From: a virus
DNA: 64,000 bases
IMG/VR virus record: IMGVR_UViG_3300036820_000013
Span: 1-64,000 of that record
Reading direction: 5' to 3' (one strand)
The notes beneath the pieces were generated by a model. The model had not been told where the DNA came from. It searched no databases and saw only the letters and a list, made by a program, of their open reading frames with translations. Of this stretch, positions 1-64,000 are shown one piece after another. The translations under genes were made by a program, and so were the position numbers. How positions within the stretch are numbered: position 1 is the stretch's first letter; the number at the start of each line of letters is the position of its first letter.

Positions 1-8
1 AATCAGTA

Positions 9-118
9 GTACAGTAACAAGTAGAATTACTGTACGAAATTATACGGACACAGAAGTGGCAGTGAACCTTCAAGGTTGTACACCGAAAGGTGTACTTCCT
101 TGTGGAGTCAGTCCACAA
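9..118 (+). promoter_or_regulatory. Multi-hairpin leader before the first gene
   Basis: Three perfect hairpins stand in a row: 9-17 with 27-35 (GTACAGTAA stem), 78-84 with 89-95 (GTACACC stem closed by a GAAA tetraloop) and 100-106 with 112-118 (TTGTGGA stem). They end 27 bases before the first start codon, ahead of an AAGGA ribosome site at 133-137. No protein fits this stretch. I infer a structured 5' leader of the same general kind as the other intergenic hairpin groups in this arm; its function is unknown. Confidence 0.45.
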
Positions 119-144
119 TCAGGTTCGAAGAGAAGGATGACACC

Positions 145-402
145 ATGAAGTCACAGTACAGTGCCGCAGCGATCATCAAGACGTTCGCGGACATCGAAGA
201 GGATGACATGCACTTCCTGAACAATGACGGAACGGTAGACAGGAAGGCCATGGCAGATATGGGCGTCTACCTAGTACGCCTGTCGATGGTCACGGAAGAG
301 GCAGTGCAGCAGGTGCTCGACATGATCGACGCGCCGAGCCTCGAGAAGGCGAACGACCAGGCGTTCGGCCTGATGAACGCCCTGATCAACAGGCAGTACT
401 AG
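145..402 (+). CDS. Hypothetical small acidic protein (85 aa)
   Basis: I do not recognise the family. It is an 85-residue helical-looking acidic protein (starts MKSQYSAAAIIKTF) without cysteines, signal peptide or membrane segment. The ATG at 145 is chosen because AAGGA (133-137) lies 7 bases upstream, whereas the longer in-frame reading begins inside the leader hairpins. It is the first gene in the window and lies downstream of a three-hairpin leader. Confidence 0.7.
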   Translation: MKSQYSAAAIIKTFADIEEDDMHFLNNDGTVDRKAMADMGVYLVRLSMVTEEAVQQVLDMIDAPSLEKANDQAFGLMNALINRQY

Positions 403-440
403 AAGGGAATGACAATGTTCGCAGTGTAGCCGCTGACGTT

Positions 441-497
441 CACGATGGTTGATCGATCGCCCAGTTCGGTCAACTGTCGCGGATGCCAAGATGGCAT
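441..497 (+). promoter_or_regulatory. Tandem-hairpin leader, copy A
   Basis: Stem GTTGATCGA (448-456) pairs with TCGGTCAAC (466-474), one G-U pair, around the 9-base loop TCGCCCAGT. A second small hairpin ATGCC/GGCAT follows at about 483-497, then a purine-rich ribosome site and the ATG at 518. The stretch 441-484 is a diverged direct repeat of 1254-1297, with the loop CGCCCAGTT kept unchanged. Confidence 0.5.
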
Positions 498-517
498 GCG
501 GGAAAGGAAAGTCAGTG

Positions 518-805
518 ATGGAAGAGATTGTACGACATAGCCAGAAGGAATCGCCTGAGTGCAGTTGGTGCGGTGATTTCGAACCGCTCGTAGACAGTGA
601 CACGCAGAAGTTGTTCCCGGTGATTGTGCTTCCGGGGACGGACGGCAAGTTCGGGCAACTGGAGTACTTCCACGAGCCGTGTCATAACACGCTCATGAGG
701 TGTAAGAGAGTCACGGATGCTATCAAAGCTACAGGGTGGACACAGGCTGAGTTCCTAACTCATGTAGATGAGCTAGCCGATGAGATCGAGGAGAACAGCC
801 AATGA
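518..805 (+). CDS. Putative zinc-binding small protein (95 aa)
   Basis: Unrecognised 95-residue protein. Near the N-terminus it has CSWC, and further on HEPCH, which together would make a C-x2-C...H-x3-C/H zinc site. The remainder is polar, with an acidic C-terminal helix. The ATG at 518 follows GGAAAGGAAA (501-510); longer in-frame starts would lie inside the hairpin leader. An 11-codon reading frame (802-837) overlaps its stop as ATGA and carries the AGGAGG used by the next gene, so the two may be translationally coupled. Confidence 0.65.
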   Translation: MEEIVRHSQKESPECSWCGDFEPLVDSDTQKLFPVIVLPGTDGKFGQLEYFHEPCHNTLMRCKRVTDAIKATGWTQAEFLTHVDELADEIEENSQ

Positions 806-842
806 CCCTCATGGCGAACGCCGACAGGAGGTCTTAGCAGAG

Positions 843-1058
843 ATGGACTCAACGCGGACGATCCTCAACGACGGCAAGGCCGTAACGTTCGTGGACGTAG
901 ACGAGAGCATGATCACTGCGATCGTGTCGATCAACGACTCTGGCGTTCAGTCTCTAGAGTACCAACTCAAGTGCCGTCAGTGCGGTGCAGGCAATTGGGT
1001 AGCGGTCGGTACAGACTCTGGCGAGTACCGCTGCATGAAGTGCATGGAGTGGTTGTGA
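843..1058 (+). CDS. Small zinc-ribbon protein (71 aa)
   Basis: The 71-residue product has two CxxC pairs near its C-terminus (CRQC and CMKC, about 17 residues apart), the pattern of a small zinc ribbon. Function unknown; nucleic-acid or protein contact is possible. The ATG at 843 is preceded by AGGAGG (826-831). Its stop overlaps the start of the next gene as TGATG, which suggests coupled translation. Confidence 0.65.
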   Translation: MDSTRTILNDGKAVTFVDVDESMITAIVSINDSGVQSLEYQLKCRQCGAGNWVAVGTDSGEYRCMKCMEWL

Positions 1059-1243
1059 TGAACACGCAGTGGGCGGAATACGTCCTGAAGCTCGATCATC
1101 GCGTCACGCGCATAGCGCACTGTCATGCGTGCGGATGGATCGACGGAGACCCGTATGCATTCATCGATCCGAACGGTCATCCGATGCGGATCTGCAAGAT
1201 CACCGAGTACGGGTTGCGTCAGGCAGCCGCGGAGTTCAACTAG
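1058..1243 (+). CDS. Small CxxC protein (61 aa)
   Basis: A 61-residue protein with a single HCHACGW motif, which could bind zinc with flanking histidines. Unrecognised family. It starts on the ATG overlapping the stop of the zinc-ribbon gene before it, so it is very likely cotranslated. After it comes a hairpin and then a promoter-like box, which probably marks the end of this transcription unit. Confidence 0.6.
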   Translation: MNTQWAEYVLKLDHRVTRIAHCHACGWIDGDPYAFIDPNGHPMRICKITEYGLRQAAAEFN

Positions 1244-1253
1244 TCTGCAGGGC

Positions 1254-1297
1254 CACGATGGCTGATCGCACGCCCAGTTCGATCAACCGTCGCGGTC
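1254..1297 (+). promoter_or_regulatory. Hairpin element, copy B
   Basis: TGATCG (1263-1268) pairs with CGATCA (1280-1285) around the loop CACGCCCAGTT. Sequence and structure match copy A at 441-484 (shared CACGATGG, TGATCG, CGCCCAGTT and GTCGCGG blocks). It lies between a stop codon and a promoter-like box, so it could act at the 3' end of the upstream message or be read as a boundary element. Confidence 0.5.
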
Positions 1298-1308
1298 GCA
1301 CAGGTGCC

Positions 1309-1359
1309 TAAAGATCTGAAGGGAGGGGCTGGATTTCACAAGCGGCCCTGTTATATAAT
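1309..1359 (+). promoter_or_regulatory. Promoter-like box 1 (AAAGATCT...TATAAT)
   Basis: TAAAGATCT (1309-1317) is followed 44 bases on by an extended -10 type TATAAT (1354-1359) in an A/T-rich run. A TGGATTT block sits 23 bases upstream of the -10. The same arrangement recurs at six other intergenic positions in the + arm, always just upstream of a gene and mostly after a stop codon. It is probably a phage promoter family; the AAAGATCT block may be a regulator or -35-distal site. Confidence 0.65.
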
Positions 1360-1403
1360 AAAAATAAATGCGACAAAAAGATCCCAAAAGGAAGGAACCG
1401 GTC

Positions 1404-1778
1404 ATGACCATCAAGTTGCAGGTCGAAGTTCCGGATGCAGCATTCGACTGCATCGACGGAACCGACAACTACGAACTGGTAATCGGGCACGTTGGGTTCG
1501 AGCCGGTCGATGTTCAGCTCCTCGGCGAGCCGGTCAAGCGGGAGTTCACCTACGAGGACCGCAAGCGAGTCAAGGACGTGCTTGACTGCATCCTCGACGA
1601 GATGGGTGACAGTTACACCCTGCAGGCAATGTTCAAGCCATACGCCGAGATCGTCCAGCAGGCGTTGACGGACCAGCGGATCACCGAGTCGCTGGCCGAT
1701 AGCGGATACGTGGAAGTACGCGATGAGAGCGAAGACGCTCAAGCGAAGCTGAACGCGCTGCGGGACTACAACGCCTGA
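1404..1778 (+). CDS. Hypothetical protein (124 aa)
   Basis: Unrecognised 124-residue acidic protein, soluble-looking, with no cysteine cluster or membrane segment. The ATG at 1404 is used because AGGAAGGA lies just upstream; the in-frame ATG at 1368 would be almost at the expected transcription start of promoter-like box 1. It is the first gene of the unit driven by that box. Confidence 0.7.
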   Translation: MTIKLQVEVPDAAFDCIDGTDNYELVIGHVGFEPVDVQLLGEPVKREFTYEDRKRVKDVLDCILDEMGDSYTLQAMFKPYAEIVQQALTDQRITESLADSGYVEVRDESEDAQAKLNALRDYNA

Positions 1779-1790
1779 CCGATCACGGTT

Positions 1791-1852
1791 GCAGTCAATC
1801 GGAGGTTGACTGCTTCCGCGGACGATCAGTCCGTACGCCAGTAAGGTCTGGC
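1791..1852 (+). promoter_or_regulatory. Three-hairpin leader, copy C
   Basis: GCAGTCAA (1791-1798) pairs with TTGACTGC (1806-1813). A small GGAC/GTCC hairpin (1820-1832) and a GCCAG/CTGGC hairpin (1837-1852) follow, then TAGGAGG and the ATG at 1873. The order of one long hairpin, short hairpins and ribosome site repeats the layout of the other leaders with unrelated stem sequence. Confidence 0.45.
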
Positions 1853-1872
1853 AAGAGCGCCTAGGAGGCACC

Positions 1873-2181
1873 ATGAAAGACACTGCAGCAGAACTCAAGC
1901 CGGGCAAAGGCGCTCGCGTGCCGTTGACCGAGGGCGTCCTTGAGATGCTCGATAGGGCGGTCAAGGACATCCGCGATGTATGGGAGGCCGCCAGCACGCC
2001 TGAAGAGTTCTTCGAGAACCTGGCGGACGAGTGGGGCACGGGCGCGTCGAACGAGAAGTTCGGCAAGCGCACCTGGGCCGCCTTCGATGTCCGCGGCGAG
2101 GAATTTCGCGTCGCGGTCATACTGACCACCAAGAACGGCCAGCCCGCGCTCGGGCTCGACATTCGGACTTGGTGGTCATAG
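1873..2181 (+). CDS. Hypothetical protein (102 aa)
   Basis: Unrecognised 102-residue protein. The N-terminal half is helical and acidic; the C-terminal part (KRTWAAFDVRGEEFRVAVIL) looks like a beta hairpin. It has a strong ribosome site (TAGGAGGCACC) directly before the ATG. Hairpin groups flank it on both sides, which makes it a single-gene cassette. Confidence 0.7.
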   Translation: MKDTAAELKPGKGARVPLTEGVLEMLDRAVKDIRDVWEAASTPEEFFENLADEWGTGASNEKFGKRTWAAFDVRGEEFRVAVILTTKNGQPALGLDIRTWWS

Positions 2182-2192
2182 CACCTCCAGTG

Positions 2193-2228
2193 CGAATCGT
2201 ACAGGTGAGCGATCACCTGTGCGGTTCG
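2193..2228 (+). promoter_or_regulatory. Long bipartite hairpin leader, copy D
   Basis: CGAATCG (2193-2199) pairs with CGGTTCG (2222-2228) and, inside it, ACAGGTG (2201-2207) pairs with CACCTGT (2214-2220), leaving a six-base loop and one bulge on each side. The outer stem includes a G-U pair. It ends exactly at the ribosome site GGAAAGGAG of the gene at 2243, so it could limit access to that site. Confidence 0.5.
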
Positions 2229-2242
2229 GAAAGGAGCGTCCA

Positions 2243-2497
2243 ATGAACGACAGCGAACGCAAGCACATCATCAAGATGTGCTGGCTGACAATCGTTTCGA
2301 CCGAGCCACGTTGCACGATCGACGATGGTAAGCACAATCCGAGCTGGCTGCACGAAGGCGACCAGTACTGGTACTACGACTTCCAGGACAGTGCACTGAT
2401 CTTGGAGGGCCTGGTGGTTCCGCTCACGACGAGATGGATCCTCTGTCCCAAGCACACCTATCTGGCGCAGGAAACAGCGGCCACAGAAGACCGCTAA
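2243..2497 (+). CDS. Hypothetical protein (84 aa)
   Basis: Unrecognised 84-residue protein rich in Trp and Tyr (DQYWYYDF) with scattered cysteines (CW, RC, CPKH). No signal peptide or clear membrane span. The ATG at 2243 follows GGAAAGGAG. Its stop sits directly at promoter-like box 2. Confidence 0.65.
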   Translation: MNDSERKHIIKMCWLTIVSTEPRCTIDDGKHNPSWLHEGDQYWYYDFQDSALILEGLVVPLTTRWILCPKHTYLAQETAATEDR

Positions 2498-2546
2498 AAG
2501 ATCTTGGTTCGCGGGCTGGTTTTTCCCAGCGGACCTGGATTATAAT
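2497..2546 (+). promoter_or_regulatory. Promoter-like box 2
   Basis: AAAAGATCT (2497-2505), then GCTGG/CCAGC as a short dyad around a T run, then TATAATTAA with the TATAAT at 2541-2546. GGTTTT lies 23 bases upstream of the -10. It matches the other boxes in order and spacing and drives the abundant-looking protein gene at 2600. Confidence 0.65.
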
Positions 2547-2599
2547 TAAGTATAACAAAAAAAAAAAAACCACCAAGTCCACAAAGGAAAGGCAAGACA

Positions 2600-3130
2600 A
2601 TGACCGCACGTACCCGGACCAGAAGGTCGACCAATCAGAGTCAGGAGACCGAAATGAACGAGCAGCAGACCGAGCTCGAGACCGTCCTCACCGAGGCGAT
2701 TGAGCAGCAGACCGAGCCGACCGAGGCCGAGCCGGCCAAGGCCGAGCCCAACTTCGTCATGACGCCGTACCAGGCAACCAAGCGGGTCAACGAGGCCCTG
2801 CAGGAGGCCGGGATCGACAAGACCGTTAGGTCGCCGATGATCTACATCTACGCCGGCAAGGGGGCCTTCGAGACGCACGAGACCGTCAAGGTGACCAAGA
2901 AGGGCACCGAGCAGGTCGTCAAGGAGATCGATGAGGAGTCGTTCCTCGCGTGGATGGCGAATTACGTCAAGGGTGCGGCCGAGCGGGCAACCGCCAAGGT
3001 CGAGCAGGTCGATGTCGCCGAGGGCGAAGAGGCCAGCGGCGTTACGACCGACGAGACCGCCAGCGACGAGTTCGTCGGGGTCGACGTCGAGGCACGTCAG
3101 GCCGAGATCGAGGCCTCCGAGGCTGAGTAA
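2600..3130 (+). CDS. Acidic putative DNA-binding protein, paralogue 1 (176 aa)
   Basis: Unrecognised by name. Residues about 1-50 are low-complexity and Glu/Thr/Gln-rich; about 53-130 form a folded domain (TPYQATKRVNEALQEAGIDK... then SFLAWMANY) that resembles a winged-helix; the tail is again acidic. The gene at 12670 has the same plan and a similar central domain, and both sit straight after a promoter-like box, so they look like paralogues made early or in quantity. The ATG at 2600 has AAAGGAAAGG upstream; the ATG at 2654 with CAGGAGA is an alternative start. Confidence 0.75.
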   Translation: MTARTRTRRSTNQSQETEMNEQQTELETVLTEAIEQQTEPTEAEPAKAEPNFVMTPYQATKRVNEALQEAGIDKTVRSPMIYIYAGKGAFETHETVKVTKKGTEQVVKEIDEESFLAWMANYVKGAAERATAKVEQVDVAEGEEASGVTTDETASDEFVGVDVEARQAEIEASEAE

Positions 3131-3141
3131 GTGACGACGGT

Positions 3142-3191
3142 CTGACAGCGAGCCGTCCAGCCTCGCTGTCAGGCCGCCGACACTTAGTCGG
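3142..3191 (+). promoter_or_regulatory. Tandem-hairpin leader, copy E
   Basis: A perfect 11-bp stem, CTGACAGCGAG (3142-3152) with CTCGCTGTCAG (3162-3172), closes the loop CCGTCCAGC. A second hairpin CCGAC/GTCGG (3177-3191) follows and runs into GGAAGGAGGG. Copy F at 4822 has the same second hairpin and ribosome site almost base for base, and a first stem with different sequence but the same 9-base loop pattern. That is compensatory change and supports an RNA role. Confidence 0.65.
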
Positions 3192-3202
3192 AAGGAGGGA
3201 AC

Positions 3203-4369
3203 ATGACAGCAGACAACCTAGACCTAGCCGAGCCGATGGCGCAGATCGAGACCGCTTTTGCAAGGAAGCCAGATAGGCGCAGCCAGCTAGACAGGGAGCT
3301 AACGAATGCGCGCAAGTACGTATTCGCGAGATACGCTCCAGCGCTAACGTTCAGCGAGCAAGTAACGCTGACGCTAGCAGCGGCAGGCACGCACGTGGTA
3401 GACACCGAAGACAAGAACTGCTTCGGTATCTATCCGCGCGTAGGCATCCTGAGCGACGAGCCGGGAAGCGGCAAGTCAACGATCCTGACACTGCTGTGCC
3501 ACTTGTCATACCGAGGCGAGAAGCTCTACACCAGGAGCACGACAGCCCCAGGCATGCTAAGGGCGCTGCAGGAGGATCGCAGGGTACTATGCCTGGACCA
3601 ACTCGAATACATCCTGAGCCATTCAGGACGCAGCTTCCTAGACCGGATCGACATCATCGAATCGGGCTACGAGCGGCAAGGCTGTTCGAGGAACGCTTCA
3701 GGCAGGCACGAGACATTCGCGCCTGTGTTCTTCGCTTGCCTCCAAGCAATGTTTAGGGGCAATCCGAACCTGGAAGCGATGCGCTCACGCACCATTCAGA
3801 TTCACACCGATCCCCTGCCAGATGGGATGCTTGCAGAAGAAGACCTGTACAGCGACCTGTCGGACGCACGAGCGATCAAGATGTTCGGAGAGCGATTGCA
3901 TATCGCGATCACGAACGCGCGAGAGGCGATCCTCACTAGCGAGCTCAGGCCGGTTGCAGGTCTGAAGCTGCGCATGAGCGAGAAGTGGGGACCACTGCGG
4001 CAAGTGGCGGCAGCGGCTGGAGGGCAATGGCCCGAATGGGTCGATGCCGCAGCCCGTGAGGTCTCGCTAGGGACGGAGACAGAGACGACCGCAGGAGGCC
4101 TCGGACTGTTCGAGGAGGACGCGATCGCATCCATCCGAGAGTTCCTAGAAGAGTCGGCCACCGACAACCTGGGGAGGCCGGAGCTCCTACGCCGCATAGG
4201 CGAGCGGACGCCCGCTTGGTATACGCCGAGGCAGGGAGCCGATTACCTAAACGGCATCATGGAGAACTACGGCATGCCGGAAGCGACTTCGGTGCATATC
4301 GCGAGCCTCGATCAAGCACGCCCAGGATGGAAGCACTCAGACCTCGAAGCAGTGTTCAGTGAGAACTAG
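3203..4369 (+). CDS. P-loop ATPase, DUF3631-like (388 aa)
   Basis: Walker A DEPGSGKST is at residues about 85-93 and a Walker B-like LCLDQLE at about 129-135. A later block with MRSRTIQI (arginine, likely sensor or finger) and a C-terminal helical region with QWPEWV resemble the DUF3631 ATPase domain seen in actinobacterial mobile and primase-associated proteins. It probably couples ATP hydrolysis to DNA transactions. The ATG at 3203 follows GGAAGGAGGG of the copy E leader. Family placement is by motif and remains tentative. Confidence 0.75.
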   Translation: MTADNLDLAEPMAQIETAFARKPDRRSQLDRELTNARKYVFARYAPALTFSEQVTLTLAAAGTHVVDTEDKNCFGIYPRVGILSDEPGSGKSTILTLLCHLSYRGEKLYTRSTTAPGMLRALQEDRRVLCLDQLEYILSHSGRSFLDRIDIIESGYERQGCSRNASGRHETFAPVFFACLQAMFRGNPNLEAMRSRTIQIHTDPLPDGMLAEEDLYSDLSDARAIKMFGERLHIAITNAREAILTSELRPVAGLKLRMSEKWGPLRQVAAAAGGQWPEWVDAAAREVSLGTETETTAGGLGLFEEDAIASIREFLEESATDNLGRPELLRRIGERTPAWYTPRQGADYLNGIMENYGMPEATSVHIASLDQARPGWKHSDLEAVFSEN

Positions 4370-4436
4370 ATTCTCGCGGGACACTCTCGCTCTCGCCGGA
4401 TCGCTTTCCAAAACAAATCAAGCAGGGAGGCGCGAG

Positions 4437-4496
4437 GTGAGTACGTACCTATTCTACAGCCCCTTCTCTAGAGCGTACAAGATCGAAAGGAGGTGA
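4437..4496 (+). CDS. Possible 19-codon upstream peptide
   Basis: A GTG start at 4437 with GGGAGG 6-7 bases upstream opens a 19-codon frame (MSTYLFYSPFSRAYKIERR). Its last codons and stop overlap the AAAGGAGG used by the next gene. The arrangement suggests translational coupling or a short regulatory peptide. It is too short to judge by composition. Confidence 0.35.
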   Translation: MSTYLFYSPFSRAYKIERR

Positions 4497-4501
4497 GAAA
4501 A

Positions 4502-4816
4502 GTGGGACTGCTACGCATGATGATCTACAATAGCGCACGACAGCGCCGCGCTAACTGGTCAGGAAGGCCGATCGCAGCTCAGGAGCGTGATCGGAAGCGG
4601 AAAGCAGCTGAGCGGACGCTGTCAGCTGCAGACAGTCGTCGACTGCACAACGTCATGCGTGCAGAGGGACGGATCAGGAAGCCGGACTACTACTACGGCA
4701 TGAACGAGTACGACGGTTGGCGGTGCCCGCACCAGCATCGGCACAAGATGCGAGCGCGGGTCTGCATCAGTCGCGAACGGCGCCTACGCAGGCGCGAGGC
4801 CAGAGTGAGTGCATGA
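4502..4816 (+). CDS. Basic, possibly zinc-binding protein (104 aa)
   Basis: Very Arg-rich 104-residue protein. Near the C-terminus CPHQHRHKMRARVC gives a C...H-H...C arrangement that could bind zinc; the charge suggests nucleic-acid binding. Unrecognised family. GTG at 4502 is chosen since AAAGGAGG (4486-4493) is 8 bases upstream; GTG 4493 would lie inside that site and ATG 4517 is another possibility. Confidence 0.6.
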   Translation: MGLLRMMIYNSARQRRANWSGRPIAAQERDRKRKAAERTLSAADSRRLHNVMRAEGRIRKPDYYYGMNEYDGWRCPHQHRHKMRARVCISRERRLRRREARVSA

Positions 4817-4821
4817 CAGTC

Positions 4822-4869
4822 GGGTAGCGGACGCCCAGCCCGCTACCCAGGCTGCCGACACTCAGTCGG
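4822..4869 (+). promoter_or_regulatory. Tandem-hairpin leader, copy F
   Basis: GGGTAGCGG (4822-4830) pairs with CCGCTACCC (4840-4848) around the loop ACGCCCAGC. The second hairpin CCGAC/GTCGG (4855-4869) and the following GGAAGGAGG match copy E at 3177-3199. The first stem shares no sequence with copy E, but stem length class, 9-base loop and loop motif (CG[CT]CCAGC) are kept. Confidence 0.65.
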
Positions 4870-4880
4870 AAGGAGGAGTA

Positions 4881-5204
4881 ATGAACGGCAAATACTACTC
4901 ACAGGTCCTACGAGGACAGTTGTCGGAAGACGACAACATGGCAGTTGTGCTGACAGTCAAGGACTGGCAGGCGATCGCCGAGAACCTGCACGAGGACGCC
5001 GATGCAGAGGGCTACGGCCCCGCGCAGAGCTACTTCATCGAGCGCGGGGAAGTCACCAGTATGGCCGACGTGCCCATTCTGGACTACCAGAACGCGTATG
5101 ACAAGGACGCTCAGGACTGCGCCGCGCATAGCTGTGCAGCCGCGACCGATCGCTGCGCCGACGTGATCGATGAGACCTTGAAGCAGAATGGCTGGTCAGG
5201 CTAG
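4881..5204 (+). CDS. Hypothetical protein (107 aa)
   Basis: Unrecognised 107-residue acidic soluble protein. The cysteines cluster at the C-terminus (DCAAHSCAAATDRCADV), perhaps a metal site. ATG at 4881 with GGAAGGAGG upstream, directly after the copy F leader. A longer GTG-started frame would run through the hairpins and is not favoured. Confidence 0.65.
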   Translation: MNGKYYSQVLRGQLSEDDNMAVVLTVKDWQAIAENLHEDADAEGYGPAQSYFIERGEVTSMADVPILDYQNAYDKDAQDCAAHSCAAATDRCADVIDETLKQNGWSG

Positions 5205-5205
5205 C

Positions 5206-5607
5206 ATGGCCCGCGTAATCGTGCTCTCGTTCGAAGATAACGAGTCCGCAGAGATGTTCGCGAAGGCGTTGCTTCGGGAAGGGCCTACGGCCGGTAGGCC
5301 GTTCGTGCCGCCTAGTGCGAAGATCGAAGCAATGATCGCGCGCCCAACGGCCGGATGCAGGGGACCGCACAGGATCCCAGGCAAGATCAAGTCCGAGCAT
5401 GGCTTCAGTCGAACCAAGCGGTTTGGTTGGTTCGTCTGCGGCCAGTGTAAAAAGCCAGCGCAAGCGGTCGTAGACCGTTTCATCGAGAACATGTTGGGCG
5501 GGTCGAACGACCTGCTGCCAGAAGTACTTGGCAGCGAGCCTAAGCAGCCTCGATGGCTAGCAGGCAAGGCACTCGTCGAAGTGCAGACACAACTAGGAAG
5601 AAGGTAG
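5206..5607 (+). CDS. Hypothetical CxxC protein (133 aa)
   Basis: Unrecognised 133-residue protein. The N-terminal strand MARVIVLSFED and helix resemble the start of a small alpha/beta or ferredoxin-like domain; residues about 83-86 carry CGQC and an earlier single C-R-G-P-H may complete a metal site. It begins one base after the preceding stop, so it is probably coupled; ATG 5188 is an in-frame alternative that would overlap. Confidence 0.6.
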   Translation: MARVIVLSFEDNESAEMFAKALLREGPTAGRPFVPPSAKIEAMIARPTAGCRGPHRIPGKIKSEHGFSRTKRFGWFVCGQCKKPAQAVVDRFIENMLGGSNDLLPEVLGSEPKQPRWLAGKALVEVQTQLGRR

Positions 5608-5612
5608 CCAAT

Positions 5613-6065
5613 ATGGATGCTGACGAGAAGCGTGAGCTCCTGAGCTTCGCGGAATATGAAGTTCACGACTTCATCGCGGAGCACAACGATCGCGTCGACA
5701 AGTGGGACTCCGACGCTGAGTATCGCGAGCAGGCGCGGGCCATAGGCCTCAAGCGCGGCGAGAAGTGGGATCCCAAGGCGGAGGTGTACCCCCAGAAGCC
5801 GAGCTACACGTTCCAAGAGTTCGCAGGGCCAGTCTTCGAGCTCGGCGGCTACGGTGACATGACGCTCATCGATCCATACTCGCAGCGACGTCTCTGGGTC
5901 AGCCAGTCAACCATCGGCGACCTCAGCGCGTACGACGCCATGATCCTAGTCCTGAAGATCGCGCAGGCGATCGACTTTCTAGACGACCGAGAGGAGGAAG
6001 ACCATGGCGCGGCAGACACAAGTTCAACGTCCGCAGCCGAAGCCCCAGCCGACAACTCCGACTGA
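5613..6065 (+). CDS. Hypothetical acidic protein (150 aa)
   Basis: Unrecognised 150-residue protein with an acidic helical N-terminus, an aromatic-rich middle (PSYTFQEFAGPVFELGGYGD) and a low-complexity Ser/Ala/Asp tail. The ATG at 5613 follows AAGAAGG. The 3' end encodes GAGGAGG, which serves as the ribosome site of a small out-of-frame gene starting at 6004. Confidence 0.65.
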   Translation: MDADEKRELLSFAEYEVHDFIAEHNDRVDKWDSDAEYREQARAIGLKRGEKWDPKAEVYPQKPSYTFQEFAGPVFELGGYGDMTLIDPYSQRRLWVSQSTIGDLSAYDAMILVLKIAQAIDFLDDREEEDHGAADTSSTSAAEAPADNSD

Positions 6066-6114
6066 CGCCCCGACTACCAACAAGCGCATAGCAAGGCTCT
6101 GGTTCGGCCAGTAG
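6004..6114 (+). CDS. Proline-rich miniprotein (36 aa), overlapping
   Basis: A 36-codon frame starts at ATG 6004, eight bases after GAGGAGG, and overlaps the 3' end of the gene before it in another frame. The product is Pro/Thr/Gln-rich with a basic end (KRIARLWFGQ). The strong ribosome site and extension past the upstream stop support it; no family is recognised. Confidence 0.5.
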   Translation: MARQTQVQRPQPKPQPTTPTDAPTTNKRIARLWFGQ

Positions 6115-6124
6115 CGCCGGCAGA

Positions 6125-6176
6125 CAATGCGTGATCGATGCCCAGTCGATCGCGCGTTGCGTGCTTACGTTAGCAC
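6125..6176 (+). promoter_or_regulatory. Tandem-hairpin leader, copy G
   Basis: A 14-bp stem, CAATGCGTGATCGA (6125-6138) with TCGATCGCGCGTTG (6146-6159), includes two G-U pairs and closes the loop TGCCCAG. A second hairpin GTGCT/AGCAC (6161-6176) precedes AGAAAGGAATAAGG and the ATG at 6198. Retained G-U pairs in a long stem favour selection on RNA rather than a DNA palindrome. Confidence 0.6.
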
Positions 6177-6197
6177 GGCCCAGAAAGGAATAAGGCA

Positions 6198-6716
6198 ATG
6201 ACACAGACGCCAATCCAGCAGTACCCAAGCGTCACGCCTCCGCCGGCCGGCAAGAAGCGCCGTTGGCCGAAGTTTGTCGCGATCGGTGCTACCGCTCTCG
6301 TCGCAGGCGCGATCGGAGCGTCGATCGGTACCGCAAGCAACAAAACGCCGACGGTCAGCCCAAAGGCGACAGTTAGTGCTCCGGCCAAGGTAGCGCCCGC
6401 CAAGCCTGCGGCGTTCAAGCCAGTTACCTTGCTGGAGGACACCGGCACCGGGACCGAAGTCACTCCATCATTCGTCAGCCAGAGCGGCGACTACAAGGTG
6501 GTCTGGATCTTCTCGGACAACAGCGACCAGTACGGCAACGCTTCCAACTTCATCATGACTGAGGACGGTGGCAGCGACCTCAACGCTATGACGCTGCCTA
6601 ACGACATCCAGTCCGCTGGAACCGGTAGCACCGAGATCACTGACGATCCCGGCACGCACACGTTCGACGTGCAGGCTCTGGGCACCTGGCAGGTAGTGGT
6701 AGTGTCAGCACCGTAG
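6198..6716 (+). CDS. Membrane-anchored surface protein (172 aa)
   Basis: A Pro/Lys-rich cytoplasmic start (KKRRWPK) is followed by one hydrophobic span (about residues 25-47, VAIGATALVAGAIGASIGTA), a Pro/Ala/Lys linker and an outward domain (about 75-172) of beta-sandwich look. Topology suggests a host-envelope protein made by the phage, for instance in superinfection exclusion or envelope change; that role is inference. It has its own hairpin leader and downstream hairpin, so it is a single-gene cassette. Confidence 0.65.
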   Translation: MTQTPIQQYPSVTPPPAGKKRRWPKFVAIGATALVAGAIGASIGTASNKTPTVSPKATVSAPAKVAPAKPAAFKPVTLLEDTGTGTEVTPSFVSQSGDYKVVWIFSDNSDQYGNASNFIMTEDGGSDLNAMTLPNDIQSAGTGSTEITDDPGTHTFDVQALGTWQVVVVSAP

Positions 6717-6730
6717 CGCCGGTAGGCCTT

Positions 6731-6770
6731 AGGCGATCAGCACTGATCGCCTTTGGCGTGCTTACGCACG
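6731..6770 (+). promoter_or_regulatory. Tandem hairpin, copy H
   Basis: AGGCGATC (6731-6738) pairs with GATCGCCT (6745-6752), and CGTGC (6757-6761) with GCACG (6766-6770) around TTAC. AAGGAATC follows, but no gene starts here; promoter-like box 3 comes next. The second hairpin and its GTGCTTACG sequence echo copy G. It may be the 3' end of the previous unit. Confidence 0.45.
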
Positions 6771-6780
6771 AAGGAATCTA

Positions 6781-6830
6781 AAAGATCTGGGAGGTGACTC
6801 TTGGCTTTCCCACTCGCCCTGATATATAAT
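6781..6830 (+). promoter_or_regulatory. Promoter-like box 3
   Basis: AAAGATCT (6781-6788) and TATAAT (6825-6830, extended as TATATAATTAATTAA) are 44 bases apart, with TGGCTTTCCC in between (GGCTTT 22 bases upstream of the -10). Same layout as boxes 1, 2 and 4. The next start codon, of a leader-type peptide, is 23 bases after the -10. Confidence 0.65.
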
Positions 6831-6852
6831 TAATTAATGGAGGAGAGCAGCT

Positions 6853-6948
6853 ATGGACGTTGAAACCCAGGCCGGAGATTGGTCCCCCCACCGCTCCGGC
6901 CTGGTTTTGAGCGCCCAAGCTCAAGCAAAGAAACGGAGCACACAATGA
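6853..6948 (+). CDS. Leader-type peptide (31 aa)
   Basis: GGAGGAG (6839-6845) precedes an ATG at 6853 that opens a 31-codon frame ending in ATGA overlap with the gene at 6945. The frame contains a strong stem-loop with a T run (6867-6908). Promoter, ribosome site, short peptide, internal terminator-like hairpin and coupled downstream gene together resemble an attenuation leader. The signal, if any, is not apparent. Confidence 0.5.
   Translation: MDVETQAGDWSPHRSGLVLSAQAQAKKRSTQ
6867..6908 (+). terminator. Terminator-like hairpin within leader peptide
   Basis: CCAGGCCGGA (6867-6876) pairs perfectly with TCCGGCCTGG (6895-6904), an 18-base loop, and TTTT follows (6905-6908). This is the most intrinsic-terminator-like hairpin in the arm. 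It lies inside the 31-codon frame between box 3 and the gene at 6945, so translation of the leader could decide whether it forms. Confidence 0.5.
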
Positions 6949-7214
6949 CTGCAACAGACAGGCCCAGCACCCATCTCGGCAACGGAATGGGTAGGACCAT
7001 GCGAGCGGCGGCATGGTCGTTCGACTTCGCCTTGCCCCTGATGGCGATCAAGCTGTACCAGCTCATTCCGAGCAGCACCCGCGGGCGGCTGTTCGGCGGA
7101 CCGAGCGCGTCGGTCGACGCCGCGCGGCAGATCAAGCTGCAGGGCGGAGGGGCTTGGCAGCTCATCCGCAGCATCGCGATCAGCAACCACCCCGACCGGC
7201 CGAGCATGCCATGA
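6945..7214 (+). CDS. Hypothetical protein (89 aa)
   Basis: Unrecognised 89-residue basic protein with a mildly hydrophobic middle (AAAWSFDFALPLMAIKLYQL) that may be membrane-associated. The ATG at 6945 overlaps the leader peptide stop and the next gene starts within its own last codons (ATGA at 7211), so it sits in a coupled series. Confidence 0.6.
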   Translation: MTATDRPSTHLGNGMGRTMRAAAWSFDFALPLMAIKLYQLIPSSTRGRLFGGPSASVDAARQIKLQGGGAWQLIRSIAISNHPDRPSMP

Positions 7215-7609
7215 GCCACGACTATCATGAGGGGTTGCCGAACTTCAGCCCTCATCAGCTATTCCATGATGGCTGCGATGAATGTGAGCAGCGCGCTAGC
7301 CATCAGTACGCCTTCGCCAAGGTCGACTTGAAGGCTGCTTGGCTACGAGCGTACCGTTGGGAGAAGCGCCAGCTGAGCGAAGCTGAGCAGCCAATCAGTA
7401 TAGCGGAGGCTCCGCACCTGCGCATGATTTGGACCATTCAGGTCCTGCTCGAGCGCGACGGCGTGCCGCTCGGAGTGTATCCAGGCGACCTCGCGACGAT
7501 CATTCGGCGTGAGCTTTCGCCAGGTGCGCTGATGCAAGCCGCAGCTGCGCCTCTCGACGCACTACTAGCAGACGCCATCAAGCTCCTAGCAGACCCCACC
7601 GAGCCCTAA
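7211..7609 (+). CDS. Hypothetical protein (132 aa)
   Basis: Unrecognised 132-residue helical protein. An early DGCDECEQ motif may bind metal; the rest has no family signature that I can place. Starts by ATGA overlap with the gene at 6945. A typical ribosome site separates it from the next gene. Confidence 0.65.
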   Translation: MSHDYHEGLPNFSPHQLFHDGCDECEQRASHQYAFAKVDLKAAWLRAYRWEKRQLSEAEQPISIAEAPHLRMIWTIQVLLERDGVPLGVYPGDLATIIRRELSPGALMQAAAAPLDALLADAIKLLADPTEP

Positions 7610-7627
7610 CGAGAAAGGGACTAGTCA

Positions 7628-8020
7628 ATGGTTAGCGAGACCAGAGTAGCGAACAAGGCGTTCATCGGACACCGCAAGGCGTTCAACAACCTGCGGAGCG
7701 CGGACCAGCGCAGCATCGTCGCCGCCTATCGGTACGGGCAGATCGTCGATGCCCTTCACTCCAGTGGCTACTCGTACGAGGACTTGGGCGAGGACGTCGA
7801 TCGCTCGAAGTACACCGTCGCCCTGTACGCAGCACTGTACAACAAGTACCCAGACGAGCATGCTCTGCTCCACACCGCCGAGGCCATGCGGACCTACAAC
7901 GTAGCGACCCTGGCTGGCAGGAATCCAGCTCGTCCGATCGAGTACGTGTTCCACTGCTCGAGCTGCGGCAGCTTCGATATCGTGAAAGAGCGCAAGGAAG
8001 ACGAGCCCGTCTACTCTTAG
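7628..8020 (+). CDS. Putative HTH protein with CxxC (130 aa)
   Basis: Residues about 25-75 (RSIVAAYRYGQIVDALHSSG then YEDLGEDVDRSKYTV) read as a helix-turn-helix-like unit; the C-terminal part has FHCSSCGSFD, a half zinc knuckle. Likely a small DNA-binding regulator, but this is inference from pattern only. ATG at 7628 follows GAGAAAGGGA. Confidence 0.6.
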   Translation: MVSETRVANKAFIGHRKAFNNLRSADQRSIVAAYRYGQIVDALHSSGYSYEDLGEDVDRSKYTVALYAALYNKYPDEHALLHTAEAMRTYNVATLAGRNPARPIEYVFHCSSCGSFDIVKERKEDEPVYS

Positions 8021-8095
8021 GGACGCAACCGCAACATCCCTGCGATGTCGATAATCAAAGCTTACCAAATAGCCAACTAGGAAGGAGCCACAGCT

Positions 8096-8320
8096 ATGGA
8101 TGCTATGAAAGCGGCCTTCGTTGGAGCCGTCAAGCGGCATGTACGCTGGATGGCAGATGACAGCCACACGCAGGACTGCATCATGAATGCATCGGGAGCC
8201 GATGAGGCGCTGGCCTTCGAGTATCAGGAGGGTGCTCCATTGACCTGCCGAATCCGCATCACCCAGGGCCCTCACAAAGGTCCGCGCTACTTCGAGGTGA
8301 TCGTGAAGGAGGTCTTCTGA
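8096..8320 (+). CDS. Hypothetical protein (74 aa)
   Basis: Unrecognised 74-residue protein; the C-terminal half (CRIRITQGPHKGPRYFEVIV) looks like beta strands. AGGAAGGAG lies before the ATG. The stop overlaps the next ATG (TGATG). The 75-base gap upstream contains only a weak GGGA/TCCC and ACATC/GATGT hairpin. Confidence 0.6.
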   Translation: MDAMKAAFVGAVKRHVRWMADDSHTQDCIMNASGADEALAFEYQEGAPLTCRIRITQGPHKGPRYFEVIVKEVF

Positions 8321-8799
8321 TGGACAACCGCCGGCGCGCGATCAACTACGTTCGACAGAATTATCCGATTGTGAAGCGGAAAGAGCCGGCAGCCACGATT
8401 GTTGATCGTGCGATGGACCCTGAACAGCCTGGCAGCCTCGCACAGCTACTGACCGGCCCTCAGCGCAAGCGCATCCAGAGGCATCGCGGCGGCGAGGGCG
8501 TTCACAGACAGCGGCAACGTGCCGCTAGCAAGTCCCGCGTCAGTCGGCGACTTGCTCACTACGCGGCCCTCTTTGGGCCGAAGGAGGTACAAGGTGTACA
8601 AGGGAGCGAGCAACTCACAGGGCCCGGCGCTGTCGAAGGTCGGCTGGGAGCAGCAGCTACTGAGGCAGTCTCAGACGGACACCTGGAAGCTGCAGGGTCT
8701 GACCTAGCTCGGCCATGTGAAAAGTGTGGCGCGCTCGCAGGCGAGCGGTGCAAGACCGCTTCAGGAAAGCCTGCAGCCAAGTCGCACAGCAATCGTTAG
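8320..8799 (+). CDS. Basic protein with C-terminal zinc motif (159 aa)
   Basis: The first 90 residues are strongly basic and look nucleic-acid binding. The last 35 residues carry PCEKCGALAGERCKT followed by H-x2-R, the C-x2-C-x6-C-x9-11-H pattern of a small zinc motif frequent in actinobacterial and actinophage proteins. The central segment (about 95-125) is less protein-like and overlaps another reading frame with a strong ribosome site at 8580-8594, so a frame problem or true gene overlap is possible. Confidence 0.6.
   Translation: MDNRRRAINYVRQNYPIVKRKEPAATIVDRAMDPEQPGSLAQLLTGPQRKRIQRHRGGEGVHRQRQRAASKSRVSRRLAHYAALFGPKEVQGVQGSEQLTGPGAVEGRLGAAATEAVSDGHLEAAGSDLARPCEKCGALAGERCKTASGKPAAKSHSNR
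8594..8707 (+). CDS. Possible overlapping miniprotein (37 aa)
   Basis: GAAGGAGG sits about six bases before a GTG at 8594 that opens a 37-codon frame (VYKGASNSQGPALSKVGWEQ...) within the gene at 8320. The residue mix is balanced and the ribosome site is among the best in the region, so either both frames are used or only one is. I cannot decide from sequence alone. Confidence 0.35.
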   Translation: MYKGASNSQGPALSKVGWEQQLLRQSQTDTWKLQGLT

Positions 8800-8821
8800 C
8801 AAAGCAGCCCAATTAACCTAG

Positions 8822-8869
8822 AGGGGACACCTACTTAGTGTGTCCCCTAAAAGGAGCGCTACGGCGCTC
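8822..8869 (+). promoter_or_regulatory. Tandem-hairpin leader, copy I
   Basis: AGGGGACAC (8822-8830) pairs with GTGTCCCCT (8840-8848) around a 9-base loop; GAGCGC (8854-8859) pairs with GCGCTC (8864-8869) around TACG. The ribosome site GAAAGGGA and ATG 8891 follow. Same long-plus-short hairpin layout as copies E-G; the loop motif is different. Confidence 0.5.
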
Positions 8870-8890
8870 ACTCACGATTGAAAGGGAACC

Positions 8891-10087
8891 ATGTCCAAGT
8901 TCAAGAAGAGGGCTTTCAGTCTAGCGGCCGGAGCCCTGCTCGCTGGAGGCCTAGGCCTCGGTGCAGCTGCGGGAACGGCCCATGCCGCGACCGTAACAGC
9001 GTCGGCCACGACAACGCTGCATGCTAGGCCTGATTCGGGCTACGCCGGCAATAACTGGGCGAACGATTCGATGACGCGAGTTTCAACGGTGACGCTCGTC
9101 GGCGCGGATGCTACGCTGGCTGACTGTGGCGCGGACGCTACGTCCTGCTACAGCTACACCGGCACGATCGCCGACACAGGAACGGCCTATGCGATCACTG
9201 GCGAGACGTCGCCTGGAGCTCAGGGAGTGCCGATTCAGGGCACCCCCACCGCGGCGATCACCGGCAACGCGACCGTGACGTTCGATGCCTCGTCTGACGC
9301 TCCCAACGGAGCCCTCGTAGTCACCTCCCTAACCGGGGCGGGCAGTACTGAGCAGTCGACCGGCAATTGGGTTGAGCAGTTCTTCCCAGTTGGCACAACA
9401 TTCGGCAGCGGCCCGCAGTTGCTGCCTACCTGGGCGTGGTCCTACGCAGACACCAAGGATTGCCAGAACTGGGTCGACGCTAAGAACGTCAGCCCGGCCG
9501 ATAGCGGCGACATCACCGGTGTGGACAGCTGTGTTACGACGGTAGCTCCGCTCGGCAACCAGACAGTGACCATCGGGACGCCTGCATCGGTTCAGGTGTT
9601 CGGTGCCACGACCAGCAGCGACACGGCGCTGACCTACACGGCCAGCGGGTTGCCGGCAGGTCTGAGTATCGATGCAACCACCGGCCTGATCAGCGGTACG
9701 CCTACGGCTAGCGCAGTCGGCGGCACTGTGAATGTTACGGTAGCTGACTTCGGCGGCCTCAAGGCAAGTACAGCCTTCGGTGTCACGGTTAACCAGCCGG
9801 CGCCTCCCCCGCCGCCGCCGCCCGCTAAGAACGTCCTGTCTGATGGACATGTCGTCTCTGGGACGCTCCTACCGACTAGGGCCACGGTCGCCTGGGACCA
9901 AAGCATTCCGACGGCTGACACTCTGACCATCAACGGTCCGGGTGCGATCAATGGGCACGTCGGGCACGTTCCGGCCGGTACTACTCAAGGTGCCTACTCC
10001 GGCCTAGAGAGCGGTCACACCTACACGGTCACGATCGTGACGTCGGATGGGACCACAGGCCGCGTCACCTTTGTGACTACCAAGTAA
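8891..10087 (+). CDS. Secreted protein with Ig-like and FN3-like domains (398 aa)
   Basis: A Sec signal peptide (MSKFKKRAFSLAAGALLAGG..., cleavage near AHA-ATV at about residue 33) leads a Thr/Ala/Gly-rich beta protein. Residues about 215-295 match a putative-Ig (He_PIG-like) pattern (LPAGLSIDATTGLISGTP), a run of prolines follows at about 300-307, and the last 85 residues look like a fibronectin III-type domain. No catalytic motif is seen. It would be exported by the infected cell. Candidate roles (binding the cell wall or polysaccharide, blocking receptors) are inference. Confidence 0.7.
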   Translation: MSKFKKRAFSLAAGALLAGGLGLGAAAGTAHAATVTASATTTLHARPDSGYAGNNWANDSMTRVSTVTLVGADATLADCGADATSCYSYTGTIADTGTAYAITGETSPGAQGVPIQGTPTAAITGNATVTFDASSDAPNGALVVTSLTGAGSTEQSTGNWVEQFFPVGTTFGSGPQLLPTWAWSYADTKDCQNWVDAKNVSPADSGDITGVDSCVTTVAPLGNQTVTIGTPASVQVFGATTSSDTALTYTASGLPAGLSIDATTGLISGTPTASAVGGTVNVTVADFGGLKASTAFGVTVNQPAPPPPPPPAKNVLSDGHVVSGTLLPTRATVAWDQSIPTADTLTINGPGAINGHVGHVPAGTTQGAYSGLESGHTYTVTIVTSDGTTGRVTFVTTK

Positions 10088-10094
10088 GGAGAAC

Positions 10095-10213
10095 CTCCCC
10101 TGAACGTCCTATCCAGGACGGGCAGCCCTGGCCTCACCTCAACGTGAAAGCGGGTTGTGCCCCCGCTCGGGCAGGTAACGGACTGGATAGGGCCTTGAGG
10201 GCACGGAACCCTC
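10095..10213 (+). ncRNA. Structured RNA element, copy J
   Basis: Conserved 5' block CCCTGAACGTCCT (10098-10110) and 3' block AGGGCCTTGAGGGCA (10189-10203) bracket a closed structure: CCTATCCAG (10108-10116) pairs with CTGGATAGG (10183-10191), with an inner GCGGG/CCCGC hairpin (10150-10166) and a GAGGG/CCCTC hairpin (10197-10213) before the next ribosome site. A second copy with the same end blocks but a different stem sequence is at 10556-10644. That is covariation, so an RNA function (cis leader or processed RNA) is likely. Confidence 0.6.
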
Positions 10214-10229
10214 TAAGAAAGGAATGAAC

Positions 10230-10400
10230 ATGTTGGGTCCACTGATTACCGCGCTTGAGAACCGTGCGAAGGCTCTTGAGGCGGAGGCTGTGAAGCTCGC
10301 TCAGGAAGGTGAGGCCGAAGCGGCCGCGCTCAAGACCGCGCTGGCCAACGAACTCAGGAACATCGTCGCCGAGATCGAGAGCGTCCTCGCGGACCTCTAG
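10230..10400 (+). CDS. Helical miniprotein (56 aa)
   Basis: A 56-residue protein, almost entirely alanine/glutamate/leucine amphipathic helix (ENRAKALEAEAVKLAQEGEA), likely a coiled coil. ATG 10230 is used with AAAGGA upstream; ATG 10224 is in frame two codons earlier. It lies directly after structured element J. Confidence 0.6.
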   Translation: MLGPLITALENRAKALEAEAVKLAQEGEAEAAALKTALANELRNIVAEIESVLADL

Positions 10401-10417
10401 CTCTGGAAGGGAGGAAC

Positions 10418-10549
10418 ATGAACACCGGCATATATGTAGGCGTAATCTCTAACCCGGAAGACGCCCGTCGGCCGCTGGATGTATATCTTACGGCCGGCGG
10501 CCGCACGATCATCTGGGATTCGGGTATGCGCTTCGGTTGGACCCGCTAG
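10418..10549 (+). CDS. Hypothetical miniprotein (43 aa)
   Basis: A 43-codon frame begins at ATG 10418 after GGGAGG. The sequence (IYVGVISNPEDARRPLDVYL, then TIIWDSGMRFGW) looks like a small beta protein. The ribosome site and its fit between two genes support it. Family unknown. Confidence 0.5.
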   Translation: MNTGIYVGVISNPEDARRPLDVYLTAGGRTIIWDSGMRFGWTR

Positions 10550-10555
10550 CCCCTA

Positions 10556-10644
10556 CCCTGAACGTCCTGCTCAGGACCAGGACGCCCTACCTTGTTCCGT
10601 CTCTTCTCGGTAGGATCATCCTGAGCAGGGCCTTGATGGCAGGG
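10556..10644 (+). ncRNA. Structured RNA element, copy K
   Basis: CCCTGAACGTCCT (10556-10568) and AGGGCCTTGATGGCA (10627-10641) match the ends of copy J. An 11-bp closing stem CCTGCTCAGGA (10566-10576) with TCCTGAGCAGG (10619-10629) replaces the J stem, an inner CCTACC/GGTAGG stem (10586-10614) sits inside, and CCCTG (10556-10560) can pair with CAGGG (10640-10644). GAAAGGA and ATG 10665 follow. Confidence 0.6.
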
Positions 10645-10664
10645 CAAAATGAAAGGAACGTAGC

Positions 10665-10898
10665 ATGAGTCTAGAACCAAGCCTACCAATGCGTCCGACA
10701 GTCATCTGTCTCTGCGCCTGTTCTCTAGATCATCCGAACCAGCCTAACATCTGCGAACCGAAGAGCCCAGCAGTCGTGGCGGAGATGCCCATCACGAACA
10801 AGTTCAGTCACCGCTATCCGGTATGTGAGCCTTGCGCTCACGCTCTCGGGCTTCCAATTCTAATAGTGAGCGAGGAGGAGCATGGCCTACTTCCCTAA
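10665..10898 (+). CDS. Cysteine-rich small protein (77 aa)
   Basis: 77 residues with CLCAC, an internal C and a CEPCAH motif, suggesting one or two zinc sites. Unrecognised. ATG 10665 with GAAAGGA upstream, following element K. It overlaps the next gene by 17 bases; its 3' end provides that gene's GAGGAGG. Confidence 0.6.
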   Translation: MSLEPSLPMRPTVICLCACSLDHPNQPNICEPKSPAVVAEMPITNKFSHRYPVCEPCAHALGLPILIVSEEEHGLLP

Positions 10899-11190
10899 CA
10901 GCCTGCGCAAGATTCGGCTTGGCCGGCCGGCTACCTATCCATGGGACGAGTGGACGGATGGTAGGGAGCGCCTCCTCAGGGAGGGGCAGGAGTTCACATG
11001 TATGGCTGAGAGCTTCGTCCTATTGGCTCGCCGTACCGCTCGCGTCCGAGGCCTACACGTTGTCGCGTCGACAACAACGGTCCCAGCCAATGCCGGTCCT
11101 CTCATGATTCGGGTTGACAGCATGCCAACCTGGCTCCAGCCTGGCGGGACTTACGTTCTGCTCAAGTTCACACCCCAGGAGGAGGAATGA
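10882..11190 (+). CDS. Hypothetical protein (102 aa)
   Basis: Unrecognised 102-residue protein with alternating strands (FVLLARRTARVRGLHVVAST, GGTYVLLKF), likely a small beta barrel. ATG 10882 follows GAGGAGG. It overlaps the SsgA-like gene by four bases (ATGA), so the two are probably cotranslated. Confidence 0.6.
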   Translation: MAYFPNSLRKIRLGRPATYPWDEWTDGRERLLREGQEFTCMAESFVLLARRTARVRGLHVVASTTTVPANAGPLMIRVDSMPTWLQPGGTYVLLKFTPQEEE

Positions 11191-11606
11191 CCCTCTCAGG
11201 AATGGAATCGAATACGGAAGTCGTTTTCCATATAGAGTGGCGAGTACTAAGCCTGCCCAACCGGCCGATAGCAGATTCCTTCCTCTGCTGGGCCAAAAGA
11301 GCACCGGCTGAAATAACTGTAGCCTTCCATGCGGCGGGCACTATCAGGCCTTGGACGTTTGCACGCGGTCTGCTGCTAGAGGGGCTTTGCGAAGGCGTAG
11401 CAGGCCAGGGCGACGTCCGCATCACCTCTGGGCTAGGCAATTTGGTCCTGTCGCTCAGTAGCCCATACGGCACTGCTAGGCTCCAAACAGGTACAGCCTT
11501 GGTCAAGCACTTCCTGGACTGCACCTACTCGATCGTTTCTCGTGAAGAGGAAACAATCGACATCGATGCAGTGCTAGTGCAGATCTTCGAGAAGGAGGGC
11601 ATGTGA
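11187..11606 (+). CDS. SsgA-like sporulation/cell-division protein (139 aa)
   Basis: Length and motif order match the SsgA-like (SALP) family of sporulating actinomycetes, whose members (SsgA, SsgB) steer septum placement by recruiting FtsZ. Visible family features: an early beta region ending AFHAAGTIRPWTFARGLLLE (W-x-FARxLL), then GxGDV(R), a G-x-A segment, FLDxTY and a conserved SREEETIDID block near the end. The host would use this family during sporulation septation; a phage copy could block or redirect host division. Family assignment is by sequence memory; effect is inference. Confidence 0.75.
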   Translation: MTLSGMESNTEVVFHIEWRVLSLPNRPIADSFLCWAKRAPAEITVAFHAAGTIRPWTFARGLLLEGLCEGVAGQGDVRITSGLGNLVLSLSSPYGTARLQTGTALVKHFLDCTYSIVSREEETIDIDAVLVQIFEKEGM

Positions 11607-11668
11607 TCTGGTTCGTTCTAGGCGGGGCCTGGCTAGTGATCTTCCTAGTTGCTCTGGCAGTCGGATGA
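11603..11668 (+). CDS. Single-span membrane miniprotein (21 aa)
   Basis: A GTG at 11603, preceded by GAAGGAGG at 11591-11598, opens a 21-codon frame that is almost wholly one membrane helix (WFVLGGAWLVIFLVALAV). It overlaps the SsgA-like gene at its start and the next gene at its stop (ATGA). Small size limits certainty, but spacing and coupling are those of a real gene. Confidence 0.5.
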   Translation: MIWFVLGGAWLVIFLVALAVG

Positions 11669-12084
11669 GCAACCTATTCAAGCGCCAGGCTGTCTTCGGT
11701 GCTGCTGACGGAGTCACTTCCGTTCTCGGCCTGCTAGTAACGCTAACTGGTCATCCCTCTGTCCTGTTCAAGGCCGCTCTTGGTGTTGGGCTAGCTGAGC
11801 TCGTCGGTATGACCGCAGGAGCTTGGCTCAGCGATGAAGATGACGAAGGGTTCCTGCCTGCATTGACCAATGGCGCTGCCTCATGTGCTGCAATCCTATT
11901 GCCTGCAGCCCCTTACCTCTTCCTACGTGGGACGTCCGCGATTGTTGCTGCGATCTTGCTCATCGGGTTCATCGCGGGCGTGATCTCTTGGCTTCGGCCA
12001 GAGAAAGGGTTCCTCGCGCTGGCCGAGACCTATGGAGTCCTACTCATAGCCGCTGCGATCTGCACTGCAGCCACGTTTATCTAG
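11665..12084 (+). CDS. VIT1/CCC1-like membrane protein (139 aa)
   Basis: Four or so hydrophobic segments and the opening FKRQAVFGAADGVTSVLGLL resemble the first helix of VIT1/CCC1-type iron/manganese transporters (RxxxxGxxDGxxxxxG). It is shorter than free-standing members (139 versus about 230 residues) and has an acidic DEDDEG loop after the second span, where the family keeps metal ligands. It would sit in the host membrane. Transport activity is not proven by sequence. Confidence 0.6.
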   Translation: MSNLFKRQAVFGAADGVTSVLGLLVTLTGHPSVLFKAALGVGLAELVGMTAGAWLSDEDDEGFLPALTNGAASCAAILLPAAPYLFLRGTSAIVAAILLIGFIAGVISWLRPEKGFLALAETYGVLLIAAAICTAATFI

Positions 12085-12093
12085 GAGGGATGG

Positions 12094-12525
12094 ATGTCCA
12101 TCGAAATCGATCCTCATCGCGGCCGAGGAACGTGCAGCTACTACGACCGTGCCCGAGGACTGTGTGCACAGTATCGAGCGATGCGTTATGATCCAATTAA
12201 GGCCTGCTTTAATTGTCCACAATGGACCGATATGGACGCGCTATATGAGGACCTCACGGGGCACATAATCGAGCCGACCTACGCATGGTGGCACGACGAG
12301 TACGTCCATTCCGATAATCGTTATGCAGCCTCATATGCGCTAGACCGTATGAAGGGCTACGCTACAGCCCACACGGGAGAGGAACTGGTGACGCCTACTC
12401 CAGTAGCAGCTCCGGAGAAGCCGCATCGGCTACCATACTGGTGGGTTGCAGTTGTCCTCATGCTCGGAGCGGCCGCTATTGTATACGCGGCAGCCATCCA
12501 CCTCCTAATTGTCACGTGGCCTTAG
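12094..12525 (+). CDS. Cys-rich, C-terminally anchored protein (143 aa)
   Basis: The N-terminal 50 residues hold five cysteines (CSYY, LCAQ, ACFNCPQW), probably a zinc site. One membrane span near the C-terminus (WWVAVVLMLGAAAIVYAAAI) would anchor it with the metal domain in the cytoplasm. Family unknown. It ends the unit just before promoter-like box 4. Confidence 0.6.
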   Translation: MSIEIDPHRGRGTCSYYDRARGLCAQYRAMRYDPIKACFNCPQWTDMDALYEDLTGHIIEPTYAWWHDEYVHSDNRYAASYALDRMKGYATAHTGEELVTPTPVAAPEKPHRLPYWWVAVVLMLGAAAIVYAAAIHLLIVTWP

Positions 12526-12542
12526 TCCAAGGAAAATTCCTG

Positions 12543-12593
12543 AAAAGATCTTCCCAGGCACGCTGGACCCTCGCTTGCGTATCGGGATATAAT
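12543..12593 (+). promoter_or_regulatory. Promoter-like box 4
   Basis: AAAAGATCT (12543-12551) and TATAAT of GATATAATTAAG (12588-12593) stand at the same 44-base spacing as box 1; CTGGACCC lies 23-24 bases before the -10. Drives the paralogue of the gene behind box 2. Confidence 0.65.
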
Positions 12594-12669
12594 TAAGACA
12601 TACAGCAAAGAGGGTAGGGATTGAGCCCAGGACGCCCTTCGAATAGACCCCAGATGAAAGGTAAACGCG

Positions 12670-13191
12670 ATGACGCGCAAGAACCAGTCAGCAGAAGAGA
12701 ACACGGAGGCAGCGGTGGAAGAGAAGACCACAGAAGCGGCGACCGAAGAGGCTGCGACGGAGGAAGAGAAGAAGGCGCCGAAGAAGCGCAAGCACGCTCT
12801 GCCTGAGGGCTGGATCACCCCTGTCGCGTTCCGGCACGCCCTGGTCGAGCGCGAGCTCGCCGGCGACAACCTCAGCTCCGCCCAGATCTACATCCTGTCC
12901 CGCAAGGCCGCCTCGAACGGCATGCCAGTCAAGCACTTCAACGCGGCCGGTGAGCAGTTCGACGACCTCCAGGTTCACCCTATCACTGGCGAGACGCTCA
13001 CGCGGCCCGGCCTCAAGCTCGATGAGGGGCTCGACTGGTGGCAGAACCGGCCGAAGCGTCAGCCTGGCCAGAAGAAGGAGAAGGCCGAGAAGGCAGAAGG
13101 CACTGCAGAGGCCGAGGCCGAGAACCTCGAGGACGCCGCCGCAGGAGAGAGCCTCGAGGACGAACTCGAGCAGTTTGTAGAGGCCGAGTAG
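12670..13191 (+). CDS. Acidic putative DNA-binding protein, paralogue 2 (173 aa)
   Basis: Low-complexity Glu/Ala/Thr N-terminus with a basic KKAPKKRKHALPEGW hinge, a central domain (about 47-125: ITPVAFRHALVERELAGDNL, SSAQIYILSRKAA, then GLDWWQNRP) and an acidic tail. The domain order and local similarity (ITPxxxxxxLxExL..., IYI) to the gene at 2600 suggest duplication. Both follow a promoter-like box. A winged-helix DNA-binding role is inferred, not shown. Confidence 0.75.
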   Translation: MTRKNQSAEENTEAAVEEKTTEAATEEAATEEEKKAPKKRKHALPEGWITPVAFRHALVERELAGDNLSSAQIYILSRKAASNGMPVKHFNAAGEQFDDLQVHPITGETLTRPGLKLDEGLDWWQNRPKRQPGQKKEKAEKAEGTAEAEAENLEDAAAGESLEDELEQFVEAE

Positions 13192-13199
13192 GTCCTCCG

Positions 13200-13640
13200 A
13201 TGGTACGTCCGGTGAGGCAAGCTCACCTCCGAGCGTCCTTGAGCAAGACGCGAAGCTGGTCGGCTCCGTTGGGTACGACGGAGCCGGCCGGGCCGGCATC
13301 AGTTTGTTCAGGGGCGGGTGAGGATCGGACTAGCTCCGGTCTGGCGCCGAATAGGCATATAGGGCGGGTTCGAGGCCCGCGCCGCCCACGAAGCTGTATG
13401 TGGGTGCAGCCACAGACAGCCTGCGCTAGCCCGGTAGCGTGTATCCGCCTAAGCGGACAAGGGGCTCAGCCTCCCGGGACCTCAAACTCGGGCGCCCAGC
13501 AGCGTAAGGCGGAGCAGCTGGGCGCTCGTTCAAACCTGGGGCACCCGTTGTGGGCGGTTGATCGCGCCGCTACTACGGTTGCAGGTCCTGTCCCACTGCT
13601 GGGCGCAGCGGGTGTCCCAGGCCGAATTGGGCCATTACTA
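13200..13640 (+). other. Noncoding, hairpin-rich stretch (~450 bases)
   Basis: Between the stops/starts at 13191 and 13655 I see no convincing gene. The stretch contains GGTGAG/CTCACC (13211-13227), a 9-bp CGGCTCCGT/ACGGAGCCG hairpin (13261-13286), a tRNA-like fold (13312-13388), TCCGC/GCGGA (13444-13457) and a perfect 9-bp GCGCCCAGC/GCTGGGCGC stem (13492-13525). It may encode one or several phage RNAs. It is the longest gene-free stretch in the window. Confidence 0.5.
13312..13388 (+). tRNA. tRNA-like element, possibly degenerate
   Basis: GGGCGG (13312-13317) can pair with CCGCCC (13382-13387). Between them lies a perfect T-arm: GCGGG (13364-13368), loop TTCGAGG, CCCGC (13376-13380). A three-pair D-arm-like GGA/TCC is present. 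I cannot fold a proper anticodon arm with T33, position 7/66 is G-G, and no CCA is encoded. It may be a decayed tRNA, a tRNA mimic or the 3' tRNA part of an old attachment site. Confidence 0.35.
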
Positions 13641-13654
13641 ATGGAGGGTTGACC

Positions 13655-14029
13655 ATGGCTGACATTGTCGATGCGAGGCTTTACGAGCAGTGCACGAAAG
13701 TCTATGACGCGATGATGAAGAACAGTCAGCCAACCGGAGACCTCTCTAGCCGAGCCTACAGAGGGTACACGACATACCTTCTCGAGCAGGCCGGCTACAG
13801 CTTGTCAAACTACACGCCTATCATGCGCAGGTTGCGGGCGATGGGCTGCATTACACAGCGGGTGCGCGGGGGCCGCGGTACGCCAAGCGAATGGCTACTG
13901 CACAAGCCTCCGACCCGAGCTGCGTTCGCTCGGGGCGGACAGCGTTGGGTAGCCCAGAACGAGCGCATCAACGATCTAGAGGAGCGGGTCTCCGCTCTGG
14001 AAGCCCAGATGGAAGAGCAGGCGAGTTAA
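13655..14029 (+). CDS. Putative winged-helix protein with coiled-coil tail (124 aa)
   Basis: Residues about 30-90 (YTTYLLEQAGYSLSNYTPIM, RRLRAMGCITQRVRGGRGTP) read as a winged helix, with the wing at RGGRGTPSEW; the last 25 residues (ERINDLEERVSALEAQMEEQ) form a leucine-heptad coiled coil for oligomerisation. Likely a small DNA-binding regulator. GGAGGG precedes ATG 13655. It follows the hairpin-rich noncoding stretch and overlaps the next gene (TAATG). Confidence 0.65.
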   Translation: MADIVDARLYEQCTKVYDAMMKNSQPTGDLSSRAYRGYTTYLLEQAGYSLSNYTPIMRRLRAMGCITQRVRGGRGTPSEWLLHKPPTRAAFARGGQRWVAQNERINDLEERVSALEAQMEEQAS

Positions 14030-14394
14030 TGGACCTATCACCCAAGCCGATCTATCGCGTGCGGTTCGAGACAGTCTCAATCAGCGAGCTCCACAAGTAC
14101 TGCAACGCAGACCCGCGGTTCTACAAGAACGTCACGCAGCTTGTGCCTAACTCGCAGATACCTGACGAGGACTGGCATGAGGTCCTAGGGCACGAGACAG
14201 ACAACCCTTGGGACCAGTTCAACAATCTCATGACGTGGGTACTAGCAGACCGCGAGTTCGTACGTAAGGTAACGGTCGAGCTCCAGCCTGATCCAACCTG
14301 GCGTCCTCTCAGCGCAGAAGAGCTGGAAGAAGCAGCTAAACTAGCTGGAAAACCCGCGCTAAATCCCCCTATCCTCCAAGATCCTCAACTCTAG
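14029..14394 (+). CDS. Hypothetical protein (121 aa)
   Basis: Unrecognised 121-residue soluble protein. The start overlaps the preceding stop. The 80-base gap after it holds a GATCAC/GTGATC hairpin and otherwise nothing I can name. Confidence 0.6.
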   Translation: MDLSPKPIYRVRFETVSISELHKYCNADPRFYKNVTQLVPNSQIPDEDWHEVLGHETDNPWDQFNNLMTWVLADREFVRKVTVELQPDPTWRPLSAEELEEAAKLAGKPALNPPILQDPQL

Positions 14395-14474
14395 CTGGAT
14401 AACAGCGAGAAGCGTAAAGATCAGGATCACGCGGTGATCGAACCAATGATAACCAACTACAAAAGAGAGCTGCC

Positions 14475-15038
14475 ATGCACGACCCGGAAGTAGTCGCGTT
14501 CGAGATCCCATGGCTATGGCCGCAGCGCTCTTCGTTCCCGAAAGGTGATAACGTTCGGTGGCGCATCCGCCTCCATCATGACCACTTCGAGGACGAGACC
14601 CATTCCGGCATGTGCGACGGATGCGATCAGCCCATGACTAGTAAGCGCAACCCGTTCCCCTGGTGGAGGCCGAGGAGCTACAGCAAGTTCTGGTGCATAG
14701 CGGGCCATGACTTTTACTGGCGGTCATTCATTACGGTCTGGCATGTGGAGCCGGGAGGACATGATGCCCTCTCGATCTGCCGGAGCCGCTACCAGGACAA
14801 GACAGGTAAGTGGCACCTCACGACCTCCTGGAAGTGGCACTTCTGGCACTATCACGTCCAGATCCCGCCTCTGCAGCACCTGCGCCGCTACCTGTTCACG
14901 CGCTGCGAGGTCTGCGGAGGCAAGTCGCGCAAGGGGCATATGGTCAACCGTTCGCACTCTTGGTACAACAAGAAGTCGCCTTGGTGGAAGGGTGAGACTG
15001 GGCTGAGCCATATGGACTGCGATAGAGCAGGCCTCTGA
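14475..15038 (+). CDS. Trp/His-rich zinc-binding protein (187 aa)
   Basis: 187 residues with an unusual density of Trp and His. Three metal-like clusters are visible: CDGCDQP (about 47-51), C...H (WCIAGHDF) and CEVCGGKSRKGH. The layout suggests zinc ribbons that scaffold a small basic protein. Function unknown. It overlaps the next gene at TGATG. Confidence 0.6.
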   Translation: MHDPEVVAFEIPWLWPQRSSFPKGDNVRWRIRLHHDHFEDETHSGMCDGCDQPMTSKRNPFPWWRPRSYSKFWCIAGHDFYWRSFITVWHVEPGGHDALSICRSRYQDKTGKWHLTTSWKWHFWHYHVQIPPLQHLRRYLFTRCEVCGGKSRKGHMVNRSHSWYNKKSPWWKGETGLSHMDCDRAGL

Positions 15039-15298
15039 TGGATAGGTTCGATCCGAATATCGACCTATCGGTAGTCTGCAGCATGCCAACCGAGCCGTTC
15101 AATCTATACTACGCCTTCAATGTCTGGCCTGCGGCCTGTGCGCACTGTGGGATGGCGCCGACGGTTATGCGCCATGTCTGTGAGATGGCTGTAGTCGACT
15201 GGGTATGGGCTATTGACTATAGCAGGCGCTATACCATCGGTACGCTAGCCGGTATAGAGGTGCTGGTAGACCAGCTACGTGCGATACAGAAGATGTGA
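15038..15298 (+). CDS. Small CxxC protein (86 aa)
   Basis: 86 residues with CAHCG in the middle and a later HVCEM, a possible zinc site. Unrecognised. Start codon overlaps the preceding stop, and the next gene begins immediately after it, so it belongs to a coupled series leading to the SNF2 gene. Confidence 0.55.
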   Translation: MDRFDPNIDLSVVCSMPTEPFNLYYAFNVWPAACAHCGMAPTVMRHVCEMAVVDWVWAIDYSRRYTIGTLAGIEVLVDQLRAIQKM

Positions 15299-15302
15299 TA
15301 CA

Positions 15303-15533
15303 GTGATTGTGCGTAAGCGTCGAAACATCGAAGAAGGTTGTCTAGAAGCGGTGGCTACCTACCAAGAGATCTACATAGACAACCCGCTACCAGACACTAT
15401 AGTCGGGTACACCCTAGTCTTGGTATACGTTCTGCTGCACGGGCATCGAGTAGCCTACCCCTACTCCGCAGAGCTCTGTGAGCGGGCCGAGATTACGTTT
15501 GCGCGGCACCTAACCCCTAAGGAGGCGGCCTAG
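15303..15533 (+). CDS. Hypothetical protein (76 aa)
   Basis: Unrecognised 76-residue helical protein with a basic start (VRKRRN). GTG 15303 is preferred as it avoids overlap; GTG 15279 and 15309 are in frame. Ends in the AAGGAGG-to-GTG junction of the SNF2 gene. Confidence 0.5.
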   Translation: MIVRKRRNIEEGCLEAVATYQEIYIDNPLPDTIVGYTLVLVYVLLHGHRVAYPYSAELCERAEITFARHLTPKEAA

Positions 15534-17029
15534 TGCCTCTATATCAGTTCCAGCAAGAGCTGGTCGATAAGCTCGGTAATCCAAACCTCCCAGGTCGTCT
15601 TATTGCGGACGAAATGGGCTGCGGTAAAACGTATGAAGGCATTGCTATTGAGAAGCGGCTCCGGGACGCTCATACCGGAGCTAAGCTCCGTACACTGATC
15701 GTTGCTCCTTGGTCCGTGCACATAATGTGGCAGAGGAAGCTCATTGAGTTGCTCGGTGTAGCGCCTCGCGACATTGTCGTCATCGATCGTAAGCACCGAG
15801 CGGCATTTCTCCGCTCGGCGCGCATTGGTCAAGCTAAGTATTACATTATCCATTACGAGGCCTTGCGTATCAAGGATATGGAGCCATTGCAGCGCATTCA
15901 ATGGTTCCATATTATCGCGGACGAGATCCATCGCGTCAAGTCACCTCATGCTCTGCAGACTAAGGCGTTCAAGCGCCTTAGGACGCAGTTCAAGACAGGC
16001 ATGTCCGGCTCGATGGCTGATGACAAGCCGCAAGATTTCTGGAGCCCATTGCACTGGGTCCGACCTGATTTGTTCCCAAACGTGTCCACGAAGGACCCTA
16101 CCAAGAAGTTCGTCCAGACCTACTGCGTAACTGAAGAGATTCAAGGCCGCGTACTAAAGGATGCTGACGGCGAGCCTAGGATCGATCCCGAGACAGGCGA
16201 AGAGCTGCATCAGATCCACCACAAGGTCGTCGGCATGAAGCAGGAACGACTAGCAGAGTTCCATCAGCTGATCGCGCCGTTCTATATGCGTCGGTTGAAG
16301 GAAGATGTTCTGGACCTTCCTCCCAAGTACTTCACGCCCATCAACGTTAAATTGCACCCTAGTCAGAAGAAGGTCTATGGCCAGCTCAAACGAGAGTTCA
16401 TGGCTTGGATTGGTGAGCATGAGGATGAGCAACTCTCAGTACCGACAGTCCTAGGCCGACTAGTACGTCTGCAACAAGCCGCGTTGGCATCCTTGATGTT
16501 CTACGACACAGGCAAGGTCGACCCTCGCACTAAAGAGCCAATCCTGAAAGTGAAGCTCCGCGAGCCGTCAGCCAAACTGGACGCCTTTATGGATTGGGCA
16601 GCAGACATCAAAGGACCCGTGGTAGTGTTCAGCCAAAGCCGCGGCATGATCGATCTAGCTGCGGCGCGGCTCGATGCGGCTGGAGCGCGCATCGGTGTCT
16701 ACACAGGTTCGACGCCTGACAAGATGCGGCAGCCGATTATCGACAACTTTCAGGCAGGCAAACTTGACTTCTTCCTGGGGACTATCAAGGCTGGCGGAGA
16801 AGGCATCACGCTGACAACCTCTAGCACCATGGCCTTCTTCGATAGGGCATGGGGGCCATTCAGGAACAAGCAAGCTGAAGACCGCGAGCATCGTGAGGGT
16901 CAGAAGAACGCTGTCCAGATCGTGGACTTCTTCGCTCCGGGCACGGTTGATGCAAAGGTACGCAATACAAACATCGTCAAATGGTCGCACCTGAAGGCGA
17001 TCTTGGGTGACAACAGAGAGGAAGCGTAG
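15533..17029 (+). CDS. SNF2/SWI2-family helicase (498 aa)
   Basis: Two RecA-like lobes. Walker A DEMGCGKT is at about 26-33, motif II DEIH at 130-133, motif III-like TGMSGS at about 156-161, a SNF2-type linker (FYMRRLKEDVLDLPPKYF) at about 251-270, and motifs V/VI as IKAGGEGITLTT and a DREHREGQ stretch (Q-x2-R variant R-E-H-R-x-G-Q). Such proteins translocate on duplex DNA and remodel protein-DNA complexes or replication forks; phage versions go with replication. GTG start at 15533 with AAGGAGG 7 bases upstream. Confidence 0.9.
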   Translation: MPLYQFQQELVDKLGNPNLPGRLIADEMGCGKTYEGIAIEKRLRDAHTGAKLRTLIVAPWSVHIMWQRKLIELLGVAPRDIVVIDRKHRAAFLRSARIGQAKYYIIHYEALRIKDMEPLQRIQWFHIIADEIHRVKSPHALQTKAFKRLRTQFKTGMSGSMADDKPQDFWSPLHWVRPDLFPNVSTKDPTKKFVQTYCVTEEIQGRVLKDADGEPRIDPETGEELHQIHHKVVGMKQERLAEFHQLIAPFYMRRLKEDVLDLPPKYFTPINVKLHPSQKKVYGQLKREFMAWIGEHEDEQLSVPTVLGRLVRLQQAALASLMFYDTGKVDPRTKEPILKVKLREPSAKLDAFMDWAADIKGPVVVFSQSRGMIDLAAARLDAAGARIGVYTGSTPDKMRQPIIDNFQAGKLDFFLGTIKAGGEGITLTTSSTMAFFDRAWGPFRNKQAEDREHREGQKNAVQIVDFFAPGTVDAKVRNTNIVKWSHLKAILGDNREEA

Positions 17030-17433
17030 TGGAGCATCTCAGGGACCGAATTCTAGCTATGGTCGACAAAGAGTTGCCGAAGTACTCGCTGGGCCTAGAA
17101 GTACTAGGTGCGGATGTCGTCTGGGGGAACTGGCAGGTCGCCACACCTCAAGGCCAGGCTAACATCGCGTCGTTCGCAATCGTCACGGCAGTGCGAGCGG
17201 CAGGCTCGGGAGGCGAGGTTCTGCTCGGGAACATACCTCCGATCACTAATTCGCACGTCCTAAGCGGTCCTTGGCCTAGCGAGGCTGAGGTCCGAGCAGG
17301 CCTCACAGCCACCTGCGATGCCCTCCGCGCATTCATAACGCAACAGCGTGCGCCGCAGAACGGTCAGGGTATCCCGCGTGGCCCGATTGCGGACATCATG
17401 CGGCGGGGCATCAGGGACAACCCGCAAGCATAA
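17029..17433 (+). CDS. Hypothetical protein (134 aa)
   Basis: Unrecognised 134-residue protein that starts by TAGTG overlap with the SNF2 gene. The middle (GNWQVATPQGQANIASFAIV) looks like beta strands. It ends right at promoter-like box 5. Confidence 0.6.
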   Translation: MEHLRDRILAMVDKELPKYSLGLEVLGADVVWGNWQVATPQGQANIASFAIVTAVRAAGSGGEVLLGNIPPITNSHVLSGPWPSEAEVRAGLTATCDALRAFITQQRAPQNGQGIPRGPIADIMRRGIRDNPQA

Positions 17434-17484
17434 AAATCTCATCGCGAGGGCCTCTGGAGTTCCCTTAAGGCCTCGTGATATAAT
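17432..17484 (+). promoter_or_regulatory. Promoter-like box 5
   Basis: AAAAATCT (17432-17439) differs from AAAGATCT by one base; GATATAATTAAAAT has its TATAAT at 17479-17484. TGGAGTTCCC lies 23 bases before the -10, and CGAGGGCCT/AGGCCTCG forms a dyad around it. It precedes the QueE-containing unit. Confidence 0.6.
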
Positions 17485-17519
17485 TAAAATAACAACAAGC
17501 CTCAAGCGAAGGCCAGGTA

Positions 17520-17825
17520 ATGGGGCGGCACTACACAACTAAGCATCCGGACAGGGCCATGTCGAAGTACCCGCTTCGGCTTCAGAAGCGCGGCCTAGCG
17601 AAAGCACCCACGATGTCGTCGCTTGAGAGCTTGCGAAAGCGTCAAGCAAGTCGCGCCGCGCCTCAAGACCTACCGTCAGCGCGATACGCCGGCTGGGACA
17701 TCGACGAGGAGGAAGCCCAGCATGAAGCCCGTCGAGTGCAAAAAGTGTCAAGAGAAGATCACGCAACTACCAACCGGAACGTGGATCGACGGCCTCGGAG
17801 TCGTGTTCTGCCTAAGACAGCCTAA
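17520..17825 (+). CDS. Basic hypothetical protein (101 aa)
   Basis: Unrecognised, strongly basic 101-residue protein; the first ATG after box 5. Its last third overlaps the next gene by about 100 bases in another frame and is Arg-rich, so the true product may be shorter or the overlap genuine. The ribosome site (GGCCAGG) is weak. Confidence 0.5.
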   Translation: MGRHYTTKHPDRAMSKYPLRLQKRGLAKAPTMSSLESLRKRQASRAAPQDLPSARYAGWDIDEEEAQHEARRVQKVSREDHATTNRNVDRRPRSRVLPKTA

Positions 17826-17997
17826 CGGAACTCCATTGGAAGAGTTCGGGCTGCATGAACCGATCATCGACCCCGAATGGGCTGATCGCATCCGCTCCCT
17901 CGCCAAGTACAGCCCATCGCACTGGACCCCGGGCGAGATCGCCAAGCTAATGCAACTGGCCGAAACCCAGGTCAAGAATATCCTCGAGGACACATGA
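17722..17997 (+). CDS. Zinc-knuckle/HTH-like protein (91 aa)
   Basis: CKKCQ near the start and one later Cys suggest a half zinc knuckle; the C-terminal 40 residues (HWTPGEIAKLMQLAETQVKN) resemble a helix-turn-helix. ATG 17722 has GAGGAGG upstream within the previous gene. Ends in ATGA overlap with queE. Confidence 0.6.
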   Translation: MKPVECKKCQEKITQLPTGTWIDGLGVVFCLRQPNGTPLEEFGLHEPIIDPEWADRIRSLAKYSPSHWTPGEIAKLMQLAETQVKNILEDT

Positions 17998-18776
17998 CTG
18001 AGACGCTCCTGGTCAATGAAATCTTTGGGCCCACTATTCAGGGCGAAGGACCCGCAACCGGACGCAAGTGCGCCTTCGTTCGACTAGCGATCTGCCCGCT
18101 TCGTTGTCGCTGGTGCGATACCGCCTACACTTGGGCGTTCACGCCCTCGCTCGCGCTGAGGCACCAGAGTCATATCACGTATGACGGGGCAGAAGAAGTG
18201 CACAAGATGTCGATTGAGGACATCGTTAAGCACACGCTACACGCGCTAAAAGGCTCGCAGTTGGTCATCCTATCAGGTGGTGAGCCACTAGCTCAGGTCC
18301 CGCCAAGTATGCAGCGTCCTGATGCGGTCACCACCGATAATGCCGACCCTGTGGCGATGCTAATCAAGGAACTCTACATACATGGAGTCCTGACACATAT
18401 CGAGACCGCGGGAGTTCGGCTACCCAGTCCTTATCTACACCAATACGTTAACCGCTACGTCGTGTCCCCGAAGCTAGTCACTAGTGGCAATAGCCTAGAG
18501 GCGCGCCGAAAGCTTGACGTCCTGGAGTTCTTCGCTCAGACCGCCAAGGCTGACTTCAAGTTCGTTATTACCACGCCTGCAGACTTCAGTGAAGTCGCCC
18601 TGATCGAGAACCTATGTCGCATCCCTCAGGAACGCATCTGGGTGATGCCGGAAGGGACTACGGCAGAAGCGATTCAGCGCAAACTGCCGATGGTAGCTGA
18701 AGGCGCGCTCAAGCATGGCTATAACGTCTCGACCCGACTTCATGTTCACATCTGGGGCGACGAGAGGAAGCGCTAA
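17994..18776 (+). CDS. queE: 7-carboxy-7-deazaguanine synthase (QueE)
   Basis: Radical-SAM enzyme that rearranges 6-carboxy-tetrahydropterin to 7-carboxy-7-deazaguanine (CDG), third step of 7-deazaguanine synthesis. Seen: the N-terminal substrate-binding stretch NEIFGPTIQGEGPATGRKCA, then C34-x3-C38-x2-C41 for the 4Fe-4S cluster, followed by the SAM-binding SGGEPL (about 95-100). At 260 residues it is slightly longer than the usual about 210-245. It is cotranslated with the gene before it (ATGA) and lies 10.6 kb from queD, folE and the dpdA-like gene, which complete the pathway. Confidence 0.92.
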   Translation: MTETLLVNEIFGPTIQGEGPATGRKCAFVRLAICPLRCRWCDTAYTWAFTPSLALRHQSHITYDGAEEVHKMSIEDIVKHTLHALKGSQLVILSGGEPLAQVPPSMQRPDAVTTDNADPVAMLIKELYIHGVLTHIETAGVRLPSPYLHQYVNRYVVSPKLVTSGNSLEARRKLDVLEFFAQTAKADFKFVITTPADFSEVALIENLCRIPQERIWVMPEGTTAEAIQRKLPMVAEGALKHGYNVSTRLHVHIWGDERKR

Positions 18777-18871
18777 TGGAAAAGCCTCTAGCGGTAGCGG
18801 TCCTGATCATTGTCGTTGCCATCATAGCGCTCGGCCTCGCGACCTGGCTTCTCACCGCATTCCAACCTTAG
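18776..18871 (+). CDS. Single-span membrane miniprotein (31 aa)
   Basis: A 31-codon frame that starts on the TAATG overlap with queE and consists of one membrane helix (VAVLIIVVAIIALGLATWLL). No family. The overlap and hydrophobic composition support it as a gene. Confidence 0.5.
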   Translation: MEKPLAVAVLIIVVAIIALGLATWLLTAFQP

Positions 18872-18880
18872 GAGCGGCTC

Positions 18881-19123
18881 ATGATTATCAGCCTGCAGAT
18901 CCCAGATGAAGACTCAGACCTCATGATCGCGCTCAAGGATGTATTGCCTTTTGTGGCTCGATGTATTCGAGCAGAGGCGCTCCTAAGCCAAATGACGCGC
19001 AGTGAGATGCTCCGTCTAACTAGTAGTCAGGCAAGCCTACAAGGAGTCCAAGAGCTCCAACGTGCTGTCGGCGAGCTACTGAACCCGAAACGCGAGATCA
19101 GGATCGACCCAGATGTCCTATAG
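18881..19123 (+). CDS. Hypothetical helical protein (80 aa)
   Basis: Unrecognised 80-residue protein, helical in its second half (LSQMTRSEMLRLTSSQASLQ). Preceded by TAGGAGCGG. It overlaps the next gene by 11 bases. Confidence 0.6.
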   Translation: MIISLQIPDEDSDLMIALKDVLPFVARCIRAEALLSQMTRSEMLRLTSSQASLQGVQELQRAVGELLNPKREIRIDPDVL

Positions 19124-19430
19124 TTCCAAAGAACTGCAAAATCAGGCAGGTATCACTGGCCGTCAGATGGATCATTGGTACCGGCATGGCTGGCTGGTCT
19201 CCTTCGAACGCCATTCAGATGACGGCTCTGGGACGCCGATTGAATGGCCCGAAAGGACCCTGCGCAAGGCTATCCTAATGGGCATCCTGATCGGCTCCGG
19301 CTTCACTCCGATACGCGCTCACGATCTGGCTGAGCGCTACCTGAATCGTCCGACGTTGACCGATCCATTTACAGCCCTCGCAGGTGTCGGAGTGCAAGTC
19401 ACGATATCGCTTCGGGAGAGCCTCATATGA
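19113..19430 (+). CDS. MerR-like HTH protein (105 aa)
   Basis: The N-terminal half (YSSKELQNQAGITGRQMDHW, then YRHGWLVSFERH) follows the MerR/excisionase winged-helix pattern, helix-turn-helix plus RxGWL wing. The C-terminal half is helical and may dimerise. Likely a DNA-binding regulator; no effector domain is seen. Confidence 0.65.
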   Translation: MSYSSKELQNQAGITGRQMDHWYRHGWLVSFERHSDDGSGTPIEWPERTLRKAILMGILIGSGFTPIRAHDLAERYLNRPTLTDPFTALAGVGVQVTISLRESLI

Positions 19431-19612
19431 TCTGCGAGCCTTGCCGCCGCGCTGGCGACATTCTTTCCTCAGTAGAAGATCCCGACCCTTTCGATGAGAG
19501 CAACATGATCGCGCTACATCGGCGATGCAAGGGCGGAACCTTTTGCGACTGCCAACATAGCATTAACCCCAACATGCTCAACCAAGAACGGATCAAGAAA
19601 AATGACGGCTAA
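19427..19612 (+). CDS. Small zinc-finger protein (61 aa)
   Basis: CEPC near the start and H-x2-C...C-D-C later give a four-to-five ligand zinc site in 61 residues. Unrecognised. ATGA overlap with the gene before, and it overlaps the next gene by 11 bases. Confidence 0.55.
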   Translation: MICEPCRRAGDILSSVEDPDPFDESNMIALHRRCKGGTFCDCQHSINPNMLNQERIKKNDG

Positions 19613-20144
19613 AGCGCCCCCAGTCGGCATCAACCTCACTGACGTACCATTCCCAGCAGCCATAGGCGTCTGGGGCGTCTGTCCTGGCGACGGCATGATC
19701 GCAGCAGTCATCCGTCACGCCACCGAGAGCTGGGCAGGCCATGCCGTGATGTACGTAGGCGGCGGGCAGATCGTGGAGGCTACCTGGCCGAAGGTCGAGA
19801 TATCGATGGCCCCGACGCAGAACATCATCTGGGCTACCGGTCAGCCGCTCAATGCAGGCGAGCAGCTACTCGCCTCCAACAAGGCACGCTCGCTCGTAGG
19901 TACTCAGTACGACATCTGGGTCTATCCATTCCTCGCCGCTGCGGTCTTCGACGCTGCGCTCACCAAGGACGTCTCGCACTTGTTCAACAACGACCGCTGG
20001 TGGGACTGCTCCGGTCTTATCGAAGAGTGCGACGTGGTGGCCAACGCTCCGATGTTCCCAGGCAGCTCAGGAAGCGCGCACTTCGTTACGCCAGCCATGC
20101 TCATGACTCTTGGCGCTCAAGAGGGCTGGTTCACAGGACAGTAA
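19602..20144 (+). CDS. Permuted papain-fold (YiiX/NlpC-P60-like) hydrolase (180 aa)
   Basis: A His in WAGHAVMYVGGGQIVEA (about 46-60) precedes a Cys in WWDCSGLIEEC (about 127-137). This H-then-C order and the GxQIVEAT strand are those of the permuted NlpC/P60-type (YiiX, DUF830) papain-like fold, acting on peptidoglycan or other amide/thioester bonds. No signal peptide is seen, so it would work in the cytoplasm or leave with lysis. Lies in the accessory arm, away from the lysis genes. Confidence 0.65.
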   Translation: MTAKAPPVGINLTDVPFPAAIGVWGVCPGDGMIAAVIRHATESWAGHAVMYVGGGQIVEATWPKVEISMAPTQNIIWATGQPLNAGEQLLASNKARSLVGTQYDIWVYPFLAAAVFDAALTKDVSHLFNNDRWWDCSGLIEECDVVANAPMFPGSSGSAHFVTPAMLMTLGAQEGWFTGQ

Positions 20145-20170
20145 AGCGGCACTACTAGAAAGGCAAGCCC

Positions 20171-20959
20171 ATGGCAATGTATCGCAGGAAGGCCCCCACC
20201 GTACAAGCCCATCAGTCACTGCTGAGCAACTGGCTCGTCTGGGAGGGCGGTGTAGAGACCGTTTACGACGACCATACCTTCAAGGCGCTGTTCGAGCCAG
20301 TCGAGCTAGGAATGAACGTAGTCAAGAAGCCTGACTGCGACGTCTTCGGCTTCGACTACAGCTGGTGTCACGAAGAGGTAGACCGTGCTCTCATCAACGA
20401 GCTGCTCGGTCTCGAGGCGATCTCGATCGACAACGCTATCGATGGACAGTCCTGGATGTTCAAGCCGTACCCTCTGAGCATCTACGGCAAGCTCCTAGAC
20501 GCCGTCGTCAAGGACATGCGCTCCCGCGAGGAAGGGCTCGCGACCTTCACGGCAGACGCACCTACGCTCCTCGAGGTTGGCTGCGGCATCGGAACCAAGC
20601 TGGTAGCCGCGAACGAGATCTTCGGCTTCCGAACATGTGGCTTCGACTACAACGAGGAGTACGTAATAGCCGCCAACGAGCTGCTGCGTGCGCATCAGTG
20701 CGAGACGCGGGCGCTCGTCTACGACGCTAGAGATGCCGACTGTGTCGATCTCTACGAGACCAGCGATGTTATCTACATCAACCGGCCCTTCGTCCATCTC
20801 GATCTAGAGACCAAACTGGAGCATATAATTCTGCACTCCATGCACTCAGGTGCGTACATCGTTATCGCTAACGGCGCAACCGACGCTGCCCAGCTAGAAC
20901 TGGGCTCCTGGTGCAAGGTCGCAGAGGACCAGCAAGCTGTAGTCCTGCGGAAGCCCTAG
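20171..20959 (+). CDS. Class I SAM methyltransferase (262 aa)
   Basis: Motif I LLEVGCGIGTK (about 135-145) with the following acidic GFDYNEEYV strand end defines a Rossmann-fold methyltransferase; a D-V-I-Y-I-N-R-P stretch sits where motif IV is expected, but no DPPY/NPPY of a DNA base methylase is visible. The N-terminal 130 residues are unlike common families. Substrate unknown; it could be a modified base, a small molecule or glycan. Confidence 0.75.
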   Translation: MAMYRRKAPTVQAHQSLLSNWLVWEGGVETVYDDHTFKALFEPVELGMNVVKKPDCDVFGFDYSWCHEEVDRALINELLGLEAISIDNAIDGQSWMFKPYPLSIYGKLLDAVVKDMRSREEGLATFTADAPTLLEVGCGIGTKLVAANEIFGFRTCGFDYNEEYVIAANELLRAHQCETRALVYDARDADCVDLYETSDVIYINRPFVHLDLETKLEHIILHSMHSGAYIVIANGATDAAQLELGSWCKVAEDQQAVVLRKP

Positions 20960-20981
20960 GAGGGGCTGTGGTGATGCGCTA

Positions 20982-21188
20982 ATGCCGTCCCGTGAGCCTC
21001 GACTGAGCGGCATGGAGAAGGCTTATCAGGTCTGGGCTCGGAAGAACAACATCATGGACCAGGACCAGCAGAAGGCGAGCCGCATGATCTTTGAGGCGGC
21101 CTGGAACGCTCGCGGGAATGTTTGGGCGCATACAGTCGCCGTGATATTCTTCCTCGCGTTCCTTGCATACTTCGCGACTATCCATTAG
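20982..21188 (+). CDS. C-terminally anchored small protein (68 aa)
   Basis: 68 residues, a helical polar first half and a terminal membrane span (TVAVIFFLAFLAYFATI). Unrecognised. It stands directly before the secreted GH12-like gene. Confidence 0.55.
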   Translation: MPSREPRLSGMEKAYQVWARKNNIMDQDQQKASRMIFEAAWNARGNVWAHTVAVIFFLAFLAYFATIH

Positions 21189-21210
21189 GAGTTCATAGGA
21201 AAGGAATTAC

Positions 21211-22320
21211 ATGAACAAGCTACTCAGTATCGGAGCCGCACTGGCCCTACTCACTGGAGCTGGCCTAGGCGTGAATGCTGCCGCATCAGCAAGTCCGGCC
21301 TGGACTGCCAGCTGTGCAGCGGGTGCATCGACTAGCGCCTCAGGCTGCGGGTCGTGGGATGCGGCACCATCCTCAGGGCAGGCTCCAGGGTTCCTCGCCG
21401 GTCAGCAGTCTCAACCCAACCTGATCGACGTCAATCAGGACGGCTGGTCAGGTAGTCAGGGAGCGCAGTCCATCTCTGCGTCTACCTATCAGAACTGGAG
21501 CGTTACTGCAACAGACACGCCCCCACAGGCGAACTCAGCCCAGATCCTCACCTACCCAGACACGAGCTTCAACTACTACCAGCTCAACGCGGCTCCGAAC
21601 TATACGGACCCGCCTAGCGGATACGACCTGAACAATATCAGTTCTCTGACCAGCTCGTACAGCGAGACCATGCCGGCGACCTCAGACAAGTACACGGCCG
21701 AGGCCGCCTACGACATCTGGTTGAACAACTGGGACACCGAGGTCATGGTGTGGACCGACGTTCACTATCAAGGCGTCGACTGTGGCGGCCCAGGCTGGAC
21801 GCCGGAGTGCAGCGGTGACACCCTGCTCGGCAACTATACCTACGACGGCCAGCAGTGGTCTCTATACGACAACGGCGGCGGCATCAACGGTTACTACATG
21901 TGGATTCCGGACAACGGGACAGCCCTAGATGCGGTCAGCCAGCCGAGCGGAACCGTCGACCTGAAGGACATGCTAGCTCAGACCGCCACCTCCGGCAAGT
22001 TCACGGCCGACTCTCCACTGACCTCAATCGACTACGGTTGGGAAATCGCTGACACGGGAGGCAAGCCACTTACCTTCACAATGAACAGCCTCAGCGTGAG
22101 TATCAACGGCAGTACTACCCCACCGCCGGCACCCACGACCACGCCGACTACGCCTGCACCTACTACGCCGCCGCCAAGTACTCCTCCCCCCACGCCTAGT
22201 TCGGCAACGATCTACGCCTGTGCCGCCAAGAGCGGTGCGATCAGCAAGCTCAACGATACAACGGCGCCTACATGCGCTAGCGGCTCCACACCCATCTCAT
22301 GGTCCGCCCAGGAAGGCTAG
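21211..22320 (+). CDS. Secreted GH12-like glycoside hydrolase (369 aa)
   Basis: Sec signal peptide at 1-28 (LLSIGAALALLTGAGLGVNA). Residues about 65-295 follow the GH12 endoglucanase beta-jelly-roll: AAYDIWLNN then T-E177-V-M-V-W for the nucleophile, and DYGWE278IA for the acid/base, the two glutamates at the usual separation; the closing strand FTMNSLSVSI also fits. A Pro/Thr linker and a C-terminal IYACAAKSGAISKL-type beta domain with two Cys follow. GH12 enzymes cut beta-1,4/1,3-1,4-glucans; here the substrate could be host extracellular or hyphal glycan. Family call is mine by motif. Confidence 0.65.
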   Translation: MNKLLSIGAALALLTGAGLGVNAAASASPAWTASCAAGASTSASGCGSWDAAPSSGQAPGFLAGQQSQPNLIDVNQDGWSGSQGAQSISASTYQNWSVTATDTPPQANSAQILTYPDTSFNYYQLNAAPNYTDPPSGYDLNNISSLTSSYSETMPATSDKYTAEAAYDIWLNNWDTEVMVWTDVHYQGVDCGGPGWTPECSGDTLLGNYTYDGQQWSLYDNGGGINGYYMWIPDNGTALDAVSQPSGTVDLKDMLAQTATSGKFTADSPLTSIDYGWEIADTGGKPLTFTMNSLSVSINGSTTPPPAPTTTPTTPAPTTPPPSTPPPTPSSATIYACAAKSGAISKLNDTTAPTCASGSTPISWSAQEG

Positions 22321-22328
22321 ACTATCCA

Positions 22329-22544
22329 ATGAAGAGGCTCGCACTAGTAACCATCCAGTCCTACTGGCGCCTCGTACCAATGCCCGTGCGCGACGTCCTG
22401 AGCGCAGGACAGGGCACCTCCGTTCCCACCTACCTGGCCATCGAGTCCGGGGAGGGAGGCCTAGGGCTCTTCCTGAAGGCCTCACTCCCGCTCAGGAAGC
22501 TAGGCAAGGCCTTCGGCGTTTACGACGGCCCGCACAACTGGTAG
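22329..22544 (+). CDS. Hypothetical protein, paralogue of the gene at 23198 (71 aa)
   Basis: 71 residues; TIQSYWRLVPMPVRDVLSAG is closely matched by VIRLYWRIVPITVRDIMSAG in the gene at 23198. The pair points to a local duplication. The motif looks like an amphipathic membrane-edge helix followed by a beta domain. Function unknown. Confidence 0.6.
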   Translation: MKRLALVTIQSYWRLVPMPVRDVLSAGQGTSVPTYLAIESGEGGLGLFLKASLPLRKLGKAFGVYDGPHNW

Positions 22545-22552
22545 CCCAAGTT

Positions 22553-22639
22553 CCTAGCCGGTTCTCTTTGGCGCCTCCGGCCGGCTAGGTGCGTGAGGAG
22601 GTGCTAGGGCCTCTCGGTGCAAGGTCGGCCGAGAGGCCC
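22553..22639 (+). promoter_or_regulatory. Two strong intergenic hairpins
   Basis: CCTAGCCGG (22553-22561) pairs with CCGGCTAGG (22581-22589), and GGGCCTCTCGG (22607-22617) with CCGAGAGGCCC (22629-22639), 11 bp without mismatch. No T run follows. They lie between a stop codon and promoter-like box 6 and probably end or stabilise the upstream message. Confidence 0.5.
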
Positions 22640-22663
22640 GTCTAATCCAAGTAAATTTCAAGA

Positions 22664-22713
22664 GAAATCCAAGGTCAAAACGCTTGCGTTCCTGAGCGCC
22701 TCCGCTATATAAT
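22664..22713 (+). promoter_or_regulatory. Promoter-like box 6 (diverged upstream block)
   Basis: CTATATAATTAAG has its TATAAT at 22708-22713; TTGCGTT sits 23-24 bases before it. The AAAGATCT block is degenerate here (GAAATCC at 22664-22670, at the usual 44-base distance). A TTG start follows 38 bases after the -10. Confidence 0.55.
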
Positions 22714-22751
22714 TAAGTATACAAAAGCAAGAACAAAGGCGACACAAAACG

Positions 22752-23201
22752 TTGAATGAAGAGCCAGAACCTGCGCCGTGCAGTTGCGCTATAGACTGCT
22801 TCCCAGCAACAACTTCCATAATTGGCTGCGCCGAGCATGGAATGCCGCAGAACCTTCAGGACACCGAGTTCCCAGGCTCGACACCTAAGGTAGCGGCTCT
22901 GTTCATAGATCGAGCCCTAGGGCATAACCTAGTAGCTGTCGCACCCTTGTACTCTCACGAGCAAGTCGCTCACGCAATACGACGAGGCGAGGAACTAGGC
23001 CTGCAATATCAGCAGACGACCACGATCTACTCACTGGCGGACTTGGAACGAGCGGAAGGCAGCCTCCCTCAGCAGCCTGACTTCAGCCACGAGCCCGGCT
23101 GTATTTATTCCCACACTCGCCATCCCGGCAAGTGCTACATTCCTAGCGAGACTTACCTGCCCAGCCCTGGCGACACCCATGACGGAGACCCTGCGTTATG
23201 A
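22752..23201 (+). CDS. Cys/His-containing hypothetical protein (149 aa)
   Basis: Starts with TTG at 22752, since an ATG four bases on is out of frame and short. The N-terminus has CSCAIDC...CAEHG and the C-terminus CIYSHTRHPGKCYIP, two metal-like clusters around a helical centre. Unrecognised. Overlaps the next gene by four bases (ATGA). Confidence 0.55.
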   Translation: MNEEPEPAPCSCAIDCFPATTSIIGCAEHGMPQNLQDTEFPGSTPKVAALFIDRALGHNLVAVAPLYSHEQVAHAIRRGEELGLQYQQTTTIYSLADLERAEGSLPQQPDFSHEPGCIYSHTRHPGKCYIPSETYLPSPGDTHDGDPAL

Positions 23202-23518
23202 GAACAATCTGGACACGTACACTACCCCTAGCTGTCATTCGGCTCTACTGGCGGATCGTTCCGATCACGGTGCGCGACATCATGAGCGCAGGTCATGGCA
23301 ACTCACGCGAGGCATATCTGGTCATCGAGAATGATGGCGGCTGGAAGGCGTTCTGGTTCTACGCGATACCCCGCGTGCGTGAGTACAGGCGGATCAGCTG
23401 GGATGGCACTACGGCATGGATTGTCGGATACGACGGCGTGGCTGACCACCTCACTTGGCTGGGGGACCTGAACTCAGACACGCATGGCGGCCCATTCGAT
23501 TGGGAGCATTACAAGTAA
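23198..23518 (+). CDS. Hypothetical protein, paralogue of the gene at 22329 (106 aa)
   Basis: Shares the YWRxVPxxVRDxxSAG core and a following YLxIE..GG strand with the 71-residue gene at 22329, and adds a Trp-rich C-terminal region. Function unknown. Coupled to neighbours on both sides by overlapping start/stop codons. Confidence 0.6.
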   Translation: MRTIWTRTLPLAVIRLYWRIVPITVRDIMSAGHGNSREAYLVIENDGGWKAFWFYAIPRVREYRRISWDGTTAWIVGYDGVADHLTWLGDLNSDTHGGPFDWEHYK

Positions 23519-24684
23519 TGAGCCTCGTCCACGAGATCCATTCATCCCAGCTACGCGGTTACCGGCGCTGCCGACAGCTCTACCAATGGCGTTACGTTGA
23601 AAACTGGGAACCGATTAAGAAGCCAGCCCCTCTCGAGGATGGGACGGTCTGGCATAAGGCTTGCGAGGCTGTATACGACCCCGTCGGTTGGGAGCAGCCG
23701 CTAGCAGAGCTACATGGTCGAGCTAACAATGCCCTAATCTTTGAGGCGGCTAAGCAGAAGAACGAGTACCTCGAGCGCGCAGGTAAGTACCAGCTCGATG
23801 AGCAAGAAGCCCTAGAGTATGCCGAGCGTGTTAACCTACTACGCAGCATGCTCGCAAAGCTCTGCCGCTCGCTAGACCGAGAGAAGTACCGACCTGTATT
23901 CGTTGAGCGTGAATTCTCCTGCCCCATCCTAGGCGAGCTAGGGAGTCAGCTGTACTGCCGCTGCTTGCGATGCCAAGAGCAAATGCTCCAGTCAGGCCGC
24001 GAAGCTCCGAGGTCTACAGTGCAATGTGCTTCAGGGCTGCCGGTAACGTTCAACTGCCGTATCGACGCCGTCTTCGAGGACAAAGAAGGTTTTGTCTACG
24101 CCGTCGACCATAAGTCAACAGCGGTTCTGCTTAAAGCGGATTCAGTCATTCCGGAGCTAGAGGACCAGCTACCGTCCTACCTATGGTGCCTGCAACAGAA
24201 TGACTATCCGGTAACCGGCCTGATCCTCAACCAATTTCGCAAGGCGTACCCAAAGCCTCCTAGACGCTTGGAGCGCCTGACGCAGGGTCGGCTTTACAGT
24301 ACAAACCGAATGCAGCTAACCGATCATGATACCGCCCGTCAGGTCTTCCGGCACTACGACCCCCGAGCCTTCCAACATGGCCTGTACAACGACTATCTAC
24401 GCTGGCTACAAGAGTTCGGGCCACAGTTCTCGCGGCAGTTTGTACATTTCAAGACAGCAGCACAGCTAGACATCGTTGCTAAGAACGTCCGGCTTCAGAC
24501 CTTGGAGCTGATCGACGAAGGTCCAATGATCTACCCGAATCCGAGCCAGATGAACTGTAGCGGCTGTTCGTTCCAGTTGCCTTGCTTTGCAGAGCAATCC
24601 GGTCTGGATTACCAATCGGAGCTTGAAGCGAGCTTCGTTAAGTCTAAGCCCTACTATATCCAGAGGCGTGCGCATGAAGTGTAA
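23518..24684 (+). CDS. PD-(D/E)XK nuclease, Cas4/RecB-like (388 aa)
   Basis: Opening SQLRGYRRCRQLYQWRYVE has the helix and first cysteine of Cas4/AddB-type nucleases; FNCRIDAVFED...YAVDHKST gives the D and D-x-K active site (about 183-205); CSGCSFQLPC near residue 348-357 supplies three more cysteines, as for a 4Fe-4S cluster. An extra CRCLRCQEQ sits in the middle. Likely resects or processes DNA ends for replication-coupled recombination together with the Sak4-like recombinase 3 kb downstream. Confidence 0.8.
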   Translation: MSLVHEIHSSQLRGYRRCRQLYQWRYVENWEPIKKPAPLEDGTVWHKACEAVYDPVGWEQPLAELHGRANNALIFEAAKQKNEYLERAGKYQLDEQEALEYAERVNLLRSMLAKLCRSLDREKYRPVFVEREFSCPILGELGSQLYCRCLRCQEQMLQSGREAPRSTVQCASGLPVTFNCRIDAVFEDKEGFVYAVDHKSTAVLLKADSVIPELEDQLPSYLWCLQQNDYPVTGLILNQFRKAYPKPPRRLERLTQGRLYSTNRMQLTDHDTARQVFRHYDPRAFQHGLYNDYLRWLQEFGPQFSRQFVHFKTAAQLDIVAKNVRLQTLELIDEGPMIYPNPSQMNCSGCSFQLPCFAEQSGLDYQSELEASFVKSKPYYIQRRAHEV

Positions 24685-24862
24685 CGGAGCGGTTACGGAC
24701 AATGATGCTCGCGATTGCAGCTCTCCAGAACCGAAGTACGTTTGGACAGGGTCTCATGGAGGCGAGTACTACCTGTGCGACTATCATGTCGCTAAGTGGT
24801 GCAGCGAAGTCCAGGGCATTTCAGTGCTAGAACCGATACGGATTAGGACGCTGCAGCCATGA
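24674..24862 (+). CDS. Small zinc-knuckle protein (62 aa)
   Basis: 62 residues with C-x11-C...YYLCDYH...WC, a likely zinc site of the type seen in several other small genes here. ATG 24674 overlaps the nuclease gene's end; its stop overlaps the glycosyltransferase start (ATGA). Confidence 0.55.
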   Translation: MKCNGAVTDNDARDCSSPEPKYVWTGSHGGEYYLCDYHVAKWCSEVQGISVLEPIRIRTLQP

Positions 24863-26025
24863 TCATCGATTGGATTTCCGTTGCGCCTTGGGTACCTTCT
24901 GGCTACGGAAGTCAAACAGCTTTGCAAGTGCCGCTCCTTGCCCAAGACCATCAAGTTTTCATCGCCGCTAGCTACGGCTTGAGGGGTTCGCCTCAAACAT
25001 GGCAGGCGCCTGATGGAACTGACATTCGTGTTTGGCCTGCAGTTAGCGATGAAGACCTAATTTCTCAATACCGCTTCAATGAAGCAGACTTGGCTATAGC
25101 GCTCTTCGATGCTTGGGCCGGCCCACTTGACTTCCTAGCGGCTTCTGGCGCGAGCGTCGCGATTTGGCTTCCAGTTGATTGCACCCCAATGAGCGTTCCA
25201 GATATGCATCGTATTCGAAAAAGCACGGGGATTACCCCGATCGCGATGTCACGCCATGGGCGCAGAATGCTCAAGGATGCTGGATTCGACCCGCTCTATG
25301 TACCTCATAGTATCGATACGCAGCTATTCAGGCCTGAGAAGGACAGGCAAGAACTTAAAAAAGCGCTCGGTCTAGATCCAGACGCCTTCGTGATTGGCAT
25401 TAATGCTGCCAATGCGGATTCCCTGCGAAAAGGGTTCGCCGAGCAGCTCATGGCCTTCAAGACCTTCCATCAAAACCATCCGAATTCGATATTGTTGCTA
25501 CATACCGGCGAGATACCTAGTGAGGGCCAACGAGGCGTCCATCTAGGCCACCTACTACGAAACCTGAAACTAGAAGGCGCGGCGCACTTTACCGATCAGT
25601 TCCGCTACGAGTCAGGCCTAATAAGCCCAACATTCTTGCAGAAGTGGTATAACACCCTGAACCTGCTGTCCGCCTGTAGCTATGGTGAAGGATTTGGAAT
25701 CCCGATTATCGAGGCTCAAGCCTGCGGTACTCCTGTGGTTGTGACGGATGTTTCTGCGATGCCGGAACTACTTTTTAATGGCTGGAAAGTAGACGGACAG
25801 CCCCAATGGAACGCCTTTCATAACGCCTGGTGGAAGGTCCCGAACGTTCTGCGAATCTTGAACGCTTATGAGAGCGCTTATGAGAATCGCGGCGAGCCTA
25901 ACGAGGCCGAACTATCACGAGCTGGTCGCGACAACATCGTCAAGAAGTACGACATGCACTTCGTGTATGAAAAGTTCTGGCGCCCGACACTGCATGCCTT
26001 GGAGAGCCGATATGGCAAACACTGA
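24859..26025 (+). CDS. GT4-type glycosyltransferase (388 aa)
   Basis: GT-B fold. N-terminal lobe opens SVAPWVPSGYGSQTA (glycine loop); the C-terminal lobe has YGEGFGIPIIEAQACGTPVV, the E-x7-E donor-site motif of GT4, followed by VTDVSAMPEL. It would transfer sugar from a nucleotide-sugar. Overlaps the FkbM methyltransferase gene, so the two probably act in one modification path, on DNA, a virion protein or the host surface. Confidence 0.85.
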   Translation: MIIDWISVAPWVPSGYGSQTALQVPLLAQDHQVFIAASYGLRGSPQTWQAPDGTDIRVWPAVSDEDLISQYRFNEADLAIALFDAWAGPLDFLAASGASVAIWLPVDCTPMSVPDMHRIRKSTGITPIAMSRHGRRMLKDAGFDPLYVPHSIDTQLFRPEKDRQELKKALGLDPDAFVIGINAANADSLRKGFAEQLMAFKTFHQNHPNSILLLHTGEIPSEGQRGVHLGHLLRNLKLEGAAHFTDQFRYESGLISPTFLQKWYNTLNLLSACSYGEGFGIPIIEAQACGTPVVVTDVSAMPELLFNGWKVDGQPQWNAFHNAWWKVPNVLRILNAYESAYENRGEPNEAELSRAGRDNIVKKYDMHFVYEKFWRPTLHALESRYGKH

Positions 26026-26638
26026 TCCCGTAGAAGTGGAAGGCCTGCTCTGGAACGGCTGGCCTGGACGCATAGCCCTCGATGTCGGAGCTCGCATGGG
26101 CGAATCGATCGAGGACATAGTGCGCTGCGGCTTCACTAACATTACCTGCTTCGAACCTTCGCCTCAGGCCTTCCCTATCTTGGAACCATTTGCAGAGCGG
26201 CTGGGTGTGAAGCCTCGGCAGCTAGCTATCTCGGACCATGACGGCCAGGTCCTCCTTGCATCTGTCCCAGGCGCCATGTCTAAGGGCGAGCTCGTCAGCC
26301 CAATCGATGGCATGGAATGGTCTGTCGATGATTGGAGCAAAGCCGACTACGTTGTAGTTCCTTGCCTGACCTTGAATACCTGGTGCGGAGTTGAGGGCTT
26401 TCCGGACTTCGTCAAGGTCGACACCGAAGGTCATGAACTCAAGGTCCTGCAAGGGGCACAAGAACTGATCTGGCACGGCTGCGGCTGGCTCATCGAATTC
26501 CATACGCCGTTGAATCGTGAGCGCTGCTCAGGCCTCTTGCAAACAGCAGGCTACGAAGTCGAGACGATACGCCACCCTCACTATGCTCCCGAATCGCCGA
26601 TGTGGCACCAGCACGGCTGGATCCGGGCGGAAAAATAG
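26012..26638 (+). CDS. FkbM-family methyltransferase (208 aa)
   Basis: ALDVGARMGESIEDI (motif I), TCFEPSPQAFPIL (motif II) and DFVKVDTEGHELKVLQGA (the FkbM signature) are all present. The family O-methylates sugars and related hydroxyls. Overlap with the GT4 gene suggests methylation of the transferred sugar. ATG 26012 is taken because the longer frame runs through the upstream gene. Confidence 0.85.
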   Translation: MANTDPVEVEGLLWNGWPGRIALDVGARMGESIEDIVRCGFTNITCFEPSPQAFPILEPFAERLGVKPRQLAISDHDGQVLLASVPGAMSKGELVSPIDGMEWSVDDWSKADYVVVPCLTLNTWCGVEGFPDFVKVDTEGHELKVLQGAQELIWHGCGWLIEFHTPLNRERCSGLLQTAGYEVETIRHPHYAPESPMWHQHGWIRAEK

Positions 26639-26645
26639 GAGAACA

Positions 26646-27494
26646 ATGACAGACACAGATCAAGTCCTAACCGGAGAACTAGTCCCAGCGATCACTTCAT
26701 TTGGCGGCGTCCCAGTATCGCCAATCCGCGACAAGCCTCAGTACATGAAGTCCTTGGTCTACGGCAAGCCCGGCGTTGGCAAGACAACGCTCGTCGCGCA
26801 AGCCGCCCGTATCCCAGGCATGGCGCCGGTACTGTTCATGACGCCAGACGCAGCTGAAGCTGACACACTACGGAAGGCAGCGCCCGAGGCCATCGTAGCA
26901 TTCATCGATCGGTTTAGCGAGTTCGACAAGATCTACAAAGCCGCAGCCAAGCTCGCAGCCTCCGGCCAGGCTATCCCGTTCAAGACCTTCGTGATCGACA
27001 CTGGCACTGAAGCACAGAAGCTCTCCATGAACGACATCATGACGCAGCTACTCATCACAGGCCGCCCTGGCGGTGGAGACGTCAACTTCGACGTCCCGAG
27101 TGTGCGCGAATGGGGCGAGTCGATCAGCCAGATGCGCACGCTGGTCCGACACTTCCGCGACCTGCCGGCTAACTTCCTCATGACCTGTCACGAGGCAGAG
27201 GCCAAGGATCCTCGAGGCGGTAACTGGGTCGTCCCTGACCTGCCGGGCAAGCTCAAGAACCAGTTGTGCGGCATGTTCAGTAACGTGTTCTACATGGCGG
27301 TCGAGAGGAAGACCCAAGCTGAGGGTCGCACAAAGATCGTCACCGACGAGCGTCGGCTCCTCCTGACCGGCCTCACTGAAGGCTTCCAGGCTAAGAGTCG
27401 CACAGGCCTCTTCGAGCGGGTCGTTAACGATCCCGACCTCGGAGAGCTGTACCAGTCGATCACAGCTATCGGCGACGGTACATCGGCCCAATAG
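26646..27494 (+). CDS. Sak4-like RecA-fold recombinase ATPase (282 aa)
   Basis: Walker A YGKPGVGKTT (about 39-48) follows a short N-terminus; a Walker B-like FKTFVIDTGTE is at about 115-125 and a later FLMTCHEAEAKDP block fits the RecA-core of phage AAA recombinases (Sak4 group, PF13479-like). These anneal or exchange strands with an SSB partner. The next gene is that SSB-like partner, the usual arrangement. Confidence 0.8.
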   Translation: MTDTDQVLTGELVPAITSFGGVPVSPIRDKPQYMKSLVYGKPGVGKTTLVAQAARIPGMAPVLFMTPDAAEADTLRKAAPEAIVAFIDRFSEFDKIYKAAAKLAASGQAIPFKTFVIDTGTEAQKLSMNDIMTQLLITGRPGGGDVNFDVPSVREWGESISQMRTLVRHFRDLPANFLMTCHEAEAKDPRGGNWVVPDLPGKLKNQLCGMFSNVFYMAVERKTQAEGRTKIVTDERRLLLTGLTEGFQAKSRTGLFERVVNDPDLGELYQSITAIGDGTSAQ

Positions 27495-27524
27495 GGCAAG
27501 GCAAACACAGAAAGAGAAACGAAC

Positions 27525-28061
27525 ATGGGCATCAAAGTCAACGTCAGCGAACAAGAAGACACATCCGGCGATCGGGGCTTCGACCCGATGCCGATCGGGA
27601 AGTATCACGTATCGGTCATCGCCGTGACCCTCGATGAGTCGCAGTCTGAAGCTCATCCCGGCGAGCCGATGCTCGGCTTCGAGTTCGTTGTACAGGACTC
27701 TCCCGGGTCGTGGCAGAAGTTCGCCAATCGGCATGACTGGGTCAACGCCTGCCTCTGGGACGGCGCGCTCTACACGATCATCGGCATCCTGAAGGCGCTG
27801 CCCTCCGACAGCGGCAATAAGAACGCCTACGAGGACCATGTCACCCGGAACCAGAAGGGAGAGGTCATCGACCTCGACATCCCGACGGAGCCGGAGTTCT
27901 ACGAGGGCCGGGAGATGATCATCCGGCGCGGACTGAACAAGAAGCAGAAGGACAAGTTCCCGGACATGCCGGAGCGGTGGATCGAGGTCCGCGGCTTCGG
28001 AGCATACGACCCCGAGACCGCGCACAAGGGTGCTCCGCAGGCTGAAGAAGCACCGTTCTAG
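27525..28061 (+). CDS. Single-strand DNA-binding-like protein (178 aa)
   Basis: The arrangement of a beta-rich N-terminal half (YHVSVIAVTLDESQ..., LGFEFVVQD), a basic middle and an acidic tip ending EEAPF resembles phage SSB-like (DUF669 group) proteins, which follow Sak4-type recombinases. The acidic tip would contact partner proteins. It stands immediately downstream of the recombinase. Confidence 0.7.
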   Translation: MGIKVNVSEQEDTSGDRGFDPMPIGKYHVSVIAVTLDESQSEAHPGEPMLGFEFVVQDSPGSWQKFANRHDWVNACLWDGALYTIIGILKALPSDSGNKNAYEDHVTRNQKGEVIDLDIPTEPEFYEGREMIIRRGLNKKQKDKFPDMPERWIEVRGFGAYDPETAHKGAPQAEEAPF

Positions 28062-28069
28062 ACCGGCTA

Positions 28070-28194
28070 TGAAGATTGCGGGTCGAGTCGCTGGGAAATG
28101 CAGGTATACTCGGTTTAGCGGACAGGAAGCAATGCGACCCGAAAGGGTGTCCGTGAGAGAAGTCGACTGGACCGGCCTGCCACCCGCATCTTCA
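28070..28194 (+). ncRNA. Structured leader RNA ahead of queD-folE-dpdA
   Basis: TGAAGATTGCGGGT (28070-28083) pairs with ACCCGCATCTTCA (28182-28194), one bulge, closing about 100 bases. Inside: CGAGT/ACTCG (28084-28112) and GGACA/TGTCC (28120-28152) enclosing CCC-GAAA-GGG (28138-28147). GGGTCG (28081-28086) can instead pair with CGACCC, about 28135-28140, giving a rival fold. Multibranch shape, a tetraloop, alternative pairing and location 15 bases before the first gene of the deazaguanine operon suggest a regulatory RNA, perhaps a riboswitch. I cannot match it to a known class. Confidence 0.55.
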
Positions 28195-28208
28195 GAAAGG
28201 ACCTAAGG

Positions 28209-28574
28209 GTGAAAAATCAGCAGCATAGTCAATCGGCGTTCTCTGACGACAGCCTAGGACTCAATCCTGACTTCGTGGTCTGTGGTGGACCGACAGCTAA
28301 CGGTTGGGTTCGTCTCTTCGCTAGCAAAGACCTAACGCGAGCTGAGCTCGACGTCGTCGAAGACTACGAAGACATCGACATCAGCTGGTATAGGGTTGAG
28401 ATGCTTCCTCGAAGGACTCACCGAACCATCACGCTATCGACAGTCCTGAAGCACCTCATTATCATCGAGGCGCCTGACTACAAAACTGCCTGGGAATCTC
28501 TATTCAAGGATTGGTCGCCCGAGCGTGCCGCCAAACCTGCGATCACCAAAGGGCAGCCCCAGCTGGAGGCATGA
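28209..28574 (+). CDS. Hypothetical protein (121 aa), first gene after leader RNA
   Basis: Unrecognised 121-residue protein; starts at GTG 28209 with AAAGGA about 8 bases upstream. The N-terminal part (GLNPDFVVCGGPTANGWVRL) looks like beta strands. It overlaps queD by four bases, so it may take part in, or regulate, deazaguanine synthesis; that is inference from position. Confidence 0.6.
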   Translation: MKNQQHSQSAFSDDSLGLNPDFVVCGGPTANGWVRLFASKDLTRAELDVVEDYEDIDISWYRVEMLPRRTHRTITLSTVLKHLIIIEAPDYKTAWESLFKDWSPERAAKPAITKGQPQLEA

Positions 28575-29059
28575 TGTTTCGCATTTCCAAGACCTTCGAG
28601 TTCTCAGCGGCTCATCGCCTGAACGGTCTCGATCAAGGCCATCCCTGCGGTCGAATGCACGGTCACAACTACGTCATCGAGCTGTTCCTAGAAGCCCCTA
28701 GCCTAGACCCAGTAGGCTTCGTGCGCGACTACCGCGAGCTAGATCACTTCAAGGAGTGGCTAGACGCGACGTTCGACCATCACCTCGTCAACGAGACTGT
28801 TACGCAGCCAACTGCTGAACTGATGGCGATGGCGATCTACCACCGCGCCGTAGCAATGTATCATGAGGTCGTTGCAGTGTCGGTCAAAGAGACCGGCAAG
28901 ACGACCGCAGTGTATGCGCCGCATTCACTCCCGCCGCTCGATACGGTGCTCAACGTGCTCGAAACCCTAGCTGAGGAGCCGCCTGGTAGCGCCGATCGCG
29001 TGCGCCTCCAAACGGCGCTGCATCTCTTGGGCTTCCAACCCGAAGGGCTAGGTGCTTGA
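28571..29059 (+). CDS. queD: 6-carboxy-tetrahydropterin synthase (QueD)
   Basis: Converts 7,8-dihydroneopterin triphosphate to 6-carboxy-tetrahydropterin, second step towards 7-deazaguanine. Zinc ligands H15 (FSAAHRL) and H30/H32 (MHGHNY) and the catalytic C26 (HPCGR) are in place; DHHLVNE and the late KETGKT (E of the pterin pocket) follow. A C-terminal extension of about 30 residues is unusual. Overlaps folE by one base. Confidence 0.9.
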   Translation: MMFRISKTFEFSAAHRLNGLDQGHPCGRMHGHNYVIELFLEAPSLDPVGFVRDYRELDHFKEWLDATFDHHLVNETVTQPTAELMAMAIYHRAVAMYHEVVAVSVKETGKTTAVYAPHSLPPLDTVLNVLETLAEEPPGSADRVRLQTALHLLGFQPEGLGA

Positions 29060-29646
29060 TGATCGAGCGTAACGACGAAGGCCGCCTCGAAATGGATGAC
29101 GCGACCCCCGAAGAGCTCATGGCCGTGATTCTTAATCAAGTGATGCCAGACTTCGACTGGGAGAACGACGACGTCAGGGAAACGCCTCGGCGGTTCATTA
29201 AGATGCTCCGTGAGCTGACCGATGCGAGCGAGAACTGGAAGTTCACGACCTTCAAGTCCGACTCGAAGGAAATGGTCATCGTGAAGAACATCCGCTTCGT
29301 GAGCCTCTGCTCACACCACCTAGCGCCTTATACAGGCGTCTGCCACGTCGGCTACATTCCTGACGGCGAAATCGCAGGCTTGTCCAAGCTGGCTCGCCAG
29401 GTGCAAACAGCTGCGAAGATGCCGTCCGTACAGGAAGAGATGACGACCGCGATCGCGGACGCCCTCAACGACATTCTCGATCCGTCCGGCGTGATTGTCG
29501 TCATGCGGGCGCATCACTCATGCATGAGCCTCCGCGGAGCGCTCGCTCACGAAGCCGAAACGATCACGTCGGCTGTCCGCGGAGTGTTCTACAGCAACGA
29601 ACGAGGAATCAAAGAAGAATTCCTGCGCTTGATCGGACTGCCATGA
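29059..29646 (+). CDS. folE: GTP cyclohydrolase I (FolE)
   Basis: Makes dihydroneopterin triphosphate from GTP, first step of the pathway. The zinc site is complete: C84 and H87 in VSLCSHHLAPYTG and C155 in AHHSCMSLRG. GLSKLARQVQ is the family's GTP-pocket helix. 195 residues matches the usual length. ATG 29059 overlaps the queD stop. A phage copy ensures precursor supply for DNA modification. Confidence 0.92.
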   Translation: MIERNDEGRLEMDDATPEELMAVILNQVMPDFDWENDDVRETPRRFIKMLRELTDASENWKFTTFKSDSKEMVIVKNIRFVSLCSHHLAPYTGVCHVGYIPDGEIAGLSKLARQVQTAAKMPSVQEEMTTAIADALNDILDPSGVIVVMRAHHSCMSLRGALAHEAETITSAVRGVFYSNERGIKEEFLRLIGLP

Positions 29647-29804
29647 CTTGGAGAGACATTGCGCAGCGCTACCCTGAATTCGCGCAATGGATAGTAGCCA
29701 AATATGGACCGCTACCTGACGGAGAAGTAACTCAAACAGACTACGAGCGCTTCGCGGACGCTGATCGAGAGAGGCTCTTGACGATCGAGAGGCTAAATAA
29801 ATGA
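29643..29804 (+). CDS. Hypothetical small protein (53 aa)
   Basis: A 53-residue acidic helical protein (IAQRYPEFAQWIVAKYG) between folE and the dpdA-like gene, overlapping both by four bases (ATGA). Its tight coupling suggests a role with the modification enzymes, but nothing in the sequence shows one. Confidence 0.55.
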   Translation: MTWRDIAQRYPEFAQWIVAKYGPLPDGEVTQTDYERFADADRERLLTIERLNK

Positions 29805-30607
29805 GCAGCATCGATATCGCGCTCATCGCTCCTGGAGCACTAACTGAGCGGTACGGCGAAGGCCGCCGATTCCAAATGGCGCTAGCCGGAAACCTGGCCG
29901 ACGTCAGTCAAGTCGCCTACCACGAGTTCTACAACCAAGCATGGAAGCCATGGGGCGCTGAATGGCTACTCGACAACGGCGCCTGGGAAGGCAAGCTTCT
30001 AGGCGACGATGAGCTCATCCAGATTGCTAGGCGTTACCGCGCAACAGAAGTCATGGCTCCAGATGTCATCAACGATGCTGCGGCGACCCTCGGCAAGACC
30101 TTGGAGTTCCTAGACCAATGGCGAGAGCAGCGAGACCGTCACGTAGTTATGCCGCGTGTCGCAGCTGTCGCGCATGGCAGCACTACACGCGAGGCCATGG
30201 CCTTTGTTTACGAGATTGAGAAGGCTCCCGAGGTCAAGACCATCGCAATCGGGCGCGCCTACTCCCGCAAGGTCGGCAACCCAACCGCGCGGTACGAACT
30301 AGCCATGGAGATCAAGAAGCGATTCGGACAACGGTTCCAGATCCACTTGCTCGGGTTTAGCGATGAGTGGCCCACTGAGCTTCAGCACTGTAATGGGGTC
30401 CCAGGGCTGATTCGCAGCTGCGACACAGTCGCTCCCTTCACGTATGCCTATTACGGCTACCCGCTCGAGGCTGCTGGAGTTGCCAAGGCTCCTAGGCCGG
30501 ATAACTACTTCGACCTGACCCTGAACGACATCAACCGGTCGCTGCTTGAACGGAACATAGCAGAAATCGACAAGATGGCCCAATCCGAGAATTGGAGGCG
30601 TTCCTAG
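29801..30607 (+). CDS. dpdA: DpdA-like 7-deazaguanine DNA transglycosylase (268 aa)
   Basis: TGT-related enzyme expected to swap guanine in DNA for a 7-deazaguanine. Visible TIM-barrel landmarks: LLDNGAWE with D58, VMAPDVIND with D88, IAIGRAYSRK, IHLLG (181-185) and IRSCDTVAP with D208; the first and last aspartates sit where TGT/DpdA proteins keep their catalytic pair. At 268 residues it is of the short phage type. It follows folE and queD in one coupled operon. The exact DpdA subgroup cannot be set by eye. Confidence 0.8.
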   Translation: MSSIDIALIAPGALTERYGEGRRFQMALAGNLADVSQVAYHEFYNQAWKPWGAEWLLDNGAWEGKLLGDDELIQIARRYRATEVMAPDVINDAAATLGKTLEFLDQWREQRDRHVVMPRVAAVAHGSTTREAMAFVYEIEKAPEVKTIAIGRAYSRKVGNPTARYELAMEIKKRFGQRFQIHLLGFSDEWPTELQHCNGVPGLIRSCDTVAPFTYAYYGYPLEAAGVAKAPRPDNYFDLTLNDINRSLLERNIAEIDKMAQSENWRRS

Positions 30608-31185
30608 TGTCAGAGAAGATCATAAACGCGACCGTCGATCAGAACATAGACATTCCTGATGGCTGGCATGTAAAGCGAATCCTCAGTACTTCAATCTGGG
30701 GCAAGCCTACCTCGGTCCTCATCACGGATGACCAGCCGCTCATCCCTGACCCTGCTCAGGCCGAGGGCGATTGCTACATCGAGGGGCCCAAGGGTAGCCT
30801 CCACATCATCTGCGGCGAGCCTAATGGCAATATGCTCTGCAGCTTTGGGCCAGAGCATGAAGGGCGTCATTCCTGGGAACCAGACCTCGACGGTTTCCCT
30901 GCCGCTCCCGCTGAGTACCATCCGGAATACTATCAGACCGAGAACGGCTTGGATCCTTGGTCAGTAATCAAGGCGTTCCAGCTTGACTACTGGCGCGGGT
31001 CAATGGTAGCGTACCTACTACGTATGGGCGATAAGCCCGGCGACTCTGAGCTTGAGGACATGCGTAAGGTCTACACGTTCGCAGCCGAGCGCCTCCGGCA
31101 GCTAGAAAACGAGGCGTATCCGGTTCGGCACATCGTAGGGAGCGAGGATGAGCAGATCCATCGAGGACCTACTGATCTGGGGTGA
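30607..31185 (+). CDS. DUF3310 protein with N-terminal zinc-knuckle (192 aa)
   Basis: Residues about 55-90 carry C-x8-C-x6-H-x3-HSW, the small metal motif found in several genes here. The last 85 residues match DUF3310 (YHPEYYQ...WSVIKAFQLDYWRG, AYLLRMGDK, LEDMRKVYTFAAERL), a fold linked to phage nucleotide metabolism. GTG 30607 has GGAGG at 8-9 bases; ATG 30592 is an in-frame alternative. Confidence 0.75.
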   Translation: MSEKIINATVDQNIDIPDGWHVKRILSTSIWGKPTSVLITDDQPLIPDPAQAEGDCYIEGPKGSLHIICGEPNGNMLCSFGPEHEGRHSWEPDLDGFPAAPAEYHPEYYQTENGLDPWSVIKAFQLDYWRGSMVAYLLRMGDKPGDSELEDMRKVYTFAAERLRQLENEAYPVRHIVGSEDEQIHRGPTDLG

Positions 31186-31324
31186 GCTATGCAACGTTCG
31201 CTACAAGAGCACCGACATGACTTGCGTACGCAACGAGCATCAGGAAGACACTTCACACAGAGCGGAGAACGGATTTGAGTGGCCTAGACTGCAAGGGTCT
31301 ACCGACGAATGCAGACAAGTATGA
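31148..31324 (+). CDS. Zinc-knuckle miniprotein (58 aa)
   Basis: A 58-codon frame with CNVRYKSTDMTCVRNEH, then SHRAEN-G-FEW: the same C...C...H...H-x-W plan as in the gene before it. It overlaps both neighbours (38 and 50 bases), which lowers confidence, but the motif match is hard to obtain by chance. Confidence 0.45.
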   Translation: MSRSIEDLLIWGELCNVRYKSTDMTCVRNEHQEDTSHRAENGFEWPRLQGSTDECRQV

Positions 31325-31487
31325 CAGTCGCAGGTATGCGACCGAAGCGCTAGCCTTCCAGCGTGTCGAGACGCTCAGGAGTTTCGGGATCTGGCCTGGT
31401 GTCGTCCGTTACCGCGATGGCAAGTTCGGCCTGACCTACGACCCAATCCGTGCTAGCGTCACACTCTACCGTATGGGTAACGAATGA
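31275..31487 (+). CDS. Hypothetical protein (70 aa)
   Basis: Unrecognised 70-residue protein; TTG 31275 start with GGAGA upstream. The second half (FGIWPGVVRYRDGKFGLTYD) looks like a beta hairpin. Ends in ATGA overlap with the next gene. Confidence 0.5.
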   Translation: MSGLDCKGLPTNADKYDSRRYATEALAFQRVETLRSFGIWPGVVRYRDGKFGLTYDPIRASVTLYRMGNE

Positions 31488-31633
31488 CTAAAGCACTCTG
31501 GTGCGTGGGCTGCGCCCTGCTGCTAGACCCTGGAGGGCTGACAGTTCATATTCAGGATCATGTCGCCGACGGCCTTAGTCCGTATCCGCCTCTATACGTA
31601 GTAACGATCGATGGAGATGGCCTCCCCAAATGA
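31484..31633 (+). CDS. CxxC miniprotein (49 aa)
   Basis: A 49-codon frame from ATG 31484 with WCVGC near the start and one His pair later. It overlaps both the gene before and the DNA polymerase start by ATGA, the tightest possible coupling. Unrecognised. Confidence 0.5.
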   Translation: MTKALWCVGCALLLDPGGLTVHIQDHVADGLSPYPPLYVVTIDGDGLPK

Positions 31634-34206
31634 CTGCTGAACTAGTTCAGCCGAGCAGCCAGCGTCGTCACCCCTTGGCACAATGCGAGAACTGCCCCCT
31701 CAATACCGACGATTATGGCTACGTCCCTAGCTATGGTCCGGACCGAGCGCTCATAGGACTAGTTGGGCAGAACCCTGGCAGGGCCGAGATCAGGTCCGGC
31801 CGGCCATTCATTGGTCCATCAGGGAGGCTCCTAGACAAAACGCTACAAGCGTTTCACTTGGACCGTAGCAAAATGTTCATCACGAATGCTTGTCTCTGCA
31901 CAGATAAGCGCAACCCCAGTTTCACTCCACCGCCTGGAGCGATCCAAGCCTGCAGGCCTAGATTGCTAACCGAGCTGAAGCAACGAGGCGTCGAGCAGAT
32001 CGTTGCGATGGGGAACTCGGCCGCACAGTCCTTGCTCAGGACTAAGACAGGCATTACCACGCTGCGCGTCGGGCCATATCGCGAAACGCCTGAGCTACCC
32101 GGTGTCAAGATCATCCCGACCTTCCACCCTGCTGCGTGCCTTCGCTCATCCTCGTCATTTCCTTCCATGGCTAATGACTTTCAGAAGCTAGTTAGTCATG
32201 CCCCACCTTGGCAGGAGCCGACGGTTCGTGTCCTCGACTCCGAACGTGGAGCACTGCTAGCAATCAAGGTACTGCGCCGTAGGTTCCATAAGACCGTAGT
32301 CGACATCGAAGTAGCCATTGATAAAGAGAAGTCCTTTGACCACCCAAATAGGTTCGGCATCCTTTGTATCGGCGTCTGCGTCCAAAAGGGCATAGGCATC
32401 GTCTTTGGCGAGAAAGCTTGCCAATCTAAAGCGGTCCTAGCCGACCTGGCAGCTTGGTTTAAAGAGTCGGAGCTGATCCTCCAGAATGGTAAGTTCGACC
32501 TCGGAGGCCTGCACCCGATTGGGTTCCTGGACCTAAGGATCGGCCAGGACACGATGTTCAAGAGCTACGTGCTCGACGAGCGCTCTGGAGTTCATGGACT
32601 GAAGTACAACGCCGTCGAGAAACTAGGAGCGCCCCGTTATGACGAGGAGCTAAGTCACTACATTCCTAAGGGCGGCAACTATGGACATATACCGCGACGC
32701 ATACTCTATATCTATAATGGCTACGATGTCGTCTGCACATGGGACCTCAATGAGTTCTTTGACTCCGAAATCGATCGTGAGGACGCTCTTCATCTTGAAC
32801 CTATCCGCCCTCGTGCCGATGGAGAGTGGTGGGGACTGGGTCGTCTACATGACTTCCTCTGCGATGCCGCGACCAACTTTATCTACACCGAGCTAAACGG
32901 CTTCGCCGTCGACCTGCCCTACAACAAGGTGCTGCAGAAAGAGTATAAGGCCGAACTCGCCAGCTACGAAAAGACCATGACGAGCATCGTCGGACCGTTC
33001 AACCCTCGGTCTCCGATGCAAGTCAAGGACGTACTAAGGGACCTCCAAGTTCCAATCCCGAAGAAGAAAAACGCCAAGGGCCTCATGGCGGAGACAACTG
33101 ACGCTGAAGCCCTAACCTTGATGTTCGAAGCCTCCAAAGAACGTCGAGCGCGCCGCAAGGACCCTTGGTCCGAAGACGACGATGCCGTAATATTTCTTGG
33201 CACGATGCTCAAGCATCGCAAGGCCAGCAAAATGGACGGGACCTATGTATCAGGGCTACGCAAGTACGTCTGGCGCGGTCGTGTTTATCCAACCATCATG
33301 CTCCACAGTACAAATACCGGTCGGCTATCACAAAAGAAGCCCAGCCTACAGGTCATTCCTCGTGGCGACAAGCTGCGTCGTCAATATAAAGTGTCCAAGC
33401 CTGACCATGTGCTGATTGAGGCTGACTACGGACAGCTAGAGCTCCGCGTTCTGACCTGGTTGGCTCAGGATGAGTACTTCGCCGAGATCTTCAGGGACCC
33501 GACGCGCGACCTGTTCGACGAGCTCATTCCAGTCATCAGGCCAGAGAGGTCCTACAGACAACAGTTGTCCAAGAAGGATCGCCGCAACGTCATCAAGTGC
33601 TTCGTTTACGGATTGGCTTACGGCCGCGAGGCTAAGTCCATCGCTGAGGAGCTGGACATCCCGTTGCGGGAAGCTCAAGCGATGCTGCGGGACTTCTTTA
33701 GCGTCATTCCAGACATCGTCTCGTTCCGCGAAAAAGCAAAAATGATGGCCCTGCATGGCAACGACCTCATTACGCCGTTTGGGCGTCGTCGCAGGTTCAA
33801 CCTAATCACGGATGAGAACACCAAGGAGATCCAGAACGAGGCCTGCGCATTCTTCCCGCAGTCGATCGGATCGGATATCTGTGTCAGTGCCTTCACTGTG
33901 CTCCGGCCAGAGCTCAAGGGCGTAGCGTGGTGTCGTAATACGATTCACGACGCGCTATACTTCGAGACCCACCAGGACAATGTCGCATACGTAGGCAACC
34001 TCATGAGACAGCGTATGATCGAATCAGCCGTCAGGATCGTCGGTGACTACGTTCCGTTCAAGATCGACGTCGAAGTTGGTCGAGATTGGGGCACTATGAT
34101 TAAATTGGAAGAGTGGCTCGACGGTAAGCGTCCTTATTCATGTGCTGTAGAGCTCTGGAAGCCTCCGATGTTTCAGGACGTAGCGAATGTCTCAGCCAGC
34201 GCTTGA
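31630..34206 (+). CDS. Uracil-DNA glycosylase / family A DNA polymerase fusion (858 aa)
   Basis: Three modules in one chain. Residues 1-205: family 4/5-type UDG with C19/C22 and C90/C108 as likely 4Fe-4S ligands, motif 1 GQNPG (46-50) and motif 2 TFHPAACLRS with H166. Residues about 220-395: 3'-5' exonuclease with VVDIEV, NGKFDLGGL and YNGYDVV. Residues about 430-858: PolA palm/fingers with NTGRLSQKKPSLQ, EADYGQLELR (D599), RNVIKCFVYGLAYG (O-helix) and IHDALYFE (D774). Probably the replicative polymerase, with built-in uracil sensing or removal. Confidence 0.92.
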   Translation: MTAELVQPSSQRRHPLAQCENCPLNTDDYGYVPSYGPDRALIGLVGQNPGRAEIRSGRPFIGPSGRLLDKTLQAFHLDRSKMFITNACLCTDKRNPSFTPPPGAIQACRPRLLTELKQRGVEQIVAMGNSAAQSLLRTKTGITTLRVGPYRETPELPGVKIIPTFHPAACLRSSSSFPSMANDFQKLVSHAPPWQEPTVRVLDSERGALLAIKVLRRRFHKTVVDIEVAIDKEKSFDHPNRFGILCIGVCVQKGIGIVFGEKACQSKAVLADLAAWFKESELILQNGKFDLGGLHPIGFLDLRIGQDTMFKSYVLDERSGVHGLKYNAVEKLGAPRYDEELSHYIPKGGNYGHIPRRILYIYNGYDVVCTWDLNEFFDSEIDREDALHLEPIRPRADGEWWGLGRLHDFLCDAATNFIYTELNGFAVDLPYNKVLQKEYKAELASYEKTMTSIVGPFNPRSPMQVKDVLRDLQVPIPKKKNAKGLMAETTDAEALTLMFEASKERRARRKDPWSEDDDAVIFLGTMLKHRKASKMDGTYVSGLRKYVWRGRVYPTIMLHSTNTGRLSQKKPSLQVIPRGDKLRRQYKVSKPDHVLIEADYGQLELRVLTWLAQDEYFAEIFRDPTRDLFDELIPVIRPERSYRQQLSKKDRRNVIKCFVYGLAYGREAKSIAEELDIPLREAQAMLRDFFSVIPDIVSFREKAKMMALHGNDLITPFGRRRRFNLITDENTKEIQNEACAFFPQSIGSDICVSAFTVLRPELKGVAWCRNTIHDALYFETHQDNVAYVGNLMRQRMIESAVRIVGDYVPFKIDVEVGRDWGTMIKLEEWLDGKRPYSCAVELWKPPMFQDVANVSASA

Positions 34207-34348
34207 ACAGTGCATCGATATTGCTTGGCACAATATTGAAAACGTCCTAATGGAGGACTCTCCCGACCCATGGAAATGGAATTGGCGCTGGGGGCTAGCC
34301 GAAGCTTGGCTCCGGCAGGCCGAGAACCTTATGCGCAAAGGCGCTTAA
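34187..34348 (+). CDS. Trp-rich miniprotein (53 aa)
   Basis: A 53-codon frame overlapping the polymerase 3' end. Five tryptophans lie within 16 residues (PWKWNWRWGLAEAWL), amphipathic helix-like. Unrecognised. Its stop is part of TTAAAGATCT, the start of promoter-like box 7. Confidence 0.5.
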   Translation: MSQPALEQCIDIAWHNIENVLMEDSPDPWKWNWRWGLAEAWLRQAENLMRKGA

Positions 34349-34419
34349 AGATCTTGAAATTCTCAACTCTTATCAATCAGCTAGAGGGGTGGAAAACCCA
34401 CGCTAAAATCCTCTATACC
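34347..34419 (+). promoter_or_regulatory. Promoter-like box 7 (diverged)
   Basis: AAAGATCT (34347-34354) is exact, but the -10 candidate CTATACC (TATACC at 34414-34419) is 67 bases on rather than 44; TGGAAAACCC lies 23 bases before it, like the TGGNTTTCCC of other boxes. A CCCCC...GGGGG hairpin at 34465-34482 follows. Likely precedes the gene at 34510. Confidence 0.4.
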
Positions 34420-34509
34420 CGATGGAACTTTAGATCTAGCTATCTAGTGTTGAGAAAAATTATCCCCCTTTAAAAGGGGGTGTACGAAGCACATGAAAGG
34501 AATAGACCA

Positions 34510-34749
34510 ATGCCAGAAGACAAGATCCGCTACGCCAAGAACCAGGGTCCGGATTCGGTCAAGTTTGAAAGTACACTGATCAATACATACGAATTCGCGC
34601 TAGCAGACGTCGTGAAGGCGCTAGGCCTCCCGACCGGCCCTGAATGGACTATCGTTGTTCAGGCTGGAGCTAGCTGGGACATCGTACGCGTTACCGCACG
34701 TCGTGATTACGATAGAGCAGCGCCACCCAAGCCGGTGACCGAGGATTAG
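34510..34749 (+). CDS. Hypothetical protein (79 aa)
   Basis: Unrecognised 79-residue protein, last gene of the + arm. ATG 34510 has GAAAGGAATAG upstream. TYEFALADVVKALGLPTGPE could be a small helix-turn-helix-like segment followed by beta strands (WTIVVQAGASWDIVRV). Confidence 0.6.
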   Translation: MPEDKIRYAKNQGPDSVKFESTLINTYEFALADVVKALGLPTGPEWTIVVQAGASWDIVRVTARRDYDRAAPPKPVTED

Positions 34750-34762
34750 CTGCTGCTACATC

Positions 34763-34829
34763 CCCAAGGTTACTGGGCCCGACCCTCCTCTCGGCGGACA
34801 GTAAGAGGAGGGCCGGGCGTCTGCTTGGG
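34763..34829. terminator. Large hairpin at the convergent junction
   Basis: GCCCGACCCTCCTCT (34777-34791) pairs with AGAGGAGGGCCGGGC (34804-34818) with a single A-C mismatch, and an outer CCCAAG/CTTGGG pair (34763-34768 with 34824-34829) extends it. It occupies the gap between the + arm and the - arm and so probably stops or protects transcripts from both sides. No T run is present, so a simple intrinsic mechanism is not evident. Confidence 0.6.
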
Positions 34830-35810
34830 TTAAGGACAAGTGAATGTCAACTTAACCCACGGCGAGGAGTGACTGCCGTCCGCTAGCGAGGCCCGGAGGC
34901 CTAGCGTGTAGGTCTTGCCAGAAGTCAGAGAGCCGACCTGCCAGCTCTCCGGATTGGTTCCCTTTGAGCGGAATCGCGGATACTTCGAGACCTGTGCCCC
35001 GAGACTGCCACCTTCCGACATAGCTAGTTCATACTGACCGATACCCGGCGCCGGCGAGGGGGAGTCGCCTATGAACCCCGCTGAGGCATCAAACTGCACC
35101 TTAACAGAGGTCGGACCGATGTTCTCGATTACAGCATTCTGCACTGGACTGAACGTCCAGTTGCTTGAAGGAGCCGGCGCGTTCCCATAGGCCATCGCGG
35201 CCAGCTGAGTAACGGTCCCATGGTAGACTGAACAGTCTGCAGAACCGACGCCTGGGACGTTGTAATCGTCCGTGAACTGCCAGAGCGTGTGCGGCGAGCT
35301 TGGTTCGGTGTTCTGGTACGCCGCGAGCCATTGGACTGGAAGCGCCCCTTGCGCCTCCCCGAAGTCGAGACCGCTGTAGGTCCAGAGGTACGACGCGATG
35401 CCAGTCCCATACAGGGACAGCATCTCGTTGTACCAATCAGTGAGCATCGAGTGCTCACCTTCCTCGAAGTCAGCGACGAACACCTCTCCAGGCTCGATCG
35501 CGCCGACTAGATTGTGGAAGGCCTGAGCCTGCGCTGCACCTGACTGTCCGGAGACCAGATACTGATAGATCATCAGGAACTTGACACCGCCGGCGTGAAG
35601 GTCAGCTCGGCGCTGTCCGCCATACCAAGCTCCATCATCATGCGCGTCCCCATAGAGAGCCCGAACGGCGATTGCATGGCTCCAGGCCAGGTAGGTCGCG
35701 TCGGCGACATTCGGATCGAACTCTGAGACGTCCGACATCAGCGTATAGGTTCCGGAGAAGGTTGCGACCCTCCAGGAGATGCCGCCCGCGCGTAGTGTCT
35801 TGCGTATCAT
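34830..35810 (-). CDS. GH25 endolysin with FN3-like C-terminus (326 aa)
   Basis: Residues about 20-215 are GH25 lysozyme-like: MSDVSEFDP with D27, the catalytic FVADFEEGE (D114-x-E116), WLAAYQNT and LWQFTDDYNVPG. The enzyme class cuts the MurNAc-GlcNAc bond of peptidoglycan. The C-terminal 100 residues form a fibronectin III-like domain, probably for wall binding. No signal peptide, so it needs the neighbouring holin. It is the last gene of the late arm, with four membrane-protein genes just upstream. Confidence 0.82.
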   Translation of the reverse strand: MIRKTLRAGGISWRVATFSGTYTLMSDVSEFDPNVADATYLAWSHAIAVRALYGDAHDDGAWYGGQRRADLHAGGVKFLMIYQYLVSGQSGAAQAQAFHNLVGAIEPGEVFVADFEEGEHSMLTDWYNEMLSLYGTGIASYLWTYSGLDFGEAQGALPVQWLAAYQNTEPSSPHTLWQFTDDYNVPGVGSADCSVYHGTVTQLAAMAYGNAPAPSSNWTFSPVQNAVIENIGPTSVKVQFDASAGFIGDSPSPAPGIGQYELAMSEGGSLGAQVSKYPRFRSKGTNPESWQVGSLTSGKTYTLGLRASLADGSHSSPWVKLTFTCP

Positions 35811-35828
35811 GGCTGTCCGCCTTTCATA

Positions 35829-36050
35829 CTAGTTAGATACTGGCGGCGACATAGTCCCGTCAGCAGGATGGACGACTACCGCTGGCGCCGGCTTGTTCGG
35901 CACCAGGTAGACACTGATGGCCGAGATCGCGCTGAGGAGCGTAGCGATCCACGGCTGGCCATGGCCGAAGGTCGAGAGCCCAACGGCAACTGCGCCGAGG
36001 ATCGCGACCGTGAACTTGTTGTATTGTGCGAGTCTCGTAAGTAGACTCAT
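35829..36050 (-). CDS. Holin candidate (73 aa)
   Basis: 73 residues with two hydrophobic segments (KFTVAILGAVAVGLSTFG and WIATLLSAISAISVYLV) and a polar C-terminal tail, typical of small actinophage holins. It lies between the lysin and other membrane proteins. Holin function is inferred from size, topology and place. Confidence 0.65.
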   Translation of the reverse strand: MSLLTRLAQYNKFTVAILGAVAVGLSTFGHGQPWIATLLSAISAISVYLVPNKPAPAVVVHPADGTMSPPVSN

Positions 36051-36060
36051 TTCCTGCCTC

Positions 36061-36396
36061 CTAGTGTTCCGAGCCTGTTTGGCTCGTCACGTGTTCCTTC
36101 ATCTCGTCGTGCTTCTTATCGATATGGTCCGCAGTCAGTCCGGCTGTGATGAAGGAGAACACAGCACCCCAAAGCGGAATCATTGTAACCATCGATAGCT
36201 CACCGAGCGTATACGATTGCCAGCCTTGAAAGACTAGCGGGCAACCGTCCGTAGTAGCTAGGCCGGTCGCGCAGTACATGCCAAGCGCCGGCCCCGCATG
36301 CGTAGTCACGCCTAGCAGCAATCCCAGAACGACTATCAGGAGCGCCGTCAGCCCAAGCAGGCCTGCTGCACGCCGATGATGCTTATTGAGGCTCAC
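36061..36396 (-). CDS. Membrane protein, lysis cassette (111 aa)
   Basis: Two or three membrane spans (LLGLTALLIVVLGLLLG and a segment around LSMVTMIPLWGAVFSFITAG) and a charged cytoplasmic tail (DHIDKKHDEMKEH). Could be a second holin or an antiholin. Overlaps the preceding gene by 14 bases. Confidence 0.6.
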   Translation of the reverse strand: MSLNKHHRRAAGLLGLTALLIVVLGLLLGVTTHAGPALGMYCATGLATTDGCPLVFQGWQSYTLGELSMVTMIPLWGAVFSFITAGLTADHIDKKHDEMKEHVTSQTGSEH

Positions 36397-36754
36397 TGAG
36401 CTGTCCTTCTAGCAGCGTAACGATCCGCTCCAGCAGCTCGATCTCGGTCTTTGCTGGCCTGGCTTCCTCATGATGAAGATTGCACCACGGCGTACCTGCG
36501 ATCGTGTGCCGCCCGATACGCAAGCAACCCGTATGGTGACAATTGTACTTATGCCATGCACCCGATACGACACTGACTAGCGTCAGCGCAGTCAGGGCCG
36601 GCAAGAAGCCTGACAGGAGCTGATACGTCCATGGTGTGCCGTTCGGCGCTGGGTAGACTCCGATTCCGAAGGAGTCCGCCAACGGATGCAGCGCCATTTC
36701 GATGCCGAGCCAGATGACCAGCCCGGCTAGGATAGTCAGAATTGCTCGCTTCAC
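36383..36754 (-). CDS. Membrane protein, lysis cassette (123 aa)
   Basis: An N-terminal span (AILTILAGLVIWLGIEMAL), a second span (LLSGFLPALTALTLVSVVSG), then a Cys/His-rich stretch (CHHTGCLRIG...CNLHH) that may bind metal, and an acidic helix at the end. Role in lysis or in the envelope is inferred from place only. Confidence 0.6.
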   Translation of the reverse strand: MKRAILTILAGLVIWLGIEMALHPLADSFGIGVYPAPNGTPWTYQLLSGFLPALTALTLVSVVSGAWHKYNCHHTGCLRIGRHTIAGTPWCNLHHEEARPAKTEIELLERIVTLLEGQLSEPQ

Positions 36755-37353
36755 TTGTCCGCCTTCTTTGCATACTCATGAACGAATCGCCCGTCGGGCC
36801 CCAGCCTCGTAGTGAGTCGTCCTCTAGCCTCTTGTGGCCTCCAGTCCTCCCCTGGCGGAACCTTGCGATGTCCCACTGTCGGCGAATGGATATGCGGATG
36901 GAACCCTAGCCGCTCAGCTGCCTCACGAATTCGCGTATCCAAATGCCGCCAGCAAGGACGCTTCTTGCAGCATGGTTGTCCGTAAAGCGCACTCCAGTAT
37001 GGCAGGTACATGATGTCTGGAGGCGTAACAGCGTCTTGGAAGTCCGCACTGAACCGAGTACAGCCTAGAGCGCTCTCCAGCCACCCATCCAGCCTCAATG
37101 GATGCCTGTATGGGAACACGCACCAAGAGTCGACACAGCCTGCTAGTTGTGGTAGAACCTTGGCATGGATAGTAATATCGTGCTCGACAATCAAAAGATC
37201 GTCCGTTGCATCCCAACGCGTCGCTACAGCCTGCCAGTAAGCGTATGAGTCGCCAGCAGCTACGCTCACGATCTCAGCTTGCGGAGCGTACCGCTCGAGC
37301 GCTGCCTTCGCTGCAGGCCATGGCTCGCCAGTGGCGACGCATAGGATGCGCAT
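36751..37353 (-). CDS. GT-A-like protein, virion operon copy 1 (200 aa)
   Basis: Alpha/beta start MRILCVATG, then TDDLLIVEHDITIH (residues about 69-82), which sits where GT-A glycosyltransferases have their DxD-type metal motif, then WCVFPYRHP and a Cys pair CCKKRPC. The protein at 59150-59740 shares this plan. Likely a glycosyltransferase that decorates virion proteins, but neither donor nor target is visible. ATGA overlap with the following gene. Confidence 0.55.
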   Translation of the reverse strand: MRILCVATGEPWPAAKAALERYAPQAEIVSVAAGDSYAYWQAVATRWDATDDLLIVEHDITIHAKVLPQLAGCVDSWCVFPYRHPLRLDGWLESALGCTRFSADFQDAVTPPDIMYLPYWSALYGQPCCKKRPCWRHLDTRIREAAERLGFHPHIHSPTVGHRKVPPGEDWRPQEARGRLTTRLGPDGRFVHEYAKKADK

Positions 37354-37355
37354 TA

Positions 37356-37580
37356 CTAAGCCGCTACCTCCTTCTTACCGTTCGCGGAAGCCTTGGGCTG
37401 GTCTGCAGCAGCTGCCATCTTCGCGACCTGACTGAGCAGCGCCCGCTCACGCTCCTGCGACTCTTGCAGCGCAGCTTCCATGATTGCAGACTTGGTCTGC
37501 TCCTCGGCTAGCCGAGCCTTAAGAATATTGATCACGCGCTCGGGTTGGACACGTAGTTCGGATACTGCCTGGTCCGCCAT
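37356..37580 (-). CDS. Coiled-coil protein (74 aa)
   Basis: 74 residues, most of it one amphipathic helix (ERVINILKARLAEEQTKSAI and on) with an alanine/lysine tail. ATG 37580 is chosen with AAGGCAGG upstream over an earlier ATG. It may be a small structural or assembly helper in the tail-tip region. Confidence 0.6.
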   Translation of the reverse strand: MADQAVSELRVQPERVINILKARLAEEQTKSAIMEAALQESQERERALLSQVAKMAAAADQPKASANGKKEVAA

Positions 37581-37602
37581 GATGCCTGCCTTCCTGCTTA
37601 TG

Positions 37603-37953
37603 CTACTGGCCATTCCATAGACTAGCTAGAGCACTATCGAAGTCGAATGTAGCAGCGCCTGTCCCGCCGCTCCCTCCCTGCTGCACCGTACCGTAGTAGC
37701 ATCCGGCGACCGTGTTGAAGTATGCGATGACCTCCAGCGCCCAGGCAGCATCAGACTGGTCGCCTGGATTAGAGTCGTTAGCAGCCGACGCGTACCCCAT
37801 CTCTTCTAGATACGCCAGCCCCTGTCCGGTACCGTTGACTTGTGTAGATAGGTTAGCAGCCTGCTGCATGAGGTTGCGCATCTGCACGGCGATGCTGGTC
37901 AGTTGGTTGTTGATGGTTGCGTTAGTAGGTTGAGTGCCTACGCCTGATGTCAT
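37603..37953 (-). CDS. Hypothetical tail-region protein (116 aa)
   Basis: 116 residues: a helical Gln/Asn-rich N-terminal half (NNQLTSIAVQMRNLMQQAAN) and a C-terminal half ending in WNGQ. Unrecognised; probably a minor virion component. ATG 37953 overlaps the fibre gene stop (ATGA) and has AAAGGA upstream. Confidence 0.6.
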   Translation of the reverse strand: MTSGVGTQPTNATINNQLTSIAVQMRNLMQQAANLSTQVNGTGQGLAYLEEMGYASAANDSNPGDQSDAAWALEVIAYFNTVAGCYYGTVQQGGSGGTGAATFDFDSALASLWNGQ

Positions 37954-40517
37954 GGCCCGATCCTTTCGAAGATTGCCGCCTGCCCGACTATCGTACAAGT
38001 GCCTGCGACAGCGGCAGTGATGGACATAGTGGTTGACGCGGTCGTGTTAACGCTGATCGCTGTGCTACTCACGCCCATTACAGTAGAAGGTGTGGCTCCC
38101 GACGTACCGGAAGCCTCACCGATATGGACGACCGTTGTGTACCACGCCGTACCGCTGCTACCAATCGTCTCGACGGTAATCAGCGCCACCGCATACCAGG
38201 TGAACACGCTAGGGAGCGAAGCGGCTGCCGCCTCAGCCTCCGTGTTCCCGTACGCCAAAGTGTTCCAGTTCAGGTTGCTTGAGCTGTACGAGCCGGTACC
38301 GAACGCCGTAATGCGGTATGTGGTACCTGGCGCAGCGTCGTTCGCCGGAATGGAGAACGACGGAGTAACCGCGGTCTGAGAGCCGGTACTGGCCGAGTGC
38401 GAAGCCGGGACCGCGCCTATCGTGTTCGTGAGTTGCCCATTGAATCCATTAGCACTCTTGAAAGCGGCATTTCCGTCCGCGTCTGCATAAAAAAGCGCAT
38501 ACTGATTAGCAGGCGTACCAGACTGCGTAACCATTTCCAGGCCGCCGCCGCCAGCTGAGCCTGTTCCCAGTACTAGGTTCCCAGCCGTACTAGCCGCTAG
38601 CGTTGTATACTTCGTATTGCTATTATACAGCCCAAGGCCAGCTGGATAGGTGTTGCTATACCCATCCGTTCCTGAGACCGGCGAAACGCTGACTACTAGA
38701 TTAGACGTAGCCGGAGTTCCGCTGTAGGCTAGGAACTCACCCGACGAGCCGTCGACAACAATACTCGTACCGGTAATCGTGCCAGCCTGGATCACGGCGC
38801 TCACTAGCGTCGCTGTCTCAATTGTCGTGCTATTGACAATTCCAGCAACGACTATGTCCGCGACCAGATTGCTAGCTGCGATTGTGCCAGCCGCGATCAA
38901 CGAACCCGTAATCGTGCTAGCAGCAATCAGATCTGCAGTAATAGTAGCGGCTGCGATTTCCGTAGCGGTAATCGTGCCCGCCGCGATCAACGAGCCTGTA
39001 ATGGTACTCGCAGCGATCTGCGAGGCAGTGATCGTATTGGCTGCGATGTTACTAGCTACGATCGTACCAGCAGCGATCTGCACAGCAGTAATAGCACCGG
39101 CTGCGATCTGCGTAGCCGTGATCGTATTAGCTACGATGTTAGCGGCAGTAATCGTCCCCGCCGCAATCAAGCTGCCAGTGATTGTAGCAGCCTCAATTAG
39201 GCTGCCAGTAATCGTGCCTGCAGCGATCTGCGCGGCAGTAATTGTGTTGGCCGCAATTTGACTAGCAGTGACCGCTCCTGCTGCAATCAGCGATGTCGTG
39301 ATCGCTTGCGCCTCGATCAAGCCGCTCGTGATAGTCCCGGCGGTGATCACATCGCTGGCTGTAAAGCTAACAGCCGTCCAAGCTGAGCCGCTGTACTGCT
39401 GCAGCTGGTAGCCGTTAGCCGAGTCGATCCAGATATCGCCTGCGATCGGGCTGCCTGGAGCCGAGCCTGCGATCGTTGTTGTTATCCCGCCGAGGGTCCG
39501 AGCAGTCACCGAACCTGACAGAAGCGATGCAGTAACTGATCCTGCCGTTAGAACGTCAGAGGCCGTAAACGAAACCGCTACCCAAGCAGATCCGGAATAT
39601 TGATTGATCTGATAGCCGCTAGCTGAGTTGATCCAGATATCTCCAGCAACAGGTGAACCTGGAGCAGAGCCTGCAATCGTAGTAGTAATGCCGCCTAGAC
39701 TACGAGCTGTAATGCTGCCGCTCAGCAACGTAGCGCCCACGGAACCTGCCGCGAGGACATCAGCTGCGTTCCAGCTAATAGCCGTCCAGGCAGATCCGGA
39801 ATACTGTTCTAGCTGGAAGCCTGACGAGCTGTTAACCCATAGGTCGCCTGCCGCCGGCGAGCCTGGCGCAGACGATGCAATCGTCGTCGTAATACCGCCA
39901 AGCGCCCTAGCCGTAACCGCGCTGTTCAATGCTGCCAGACCAACAGCAGCACTAGCTATAGCTGCTGACCCAACAGCGTCATCCGCTATCTGAGCCGCTC
40001 CGACAGCTCCATCAATCAGCTGCGGCTGGCCGACAGCATCATCAGCCAGCTGGGACTGCCCTACGGAAGCATCAATTAGTTGTGCAGTCCCAACAGCATT
40101 ATCAGACAGCAAGGCTTGAATGATCGAGTTGTCCGCAATTGCGCTCGTGCCGTACTGATAGACAACCCATTCGGAAGTACCTTCATCGTACACTTCCATA
40201 ACGGCTGTGCCGCTGCTCGTATTGAACCAGAACTCTCCGCCGGTCGGATCAGACGGCTCAGTCGGCCCAAGGACTACAGTTGTACCGTTAGCACCTACGA
40301 TGGTAATGTCAGAAGTTAGCTCACCCGTGCCGTCAGCGTTTAGGACAAACCCTGACGTCCCCGGTACATAGTTAGACGAGCCTAGCGCGGTCCGGTTCAG
40401 TGTAGTGCCTAGTGCCACTGGGTCAGTAGCCAATACCTCAAGATTAGTAATGCGTCGACTGAGACTAGCAATCGTGCTAACAAGCCGTTGCTCGATAGTT
40501 ATCGGACGCCCAGTCAA
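37950..40517 (-). CDS. Repeat-rich tail fibre-like protein (855 aa)
   Basis: Plan: a coiled-coil start (IASLSRRITNLE), a beta domain, alternating VGTAQLIDASVGQ-type short repeats, three tandem 68-residue repeats (LGGITTTIA.SAPGSP.AGD.W...QYSGSAW), about 18 ten-residue repeats (ITASQIAAGT type, 38.83-39.33 kb on the map) probably forming a beta-helix, and a C-terminal globular domain of about 250 residues that would be the receptor-binding part. TTG 40517 overlaps the preceding stop by four bases; ATG 40586 is an alternative with 73 bases overlap. Confidence 0.75.
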   Translation of the reverse strand: MTGRPITIEQRLVSTIASLSRRITNLEVLATDPVALGTTLNRTALGSSNYVPGTSGFVLNADGTGELTSDITIVGANGTTVVLGPTEPSDPTGGEFWFNTSSGTAVMEVYDEGTSEWVVYQYGTSAIADNSIIQALLSDNAVGTAQLIDASVGQSQLADDAVGQPQLIDGAVGAAQIADDAVGSAAIASAAVGLAALNSAVTARALGGITTTIASSAPGSPAAGDLWVNSSSGFQLEQYSGSAWTAISWNAADVLAAGSVGATLLSGSITARSLGGITTTIAGSAPGSPVAGDIWINSASGYQINQYSGSAWVAVSFTASDVLTAGSVTASLLSGSVTARTLGGITTTIAGSAPGSPIAGDIWIDSANGYQLQQYSGSAWTAVSFTASDVITAGTITSGLIEAQAITTSLIAAGAVTASQIAANTITAAQIAAGTITGSLIEAATITGSLIAAGTITAANIVANTITATQIAAGAITAVQIAAGTIVASNIAANTITASQIAASTITGSLIAAGTITATEIAAATITADLIAASTITGSLIAAGTIAASNLVADIVVAGIVNSTTIETATLVSAVIQAGTITGTSIVVDGSSGEFLAYSGTPATSNLVVSVSPVSGTDGYSNTYPAGLGLYNSNTKYTTLAASTAGNLVLGTGSAGGGGLEMVTQSGTPANQYALFYADADGNAAFKSANGFNGQLTNTIGAVPASHSASTGSQTAVTPSFSIPANDAAPGTTYRITAFGTGSYSSSNLNWNTLAYGNTEAEAAAASLPSVFTWYAVALITVETIGSSGTAWYTTVVHIGEASGTSGATPSTVMGVSSTAISVNTTASTTMSITAAVAGTCTIVGQAAIFERIGP

Positions 40518-41761
40518 TCTGATGTCTCCGGTCCTGCGATCGCGGTAATGCTGCCTAGCTGCGTTGGTCCTAGCCCGAGCTGCCAAGCGATCTGTTCCGC
40601 TTGCTGTCCTGTTGGGAAGGTTAGTGTCCAGCCTGTGATCTGGAACAGTTGCGTGATGCCCGGTGCTCCATAAGGGCCTGCTGGATGCAAATCAGAAGTG
40701 CCGGCGAACATCGCCTCGTCGCCCAGAATAACTTGGTTCACGAATGGCAACGACCCATCGCCGCCATAGACAACTGGAGTCAAGCCGGCCGTGATCATCA
40801 ATGGATACAACGAGCCGATCGCAAACTGGTTCAGCTGGTCTTGACCAGTCACTGTCCCGAAGTAGGAGGTGTTACCTTCCAGGAGGGGGTAACCGTTAGC
40901 CAGCTCAGTGTTTGCGGTCGCTATCGAGATGTAGTTCTCCGACGCTCCATAGCCTGATACAACCAAACGGTTCGCAGGATTCTGCGGTACCCACTGCCAA
41001 CCATAGTCCTGCATATGATAGGCCGGAATGACTAGCTGGAACCCTGTCTCAGCGTAAGTCCGCCCCATCTGGGGGATGCCCATCTGAGTAATGGTGTACA
41101 GAGATCCATCGCTCGTCATCGCAGGCGTTAGTGCAAACTCGAGCAGGTACATATCGACCAGGTCGCCCCAGGCGCTGTAGATCGACTTGTACGAGGCCTG
41201 CTCCGTGATCGATCCAGTGATACCTGAGTACTGCAACGTATCAACGACGCCTGCTTGGTTCTGGAACGTCCCCGAACCGGAGATCATACCATTAGGCGTC
41301 TTGCTAAGTGCATACTGCAGTTCCTGCCTAAAGATCTCAAAGACATCCGTGTTCGTATAGGTCAGGTCATCCGTGATCTGCCGATAGTTGAAGAACTGCT
41401 CCATTGTCGCTGCCTGAACGGGCAAGTTTCCACCAGACAAGCTATCGTGCGGTAGGCCTGTTACAGGGCCATTCCAAATAGGCACACCATTTTGCAAGAT
41501 CCACAGAATAGACTTGTATGGGAGCATCGAGTTGATCCAGTACGAACGCTGCGCTGGCGTAACATTCTGAGCCAGCGTAAGCGAGCCGCTGAACTGCCCA
41601 ATGTTGTTGATCTGCCGCGAGGCTGACTGGCCTACCAACGGCAAATCGTCACACAGTACTTGCCCAGTTAGCGTGTCGGTCGAGACAAAGCGGTACCCGG
41701 ACAGTCGCTGCGCCAGCTGCCGATCGGCGAGGCTGGCTGCTGCGCTAACTGTGCTGGCCAC
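40514..41761 (-). CDS. Minor tail protein, hub-like (415 aa)
   Basis: Follows the Dit-like gene and a second tail-tip protein in transcription order. The N-terminal beta domain (GYRFVSTDTLTGQVLCDDLP, then SGSLTLAQNV) and the central YKSIYSAWGDLVDMYLLEF resemble the hub/Gp37-like baseplate proteins of actinophages. Probably part of the tail tip that grips the fibre encoded next. Confidence 0.7.
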   Translation of the reverse strand: MASTVSAAASLADRQLAQRLSGYRFVSTDTLTGQVLCDDLPLVGQSASRQINNIGQFSGSLTLAQNVTPAQRSYWINSMLPYKSILWILQNGVPIWNGPVTGLPHDSLSGGNLPVQAATMEQFFNYRQITDDLTYTNTDVFEIFRQELQYALSKTPNGMISGSGTFQNQAGVVDTLQYSGITGSITEQASYKSIYSAWGDLVDMYLLEFALTPAMTSDGSLYTITQMGIPQMGRTYAETGFQLVIPAYHMQDYGWQWVPQNPANRLVVSGYGASENYISIATANTELANGYPLLEGNTSYFGTVTGQDQLNQFAIGSLYPLMITAGLTPVVYGGDGSLPFVNQVILGDEAMFAGTSDLHPAGPYGAPGITQLFQITGWTLTFPTGQQAEQIAWQLGLGPTQLGSITAIAGPETSD

Positions 41762-42855
41762 TATAGCGTCACCGGCTGTACGCGTAGGTAGGCTAGGTGG
41801 CCGGAGTTAGCCACTACGCTGACATTCTCAGACGTAGGCGTCTGCTGAAATGCTAGCGCCTTCCAAGTAATCGTGTGGTTGCCTGCTGATGGAGTATCGC
41901 CGGCAGCTGCCGAAGTCGTGTAAATGCTCGTTCCGCCGTTGTAAGCCCAAGTGATACCACTGACCATACCGGCAGAGGTCTCGATCATGTCAAGCTGAGT
42001 ACTATCAATGTAGATCGCGAACTGCACTTCAGTTGGTGTAGGCGTCACCATCGACAAGCCCAACCAGTGGATCGTGATCTCAATATCGGTAGTGCCATCA
42101 GTTGTGATCGACGCCGACATCGAAGTCGCTCCGAACGTGACCGTCACTAGTGAGCCGCTGCTACCGACAACGCCTGTTAGTGTAGCCGCTGAGCTACCAA
42201 CAACCTGCGTCGGAGTCCACCCCATAACCTTGAATGGCTTCGCACCAGCTGCCGTCAGCATAAAGTAGCGGTTGTTAACAACGTCGTACCCAACAGTCCC
42301 AGCATCGCCAGTCGGCAGGCTACTCATGTTTGGGCAAACGATAACTCCGCCAGCCAGAGCGGTCCAGACGCGCTCGTCTGTAATGTTACTCTGCAGAATA
42401 GTCGTCACGCCAGAACCGACGGCGACTTGCGCTAGCGCGACTGAGTCAGATGGGGTCGCAGGAGCCGCCGGACTGCTGCTAGCAGTGCCCTCAACGAGTT
42501 GCACCTCACAATATGACGTGCTGTTGCCGTTGTCAACTACCGTTGCACAGATTAGGTCAATGCGGGAGTTTGGGCTTGACGGAGCTGTCGGAACGACGAG
42601 TGTAGCAGTCGTCGGGTTGAAGACGCGGTACTGACCGCTGCCTGCAGCGTTCGGGACTACAGCAGTCCCAACTAGCACCTGAATACTCATGCCGCTATAT
42701 GAGACAACCTCGAGGTCGCCAGTGCCAGTAGCCAGCACCCCACCCATAGTCTGAGTGCCGTAGGTTGTTGCATCGATATCTGCGCGTCCGATAGCATCCG
42801 TAAACGTCGAACCGGCCAACCAGGGGCAGTACCCGAGGTTTACGCTAGTCGCCAT
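41761..42855 (-). CDS. Minor tail / baseplate protein (364 aa)
   Basis: The first 170 residues (GYCPWLAGSTF..., VVPTAPSSPNSRIDLICATV) match the N-terminal domain often seen in actinophage baseplate wedge/upper proteins. The C-terminal 150 residues are Thr/Ser-rich beta structure. Lies between the Dit-like and hub-like genes. Specific role not assignable. Confidence 0.7.
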   Translation of the reverse strand: MATSVNLGYCPWLAGSTFTDAIGRADIDATTYGTQTMGGVLATGTGDLEVVSYSGMSIQVLVGTAVVPNAAGSGQYRVFNPTTATLVVPTAPSSPNSRIDLICATVVDNGNSTSYCEVQLVEGTASSSPAAPATPSDSVALAQVAVGSGVTTILQSNITDERVWTALAGGVIVCPNMSSLPTGDAGTVGYDVVNNRYFMLTAAGAKPFKVMGWTPTQVVGSSAATLTGVVGSSGSLVTVTFGATSMSASITTDGTTDIEITIHWLGLSMVTPTPTEVQFAIYIDSTQLDMIETSAGMVSGITWAYNGGTSIYTTSAAAGDTPSAGNHTITWKALAFQQTPTSENVSVVANSGHLAYLRVQPVTL

Positions 42856-42864
42856 CCCAACCTC

Positions 42865-43761
42865 CTATATCCATGCCGCCTGATAGGCTACTAGTAGTTG
42901 ACCGCCGCTATTACCTGCAGCGGAAATAAGCGATATCGGATTTTGTCCAGGCCATAGCGTGAACCAGCCCGACGTGATATCAGCCGGTACATAGACGCCA
43001 TTCAGGAAGGCCTGCCGCGCATCAAAGTCGATCAGCATCTGATCGCCAGTCCGAAGCGTTACTAGCGGATTCCACCACGAAACAGTCTGACCAGTAGTGA
43101 TTAGCGTAATTGCCGGTCCTGCAATCGGACCGTACAGGACCATATCGGGCCTGGTCTCATAAGTCCCAGGATTGTAACACTGCACGATGCCTGGAGCGAC
43201 ACCCGTAGACAGCGTGATCGGGATGGTGGCCGGGATCGTGATCTCTGTTGGAGCCGTAGCAGTGGCCGACGCTGAGGCATACACAGTCTGCGAATACTTA
43301 CGAGGATCGGGAGCCACCATGACGACCGAGAACACAGCCTCGAGAAGATTATCATACTGCTCTGTAATCTGGCCAGAGCGGCGAATATACGCTACCTTAG
43401 GAATCGGCTCGTTGTAAGTGAATGCGCAAAGGTCATTGACCGGAACGACCTGCTGCAGCAGCGCCCTAGCTAGATCACGGAGCGCTTGCGTAGGAGCCGA
43501 AGCCCTCAATGTAAGCGTCATTGTCCGCGCACCGTAATACTGCGCCGCCGGATAGGTACCTTGATCAGCCGCTCGCTGGATGACCTGGCCCGATACCTGT
43601 GGACTATCCCAACCCTCGAGCTTCTGAATGATCCAGGCGATTCCGTTTGAGTCCGGACCGGTTCCCATACTGATCACCAACGGCGACGTCATATACGGAG
43701 CCTGGTAGGAGAACGATCCAGTCCAGTATCCTGTATCAACGGACAGCGTTGGCGTAGTCAT
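42865..43761 (-). CDS. Distal tail (Dit-like) protein (298 aa)
   Basis: Family features of siphophage tail proteins (PF05709-like): an early IIQKLEGWDSP segment, a GARTMTLTLRASAPTQAL strand-helix with LARALLQQVVP, and a C-terminal half with NPGTYETRPDMVLYGP and WFTLWPGQNPI. Forms the ring linking tail tube and tip. It comes straight after the tape measure gene, the canonical place. Confidence 0.82.
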   Translation of the reverse strand: MTTPTLSVDTGYWTGSFSYQAPYMTSPLVISMGTGPDSNGIAWIIQKLEGWDSPQVSGQVIQRAADQGTYPAAQYYGARTMTLTLRASAPTQALRDLARALLQQVVPVNDLCAFTYNEPIPKVAYIRRSGQITEQYDNLLEAVFSVVMVAPDPRKYSQTVYASASATATAPTEITIPATIPITLSTGVAPGIVQCYNPGTYETRPDMVLYGPIAGPAITLITTGQTVSWWNPLVTLRTGDQMLIDFDARQAFLNGVYVPADITSGWFTLWPGQNPISLISAAGNSGGQLLVAYQAAWI

Positions 43762-46700
43762 TAGGGAGCCACTCCTAGAGCAAGGGCCAAGTTAACCTTT
43801 TGCTGTGCCATCATCTCTGGCGTCGGGTACTGCGTGCCATAGTACTGCTGGTACACTGTAACGCTCTTTCCACCGCCAGGTCCAACTGGCGTGATGTCGA
43901 CACCGCCCCCTGGACGCGCGTAAGCAGCCTCCATGCCTTGCTCTCCGACCCACGCATTCTGCCCTGGAGGAAGGAACCCGCCCGCGGCCAAAGATCCATA
44001 CACCTGGTTCGCAATCCCAGGACGTGTGTCCGAGAATAGCACTGCAGGCCGCTCAAAGTATTCCGAGTAAATCTGGCCAGCGGCTGTTGCCGTAGCTGCC
44101 GAGTTCAGCAATGGAATAAACTCAGACCAGGTCTTGTTATACTCCAACAAGTCCGCCATCTGAATTGCTAGGTCGTGACTAGCATTGCCTGTGACAATTG
44201 GTTGATATGGCCTAGCAGAACTAGGCGGAGTCCAACCAATCAGGCCCGCGCCTCCGGACCCGACAGACTCAGGGTTGCCGCCCGACTCACCATAGATGTC
44301 ACCCGCGATGCCAGCCGCTGCGGTCCGCGTATAGCCGTTCGCCATCAAGTACCTTGCTACAGTGACTAGGTTCGTTAGCGAATCGCCAGCTGAAATGCCG
44401 CCTGGGACGCCTGCACCTGCAGTTACAGCACCCTTAAATGTCGTAGTCAAAGCGCGTATCAGGTCTGTCACGATAGTCTTTGGGATCTGAACGATCATGC
44501 CGGCTAGGTCTCCCGTAGCCCCACCCGATCCGCCCGTGAACTTCATCATGTCGTTCAATAGCGCGGTTGTGTTACCTGTAGCCAATGCGGCGACCAGAGA
44601 ACCGATATCCTTGATTCCACTGAACACATCAGAAGCCGCACCACTAACAGCTCCTGTAATGTCACTAATCACTCCACCGCCCGGAATACCTCCGGAAGCA
44701 TACCCAGGAACGCCGAGCGCCTTAAACACGCTCGCCAGCTTAGAGCTGTGCTCCTTGCTCACGACCGTCTCGCCTGGCTCGATCATGGCCGGAACGATGT
44801 CGCCGCCGCCCCAACCTGGCACTCGCATGCTCCGATCAGCCTTGCCTCCAGCTGCGAAGTTGAACGTCGGCAGGGAAGGCACGCCTGGAATCTTTGCAGC
44901 CACATCATTCCACAGACGAGCAATGCCGCCGTCATAAACTGTGTTGACTAGGAACTTGACTGGTGACTCGAAAATGCCTTCTAGTGAGCTCCACGTACTC
45001 TTAATCCCGCTCACAGCTCCAGAGAAGCCGCTCTTCATATCGCTCCAGACATTCTGGAGCATGCTCATGATCGAGTTCCAGACGCTCTTTGTTGTGCTCT
45101 CGATGTCATCCCACGTGCTAGTTAGGAACGACCTGAAGGCATTGAAGATGCTCTCGCCAAAGCTCTTGAAGTTGTTCCACTCACTATCGAAGAACGAGCT
45201 AATCGCGTTCCAGGTCGACTTCATGAACGACGAAATATTGTTCCAGGTCTGCTCTAGGAAGTCCTTGAAGTCATTGAAGATGTTCTCGCCATACTCTTCC
45301 CAGGCCTTCCATGCATCCTGGAAAAACTCATCTATAGCGTTCCAGATCTGTTCACCATAAGTCTTGATGTCGTCCCAGGCCTGACTCCAGTGCCCCGAGA
45401 GCAAGTCGATCATAACGCTAAACAGGGCGACCAGGGTGTCCCAACCGACCTTCTCGATGAGCTGAATCGCCGCCCAAGCGGTCTCAGCAACCGCCTGAAC
45501 AGTATCCCAAAGTATCTTCCAGGCCAGCTCAATAACCGAGACGCCTTCGTTCCAGACCAGCTGAATAGCAGCCCAAACTACCTTAAAGAGCGTCTCGAGT
45601 ACAGCGCCCGCAGTCTCTCCGACCAGCTCCAACGTGTCCCAGAGCATCCTCCAGGTCAGCTCAACAAAGTTGGCGCCTTCGCTCCAAGCACCCTCAACAA
45701 TGTCCCAGAGGACCTTGACGATACCCTCAAGCTGGTCCGCACCGATATCAAAGGTGCTCTCGAGCACGCTCCAAAGAGTCTTGACGAGCGGCATCAGGAT
45801 GTCGTAGAACTCCTCAAAGGTCCCGCTAATCGTCCCCCAGACCTGCTGCCAAATCGCCTCTAGCGCCGACCCGTGAGTCTTCCACCAGGTATCGAAACTG
45901 GTCTCGAAGAACGTGATCAGGCGAGCTGCTCCATGGACTACCGGGTCATAAATGTCGTTGCCAATATCGTTCCAGATACCAGCAGCGTCATCCACCGTAT
46001 CCTTCCAGACCTGCTCTAGCGCGGCAGTACTATCCCGCCAGCTATTGACCAGGTTCTGACCGGTCTGCTTCGCAGCATTCTCAAAGTCGCCCCAGAGCTG
46101 CTCAACAATCAGGATGCCGTTATCCCAACCCTTGATCATCAACTGCAGAGGCGCATCGAAGTAGTCTGACTCAATATAATGACCGATTGCGGTAAAGAAG
46201 TTCTTGATGTCTTCCAGGACGCTATTGTTCGCGATCTTGCTCGGGTCGACAGCCGTATCCATTTTCTGGCCAGCCTTCGTAGCAGAATCGCCTGCAGCGG
46301 TGAAGCTCTGGACCAGTTCAGCATTGTACGTATTGATCTGCTGCGTACTCCAGCCGAGCTTAGTGCGCAAGAAGTCATCTAGCTGTGCTAGGTCATTCTT
46401 GTAGGCCGAGCTGCCCTCGCCACTATTCTTCAGAGCCTGTGTCGTAGCGTCAAGCAACCCATTGAAGCCGCCCTGCGCTATCACAGCCTTGTCCGTTGCC
46501 TGAATAACATCTGTCTGCAGCGTACCGGTGAAGTCCGTTGCAATGCTATTCAGGTTGCCCAACTTCTGCGTAGCCTGATCAACAGCGGTATTCAGATCAT
46601 CCTGAGCACTCTTAGTATTACCAACCCATTGAGTCAGCTGCTTGTAACTGCTGATGTTCGGGTCGATCTGCTGAGCAACGCCTATCAGCTCCGCTTGTGC

Positions 46701-49109
46701 AGTCTGGCTAGAAGCTGCAAACGGTAGCATCTGCGCGACTAGTCCCTTGACCGCATCCTGATACTGCCCCGCCGACAATGCTCCAGACGCCAAGGCGTCG
46801 CGCAACCAGTCTGACGTCTGACCCGCCTGTACCACAGCACTATTAAAACTCGTCCAAGCAGACGCCGACCCCTCGATGTTATCCGTAACCTTAGATAGTC
46901 CGGCTACATCAGTCCCGAAGGATGCTAGAGCACTAGTACCGCCCGTGAGTGTTTGGAAGTACGAGTCCCAAGCCTCGTCCAACTTGTTAACCTGCGTGTC
47001 CTGGAATGATGCCTGGTAGCTCACAGCGTTCATCGAAGCGCCCAGTGCGCCCCCAACCTGACCGATCGCTTCGTAGCCAGTTACGAGGCCTTCGATTTCT
47101 TGCCGCGCTACCTGAGCCGCATGACTGTTCCCGATCAAGGTCTGCGAAAGGTTAACGCCGGCAGCCTGCGCAACACCTAGCGACTCCGCGAACGTGAATC
47201 CGTAGGTCGACGAAATGAGACCGACGTTCTTAGTCTCAGTGACCAGTTGCTGATTCAGCACATCATGCTCTTGCGTCAGCGCACTGACGGCTCCTTGAGC
47301 ACCGGAAGCGATAGCCTGGAACGCACTCGTCTTAGTGTTCAGGTTAGCTTGAGCCGCTGCCAAGTCCTGATTCGTAGCAACTAGCGTGCTGACCGTATCG
47401 TTGATGACCTTATAATCAGTCGCGGTTGAGATCAACTTGTTCTGAGTGTCGATCCAGTTCGTCGTGCCGCTATCAGCTCGTGCGATCACGATTGTGAGCG
47501 CAGTGATAGCCGCTGCTGCGTCGATCGCCCAACCGACAGGGTTCGTAGCAAGGAAGGTCAGCAAGGTTTGCGCGTAGGCTATCATACCTAGCCTAGCGCC
47601 TTCCTCATCGCGCGTCAGGGCCAACATGCCTTCGCCGAGGTCACCAATCATCGGCGTAATGCCCTCAACGATGTCTAGGCTACCTAGAGCAAGCACTAGT
47701 CGACCAACAGTATCGAGGAGCAGCCCACCCCATCGCAGGAACTCTTCAAAGCCCATCGCAACCGTGATGATCCACCCAGGGATCTCGGTCAGCTTAAGGA
47801 TTAGTTGCGTGAATGCATCTAGGACCTTCAGTAGGACCTCAGCCAGACCGGGCATATCACCGGCAAGGTTCAAGATCGCGTGCCCCAGGTTGCCAAGGAC
47901 CTGCCCAAACTCGACTAGGTCTTCAACGCCCTTTGAGACCATTTGAGTCAGTTCAGTACCAAAGGCCCCATTCAAGTCGACTGCAATCTCAGCCGAAAAC
48001 TTCTGAATGACCTGAGCGACCGCTCCACCCATGGTAACAAAGTCGCCTAGGTGCTGACGCGCTATATCGATCGCGTCACCAAGCATGCTCCAAGCCACAG
48101 GATTCATCTTGTCCTGCATCGCTTGCAACGCATCGCCAGTACCGAGGATATCGCCTGACGTCGTATTAAACGCGGGACCTAGGGCCTCAGTCGTTGTATA
48201 GAGCGACTCCATTCGATAAGCGACGCGCTCCATTACGCCCTGGTACAGAACCGCGGCTCCAGCAGCCGCCGCAATAATGGCAGGAATGCCTACGGCAGCC
48301 AATTCGGAGCCACCAGCTACCACCCAGTGGATAACGGTGCCCCAGTTTTGGAAGAACGTCATGATCAGACCGGACTGCACTATCATGCGGTCTTCATCAT
48401 CACTAACCGCGCGCAACGCTCCTGCGAACGCAGTCAACTCCGCTAGAGCTGTTGGAAGACCTGTAATCTCGAGGTTGACACCTGCCAGATGTGCAAATGC
48501 ACGCAACTTAGCCTGCAGGACTGCCAACTGAGCATCGATAGTGGCCTGATCGATCGTCGGATCGATAGCCATCATGCGCAGCGTGTCAAACTTTAGCTGA
48601 ATCTCCGCAATAGCCGCGTCTAGCCGAGCCTCGTCAACACTAGGTTCAATGTTCAGCGTAAATTCGCGGATCGCATCAAGACGAGCCGCAATATTCGCGA
48701 TCTGCACGTCAAGCGAAGCCTCATCAACGTCCGGCTCGAGAGCAAAGTCTCGAATCGCGGCCAGCCGAGCCTGTATCAGCGCAATCGCCGCATTCAGGTC
48801 AGCCTCATCGACACCGGCCTGCAGCGCAATACCGCGGACCGCATCGATCTTAGCTTCAACCTCAGCCAATTGAGCATCTAGCGCGGCCTGATCGACATTA
48901 GGCTGCATCGCAAAGGTCTTGATCGCAGCTAGCTTCGCCTCGATGTCCGTGATCGCTGCATCCAGCGCAGCCTCATCGACATCGACTGAAACAACGGCGT
49001 TCTTAATTGCCTGGAGGCGTGATTCAACTCCGGCAATACCCTTATCCAAGGTAGCGTAGTCTACATCAACTTCGAGGTAGCCTTCCGCAACCTTGAATCC
49101 GTCAGCCAT
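43761..49109 (-). CDS. Tape measure protein with tail lysozyme domain (1782 aa)
   Basis: Longest gene in the window. Residues about 16-211 are seven tandem 28-residue repeats (VDEAxLDAxIAxIxAKLxAIR type). Hydrophobic segments follow (ELAAVGIPAIIAAAAGAAVL), then long helical Trp-rich repeats (about 1050-1450), a glycine-rich stretch and, near 1595-1720, a phage tail lysozyme-like domain (TRTAAAGIAGDIYGESGGNP..., G-AGLIGWTPP). At roughly 1.5 angstrom per residue the tail would be about 270 nm. Starts two bases after the chaperone gene stop. Confidence 0.93.
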   Translation of the reverse strand: MADGFKVAEGYLEVDVDYATLDKGIAGVESRLQAIKNAVVSVDVDEAALDAAITDIEAKLAAIKTFAMQPNVDQAALDAQLAEVEAKIDAVRGIALQAGVDEADLNAAIALIQARLAAIRDFALEPDVDEASLDVQIANIAARLDAIREFTLNIEPSVDEARLDAAIAEIQLKFDTLRMMAIDPTIDQATIDAQLAVLQAKLRAFAHLAGVNLEITGLPTALAELTAFAGALRAVSDDEDRMIVQSGLIMTFFQNWGTVIHWVVAGGSELAAVGIPAIIAAAAGAAVLYQGVMERVAYRMESLYTTTEALGPAFNTTSGDILGTGDALQAMQDKMNPVAWSMLGDAIDIARQHLGDFVTMGGAVAQVIQKFSAEIAVDLNGAFGTELTQMVSKGVEDLVEFGQVLGNLGHAILNLAGDMPGLAEVLLKVLDAFTQLILKLTEIPGWIITVAMGFEEFLRWGGLLLDTVGRLVLALGSLDIVEGITPMIGDLGEGMLALTRDEEGARLGMIAYAQTLLTFLATNPVGWAIDAAAAITALTIVIARADSGTTNWIDTQNKLISTATDYKVINDTVSTLVATNQDLAAAQANLNTKTSAFQAIASGAQGAVSALTQEHDVLNQQLVTETKNVGLISSTYGFTFAESLGVAQAAGVNLSQTLIGNSHAAQVARQEIEGLVTGYEAIGQVGGALGASMNAVSYQASFQDTQVNKLDEAWDSYFQTLTGGTSALASFGTDVAGLSKVTDNIEGSASAWTSFNSAVVQAGQTSDWLRDALASGALSAGQYQDAVKGLVAQMLPFAASSQTAQAELIGVAQQIDPNISSYKQLTQWVGNTKSAQDDLNTAVDQATQKLGNLNSIATDFTGTLQTDVIQATDKAVIAQGGFNGLLDATTQALKNSGEGSSAYKNDLAQLDDFLRTKLGWSTQQINTYNAELVQSFTAAGDSATKAGQKMDTAVDPSKIANNSVLEDIKNFFTAIGHYIESDYFDAPLQLMIKGWDNGILIVEQLWGDFENAAKQTGQNLVNSWRDSTAALEQVWKDTVDDAAGIWNDIGNDIYDPVVHGAARLITFFETSFDTWWKTHGSALEAIWQQVWGTISGTFEEFYDILMPLVKTLWSVLESTFDIGADQLEGIVKVLWDIVEGAWSEGANFVELTWRMLWDTLELVGETAGAVLETLFKVVWAAIQLVWNEGVSVIELAWKILWDTVQAVAETAWAAIQLIEKVGWDTLVALFSVMIDLLSGHWSQAWDDIKTYGEQIWNAIDEFFQDAWKAWEEYGENIFNDFKDFLEQTWNNISSFMKSTWNAISSFFDSEWNNFKSFGESIFNAFRSFLTSTWDDIESTTKSVWNSIMSMLQNVWSDMKSGFSGAVSGIKSTWSSLEGIFESPVKFLVNTVYDGGIARLWNDVAAKIPGVPSLPTFNFAAGGKADRSMRVPGWGGGDIVPAMIEPGETVVSKEHSSKLASVFKALGVPGYASGGIPGGGVISDITGAVSGAASDVFSGIKDIGSLVAALATGNTTALLNDMMKFTGGSGGATGDLAGMIVQIPKTIVTDLIRALTTTFKGAVTAGAGVPGGISAGDSLTNLVTVARYLMANGYTRTAAAGIAGDIYGESGGNPESVGSGGAGLIGWTPPSSARPYQPIVTGNASHDLAIQMADLLEYNKTWSEFIPLLNSAATATAAGQIYSEYFERPAVLFSDTRPGIANQVYGSLAAGGFLPPGQNAWVGEQGMEAAYARPGGGVDITPVGPGGGKSVTVYQQYYGTQYPTPEMMAQQKVNLALALGVAP

Positions 49110-49110
49110 G

Positions 49111-49449
49111 CTAATCCTCTAGTTTCGTGACTTGGAACATCGGCACAAGCTCTCCGAGCTGAGGTGCTGCAGGCCCTGCGGCCATTAGCTCCTCGGCCGT
49201 CAGCGTACGTTCTGCTTGAGGCTCTCGCACCCGACCCTCCTTATCACGCATATCTGCCACGTGACCTGCTTCATACAGTGGCGGCATAGCGTTAATCCGC
49301 TCTTGCTGCTCCGCCTCACTAACGTCCTCCAGCCACCCCTCTAGATCATGACGCGCCGCTCCCTCATAGGCCGGCAGTCGATACGCAATCTTGAAGAACG
49401 CCGGTCCTTCTAGCTTCCGGACGTCCTTGATGTGGTGCAACGCGCTCAT
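49111..49449 (-). CDS. Tail assembly chaperone, frameshifted C-terminal part (T)
   Basis: 112-residue frame after ATG 49449 (MSALHHIKDVRKLEG...), but the same frame is open upstream to the slippery site at 49533-49539, so it is most likely made as the C-terminal part of a GT fusion. It would link chaperone to tape measure during tail assembly. Sits between the G gene and the tape measure, as expected. Confidence 0.78.
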   Translation of the reverse strand: MSALHHIKDVRKLEGPAFFKIAYRLPAYEGAARHDLEGWLEDVSEAEQQERINAMPPLYEAGHVADMRDKEGRVREPQAERTLTAEELMAAGPAAPQLGELVPMFQVTKLED

Positions 49450-49487
49450 GTCGCTGCATACGCTGTCGAGACAATCGACGATCCATA

Positions 49488-49886
49488 TCAGTTGCGCCGC
49501 CCTGACGAGCCAGCCCGGCGGTTCCTGGTCCCTTTTGGGCGCTCGGTCTTGCCTGTCGCAATACGCAGCGCCGCCGACAGAACAAAGTTGTACTGGTCGT
49601 CCGTCAACTTGTCGTAGTTCATGAGCGCGTCGTAACCAGCTTCGCCGAGCATGCTCGTGAGCATGAAGTACGCTGCGTTCTGAGGACCTTCCGTCTTCAT
49701 GATCTTCAGGTACTTCAGCCCAACCGTCGGCGATGGGTTCTTCGGGACCTGAAACTCTGCTTCATCGATCGTGAAGAGGGTCAGGAACTCAACCTTCTCA
49801 CCCTCATCCTTGGTCGAGAGATGAAGGATTTCCAGCTCGTCGGAGGCCGGAGCCTCCGACTTCGCAGGCTGCGAGGTGTCCGCCAT
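49488..49886 (-). CDS. Tail assembly chaperone G (132 aa)
   Basis: Acidic helical protein (ADTSQPAKSEAPASDELEIL, then AYFMLTSMLGEAGYDALMNY) of the size of siphophage G chaperones, following the tail tube gene. Near its 3' end reads GAG CGC CCA AAA GGG, which contains the -1 slippery site; a fraction of ribosomes would continue into the T frame. Confidence 0.82.
   Translation of the reverse strand: MADTSQPAKSEAPASDELEILHLSTKDEGEKVEFLTLFTIDEAEFQVPKNPSPTVGLKYLKIMKTEGPQNAAYFMLTSMLGEAGYDALMNYDKLTDDQYNFVLSAALRIATGKTERPKGTRNRRAGSSGRRN
49533..49539 (-). other. -1 programmed frameshift site C_CCA_AAA
   Basis: On the - strand the heptamer CCCAAAA fits X_XXY_YYZ in the zero frame of the G gene (codons CCA, AAA). 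After a -1 slip the reading continues AGG GAC CAG GAA CCG CCG GGC TGG without a stop through to the ATG-started T frame. Known in G/GT of most siphophages. Confidence 0.85.
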
Positions 49887-49898
49887 AGCAGTCCCTTT

Positions 49899-50543
49899 CT
49901 AGGAGGTCTGGTCGTAGATGTAGAACGGGGGGACCGTCGCGCTCACGTAGTAGCACGTGAACGTGCAGGCCCAGACCGACTGGTTGGTCAGGTCGTACTT
50001 CGCCGTCGCCTTAACCGAGTTCAGAACCTTGTTCAGGACGAAGCGACGCCTCATGACCGCGCCCGTGGTGAGCGCCGGCGCCCAACCATCGATGATCAAG
50101 ACGCTGTACGTCGGCTGCGTGATCGTCGGCGTGCTCGTTCCGGGAGCCGCCGTAGATGACAGCGGCGTGAAGGTGTTGATGCCCGACCCGACCCCGATCT
50201 GCGACTGCGCAGGGTCGTTCATCGCCTCGGCCAGGTTCTGCATCGTCGCCTCAAGCAACGACGTAGTCACCGTGATCATGCGACCGGTCAGGCGCGCGCC
50301 GATCGGGTCGACGACCTGGTCTGCCTTGATCTGCCCGTACGTGTAGTCCACGTCCCAGTTGACTCCGCCGGTTGTCGCGCCGAAGTCGGTGAACCCTGTA
50401 GACCCGCCGCTACCTGGGTCGGTCTTGACCGTGGTGTTCGTCTGAGACGCGACCGAGACAACGCCGAACTGGCCCCAGTAAACCTCGGCGGGGCCCTGAA
50501 CGACGTTAGTCGGAGTAGCGCCGACGTAAGATGCTGACGTCAT
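49899..50543 (-). CDS. Major tail tube protein (214 aa)
   Basis: Size, place (before G/GT and the tape measure) and pattern fit: N-terminal VVQGPAEVYWGQFG, GGVNWDVDYTYGQIKADQVV, RMITVTTSLLEATMQNLAEA and a long beta C-terminus. Polymerises into the tail tube. Strong purine-rich ribosome site, as for an abundant protein. Confidence 0.85.
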   Translation of the reverse strand: MTSASYVGATPTNVVQGPAEVYWGQFGVVSVASQTNTTVKTDPGSGGSTGFTDFGATTGGVNWDVDYTYGQIKADQVVDPIGARLTGRMITVTTSLLEATMQNLAEAMNDPAQSQIGVGSGINTFTPLSSTAAPGTSTPTITQPTYSVLIIDGWAPALTTGAVMRRRFVLNKVLNSVKATAKYDLTNQSVWACTFTCYYVSATVPPFYIYDQTS

Positions 50544-50559
50544 ATCCTATACCTTCCTG

Positions 50560-50937
50560 TTAGACTCCGCCGGATTGAATAATGCAGATCCCAGACACGT
50601 CTGCTCCGGTTGTGAAATCGATCTCGACCAGGCCGGCAGCATTCACATCGAGCGCATAGAACGGCCCGAGCAAGTACAGGTCGCCAGCGGTGGCCGCGGC
50701 AAACGTAATCGGGCTAATCTGCTGCCCAAGGATCGTGGCCCCCGGCGTGATCTTGGCTCCAGGATCGGCAGTGACCGTCTTCAGGAGGATCAGGGTCAGC
50801 CCTGGGACGTTCGGGAAGGTAACACCAGTTGCGCCCCCGAGCGTTGCGAGCGTCTGTGTCGTCAGATTGATAACGCCGTTCCCGACGAGTTGCTGATACC
50901 CAGGCGAGACACCCGGGCCCAGCGCGAGGATCGTCAC
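50560..50937 (-). CDS. Small virion or decoration-like protein (125 aa)
   Basis: 125 residues of hydrophobic/Gly/Thr-rich beta structure (GLTLILLKTVTADPGAKITP) without charge clusters. Located between the terminator/neck genes and the tail tube gene. Likely a minor or accessory virion protein; unrecognised family. Confidence 0.6.
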   Translation of the reverse strand: MTILALGPGVSPGYQQLVGNGVINLTTQTLATLGGATGVTFPNVPGLTLILLKTVTADPGAKITPGATILGQQISPITFAAATAGDLYLLGPFYALDVNAAGLVEIDFTTGADVSGICIIQSGGV

Positions 50938-51161
50938 TTCCGCCTCCTACGCGTTGTCCTAGCCTTAGACGCGCCCTTGTGGTTCCAGGTCGCGGCAACC
51001 TTCGCGAAGTTCGCCTGCCTACGCGTCTGGGCTGTATAGCGACCCTTCGGAGCCGCCATAACCTTGTTAGCGAACGCTCGAGGAGACATCCCGGAGGCCT
51101 TCGCCTTACGTGTTAGCGCTCCTGGATGCTTGATCGTGATCTTCAGCTTCTTGCGTGCCAT
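50934..51161 (-). CDS. Small basic protein (75 aa)
   Basis: 75 residues with about one-third Lys/Arg (MARKKLKITIKHPGALTRKA, ARTTRRRRK). Looks nucleic-acid binding, unusual among tail genes. Overlaps the next gene by ATGA. Could bind packaged DNA at the neck or be a regulator. Confidence 0.55.
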   Translation of the reverse strand: MARKKLKITIKHPGALTRKAKASGMSPRAFANKVMAAPKGRYTAQTRRQANFAKVAATWNHKGASKARTTRRRRK

Positions 51162-51207
51162 TGTTAACCTCCTCCTGCTCCTTCTGCGTCCGCCGCACTA
51201 GGATTTA

Positions 51208-51705
51208 CTACTGAACCACTAGCCCCGCCTCCCGCCAAGCTAGCGTCATGTCCATTTGGTAGGCTGCCCAGTTCCGCTGATCACTATAGATTCGTCTCGG
51301 CTCTGTGTGTACGATTGCTTCGGTGCAACTAGCGGAGTTGTACTCAACGCCGTTCGAAACGATCGTCAGCACCCGACCGAACACTCCAGGCAGCTTACTA
51401 TAGGTAGCAGTCCAGATTCCCTGCAGCAAATCGTTGGCCTTAAACCAAGGTGGCTTATTAGATCCAGGCTTAGTCGCATAGGCCTTAACCTCGATCACTG
51501 GTTGCGAGATCGGCATATACTGCATAGGCGTGCCACCTACGACCAGCACCGTAATGAAACGGCCAATACCATCAGAATCCTGCGGCCAGTTTTGCTCAGC
51601 GGGCGGCTGCGTCGCTACCATATCGGTCGTGTATGTACCGAATGTGTCCGGGATGCTCGCAATCCAGGCCATAGCCACTAGCTCTGAGTTCGGATGGTTA
51701 GGCAT
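51208..51705 (-). CDS. Tail terminator-like protein (165 aa)
   Basis: N-terminal AWIASIPDT helix, FITVLVVGGTP and PVIEVKAYATK strands, and LLQGIWTATYSKLPG fit the tail-terminator fold; it lies between the gp10-like neck gene and the tail tube. It would cap the tail tube and join it to the neck. Confidence 0.7.
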   Translation of the reverse strand: MPNHPNSELVAMAWIASIPDTFGTYTTDMVATQPPAEQNWPQDSDGIGRFITVLVVGGTPMQYMPISQPVIEVKAYATKPGSNKPPWFKANDLLQGIWTATYSKLPGVFGRVLTIVSNGVEYNSASCTEAIVHTEPRRIYSDQRNWAAYQMDMTLAWREAGLVVQ

Positions 51706-52175
51706 CAGTACATGCCCTTAAGCTTAGGGTGCTTCCGCTCCCAGGCAAGCAACCGACCAGGCGCTCCAGCAGCCCGACGAGCTATCCAGGCGTCAAGCGT
51801 TCGTGGCTGGCCAAGCCGCTGAATCCCAGGCGCGACTAGCGGCGGAGTGCCTTCAGGATCAGTTGGTGAACGATACTTATACAGCGCAGGTCGCAGGAAC
51901 GGCTGTTCAATAACCATCTCCGGACCGACTTGGCCGGTGAAACGATGGTAGACACGGTGACCGAACTCGACATCGAGGGAATACGGTGCGGTCGAGTAAA
52001 CGATGAGCTTTTCCGTATCCGCGTAGTACTCAATGCCAGCCGCTAGGCGGCCAGAGCGCTTCGGAGCATAACGAATGGCATCCGCGGTGATCAAGGGCCC
52101 GAGGCGCGTATCGAGAAGTTCCGCTACGCCAGCCTCTATGTGCCCGATCGCGTCGGGGTCCATATAGACCTTCAC
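51705..52175 (-). CDS. HK97 gp10-like neck protein (156 aa)
   Basis: RSGRLAAGIEYYADTEKLIV (the SGxL...v...Y strand-turn) and SLDVEFGHRVYH (the YaxxxExG motif) are hallmarks of the HK97 gp10-like neck/tail-completion family. GTG 52175 is chosen (AGAGGA upstream) over a longer frame from 52271. In the gap upstream, a 15-codon frame (52319-52272) overlaps the phosphorylase-like gene's stop and ends in a CCTAG/CTAGG hairpin; I do not count it as a gene. Confidence 0.7.
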   Translation of the reverse strand: MKVYMDPDAIGHIEAGVAELLDTRLGPLITADAIRYAPKRSGRLAAGIEYYADTEKLIVYSTAPYSLDVEFGHRVYHRFTGQVGPEMVIEQPFLRPALYKYRSPTDPEGTPPLVAPGIQRLGQPRTLDAWIARRAAGAPGRLLAWERKHPKLKGMY

Positions 52176-52315
52176 TCGCCACGTTCCTCTACAGTCAGTG
52201 GCACAATCCGGCTCCTGGTGTCTACCACCGTCAAACCTTCTTGCTCTTATCTTAAGTGTATAACAGACCACCTAGTAAAAGCTAGGCTCTCGCACTAAAT
52301 ACTGAACGATACTAA

Positions 52316-53383
52316 TCATTCTCCCTTCGGCGGTAGTCCTGCGATTAGTGCCCAAGCTACGAGGGCGCTATTGATCGTGGTGTAGTAACCGTACCGCTGA
52401 TAGATCTTGTCTGCCTGAGCCGCGCTAGCCTTCGATGCGTCAGGCATCACAGGGTCAGATGCATTCCGAGCAGATATCACCGGAACCTTGATAGCGGCTG
52501 CAGCTACCGCGACCGCGGCGTCGTCCATTTCGACAGCACGAATCAGCGGATCGTAGGCGCGGAGGCCGTAATGGTCGTCAGTAGTATCGAACGCGAAGAA
52601 GTCCGTAGACACTACATCGCCATACCAGAGCTGCGGCTTCGCAGCGCCTTCTAGCGCACCGCTACCGATCGGGTAGCCGGGGGTCGGAGCCAGGTTAGGC
52701 ACCATATCGATAAACTGTCGCTGCTGCCCCGCAAGCGCCGCTGACGGCCACTCTTGTTGGCTGAACGGCTGCCCCTTCAGCTCACGCGTGAAGTCAGCAT
52801 GGATCCAGAGTGACACATTGACGTCACCGAGTCGAGTCCCATTTCCAGCTCCGCCAGCGGTACCAGTCGTGATAATGTAGCGCACGCCGGCCTCTCGAGC
52901 TATCTGCTCGATCAGCTGCGCCGTGGGCAATGACGGTCCGTCAGTCGCAGGATGCAGCTCAGACTTGAGCACCACTACCTTGACCGGGCCGATCTTGACC
53001 GTTGCCCAAGAGCCTAGGCGGCCGGAAGCCTTCGCAGGAGACCGACCAGTCAGCTGCGGCACGTATGCAGCGTAGTTGGTCTTGTAGTACACCCACTCCG
53101 TCGACTGGATACCTGGAGTCAGAACATCAGCAAGAGCACGAGCCTCAGCTTCTGTCCAAGTGATAACGAGGACGTCAGACTCCGGAATGGCGCTCGCGTT
53201 CTCCGGAGCCGCCGGACCCGAAGGTGCAAGACCTTCGGGCCAGGCGATCTGGGGAGCCGCTTGCCTACCAGGATCGTACATGATGCGCGAGAGCGACGCA
53301 TCTTGAGGCGGGAAGATGGCTTCCCAGATCGGATAGATGAACTGGTCGAATACCCAGTCAACTATCTCGCTTACCAGATTCAT
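52316..53383 (-). CDS. Nucleoside phosphorylase-like protein (355 aa)
   Basis: An amphipathic N-terminus (VSEIVDWVFDQFIYPIWEAI) precedes a PNP/UDP-type alpha/beta domain: SDVLVITWTEAEARAL, YIITTGTAGGAGNGTRLGDV (phosphate/ribose loop) and VEMDDAAVAVAAAA with KVPVISARNASDP, matching the vdMExAA...vP...R.iSD signature of purine phosphorylases and MTA/SAH nucleosidases, with MDD in place of MES/MET. It may cleave nucleosides or nucleotide signals, or be only a structural fold. ATG 53383 or TTG 53392. Confidence 0.7.
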   Translation of the reverse strand: MNLVSEIVDWVFDQFIYPIWEAIFPPQDASLSRIMYDPGRQAAPQIAWPEGLAPSGPAAPENASAIPESDVLVITWTEAEARALADVLTPGIQSTEWVYYKTNYAAYVPQLTGRSPAKASGRLGSWATVKIGPVKVVVLKSELHPATDGPSLPTAQLIEQIAREAGVRYIITTGTAGGAGNGTRLGDVNVSLWIHADFTRELKGQPFSQQEWPSAALAGQQRQFIDMVPNLAPTPGYPIGSGALEGAAKPQLWYGDVVSTDFFAFDTTDDHYGLRAYDPLIRAVEMDDAAVAVAAAAIKVPVISARNASDPVMPDASKASAAQADKIYQRYGYYTTINSALVAWALIAGLPPKGE

Positions 53384-53384
53384 G

Positions 53385-54254
53385 TCAGACAACCATCTGC
53401 TTGTAGTCCACGTAGTGGCCCAGAAGGTCGAGGGTCGAGGCGTGCATCAGGTAGTCGCCGTCGAGGCCTGAAGCAGCGTTGAACTGCGCGCTCCACGAGT
53501 TGCGAATCTTGACGTAGGTGTTCGCGAGATCGATGGCGCCGAGCTTGGTCTGCGCCAGTTGGGCGATTGCACGCTGGCACGTCTCATGCCCACCCGCGAC
53601 GCCTGACTTGACTGCCGCCTCGAGAGCCTCCACTGACCCATCGCCATCGACGAAGCCTAGAGAGTCCGGCGTCATCCACGCGTTGAACCAGGGCGCGCCC
53701 TGAATCACTGTTCCCGACTGCAGAGCCAGAAGCGCACCCTGGATGTTCTGCGGAGCGATGTAGTCCTTGGCCAGACCGGACTTAACCGCCTGCTCGCAGC
53801 ACGCCTGGCCGGTCGAGCCACAGTCCGTAGGAGGCCACTCCTCTGACGGAACGCCAGTCTGGGCGGTATCGACATGGTAGAAGACGATCGCCCACTCCTC
53901 ATTGGTCGCCGCCGAGTTCAGCGCTGAAGCTGGAGCCATGCGCCAGACCTTGCCACCGAAGCCGATCTCCAGCGTCTCGAGCGCCTTGCCTGCAGCCGCC
54001 GAGAGCTGCGCGATGTGCTCCGTCGACGCATTCGCCGTGCAGGAGCCCAGAGCGTCTACTGCAACGGCCCCTGGAATCATCGCTCCGGTATTGATGTCCT
54101 GCTCGAGGAGGTCCTCCTGGTCTAGCACTGGGATCGGAATGTCCCAGCTGACCTCCTTCAGAACTTCGCTCGCATGGTACAGAGCCCGATCCGGGTCCAG
54201 CTTCGCCGGAACGTGGATTCGGCCGAACTTGGTGGGAGTTGCGCCTTCGTACAT
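53385..54254 (-). CDS. Papain-like cysteine protease (289 aa)
   Basis: The C1A order is clear: C72 in DALGSCTANAST, H223 in VAGGHETCQ and N252 in KIRNSWSAQF. The sequence between is shorter than in cellular papains and has CGSTGQACCEQ. Sits between membrane miniproteins and the phosphorylase-like gene in the virion operon, so it might mature a head or tail protein, act on host proteins on entry, or cut peptide cross-links. Confidence 0.78.
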   Translation of the reverse strand: MYEGATPTKFGRIHVPAKLDPDRALYHASEVLKEVSWDIPIPVLDQEDLLEQDINTGAMIPGAVAVDALGSCTANASTEHIAQLSAAAGKALETLEIGFGGKVWRMAPASALNSAATNEEWAIVFYHVDTAQTGVPSEEWPPTDCGSTGQACCEQAVKSGLAKDYIAPQNIQGALLALQSGTVIQGAPWFNAWMTPDSLGFVDGDGSVEALEAAVKSGVAGGHETCQRAIAQLAQTKLGAIDLANTYVKIRNSWSAQFNAASGLDGDYLMHASTLDLLGHYVDYKQMVV

Positions 54255-54277
54255 GATTTGTCCGCTTTCTCTAGTGC

Positions 54278-54391
54278 TTACAGGAGGACGCCGTATGCCT
54301 GCTGGATCAGCCAGGCACCGAACAGGAGACCGAGACCGACGCCGAGAGCGACGCCTACCACGGTAACGAGAATGGCCTTGAGATCAACCAC
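54278..54391 (-). CDS. Single-span membrane miniprotein (37 aa)
   Basis: A 37-codon frame from GTG 54391 with AAGAAGGAG upstream; almost entirely one Gly/Val/Leu-rich helix (VVGVALGVGLGLLFGAWLI). It overlaps the gene before it by eight bases. Unrecognised. Confidence 0.5.
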   Translation of the reverse strand: MVDLKAILVTVVGVALGVGLGLLFGAWLIQQAYGVLL

Positions 54392-54761
54392 AGCTAAACT
54401 CCTTCTTGAGAGACACGAAGTCCATGTATAGCTTGTAACTAGCTACACGTGACGGATTGGCCGCCGGATCTGCTGGATAGGCCACTGGAGTCAGTGTAAA
54501 CAAGTCTACAGTCGCGCACCACCTCTTATCATCTTTCTGGACCGCCTGCGCCACGATACTGTCTGTGTTTTGCGTTGCATGCGCTTGCGCTACTAGTAGG
54601 TACACGACTGCACCAAGCAGCGCTATCACGACTAGAGTCTCGATCCCGATCAAGATCCAGAATGTTTGCATGCCGCGGCGCGCACTATGAGCTAGCATGG
54701 CCTTGATCTTCTGATCCTCTAGCGGATCAGGCCGCGCAGGAGGCGGCAGGTTATCAGACAT
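54384..54761 (-). CDS. Single-span membrane protein (125 aa)
   Basis: Cytoplasmic Pro-rich start, one span (WILIGIETLVVIALLGAVVYLLV, residues about 35-57) and an outward 65-residue domain with two Cys (WCATVDLF, FSCG). Three membrane genes stand in a row here, between head-tail connectors and the protease; lysis (spanin-like) or injection roles are possible. Confidence 0.6.
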   Translation of the reverse strand: MSDNLPPPARPDPLEDQKIKAMLAHSARRGMQTFWILIGIETLVVIALLGAVVYLLVAQAHATQNTDSIVAQAVQKDDKRWCATVDLFTLTPVAYPADPAANPSRVASYKLYMDFVSLKKEFSCG

Positions 54762-55089
54762 GAGGCCTTCCTTCCAGGAGGGTCTGAATTCGATCGACCT
54801 TCTCGAGCAATTGCCCGATTGTCTGCCGGCCAGTAGCCATGTCCTTCAGCATACTGACCTGGCCCTGCAGGTCCGCGATCTTAGTAGCTTGCTCCTGGTT
54901 CTGGGACTGCAGTTCCTTAATTTGGTCCGCGTAAGCCGCTGCCCGCTCCTGCCAAGCATTAGCCGTACCCTGGTAGACCTGAATCAGCTGTGTATTCTTG
55001 GAGGTCTTGAACGCAAAGTATGCTCCCGCAGCGGTCGCTACCGCCAAAGCAATGCCTAGGACCGCTGTTAGAACATAGACTGTATTCAC
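54754..55089 (-). CDS. Membrane-anchored coiled-coil protein (111 aa)
   Basis: A span at residues about 4-26 (YVLTAVLGIALAVATAAGAY) is followed by a long coiled coil (RAAAYADQIKELQSQNQEQA, then LQGQVSMLKD). Topology resembles an inner-membrane spanin, though actinomycete phages generally lack spanins. GTG 55089 with GGGAG upstream avoids overlapping the connector gene. Confidence 0.6.
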   Translation of the reverse strand: MNTVYVLTAVLGIALAVATAAGAYFAFKTSKNTQLIQVYQGTANAWQERAAAYADQIKELQSQNQEQATKIADLQGQVSMLKDMATGRQTIGQLLEKVDRIQTLLEGRPHV

Positions 55090-55100
55090 AGCTGCACTCC

Positions 55101-55475
55101 CTAGGCTTGCTCGGTAGTCGTTACTCGCTTCAAGGTCAAGACCAGATCCGGTGTAGCTCCCGCCACCCCCAGCTCCGTTACCTGATAAATCTGCCAAGTC
55201 AAGTTCGTCTTCTCGTCAAGGATCTGATCCGAGTTGGTCACGTCAGTCCCTGACGGCAAGGTGCACGCGGCCATTCGAGTAGTAGCTGGCTCGGGCGTAG
55301 CAGGCTCGTAAACAGTAGACCCGAGGACGATCGGGCGAAGTGGGCTCATTGTGGGATAGCTGATGAACGCGATGATGCCGGTATAGACCGCTACCGGATC
55401 ATCAATAATATCACCGAGACTGTCTGTCGTCGTCCCGCGAAGAATACTGACCGTCGTATTCGCGATCGCGTACAT
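55101..55475 (-). CDS. Head closure / stopper-like protein (124 aa)
   Basis: A small beta-barrel pattern (NTTVSILRGTTTDSLGDIID, VAVYTGIIAFIS, TNLTWQIYQVTELG, DLVLTLKRV) fits head-completion (gp16/stopper) proteins and follows the adaptor-like gene. It would close the portal channel after packaging. Confidence 0.65.
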   Translation of the reverse strand: MYAIANTTVSILRGTTTDSLGDIIDDPVAVYTGIIAFISYPTMSPLRPIVLGSTVYEPATPEPATTRMAACTLPSGTDVTNSDQILDEKTNLTWQIYQVTELGVAGATPDLVLTLKRVTTTEQA

Positions 55476-55493
55476 GTGCAGCCTCCTCTCGGC

Positions 55494-56012
55494 CTAGTAG
55501 TCCGGGCCACCCGGCGCACCTCCATATCCAGAGATGGGACTCCATGGGAAGATCCACTCGCCGAAGTTGACACTGTTCGCTGCATACAGGTCCTCGAACG
55601 GCGACCTGACGTGCAGCGCACGGCTACGCAGCCACGAGACACGCGCTAGCGACTTGCGAGCTAGTGGCCCGATCATCAGAGCATTGCCGCTGTTCAGCTT
55701 GATCGGAGCACGCATAGTCTGGATCGAGTCTAGGTCAAGCCTCGTATACAGGTCAGGCTGTTGCGTCATCCAGACCGTCTGAAACACGACCGCGAGGTTC
55801 AGGTAGTACGAGTCCGTCGCGCCAACGTTCTCATACCAGTCATATGTAATCGTATTACCCGTACTAGGTTCCACCCAGCTGAACGAATACGGTCGACCGG
55901 TGAAAATGTCGATGATCGAGCCCGCTATCGTCACCTGAGCATCAGTCACAGTCTGACCGGTGATGTTCAAGACGTCTGCGGCGACCGCCCAGGTATTCGT
56001 GTCGTTGCCCAT
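55494..56012 (-). CDS. Head-tail adaptor-like protein (172 aa)
   Basis: 172 residues; helical N-terminus (WAVAADVLNITGQTVTDAQV, then IDIFTGRPY) resembles adaptor (gp6/gp15-type) proteins that bind the portal. Precedes the stopper-like gene, as usual. Overlaps the repeat protein gene at one base. Confidence 0.65.
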   Translation of the reverse strand: MGNDTNTWAVAADVLNITGQTVTDAQVTIAGSIIDIFTGRPYSFSWVEPSTGNTITYDWYENVGATDSYYLNLAVVFQTVWMTQQPDLYTRLDLDSIQTMRAPIKLNSGNALMIGPLARKSLARVSWLRSRALHVRSPFEDLYAANSVNFGEWIFPWSPISGYGGAPGGPDY

Positions 56013-59000
56013 TACTCTTCTTCTCCCTGCCTAGGCGGCTTACTCTGCTGAGCTTGCCGACGGGCAGCTCGCAGCTGATGATGACGATCCGATCGCGTCC
56101 GCTTAGCTCGTAGCCAAGCCGAGAGGTGCTGTCCAGAAGGCTTATGCACGACCCTACCAGTCAGCTCAACACGAGGAACCGGTAGCACTCCGGTTAGCTC
56201 ACCAATAGATTCGCAACCGAACATTTCATAGCGCGTCAGCATCATGTCCTGAACACCCAAGTAGATGCTCAGCACACCAACGTGCGTGATAAGACCGTTC
56301 AACGAAACGTCAGCAACCGGCAGCGCAAGGACTAGCGGGCCGCTAATGATCGCCGGAACGTGCGCGACTAGCTCAGTGCTCGGCCCAGGCAAGACGATTG
56401 CAAAGGAACCCGTAATCGTCTGCTGAGCTGTCCCTGTCAAGCTCACCGACAAGGTCGGCAAGCTCACTTCGAACGATCCGCTCTCGCCTACACGAGCCTG
56501 CAACGAGGTCGTTAGCGACGGCAGCACAATCGCAAGCTCGCCCGCTTCAATCTGGTTCCGCTGCCCTGGAGGCAAGACAATAACGAACGCCGCGGTAATA
56601 GTCTGAGGTAGGGTCCCAGCCAGCGAGGTCTGCGGAACCGGCAAGGTAATCGCAAAGGAGCCGAATACTGTGGTAATGCCAGTTAGGCTCGTCGTCGGAA
56701 CCGGCAAAGCAATATTGAATGGTCCGCTCTCAGTATGTTGAGCAGCTCCTGCCAAGCTCGTCTTCAGCACCGGCAGCGTAATCGCAAAGCTACCAAAGAC
56801 CGTTGTCGATCCAGTAAGACTTGTTGACGGAACCGGCAAAGCAATATTGAACGGGCCGCTTTCAGTATGCTGCGCAGTCCCACTCAGACTCGTCGTCGGG
56901 ACTGGCAAGGTAATCGCAAACGGCCCCGACTCGCCGCTACCGACACTTCCGGTTAGCTCCGTCGTCGGGACGGGCAGTACAATATTGAAGCCGCCAAAGA
57001 CTGTCGTCGACCCTATTAGGCTCGTCGTTGGAACCGGCAGTACAATATTGAAGCCGCCGAAAACGGTCGTTGCCCCCTGGAGCGCTGTCGTCAGGGTTGG
57101 CAAGGTAATCGCGAAGGACCCGAAGACCGTCGTCGCGCCTGCTAGGCTCGTAGACAGCGTTGGCAGCGTAATATTAAAGCCACCAAAAACTGTCGTTACG
57201 CCTGTCAGGCTCGTAGACAGTGTCGGCAGCGCAATCACAAAGGGGCCAAATACGGTCGTCGATCCCGCGAGGCTCGTCGTAAGCGTCGGCAAGGTAATAT
57301 TGAAGCTGCCGAACACTGTCGTCGACCCAGCCAGCGTCGTGCGCAGTGTCGGCAAGGTAATGTTGAACGCGCCCGACTCGGTATGCTGCGCAGTACCTGC
57401 TAGGCTCGTCGTCAGGGTGGGCAGAACAATATTGAAGCTGCCAAAGACCGTTGTAGAACCCGTTAGGCTCGTCGTTAGAGTCGGCAATGTGATATTGAAG
57501 CTGCCAGACTCCGTATTAGTAGTCGAGGGTATCAAGCCAGGAGTAACTAGTCCAGGAATAGCTAGCCCAGGCCGCGCAGGCGAGTAGGCCAAAGCTGGGA
57601 CCGCTGCTAGCGTTAGTGACTGCGTATCTGTATTACCGTGAGCGTCAGTGACCTCAACAGTAAACGTGCTAGCAGCGACACTTGAAGGCGTCCCGGAGAT
57701 GATGCCGGTCGAACTAGCCAAGCTCGCCCAACTCGGAAGCGAGCCACTAGAGACGCTCCAAGTATACGGCGACGTGCCACTAGTCGCGCCTAGAGCTACA
57801 GCGTACGCTTCTCCTACACTAGCATTAGACAGGCTCGTTGTCTCAATAACCGGGGGCGTGCCACCGCTCGGCGCCAAGATTTCGACAGCGACGGCCCCGT
57901 AGTCATCAACACTCTGCGTCCAGGTCAAGGTAACCGTGCCGCCGGTAGCCGCGGAGTCAGCTGCCGCAGCGTTGCCCGAAGCGGTCGAGGTGTCGCCAGT
58001 ATAGGTCATACGCGAGGTTCCAGCGGTCCACGTAGTGCCGCCCGAGCCGTTACACAGTCCGGCCGCTACCAGGCCCGCAACGTCTACTGTAGATACCGCA
58101 ATACTACCGGAGGTCTCACTCTCTGCTTGAGCTGTAGCAGGCGTGCCAAACGCACTACCGCCAACGTACGACTCCGACCATCCAATCAGCTTGTCGCTCG
58201 GCGTAACAGAGCACGTAGCGCTAACCGTGTTCGCTCCGCTAGCCGCGCCGGTGATACCATAACAGAAGATGCCGCCTGCATCCACGCCGGAGGCACCCGA
58301 TGCCTCCGACCCTAGTAGGGTCATAGGCGCGCCGCCGTAGGTTACCGTAGTAAAGTCGAAGGTGAACGCTGCATTAGTAGACACGACCAGCCAAACAAGT
58401 ACCGTCCCACCGCCAGTTCCAGCTGTATGCGTCCAGGTAATCGTAGCGGTAGTGCTAGTCTCCGGCGTGGAAGACGGACCTAGGGCATCGAACGTGACAG
58501 CATCAACAGGCATAAACGTCGCTACGACACCCGCATTGATCTCCGACGCGCTAATAGTGGCCGCTAGCGTCGGAGTACCTACAGACGTCGCGATCTGATA
58601 AAAGCCAGTATTAGTATTGTTGCTTGTAAATACCGCGCTGTCGCCCGTAGTCCAACCAGATGTAATACTGGATAGTGTCTGCCCACTATTCGTCCAAGAC
58701 AAGACTCCGTACCATAGCTCGGACGCTTGAGTCGTAGTATCCGGTGAGCCGCAATTCACTGCCGCTGACCCGGCCGAACTGTTTGCGCCTGCGGAACTAT
58801 CTATTGGGCCGCTCTGCCAACCGGTAGAACTGTGCCACTCGTCAATCGTCCAGCCAAAGGAGTGCGAGCCAGTCCAACTCCACGTCCAGCTCGTCTCCCC
58901 TGCCATGCCTGACGTAACGATCAAGTAGTAGATCTGCGACTGCAAGTCCCCAGTGACGGTCTCGGCAGGCCCTGCCTGTATCCATCCGCTAGGAACGGTC

Positions 59001-59143
59001 AAAGTTATATTAGTGCCTATCGTGACAGTGACTACCAACAGGTTACCTGTAGTAACACCACTGCCCAACGTCGCAGCGAAGCTGGCTGCTGTAGTACTCG
59101 TGGTAGTCATACTATCGTGCTGAACGCGCGTTAGCGTAGCCAT
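56012..59143 (-). CDS. Large repeat-rich virion surface protein (1043 aa)
   Basis: Two N-terminal beta domains (about 1-210 and 215-430, both with repeating Thr/Gly strands), a putative-Ig He_PIG-like unit (LPSWASLASSTGIISGTP, about 470-490), then about 20 copies of a 20-23 residue repeat (GSFNITLPTLTTSLxGSTTVF type, map 56.26-57.51 kb) and a basic C-terminus (RAKRTRSDRHHQLRAARRQA). Its place among head genes suggests a capsid decoration or fibre. The basic tail could attach it. Confidence 0.75.
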   Translation of the reverse strand: MATLTRVQHDSMTTTSTTAASFAATLGSGVTTGNLLVVTVTIGTNITLTVPSGWIQAGPAETVTGDLQSQIYYLIVTSGMAGETSWTWSWTGSHSFGWTIDEWHSSTGWQSGPIDSSAGANSSAGSAAVNCGSPDTTTQASELWYGVLSWTNSGQTLSSITSGWTTGDSAVFTSNNTNTGFYQIATSVGTPTLAATISASEINAGVVATFMPVDAVTFDALGPSSTPETSTTATITWTHTAGTGGGTVLVWLVVSTNAAFTFDFTTVTYGGAPMTLLGSEASGASGVDAGGIFCYGITGAASGANTVSATCSVTPSDKLIGWSESYVGGSAFGTPATAQAESETSGSIAVSTVDVAGLVAAGLCNGSGGTTWTAGTSRMTYTGDTSTASGNAAAADSAATGGTVTLTWTQSVDDYGAVAVEILAPSGGTPPVIETTSLSNASVGEAYAVALGATSGTSPYTWSVSSGSLPSWASLASSTGIISGTPSSVAASTFTVEVTDAHGNTDTQSLTLAAVPALAYSPARPGLAIPGLVTPGLIPSTTNTESGSFNITLPTLTTSLTGSTTVFGSFNIVLPTLTTSLAGTAQHTESGAFNITLPTLRTTLAGSTTVFGSFNITLPTLTTSLAGSTTVFGPFVIALPTLSTSLTGVTTVFGGFNITLPTLSTSLAGATTVFGSFAITLPTLTTALQGATTVFGGFNIVLPVPTTSLIGSTTVFGGFNIVLPVPTTELTGSVGSGESGPFAITLPVPTTSLSGTAQHTESGPFNIALPVPSTSLTGSTTVFGSFAITLPVLKTSLAGAAQHTESGPFNIALPVPTTSLTGITTVFGSFAITLPVPQTSLAGTLPQTITAAFVIVLPPGQRNQIEAGELAIVLPSLTTSLQARVGESGSFEVSLPTLSVSLTGTAQQTITGSFAIVLPGPSTELVAHVPAIISGPLVLALPVADVSLNGLITHVGVLSIYLGVQDMMLTRYEMFGCESIGELTGVLPVPRVELTGRVVHKPSGQHLSAWLRAKRTRSDRHHQLRAARRQAQQSKPPRQGEEE

Positions 59144-59149
59144 AGTACG

Positions 59150-59740
59150 TCAGCCTGACAATCGATAACTGCCGGGCAGCAGTCCAGGGTCTGAGACAGC
59201 AGGAGCCTGAGCGGGGCCTATGACGCCTTGCGCGCGCAGTATCGCTATGTAACGGTGCAGAACCGCAGGACGAGGCTCATAGACGTGGTGATGCGTTACC
59301 TGTCCATGTAGATGACAGACAGTTCCAAGGTGCTGCAACAGGTAGTCGTAAAACCGACGGTCAATACCATGCCAGTCAGGGCCAGCAAATTTGCTGACCG
59401 GCACCAATTGCTGCACTTCAGCGGAGAACTTAGTAACCCCAAATCCTCCAAGAGCCAATGCCGTATGCGGGGCCGGACCGACCCAGTAGGCGTAACCACA
59501 CCATAGCCAGCCGCAGCTCATAAGAGACGGCAGAGTATCGGAGTAGATCTCCTTGTCATGCTCAACAACAATCAGGTCCTCCCCGCCGCCCCAGCGCTTC
59601 TCCAGCTCAGCACCGTACGCCTGCGGCGATCCTGATGTAGTTACCCACTCAACCTCCAGTCCAGAGGCAGGAGCGAACCTCTTCAGGGATGTCTCAGTGC
59701 GAGGGTCCAGCTCATTGTATACGCACATGAGCCGCGTCAT
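59150..59740 (-). CDS. GT-A-like protein, virion operon copy 2 (196 aa)
   Basis: MTRLMCVYNE start, GGEDLIVVEHDKEIYSD (about 50-66) at the DxD-like place, then CGWLWCGYAYWVGP and GFGVTKFSAEVQQ. Motif order equals that of the protein at 36751-37353, so they are paralogues. Adjacent repeat proteins rich in Ser/Thr would be natural acceptors for sugar; this is inference. ATG 59740 is used since the longer frame overlaps the upstream gene. Confidence 0.55.
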   Translation of the reverse strand: MTRLMCVYNELDPRTETSLKRFAPASGLEVEWVTTSGSPQAYGAELEKRWGGGEDLIVVEHDKEIYSDTLPSLMSCGWLWCGYAYWVGPAPHTALALGGFGVTKFSAEVQQLVPVSKFAGPDWHGIDRRFYDYLLQHLGTVCHLHGQVTHHHVYEPRPAVLHRYIAILRAQGVIGPAQAPAVSDPGLLPGSYRLSG

Positions 59741-59741
59741 C

Positions 59742-60683
59742 TCAGGCCGCCCTGTAGATAACCGGAGCCGTAGCAACAATAGTACTACTGGCCGACCCAA
59801 GTTTGCAAGTCAGAACAAGAGGGCCGCTGCCAGACACGGATACGGCGGTGTTGCTTGCCTGCCCATTAGTACCGGTATTGACAGTAGATGCGTTGTTGGC
59901 AGTAGTTGTCAGGCTAGCACCCGTATACCACATGTTCAGGTTAGCCGTAATACTGGTAACGGCTCCGCCAGAGACAACCAAGAACGTCAGCGTGCCGTTC
60001 ACGTCAAAGCTCGATCCGGCAGCCACTGTGGTAATCGTCGCTGCAGCATTAGCAGTCAAGGTAGGAGCTGACGCTATAGTTCCCGTAGCCAAATAGGCCA
60101 ACAACGTACCAGGGCTGCTCGATGACACCCATCCCCACCGCAGCGCCCAGCTCATCCCACGAACAGCACTCGTCCCAGTCGGAGTAGTGAACGTGCCAAA
60201 CGCGATGGCCTCGAAGGTAGCACCCGCTTCGATCTCTACCGCAGCCGGCGTATAGGTAGCAACGACAGTTTCAGTAGTCGTATTCACAGTCACTGGGCTA
60301 GTTACCGCATTAGACGCCTGCTTAAAGTTCCCAAGCGTAAACGGCCCAATCACTTGCTCCCAAGTCGCTCCGGCCGCATGCGTCGCCGTCGACCCATTCA
60401 TTCCACGCTGCACCGACCAGCTAGTGCTACCTCCGCCGCCGACATAGACCAGCACTATCTCGTTGCTAGTATCAGCCGGATCGCGTATGTAAAAATAGTT
60501 GTTCGGCGTAACCGAAGTGCTAGCTGTCTGAAACGATGTGTAGCCTGTGCTCATCGTCCAGGACTCAGTAGTACCTGCAGCTGGAGCGTCCGCAGTAGCA
60601 CTACCTGCATAGCCATTCGTCCCGATAACGCAAGACGAGCAGTTACCGAAGACCTCTACACCGCTTGGGAACACAACGGCCAT
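59742..60683 (-). CDS. Ser/Thr-rich virion protein (313 aa)
   Basis: Beta-rich, Thr/Ser/Ala/Gly-rich protein with an N-terminal domain containing SWSVQRGMNGSTATHAAG, common in actinophage head-fibre or decoration proteins, and a C-terminal domain (MSWALRWGWVSSSSPGTLLA...). Likely on the capsid surface. Unnamed family. Confidence 0.65.
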   Translation of the reverse strand: MAVVFPSGVEVFGNCSSCVIGTNGYAGSATADAPAAGTTESWTMSTGYTSFQTASTSVTPNNYFYIRDPADTSNEIVLVYVGGGGSTSWSVQRGMNGSTATHAAGATWEQVIGPFTLGNFKQASNAVTSPVTVNTTTETVVATYTPAAVEIEAGATFEAIAFGTFTTPTGTSAVRGMSWALRWGWVSSSSPGTLLAYLATGTIASAPTLTANAAATITTVAAGSSFDVNGTLTFLVVSGGAVTSITANLNMWYTGASLTTTANNASTVNTGTNGQASNTAVSVSGSGPLVLTCKLGSASSTIVATAPVIYRAA

Positions 60684-60703
60684 GTCACCATGCTCCTAAC
60701 GAG

Positions 60704-61132
60704 TCAGGCAACCGGCCAGGCGATCGAAGGCGTACCGGTGATCGAGACGTTGTCGCCAGACGTAACCGTAGTACTCGACAAGTTCCAGTCCGAAGACAAA
60801 GTCCCGACCAAGCCTTGGATGAGCGCTGCTGCCCCCGAGTTCAAGACACGGAAGTAGTCCGCCGTTCCAGTCGCTACAGCCGTGACACTTACAGTACCGC
60901 CGAAGTCCAACAACAGGATGCCGCCTGTCGGTGCTGTAAATGCGGAAGCGGCCGCGAACGTCCAAGTGGCCAAAAGCGTCCCGATGATCGACTCGTTCGC
61001 ACCTACTGGAGGAGCAGAGCCACTAGCATAGAGCTTAAGGGTGCCTGCCCCGATTGCATCTGCCAGCGAGACGCCGCTATGCTCCAGCAGATCATCGACA
61101 AAGGTCGTACTGAGAGTGATGCCCATAGGCAT
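60704..61132 (-). CDS. Virion protein (142 aa)
   Basis: 142 residues of alternating strands (GITLSTTFVDDLLEHSGVSL, TADYFRVLNSGAAALIQG), of the kind found among small capsid-associated proteins of actinophages. ATG 61132 is taken because the longer frame overlaps the preceding gene. Role inferred from place. Confidence 0.6.
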   Translation of the reverse strand: MPMGITLSTTFVDDLLEHSGVSLADAIGAGTLKLYASGSAPPVGANESIIGTLLATWTFAAASAFTAPTGGILLLDFGGTVSVTAVATGTADYFRVLNSGAAALIQGLVGTLSSDWNLSSTTVTSGDNVSITGTPSIAWPVA

Positions 61133-61133
61133 G

Positions 61134-61433
61134 TTAGGACTCCTTAGCTGAAGCCTTCTTGACACGGCCCGTAACGGTGACGTAGGTGATGCCGCCCTCA
61201 CCCTTGACCTTGGTGTACGCTGTCTTACTCGGCACGAGACCTGCGGTGCGAGCGTCTTCCTGCCAGTTCTCAACAGCCTTCACCAGCTGCTCATCACTCG
61301 GTGTCGGCGGCCAACAGACGAGCCGATACGTCTGAGAGAACTCCGCCGTGGCAGCAGGCTTAGCTGCTGTCTTCGGATACTGCGTACCCTTACCGACGAG
61401 GCCCGCCTTTGCCTCTTCTTCTTCAGCCATCAT
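61134..61433 (-). CDS. Small head-region protein (99 aa)
   Basis: Acidic/basic 99-residue protein with an AEFSQTYRLVCWPPTPSDEQ centre and a basic tail (GRVKKASAKES). Directly downstream of the major capsid gene. Might be a capsid accessory protein; unrecognised. Confidence 0.6.
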   Translation of the reverse strand: MMAEEEEAKAGLVGKGTQYPKTAAKPAATAEFSQTYRLVCWPPTPSDEQLVKAVENWQEDARTAGLVPSKTAYTKVKGEGGITYVTVTGRVKKASAKES

Positions 61434-61492
61434 TCGCCTCCTCAGGCGGTAAGGCGGAGCGGCCTGCCGAAATCAGGCCGCTCCGCACCGCT

Positions 61493-62596
61493 CTAGTTGG
61501 TCGTCTCGACCATCGAGAAGGCGAACTCCGTGCCCATCGAGAACGCGCGCCTCATGCGCCCGCGGAGGATGGTCGTGTCGGTGCCGCTGTACATTGGCGG
61601 CACGATCTGGAACTCGGGAGTCCCGGCAGGGTTGTTCGGGTTCGTGGTCCTCTTGCCGGCCAGGAGGTACAGCCGGTTGCAGAACGTGAGAAGCCTGTTG
61701 CCCACCGTTCCCGCAGGCACCGCAGCCGTACCACTGGCTCCTGTGAATGCCGCCGGCGAGCTAGTCGGAGCGGTCGTCACGACCGAACCGAGGCTCCAGA
61801 ACACTGGAACCCGGAAGATCAGGTCCGGGGTTGCGCCCTGGCCGCCACCTGGGAACCCGTTCGAGGACTCCTGGAAGATCGGCCGGTTGTTACCATCCAC
61901 GATCCCGCGCAGCGCCTGCCTGAAGAACGGATGAGCGATGCAGATGATGTCCTCTTCGTTGAAGTAGTCGCCCTGCTCGACCGCTCCCAAAGCCTGCGAC
62001 AGGACAGCATACGTCGGCTGCCCGTTCGTGGATAGCGTTCCAGCCCCACCGGTACCGGCTGAGGTAGCGAACAGGTTTGCGCCTGCCACGTAGCCAGTCC
62101 CGGAAGTCGCCGCTGTGGTCGCAGGCTCGTACGGGTCGCCGTTCTTCAGCCCGTAGTATACCGACGTGGTCTGCGCGTTCGAAGCCCCAGGGCCCGTCTT
62201 GATCCCGATCGACGCGTTGTCGTAGACCTTCGCGAGGGCGGTGCCGATCGCGTTGGACTTCGAGTTGATGATGTCGGCCAGAGAGTCCATGATGTCCTCT
62301 TCGGCGATGTCGATCTCAGTGCCCCACTTGCCGGCGGTCAGCAGCACGGCGTCTTCAACGTTGTCGTTGGAGGTAACATCGTTCTGGCCCGCACCGAAGG
62401 GACCGTAGGTGCCGCCCTTGGCCACTAGTCCGGCCACGACGCCCTGGTCTCGCGACACGTACCGCGAGTTCGAGGTCATCATGATCTCCTGGCCAAAGGT
62501 CTCCACCGCGCTGTGCTGGGTGACCTTCTGGATAACCTGAGCCCCATACTCAACTGGGATCCAGTTACTGAAAGTTGACTGCGGCGCAACTGCCAC
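61493..62596 (-). CDS. Major capsid protein, HK97 fold (367 aa)
   Basis: N-terminal arm SNWIPVEYGAQVIQKVTQHS, E-loop-like KGGTYGPFGAGQND, spine helix segment DIAEEDIMDSLADIINSKSN, and the P/A-domain FNEEDIICIAHPFFRQALRG then RMRRAFSMGTEFAFSM are all typical. It is preceded by a scaffold gene and the portal gene. The encoded ribosome site is strong. Confidence 0.88.
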   Translation of the reverse strand: MAVAPQSTFSNWIPVEYGAQVIQKVTQHSAVETFGQEIMMTSNSRYVSRDQGVVAGLVAKGGTYGPFGAGQNDVTSNDNVEDAVLLTAGKWGTEIDIAEEDIMDSLADIINSKSNAIGTALAKVYDNASIGIKTGPGASNAQTTSVYYGLKNGDPYEPATTAATSGTGYVAGANLFATSAGTGGAGTLSTNGQPTYAVLSQALGAVEQGDYFNEEDIICIAHPFFRQALRGIVDGNNRPIFQESSNGFPGGGQGATPDLIFRVPVFWSLGSVVTTAPTSSPAAFTGASGTAAVPAGTVGNRLLTFCNRLYLLAGKRTTNPNNPAGTPEFQIVPPMYSGTDTTILRGRMRRAFSMGTEFAFSMVETTN

Positions 62597-62641
62597 TGTG
62601 CCACCTTCTCTCTCATGGTCGTCACCCTAACGGTAGCCGAC

Positions 62642-63382
62642 CTATCTTAGTACCATACCCTGGCCTGGAGGCGCAGCCCCCATGACCTGATCGGCCAGCT
62701 GCTGTGCAAAGCCCTTCGGCTTCTGATCGCCGCCGTCCTTGTCCTTCCTACGGCCGTTACCCGACCCGCCATTCACGTTGGGCACGCGAGTACCAGTCGC
62801 AGCAGCGAAGAGATTCGGGAACTCCTCCTTCATCTCTTCAATCTGCTCATCCAGACCGACGAGCTCACCTTCATCGTCCAACTCAACCTTGGCCAGATCG
62901 AGCAGACCAACCAGCTTAGCAGTGCCTTGCTGGACACCTGCGGCTCGTAGCTCGGAAGCCGCCAGAGCCTTAATCAGAGGCGCCTTCACACGCGCCTCCG
63001 CTTCGGCTGCTGCCGTCTCCTTAGCCTCGATGAGCTGCCGCTCCTCAGCTGAAGCGTGCTTCAACCGAAGTTCCTTCAGCTCCTTGTCAGCTGCCCTTCG
63101 CGCCACCCGCTCCGACGCGAGCGCCTTCTTCAGGCCTGCGTTCGGATCGTCGTCGTCGGTCTTCGACTGCTGACTCTTCGCGGCTGACTTCCTAGGCTTC
63201 CCGCCCTGGCCGCTATCCTTCTTGTCGTCAGTAGCGTCGTCCGCGGCGTCGCCCGTTGCGTCGTCTTCGGTCGCATCGCTCGTGTCGTCCTCGGTCGCGT
63301 CGTCAGTGACGTCATCCTGCACGTCATCGGTCGCGTCGTCAGTGACATCGTCGGTAACAGTGTCCCTAGCAGTGCCAGCCAT
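62642..63382 (-). CDS. Scaffolding protein (246 aa)
   Basis: The first 50 residues are a near-pure Asp/Thr/Val repeat (DVTDDATDDVQDDV type), followed by a Lys/Ser-rich hinge, a long helix (ASERVARRAADKELKELRLK, then EAEARVKAPLIKALAASELR) and a polar tail. Arrangement between portal and capsid genes and the helical core are those of a phage scaffold; the acidic head is unusually long. Confidence 0.82.
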   Translation of the reverse strand: MAGTARDTVTDDVTDDATDDVQDDVTDDATEDDTSDATEDDATGDAADDATDDKKDSGQGGKPRKSAAKSQQSKTDDDDPNAGLKKALASERVARRAADKELKELRLKHASAEERQLIEAKETAAAEAEARVKAPLIKALAASELRAAGVQQGTAKLVGLLDLAKVELDDEGELVGLDEQIEEMKEEFPNLFAAATGTRVPNVNGGSGNGRRKDKDGGDQKPKGFAQQLADQVMGAAPPGQGMVLR

Positions 63383-63415
63383 CTCGGCCTCCTTCTGAGA
63401 GCCTAGTCATCTCGT

Positions 63416-64000
63416 CTAGACCTCCTCACTAGTCCCCGGCTCACCGGAACCGTCTCCTGTATCGAAGCCCTGTCCGGATTTCGAGGTTCTGAACTGGATC
63501 GTGACTCCCCACGTATCCAGCTGCTCTGGCGTGTAACCCTGCTCCTCTAGGAGCTGCCGCGGCGGCACGCCGAGCTGATCCTTAATTGCCTGCCCTTGCA
63601 GAGTAGCCAGGTCGTTGACAGTCGCTGCCGGAACCCAATGCACCTGCACCTTGGCAGGCTTCGCTTGGCCCTTTAGCTTCAGAACAAACCTGAATATGTC
63701 CCGCCAGGTCGCACCAAACGACATTTGGCGGTTGCGCACCTTCTTCGCAAAGGGCGCTTCGATTACTCGCAAGGACTCACCCGACACATTTGACACGATT
63801 GGATCGAGGAAATGCATCGGAGTCTGTGTGATCACTGCCATCGAGTGTACGTACTGCGTGAATGGCGTCAGGAACGCGGTCGGGTCGCCGACTGGGAACT
63901 GCCCATAGGACGTAATGCCCTTCATGAACCAGACCGAAGCAGGGTCGGCTGTCAGCTGCGACTTGGGGTCCATGCCCTGGTCGAGCGTAGCTCCAGTATC
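63416..64000 (-). CDS. Portal protein, C-terminal part (partial)
   Basis: Frame is open to the window edge. The visible 195 residues contain SMAVITQTPMHFLDPIVSNV, SGESLRVIEAPFAKKVRNRQ and FGATWRDIFRFVLKL, the clip/stem and wing region of SPP1/HK97-type portals, and a polar C-terminus. The remainder and the terminase genes would lie to the right. Internal ATG 63973 is not the start. Confidence 0.8.
   Translation of the reverse strand, partial: DTGATLDQGMDPKSQLTADPASVWFMKGITSYGQFPVGDPTAFLTPFTQYVHSMAVITQTPMHFLDPIVSNVSGESLRVIEAPFAKKVRNRQMSFGATWRDIFRFVLKLKGQAKPAKVQVHWVPAATVNDLATLQGQAIKDQLGVPPRQLLEEQGYTPEQLDTWGVTIQFRTSKSGQGFDTGDGSGEPGTSEEV

Follow-up and report, generated by a model that had tools for sequence, protein, structure and literature searches.

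Hairpins with a GGA loop in 5′ leaders, with free stems and in several copies that are read by one protein, are the targets of CsrA/RsmE. The lambdoid boxB/nut sites and the phage coat or RegA-type operators are RNA sites that a phage protein reads, in many cases through the loop of a hairpin. The early genes of T7 have RNase III sites between them, located in irregular long hairpins, and we know of no conserved loop in these sites. Type II hammerhead ribozymes have already been described, including clustered ones with tested activity (PMC3088659). In cluster K mycobacteriophages, SAS and ESAS repeats are found upstream of many genes at translation starts, with unknown function; ESAS, the extended form seen at about half of the sites, are inverted repeats of about 17 bp, and are conserved per gene family (PMC3203893).

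We analyzed a 64,000-nucleotide stretch of DNA (the window), corresponding to positions 1-64000 of a 79,080-base IMG/VR virus record, labelled G000. The window encodes a DNA polymerase, a helicase, an exonuclease, a Sak4-like annealing protein and a minor tail protein, and its first 8 kb contain small genes on the + strand, here called early on the basis of their position and gene content. The original prediction placed hairpins with a common loop motif at 448, 1263, 3142, 4822 and 6125, and all five are present with the motif in the loop. These hairpins (P2), all on the + strand, lie at 443-479 (hairpin 1, 14 bp, loop TCGCCCAGT at 457-465), 1257-1291 (hairpin 2, 13 bp including one C-A mismatch, loop ACGCCCAGT at 1270-1278), 3138-3176 (hairpin 3, 15 bp, loop CCGTCCAGC at 3153-3161), 4822-4848 (hairpin 4, 9 bp, loop ACGCCCAGC at 4831-4839) and 6125-6159 (hairpin 5, 13-15 bp, loop ATGCCCAGT at 6138-6146). 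Aligned on their loops, all five fit N-Y-G-Y-C-C-A-G-Y; the predicted loop C/TG[CT]CCAG therefore holds in the window, but only its YCCAG part is invariant in relatives. A second hairpin and a ribosome site follow in four of the five cases, as predicted, the exception being 1257-1291, which has no ribosome site. No T run, as in an intrinsic terminator, is found after the hairpins; they are followed by the second hairpin and SD or by a promoter-like site.

ESAS is the nearest described phenomenon that we found. SAS/ESAS resemble the window leaders in that they recur ahead of many phage genes, beside the translation start (PMC3203893). However, ESAS has consensus arms and a variable 4-13 bp spacer, whereas the window element is the opposite, with varying arms and a fixed loop core (PMC3203893). 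The 13-bp SAS GGGATAGGAGCCC (PMC3203893) is not what precedes the window starts, where the SD regions read AAGGAGG, GGGAAAGG and AGAAAGGA, and conserved 17-bp arms beside GGGATAGGAGCCC were not found in the window. The stems of the window hairpins had been described as long, perfect and unrelated in sequence, which overstates their regularity and independence: several stem pairs are G-U, 1257-1291 has its C-A mismatch, CGATGGYTGATCG is common to the stems of 443 and 1257, and TGATCG in stem 6125 is common with both. With one stem common to 443 and 1257, and one second hairpin and ribosome site common to 3138 and 4822, the window contains about three stem families rather than five independent cases, and paralogy accounts for part of the similarity between copies. 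This sharing is also what recent duplication alone would produce, one ancestral hairpin having been copied across leaders with loops alike by descent and under no selection. We find that account quite improbable, as the stems have changed without losing their pairing and the loop core has stayed the same, and the core is present on several unrelated stem families. In the five window hairpins 93% of stem cells are paired, compared with 27-42% when slid, and 11 of 12 stem pairs show double changes, figures that are partly due to the copies having been picked as hairpins and that, for this reason, prove little alone.

The loop motif in the window hairpins is not due to chance. Half of the 10 strong hairpins with a 9-nt loop on the + strand of the window carry NYGYCCAGN, which occurs 33 times per 64,000 positions on that strand; on the – strand, none of 14 strong 9-nt-loop hairpins carries it. 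All five motif-bearing hairpins are in the early region and on the coding strand. When five reversed or permuted motifs were searched across the set of loci used for this control, each gave 1-3 hairpin matches versus 9 for the real motif, and Markov-1 control sequences for the first 8 kb gave a mean of 0.01 such hairpins compared with 4 observed at the same threshold. Finding the motif as often in random hairpins had been named as grounds for dropping the prediction; by the permuted motifs, the Markov-1 control and the opposite strand, it is not as common there.

DNA-level and tblastn searches of isolated phages with the left end of the window returned no match, and no near relative of G000 was found among isolated phages. 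Early genes as queries led to a single useful relative, G001, which the early ATPase-like gene recovered together with two very distant contigs lacking the element. The helicase led to one distant contig, and a polymerase search of genome contigs gave distant matches only, mostly to polymerase residues 1-190. Using the polymerase alignment as query yielded many more relatives than the early genes had, with DNA polymerase identities to G000 of 71-75% for G010, G011 and G012, 50% for G001 and 48% for G028. The relatives of G000 are a group of uncultured bacterial viruses. G010, G011 and G012 were chosen by polymerase homology, independently of the loop motif, and the evidence base for the YCCAG element consists of four related metagenomic contigs.

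A covariance model built from only the five window hairpins and run on the relatives found G010, G011 and G012 (E values of 1.6e-4 in G012 and 3.4e-4 in G010, with others down to 0.04). The early region of each of these close relatives contains 5 to 6 YCCAG hairpins with differing stems, five in G010 and six in G012 when leaders were read by eye and by script. Their loops include AGCCCAGAA/AACCCAGAA, T-GCCCAG-A, TCGCCCAGC, ACGCCCAG/AATCCCAGA and ACGCCCAGC; YCCAG loops are 6-10 nt long with the core in variable register, and across relatives the fixed part shrinks to YCCAG, both AACCCAGAA and AATCCCAGA being found. Loop 5-mer counts agree: CCCAG is the most enriched in the G012 genome (6 observed versus 0.46 expected), GCCCA and CCCAG are the two top 5-mers in G010 (5 observed versus about 0.4 expected), and G001 and G013 show no GCCCA/CCCAG signal. 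A pattern for a TCACGATGG..GTCGCGGA hairpin scaffold matched 46 stretches, the only strong hairpins being those of G010 and G012. Thus, absence of the motif from relatives, the other outcome held to speak against the prediction, was not what we observed in the close relatives, which have it, including at two orthologous sites; in the more distant relatives, the YCCAG loop is absent. A GCGAAG loop at first suspected to be specific to G013 was rejected, since a listing of the G013 leaders shows no consistent loop.

Comparison site by site separates the loop from its stem. Hairpin 2, upstream of gene 1404, is at the same site as G010:3036, which the G010 ortholog of gene 1404 follows, and G012:74302. 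Hairpin 3, after gene 2600, is at the same site as G010:8399 and G012:69051, both of which have a wholly different upper stem and the core CCCAG, not UCCAG. At these two orthologous sites, the core was kept and the stems changed. Upstream of gene 1873, a YCCAG loop is found at the ortholog near 5618 in G010 and at the G012 ortholog, whereas the window has a GGA loop; the motif is therefore not permanently tied to one gene. Between G010 and G012, 24 of the 27 changed P2 pairs in 14 orthologous leaders still pair (both bases changed in 9 of them, one base in 15), a covariation which is not inflated by choosing hairpins. Because the 15 one-sided changes require G-U to keep pairing, RNA rather than DNA structure is supported, and the many pairs kept in this manner point to an element that probably acts as RNA. 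The predicted behavior, a loop that is kept on a stem free to vary but always paired, thus has strong support, which extends to relatives identified independently of the motif.

The second hairpin (P3) lies just before the ribosome site. P3 of leader 1 (483-497, + strand as for those below, ATGCCA-AGA-TGGCAT) is a predicted fold followed by GGGAAAGGAAAG and the gene start at 518. In leader 3, P3 (3177-3191, CCGAC-ACTTA-GTCGG) is followed by the SD AAGGAGG at 3192-3198 and the gene start at 3203; in leader 4, P3 (4855-4869, CCGAC-ACTCA-GTCGG) by an SD at 4870-4876 and the gene start at 4881; in leader 5, P3 (6160-6177, CGTGCT-TACGTT-AGCACG) by the SD AAAGGA at about 6184-6189 and the gene start at 6198. 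The copies at 3142 and 4822 do share the second hairpin and ribosome site, as had been noticed, CCGACACTYAGTCGGAAGGAGG being common to 3177 and 4855, and a search of viral contigs for the exact pattern of this shared P3 and SD matched only G000's own record. In many leaders, the P3 loop has its complement at the upstream stop codon or close by (UAAGU/ACUUA, UGAGU/ACUCA, UGAAC/GUUCA and UGAUC/GAUCA, for example), a pairing that we call P1. Strand a of leader 3 (GAGTAAGTG, 3125-3133, + strand), which takes in the upstream stop codon, can pair with a′ at 3181-3189, and strand a of leader 4 (GAGTGAGTG, 4803-4811, + strand) can pair with CACTCAGTC at 4859-4867, also a predicted fold; for both leaders, RNAfold prefers the long fold with stop-codon pairing. 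Two Rfam miRNA matches at 3125-3190 were dismissed as chance matches to a long hairpin. In 26 leaders, none of 20,000 permutations reached the observed complementarity between the P3 loop and its own upstream region, and restricting the set to G000 and G010 (15 leaders) again left the match above all permutations. P1 is weaker than P2, since six of the eight P1 pairs changed between G010 and G012 are broken and two are kept, four of the broken ones sitting in one leader. P3 and P1 use overlapping bases, and the leaders would therefore form alternative folds or a pseudoknot. Judging from sequence, we regard the complementarity of the P3 loop to the upstream stop-codon region as real and a fold switch as a proposal.

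A strong hairpin is found in most early leaders of G000, G010 and G012 and in many of G013, and P2 displays YCCAG in a third to a half of leaders; where YCCAG is absent, the tips are UUCG, UACG, GNRA-like or unrelated. In the window, such hairpins occur on the + strand at 1791-1813 (loop GGA, followed by CGGAC-GATCA-GTCCG, upstream of gene 1873) and 2193-2228 (loop GCGA, with a CCUCC 5′ of the hairpin that can pair with the SD GGAG), and another strong leader hairpin without the motif lies in the same region at 6731-6752. An (AU)CUCC upstream in leader 2193, G010:6981 and G012:8638 could pair with the SD in the same way. Directly after hairpin 2 and upstream of gene 1404 comes a promoter-like AAAGATCT..TATAAT (1310-1359, + strand), and AAAGATCT-N-TATAAT is found just 3′ of this and other hairpins in G000, G010 and G012. 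As about half or more of the leaders have no motif, the leader works without it. It is conceivable that the hairpins are intercistronic mRNA processing sites or 5′-end stabilizing structures, such as RNase III-type sites or decay barriers, whose function would lie in the stems, the loop being no more than a leftover of duplication that is tolerated. The T7 RNase III sites are similar to the window element in being irregular long hairpins between early genes, a long imperfect hairpin stands near the ribosome site in nearly all early leaders of G000, G010 and G012 and in many of G013, often motif-free, and stem covariation alone is compatible with such a role. We judge this explanation unlikely, though deserving of serious weight, because it leaves unexplained the recurrence of the same five nucleotides in the loops of unrelated stems, as well as a core that is unchanged at five G010/G012 orthologous sites where about four other loop letters changed.

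More distant relatives have a different RNA at this place. In the early region of G001, from 1204 to 7640, a pattern scan requiring stems I and III to be closed and stem II open detected nine motifs in which the type II hammerhead core is complete, none of them more than about 110 nt ahead of the early gene start that follows, and the same scan detected several near early gene starts of G028. In Rfam, the best four of G001 have E values of 1.9e-4 to 0.044, under the gathering score, and two of G028 reach it (44.3 and 39.3 bits versus 37). Gene 3203, which follows hairpin 3, has its G001 ortholog at 6400, downstream of the hammerhead at 6324. Type II hammerheads (RF02276; PMC3088659) are thus likewise located just upstream of early genes in G001 and G028, which supports, without proving, the idea that viruses of this group use that zone to process or control their mRNA. 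Since self-cleavage of all nine G001 and of several G028 hammerheads would cut the mRNA near early gene starts, these motifs also lend support to a processing role for the window hairpins. The core CUGANGA / GAAA / UH is not found in the window leaders, and the sole match to the hammerhead pattern in G000, at 38678, is far from them. A new class of self-cleaving ribozyme replacing the hammerheads of G001 and G028 would fit the placement and direction of the leaders with respect to early genes, which are comparable to those of the hammerheads, and the compact fold with a possible pseudoknot is in keeping with it. Such a class is nonetheless very hard to credit here: P3 stems and junctions vary freely, leaving no conserved core outside the loop, comparable motif-free leaders have UUCG- or UACG-tipped hairpins, and an Rfam search of window positions 1-8000 matched no ribozyme, even at E 10. 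The whole window has no Rfam match at gathering score.

What might read the loop can be considered from the loop itself. One possibility is that YCCAG pairs with an RNA carrying CUGGR, through a kissing interaction whose partner would be rRNA or a small RNA of phage or host origin. The Y positions of the window loops would fit G-C or G-U pairing to a fixed partner, and ACUGGGCGU, which we take to be conserved in 16S rRNA, is exactly complementary to the hairpin 2 loop. This part of 16S rRNA is presumably buried in the 30S core, which counts against such pairing, and 7-nt wobble matches to a 1.5-kb rRNA are likely to arise by chance. Moreover, relatives keep only five nucleotides (AACCCAGAA, AATCCCAGA), few for specific pairing, the enrichment of CTGGG loops appears to be only the antisense of the same hairpins, and no partner hairpin for the YCCAG loop was seen; we hold the pairing explanation to be improbable. 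A trans factor that is a protein rather than an RNA is more likely, because only five nucleotides are fixed, in a varying loop register. Like CsrA/RsmE targets, the window leaders have a short single-stranded loop motif on free stems; unlike them, the motif is YCCAG, not ANGGA, which the loops do not contain, and it does not overlap the SD. Like boxB/nut and the coat and RegA operators, the window-type element has a loop sequence specific to its lineage; unlike them, it has 5-6 copies in the early region, most of them directly upstream of ribosome sites. A fixed loop on a stem that varies with pairing kept, as in an operator bound by a protein through its loop, is what we found. Among the 10 early proteins scanned, no CsrA-like gene was recognized and no RNA-binding family was recognizable in Pfam; genes present in G010 and G012 but not in G001 and G013 include too many small ones to single out a partner.

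Our preferred explanation, to which we give a probability of roughly 0.55, is a lineage-specific family of leader RNAs whose YCCAG loop is read by one trans factor; we saw this family in a single phage lineage only. A common loop-binding factor, as originally suggested, remains the most economical reading given the fixed core, the free stems, the restriction to the coding strand and early region and the retention at orthologous sites; no protein or RNA partner of the loop was found, and the two proposed effects, on translation and on mRNA life, are not separated by our data. The original prediction did not include the strong hairpins of nearly all early leaders, the alternative pairing of the second hairpin with the upstream stop-codon region, or the hammerheads of more distant relatives. 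Early genes are preceded by a long P2 and often by a short P3 just before the ribosome site, and according to this model YCCAG would be the single-stranded recognition element for the trans-acting factor. By acting on several leaders, the factor may govern how early mRNAs are collectively translated or processed. In addition, ribosomes that terminate on the upstream gene could shift the leader between two folds through the pairing of the P3 loop with the stop codon, a step suggested by base complementarity. A bolder and rather doubtful extension is that the lineage swaps classes of RNA device before early genes, either hammerhead arrays or a protein-read, two-state YCCAG leader that senses upstream translation through the stop codon, both of which would split one early transcript into separately controlled messages.

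This leader-RNA family appears to be undescribed, with no match in Rfam and nothing alike in a limited literature search. It has the hallmarks of a post-transcriptional regulon of a tailed phage, and offers a set of covarying sites ready for testing. Finally, the rows of hammerheads before early genes in relatives make a role of ribozymes in phage mRNA processing testable by comparison of lineages.

A promoter-like element, consisting of AAAGATCT followed 36 bases downstream by TATAAT, occurs in the window at 1310–1359, 2497–2546, 6781–6830 and 12544–12593 and was absent from all shuffles. The same element is carried by G010, a relative whose DNA polymerase is 71–75% identical, and by the more distant G001 (polymerase 50%). 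By eye, the leader of the window's first gene (76–140) resembles a three-way junction, with two hairpins whose loops read GAAA and GTCAG, closed by GAACCT/AGGTTC.

Nine full-core motifs of the type II hammerhead ribozyme lie on the plus strand of the G001 locus L009 (1204–7640), an early gene starting shortly downstream of each. Two type II hammerheads on the minus strand of L277, a locus of the relative G028 (polymerase 48%), exceed the Rfam gathering score (8143–8083 and 3280–3217), and a tRNA is encoded on that strand at 1987–1919. Across viral DNA, at least 120 stretches match a relaxed type II hammerhead pattern, some contigs having four to five copies (L017, L072, L026, L030 and L048 were noted); among the rechecked contigs with this pattern, only L072 and L048 gave an Rfam match at E 0.05.

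Among the proteins of the window, the one encoded at 3203–4369 was assigned by Pfam to DUF3631 and contains a Walker-like GSGKST stretch. G001 encodes an ortholog of this protein, and matches of lower strength occur in G033, G028, G010 and three further relatives (G011, G012 and G013). A family of small proteins characterised by the core TPYQA..VN is represented by one copy in the window (2600–3130) and by three in G001.

Follow-up and report, generated by a model that had tools for sequence, protein, structure and literature searches.

SsgB and SsgA are host proteins that set division sites in spore-forming hyphae. Docking of SsgB to the membrane requires a membrane partner (PMC4852450), and single changes in the S. 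coelicolor protein can be severe: Y35H blocks division, V115G, G118V and E120G give tilted or rotated septa, and changes at P116/P117 often abolish sporulation (PMC8061694). Hardy et al. 2020 (PMC7650747) described a phage-borne ssgA gene in Streptomyces phage Dagobah and suggested that host development is manipulated by phages; their report is repeated in a later paper, which also describes the containment of phage infection by sporulating, mature hyphae (PMC10117723). Our literature search found no paper with an experimental test of a phage SsgA-like protein (SALP). A working analogy is provided by the WhiB protein of phage TM4 (WhiBTM4), a developmental regulator copied from the host, which inhibits mycobacterial WhiB2 and hinders septation (PMC7650747). 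TM4 WhiB belongs to an unrelated family, is a transcription factor and has been tested experimentally, whereas the protein described below is known from its sequence and a structural model.

Phage-borne SALPs are thus not first seen here, and the case we describe stands alongside that of Dagobah. The window, by which we mean the whole 64,000-nucleotide stretch that was analysed, belongs to a virus record of 79,080 bases (positions 1 to 64,000 of IMGVR_UViG_3300036820_000013). An open reading frame at 11187-11606 (+ strand) encodes a 139-aa SALP (P0001), hereafter the window SALP. The Pfam SsgA model, PF04686, matches it with E=9.9e-17 and 61.1 bits, above the curated cut-off of 25 bits, and matches in this one place only across the whole 79-kb record. 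Its best PDB sequence matches are SsgB of Thermobifida fusca (3cm1, E=2.6e-10) and of S. coelicolor (6slc, E=1.4e-7), while no PHROGs family covers it. The sequence contains the motifs that an earlier note had quoted in assigning this reading frame to the SsgA-like family, namely W-TFARGLL (W56-L63), GQGDV (G73-V77) and FLDCTY (109-114), as well as the acidic C-terminal end (REEETIDID), and the profile search bears out that assignment.

That the gene is carried by a phage, as the note also held, is borne out by the large terminase, portal, major head protein, tape measure and DNA polymerase genes encoded on the same contig. The record is a metagenomic assembly, which might raise the question of misassembly or of a chance resemblance. 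With the Pfam match, the SsgB matches in the PDB and the single place of the match in the record, chance resemblance is ruled out, and an E-value near 1e-16, an SsgB fold and phage genes flanking the SALP on one 79-kb contig together refute both explanations, to which we give practically no weight.

We conclude that the SALP is carried by a tailed, soil-type phage of filamentous actinobacteria. The genome has a GC content of 57.5%, and its terminase is closest to those of Streptomyces phages KimJongPhill, Zuko and Dryad (40-44% identity). Hints as to the host differ, in that the terminase points to Streptomyces phages while for the SALP several actinomycete families lie at about the same distance (33-43% identity). 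No near-identical phage was present in the phage collection, and a search for related phages using the SNF2 helicase and the gene upstream of the SALP returned distant loci only. Elsewhere in the window are genes for a QueE-like radical SAM protein (17994-18776), a QueD-like PTPS (28511-29059), a FolE-like GTP cyclohydrolase I (29056-29646) and a TGT/DpdA-like protein (29801-30607; assigned by sequence only, with no Pfam match), which likely form a 7-deazaguanine (preQ0) DNA-modification set of the kind known from other phages. Further along the record (~72929-74297), a protein with LysM and Rpf-like transglycosylase domains (L014:12929-13546) overlaps an NlpC/P60 protein (13470-14297); both are probably lysis enzymes. 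Two secreted proteins with signal-peptide-like starts are encoded at 8891-10087, this one with a putative Ig (He_PIG) domain, and at 21211-22320.

The predicted structure of the window SALP agrees with its family assignment. An AlphaFold monomer model built from a 29-row alignment (pLDDT 88.5) has the same order of strands and helices as SsgB, a seven-stranded barrel with three helices, and the SsgB entries 3cm1 (E=4.7e-8) and 6slc (E=3.3e-7), with TM 0.69/0.75, are its sole PDB matches at E<0.001 in Foldseek. Thus neither outcome that the note had named as refuting its reading, a profile search lacking a significant SsgA/B hit or a predicted fold unlike that of SsgB, came about at the level of the monomer. 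A viral structure library gave four matches at E<0.001, namely Streptomyces phages TunaTartare, BillNye and Ibantik and one other entry, the BillNye match being labelled an SsgA family regulator. In the model alpha2 is predicted to reach residue 121, with moderate model confidence over this stretch (block means 84 and 70); in a control model of a cellular SsgB the helix stops at residue 118, ahead of the hinge loop. Family and fold mark the window SALP as genuine, although it is no straightforward SsgB orthologue.

SALPs are far more widely distributed than the earlier note assumed in stating that they are known only from morphologically complex actinomycetes; this proved wrong. Using tblastn we found SALPs in about 31 named Streptomyces phages, including Dagobah and Ibantik, where they are mostly annotated as hypothetical, and further ones on several IMG/VR viral contigs. 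Kineococcus and MAGs of Nocardioidaceae and Propionibacteriales have them as well. The relatives on contigs were recovered by profile patterns; single-sequence patterns run against viral and genome contigs found no close relatives of the window SALP. On soil viral contigs (L095:7917-8348 and L096:7932-8363, 8619-9242, 11290-11715) a SALP adjoins an ECF-type sigma factor, with overlap on L095. A 5-kb record labelled human fecal phage, MT838510.1, encodes a SALP (249-653, - strand) 43% identical to a Streptomyces SALP and is possibly bacterial DNA. A 2.7-Mb actinomycete MAG (L045 / G010) has five SALP matches, many for a genome that small.

Among its top cellular BLASTP matches, the window SALP reaches a highest identity of 43% over 106 aa, to a protein from Actinoallomurus. 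Phages do sample host genes randomly, and the SALP might be a functionless, recently acquired passenger on its way to decay. This we consider highly improbable given so low an identity to its cellular matches, an intact reading frame with a strong Shine-Dalgarno sequence and tight overlaps on both sides, and the recurrence of SALPs across many phages; the lack of a close host copy indicates instead an old acquisition that was kept intact. On the best 55-row tree the phage SALP label needs 5 changes, and a single origin was found in 0 of 200 bootstrap trees, while the starred branches are compatible with one origin. The window SALP joins an Amycolatopsis SALP clade (support 87/88) on a very long branch (1.45), with an unsure placement and in no starred set.

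This divergence, together with the unlike gene contexts of phage SALPs, would fit a reuse of the SALP scaffold for some other phage task, for instance as an adaptor to a phage or host protein outside division, as is seen for many small genes that phages recycle. Phage SALPs lie near Lsr2-like genes, near a primase-polymerase, or alongside genes for DNA polymerase and ThyX, and on L096 one is flanked by genes for a DnaB helicase and an ECF-type sigma factor, a second, weakly matching SALP lying close by on the other strand. Such reuse is on balance unlikely: phages of SALP-bearing hosts repeatedly carry this fold with its core conserved, which suggests that the SALP network itself is the target.

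The window SALP sits in a run of small genes that are likely coupled in translation. Its ATG, directly preceded by the Shine-Dalgarno sequence AGGAGGAGGA (11176-11186, + strand), overlaps by 4 nt the stop of a gene for a 102-aa phage protein (10882-11190, + strand), which has a paralogue elsewhere in this phage (L014:8107-8442) and distant relatives on five further viral contigs. The two paralogues share YPWDxWTDG...FTC, and neither has a Pfam match. At the 3' end, 4 nt (GTGA) are shared between the SALP stop and the GTG start of a 21-aa single-pass membrane miniprotein, MIWFVLGGAWLVIFLVALAVG (11603-11668, + strand; start 11603, stop 11668; Shine-Dalgarno GAAGGAGGG), which is the adjoining membrane miniprotein the note had pointed to and which is likely translationally coupled to the SALP. 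The miniprotein stop is in turn overlapped by 4 nt by a reading frame for a 139-aa multi-pass membrane protein (11665-12084, + strand) that is weakly VIT1-like (PF01988, E=5.6e-5, below its cut-off). Among 190 long-ORF stops on the + strand, the SALP stop is alone in being followed by a tiny transmembrane reading frame equipped with a Shine-Dalgarno sequence, namely the window miniprotein.

The same arrangement is found in Dagobah. Its phage-borne PF04686 protein (HUN42_00031) is 43% identical to the window SALP over 67 aa, and the stop of its gene has the same GTGA overlap, into an annotated 29-aa single-pass membrane protein that is the smallest membrane-like product of the 89 Dagobah CDS. 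The Dagobah SALP differs in keeping the G of a VPTG hinge, in its longer hairpin and in the length of its miniprotein. At E<1e-4 the window phage and Dagobah have no protein in common besides the SALP, and a membrane-miniprotein neighbour of this kind was seen for none of 113 cellular SALP genes. A SALP with an overlapping tiny membrane ORF, common to the window phage and Dagobah, is an arrangement new here; it was spotted after the fact, and the pairing is for that reason a lead only. We considered a transmembrane miniprotein as a general partner of phage SALPs and rejected this, as the Loccivirinae SALPs lack one; the gene that comes after them encodes an acidic non-membrane protein of 50-65 aa, which is conserved. 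Ibantik has a 33-aa membrane ORF just upstream of its very diverged SALP, in a genome with other such ORFs.

Where phage SALPs depart from their cellular relatives was examined in 101 cellular and 14 phage rows, using S. coelicolor SsgB residue numbers. All six residues of the fold core (P34, W51, R55, L58, G69 and D70) are present in the window SALP, and across nearly all rows of both sets P34, W51, L58, G69 and D70 are kept and position 55 is R or K. This core is common to the window SALP and SsgB of S. coelicolor and T. fusca (6SLC, 3CM1), as is the fold; Y35, P75 and P116-G118 are not conserved. Tyr or Phe occupies position 35 in 93 of the 101 cellular rows, none of which has Ala there; Ala is found in 9 of the 14 phage rows, including the window SALP (A41). 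P75 occurs in 98/101 cellular versus 0/14 phage rows and G118 in 97/101 versus 4/14, counts that reflect few independent phage cases, since a single family, the Loccivirinae, supplies most of the 14 phage rows. As the 101-row cellular set is biased to query-like sequences, 18 whole-genome SALPs found by the Pfam model were checked separately; P75 and G118 were each present in 16 of the 18 and Ala35 in none.

Two segments of the window SALP are altered as a whole. After GQGDV the beta-hairpin is shortened (codons 71-85, 11397-11441, + strand), with the SsgB V-W-P-SRSHGQG loop reduced and P75 lost. In the alpha2-alpha3 hinge (codons 117-124, 11535-11558, + strand) the alignment places V-S-R-E-E-E-T where SsgB has V-P-P-G118-T-E120; E120 is retained, and helices 2 and 3 are not separated by a PPG break. 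Overall, the window SALP lacks the marks of an SsgB orthologue, namely an aromatic residue at 35, W-P after GDV and a PxG-x-E hinge. The SALPs of the Stanwilliamsviridae/Loccivirinae (Moab, TunaTartare, Comrade, BillNye, Wakanda and others) resemble it in their PF04686 fold, loss of P75 and short hairpin, and most also have PA[EA] for PYA, the exceptions being BillNye and Wakanda, which retain Tyr35; they differ in having the acidic non-membrane protein downstream and Lsr2-like genes near. As judged from these alignments, the invariant fold residues are preserved in phage SALPs, which diverge at positions where SsgB mutations disturb sporulation septation, a pattern new here.

These altered residues are no proof of lost function, because SsgB variants with such changes still bind their partners: G118V and V115G retain contact with wild-type SsgB, E120G retains FtsZ binding, and hinge variants still bind FtsZ and in some cases still bundle it (PMC8061694). 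This behaviour, the full SALP fold with all core residues, and a dedicated membrane miniprotein that would substitute for SepG docking could be taken to describe an active FtsZ recruiter, one that promotes or redirects septation and would, for instance, wall off infected compartments or load phage genomes into spores that disperse them. With Tyr35, P75 and the PPG hinge all lost, we regard such a role as unlikely.

Control of host septation by the window SALP is plausible. Its sequence does not resemble that of a straightforward working copy of SsgB, since it has lost residues on which SsgB function depends, and this tilts the idea to interference over promotion. The reading we favour, with a probability of roughly 0.4, is that the window SALP is a decoy that would displace host SsgB and delay sporulation septation during infection, perhaps with its own miniprotein as an anchor. 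Under this reading, a phage-acquired protein of the SsgB fold would be made from the coupled run of small genes and, in the infected hypha, would bind host SsgB and/or SsgA, or FtsZ. Because the hinge that sets the alpha3 angle and the Tyr35 contact are altered, the SALP would give no support for regular Z-ring placement; sporulation septation would be delayed, and the compartment would be kept open and vegetative for phage production. More tentatively, the coupled 21-aa membrane protein may hold the SALP at the membrane, as SepG does for SsgB. A more elaborate proposal is a two-part module in which a hinge-altered SALP with its own single-pass anchor replaces SepG docking and captures or misplaces SsgB/FtsZ, gained at least twice by unrelated phages of filamentous actinobacteria (window phage and Dagobah) as part of a convergent phage habit of hinge-disabled SALPs; this we find decidedly doubtful.

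The SALP trait is widespread, in about 31 named Streptomyces phages, and has mostly been missed in annotation; cultured phages, Dagobah and TunaTartare among them, therefore make it open to immediate testing. If phage SALPs do act on host septation, evolution would have furnished in them natural modifiers of SsgB, among whose working parts are the alpha3 angle and membrane docking, and they would offer tools for probing positive FtsZ control in Streptomyces. They would also lend support to the idea that actinophages counter the developmental escape of their hosts.
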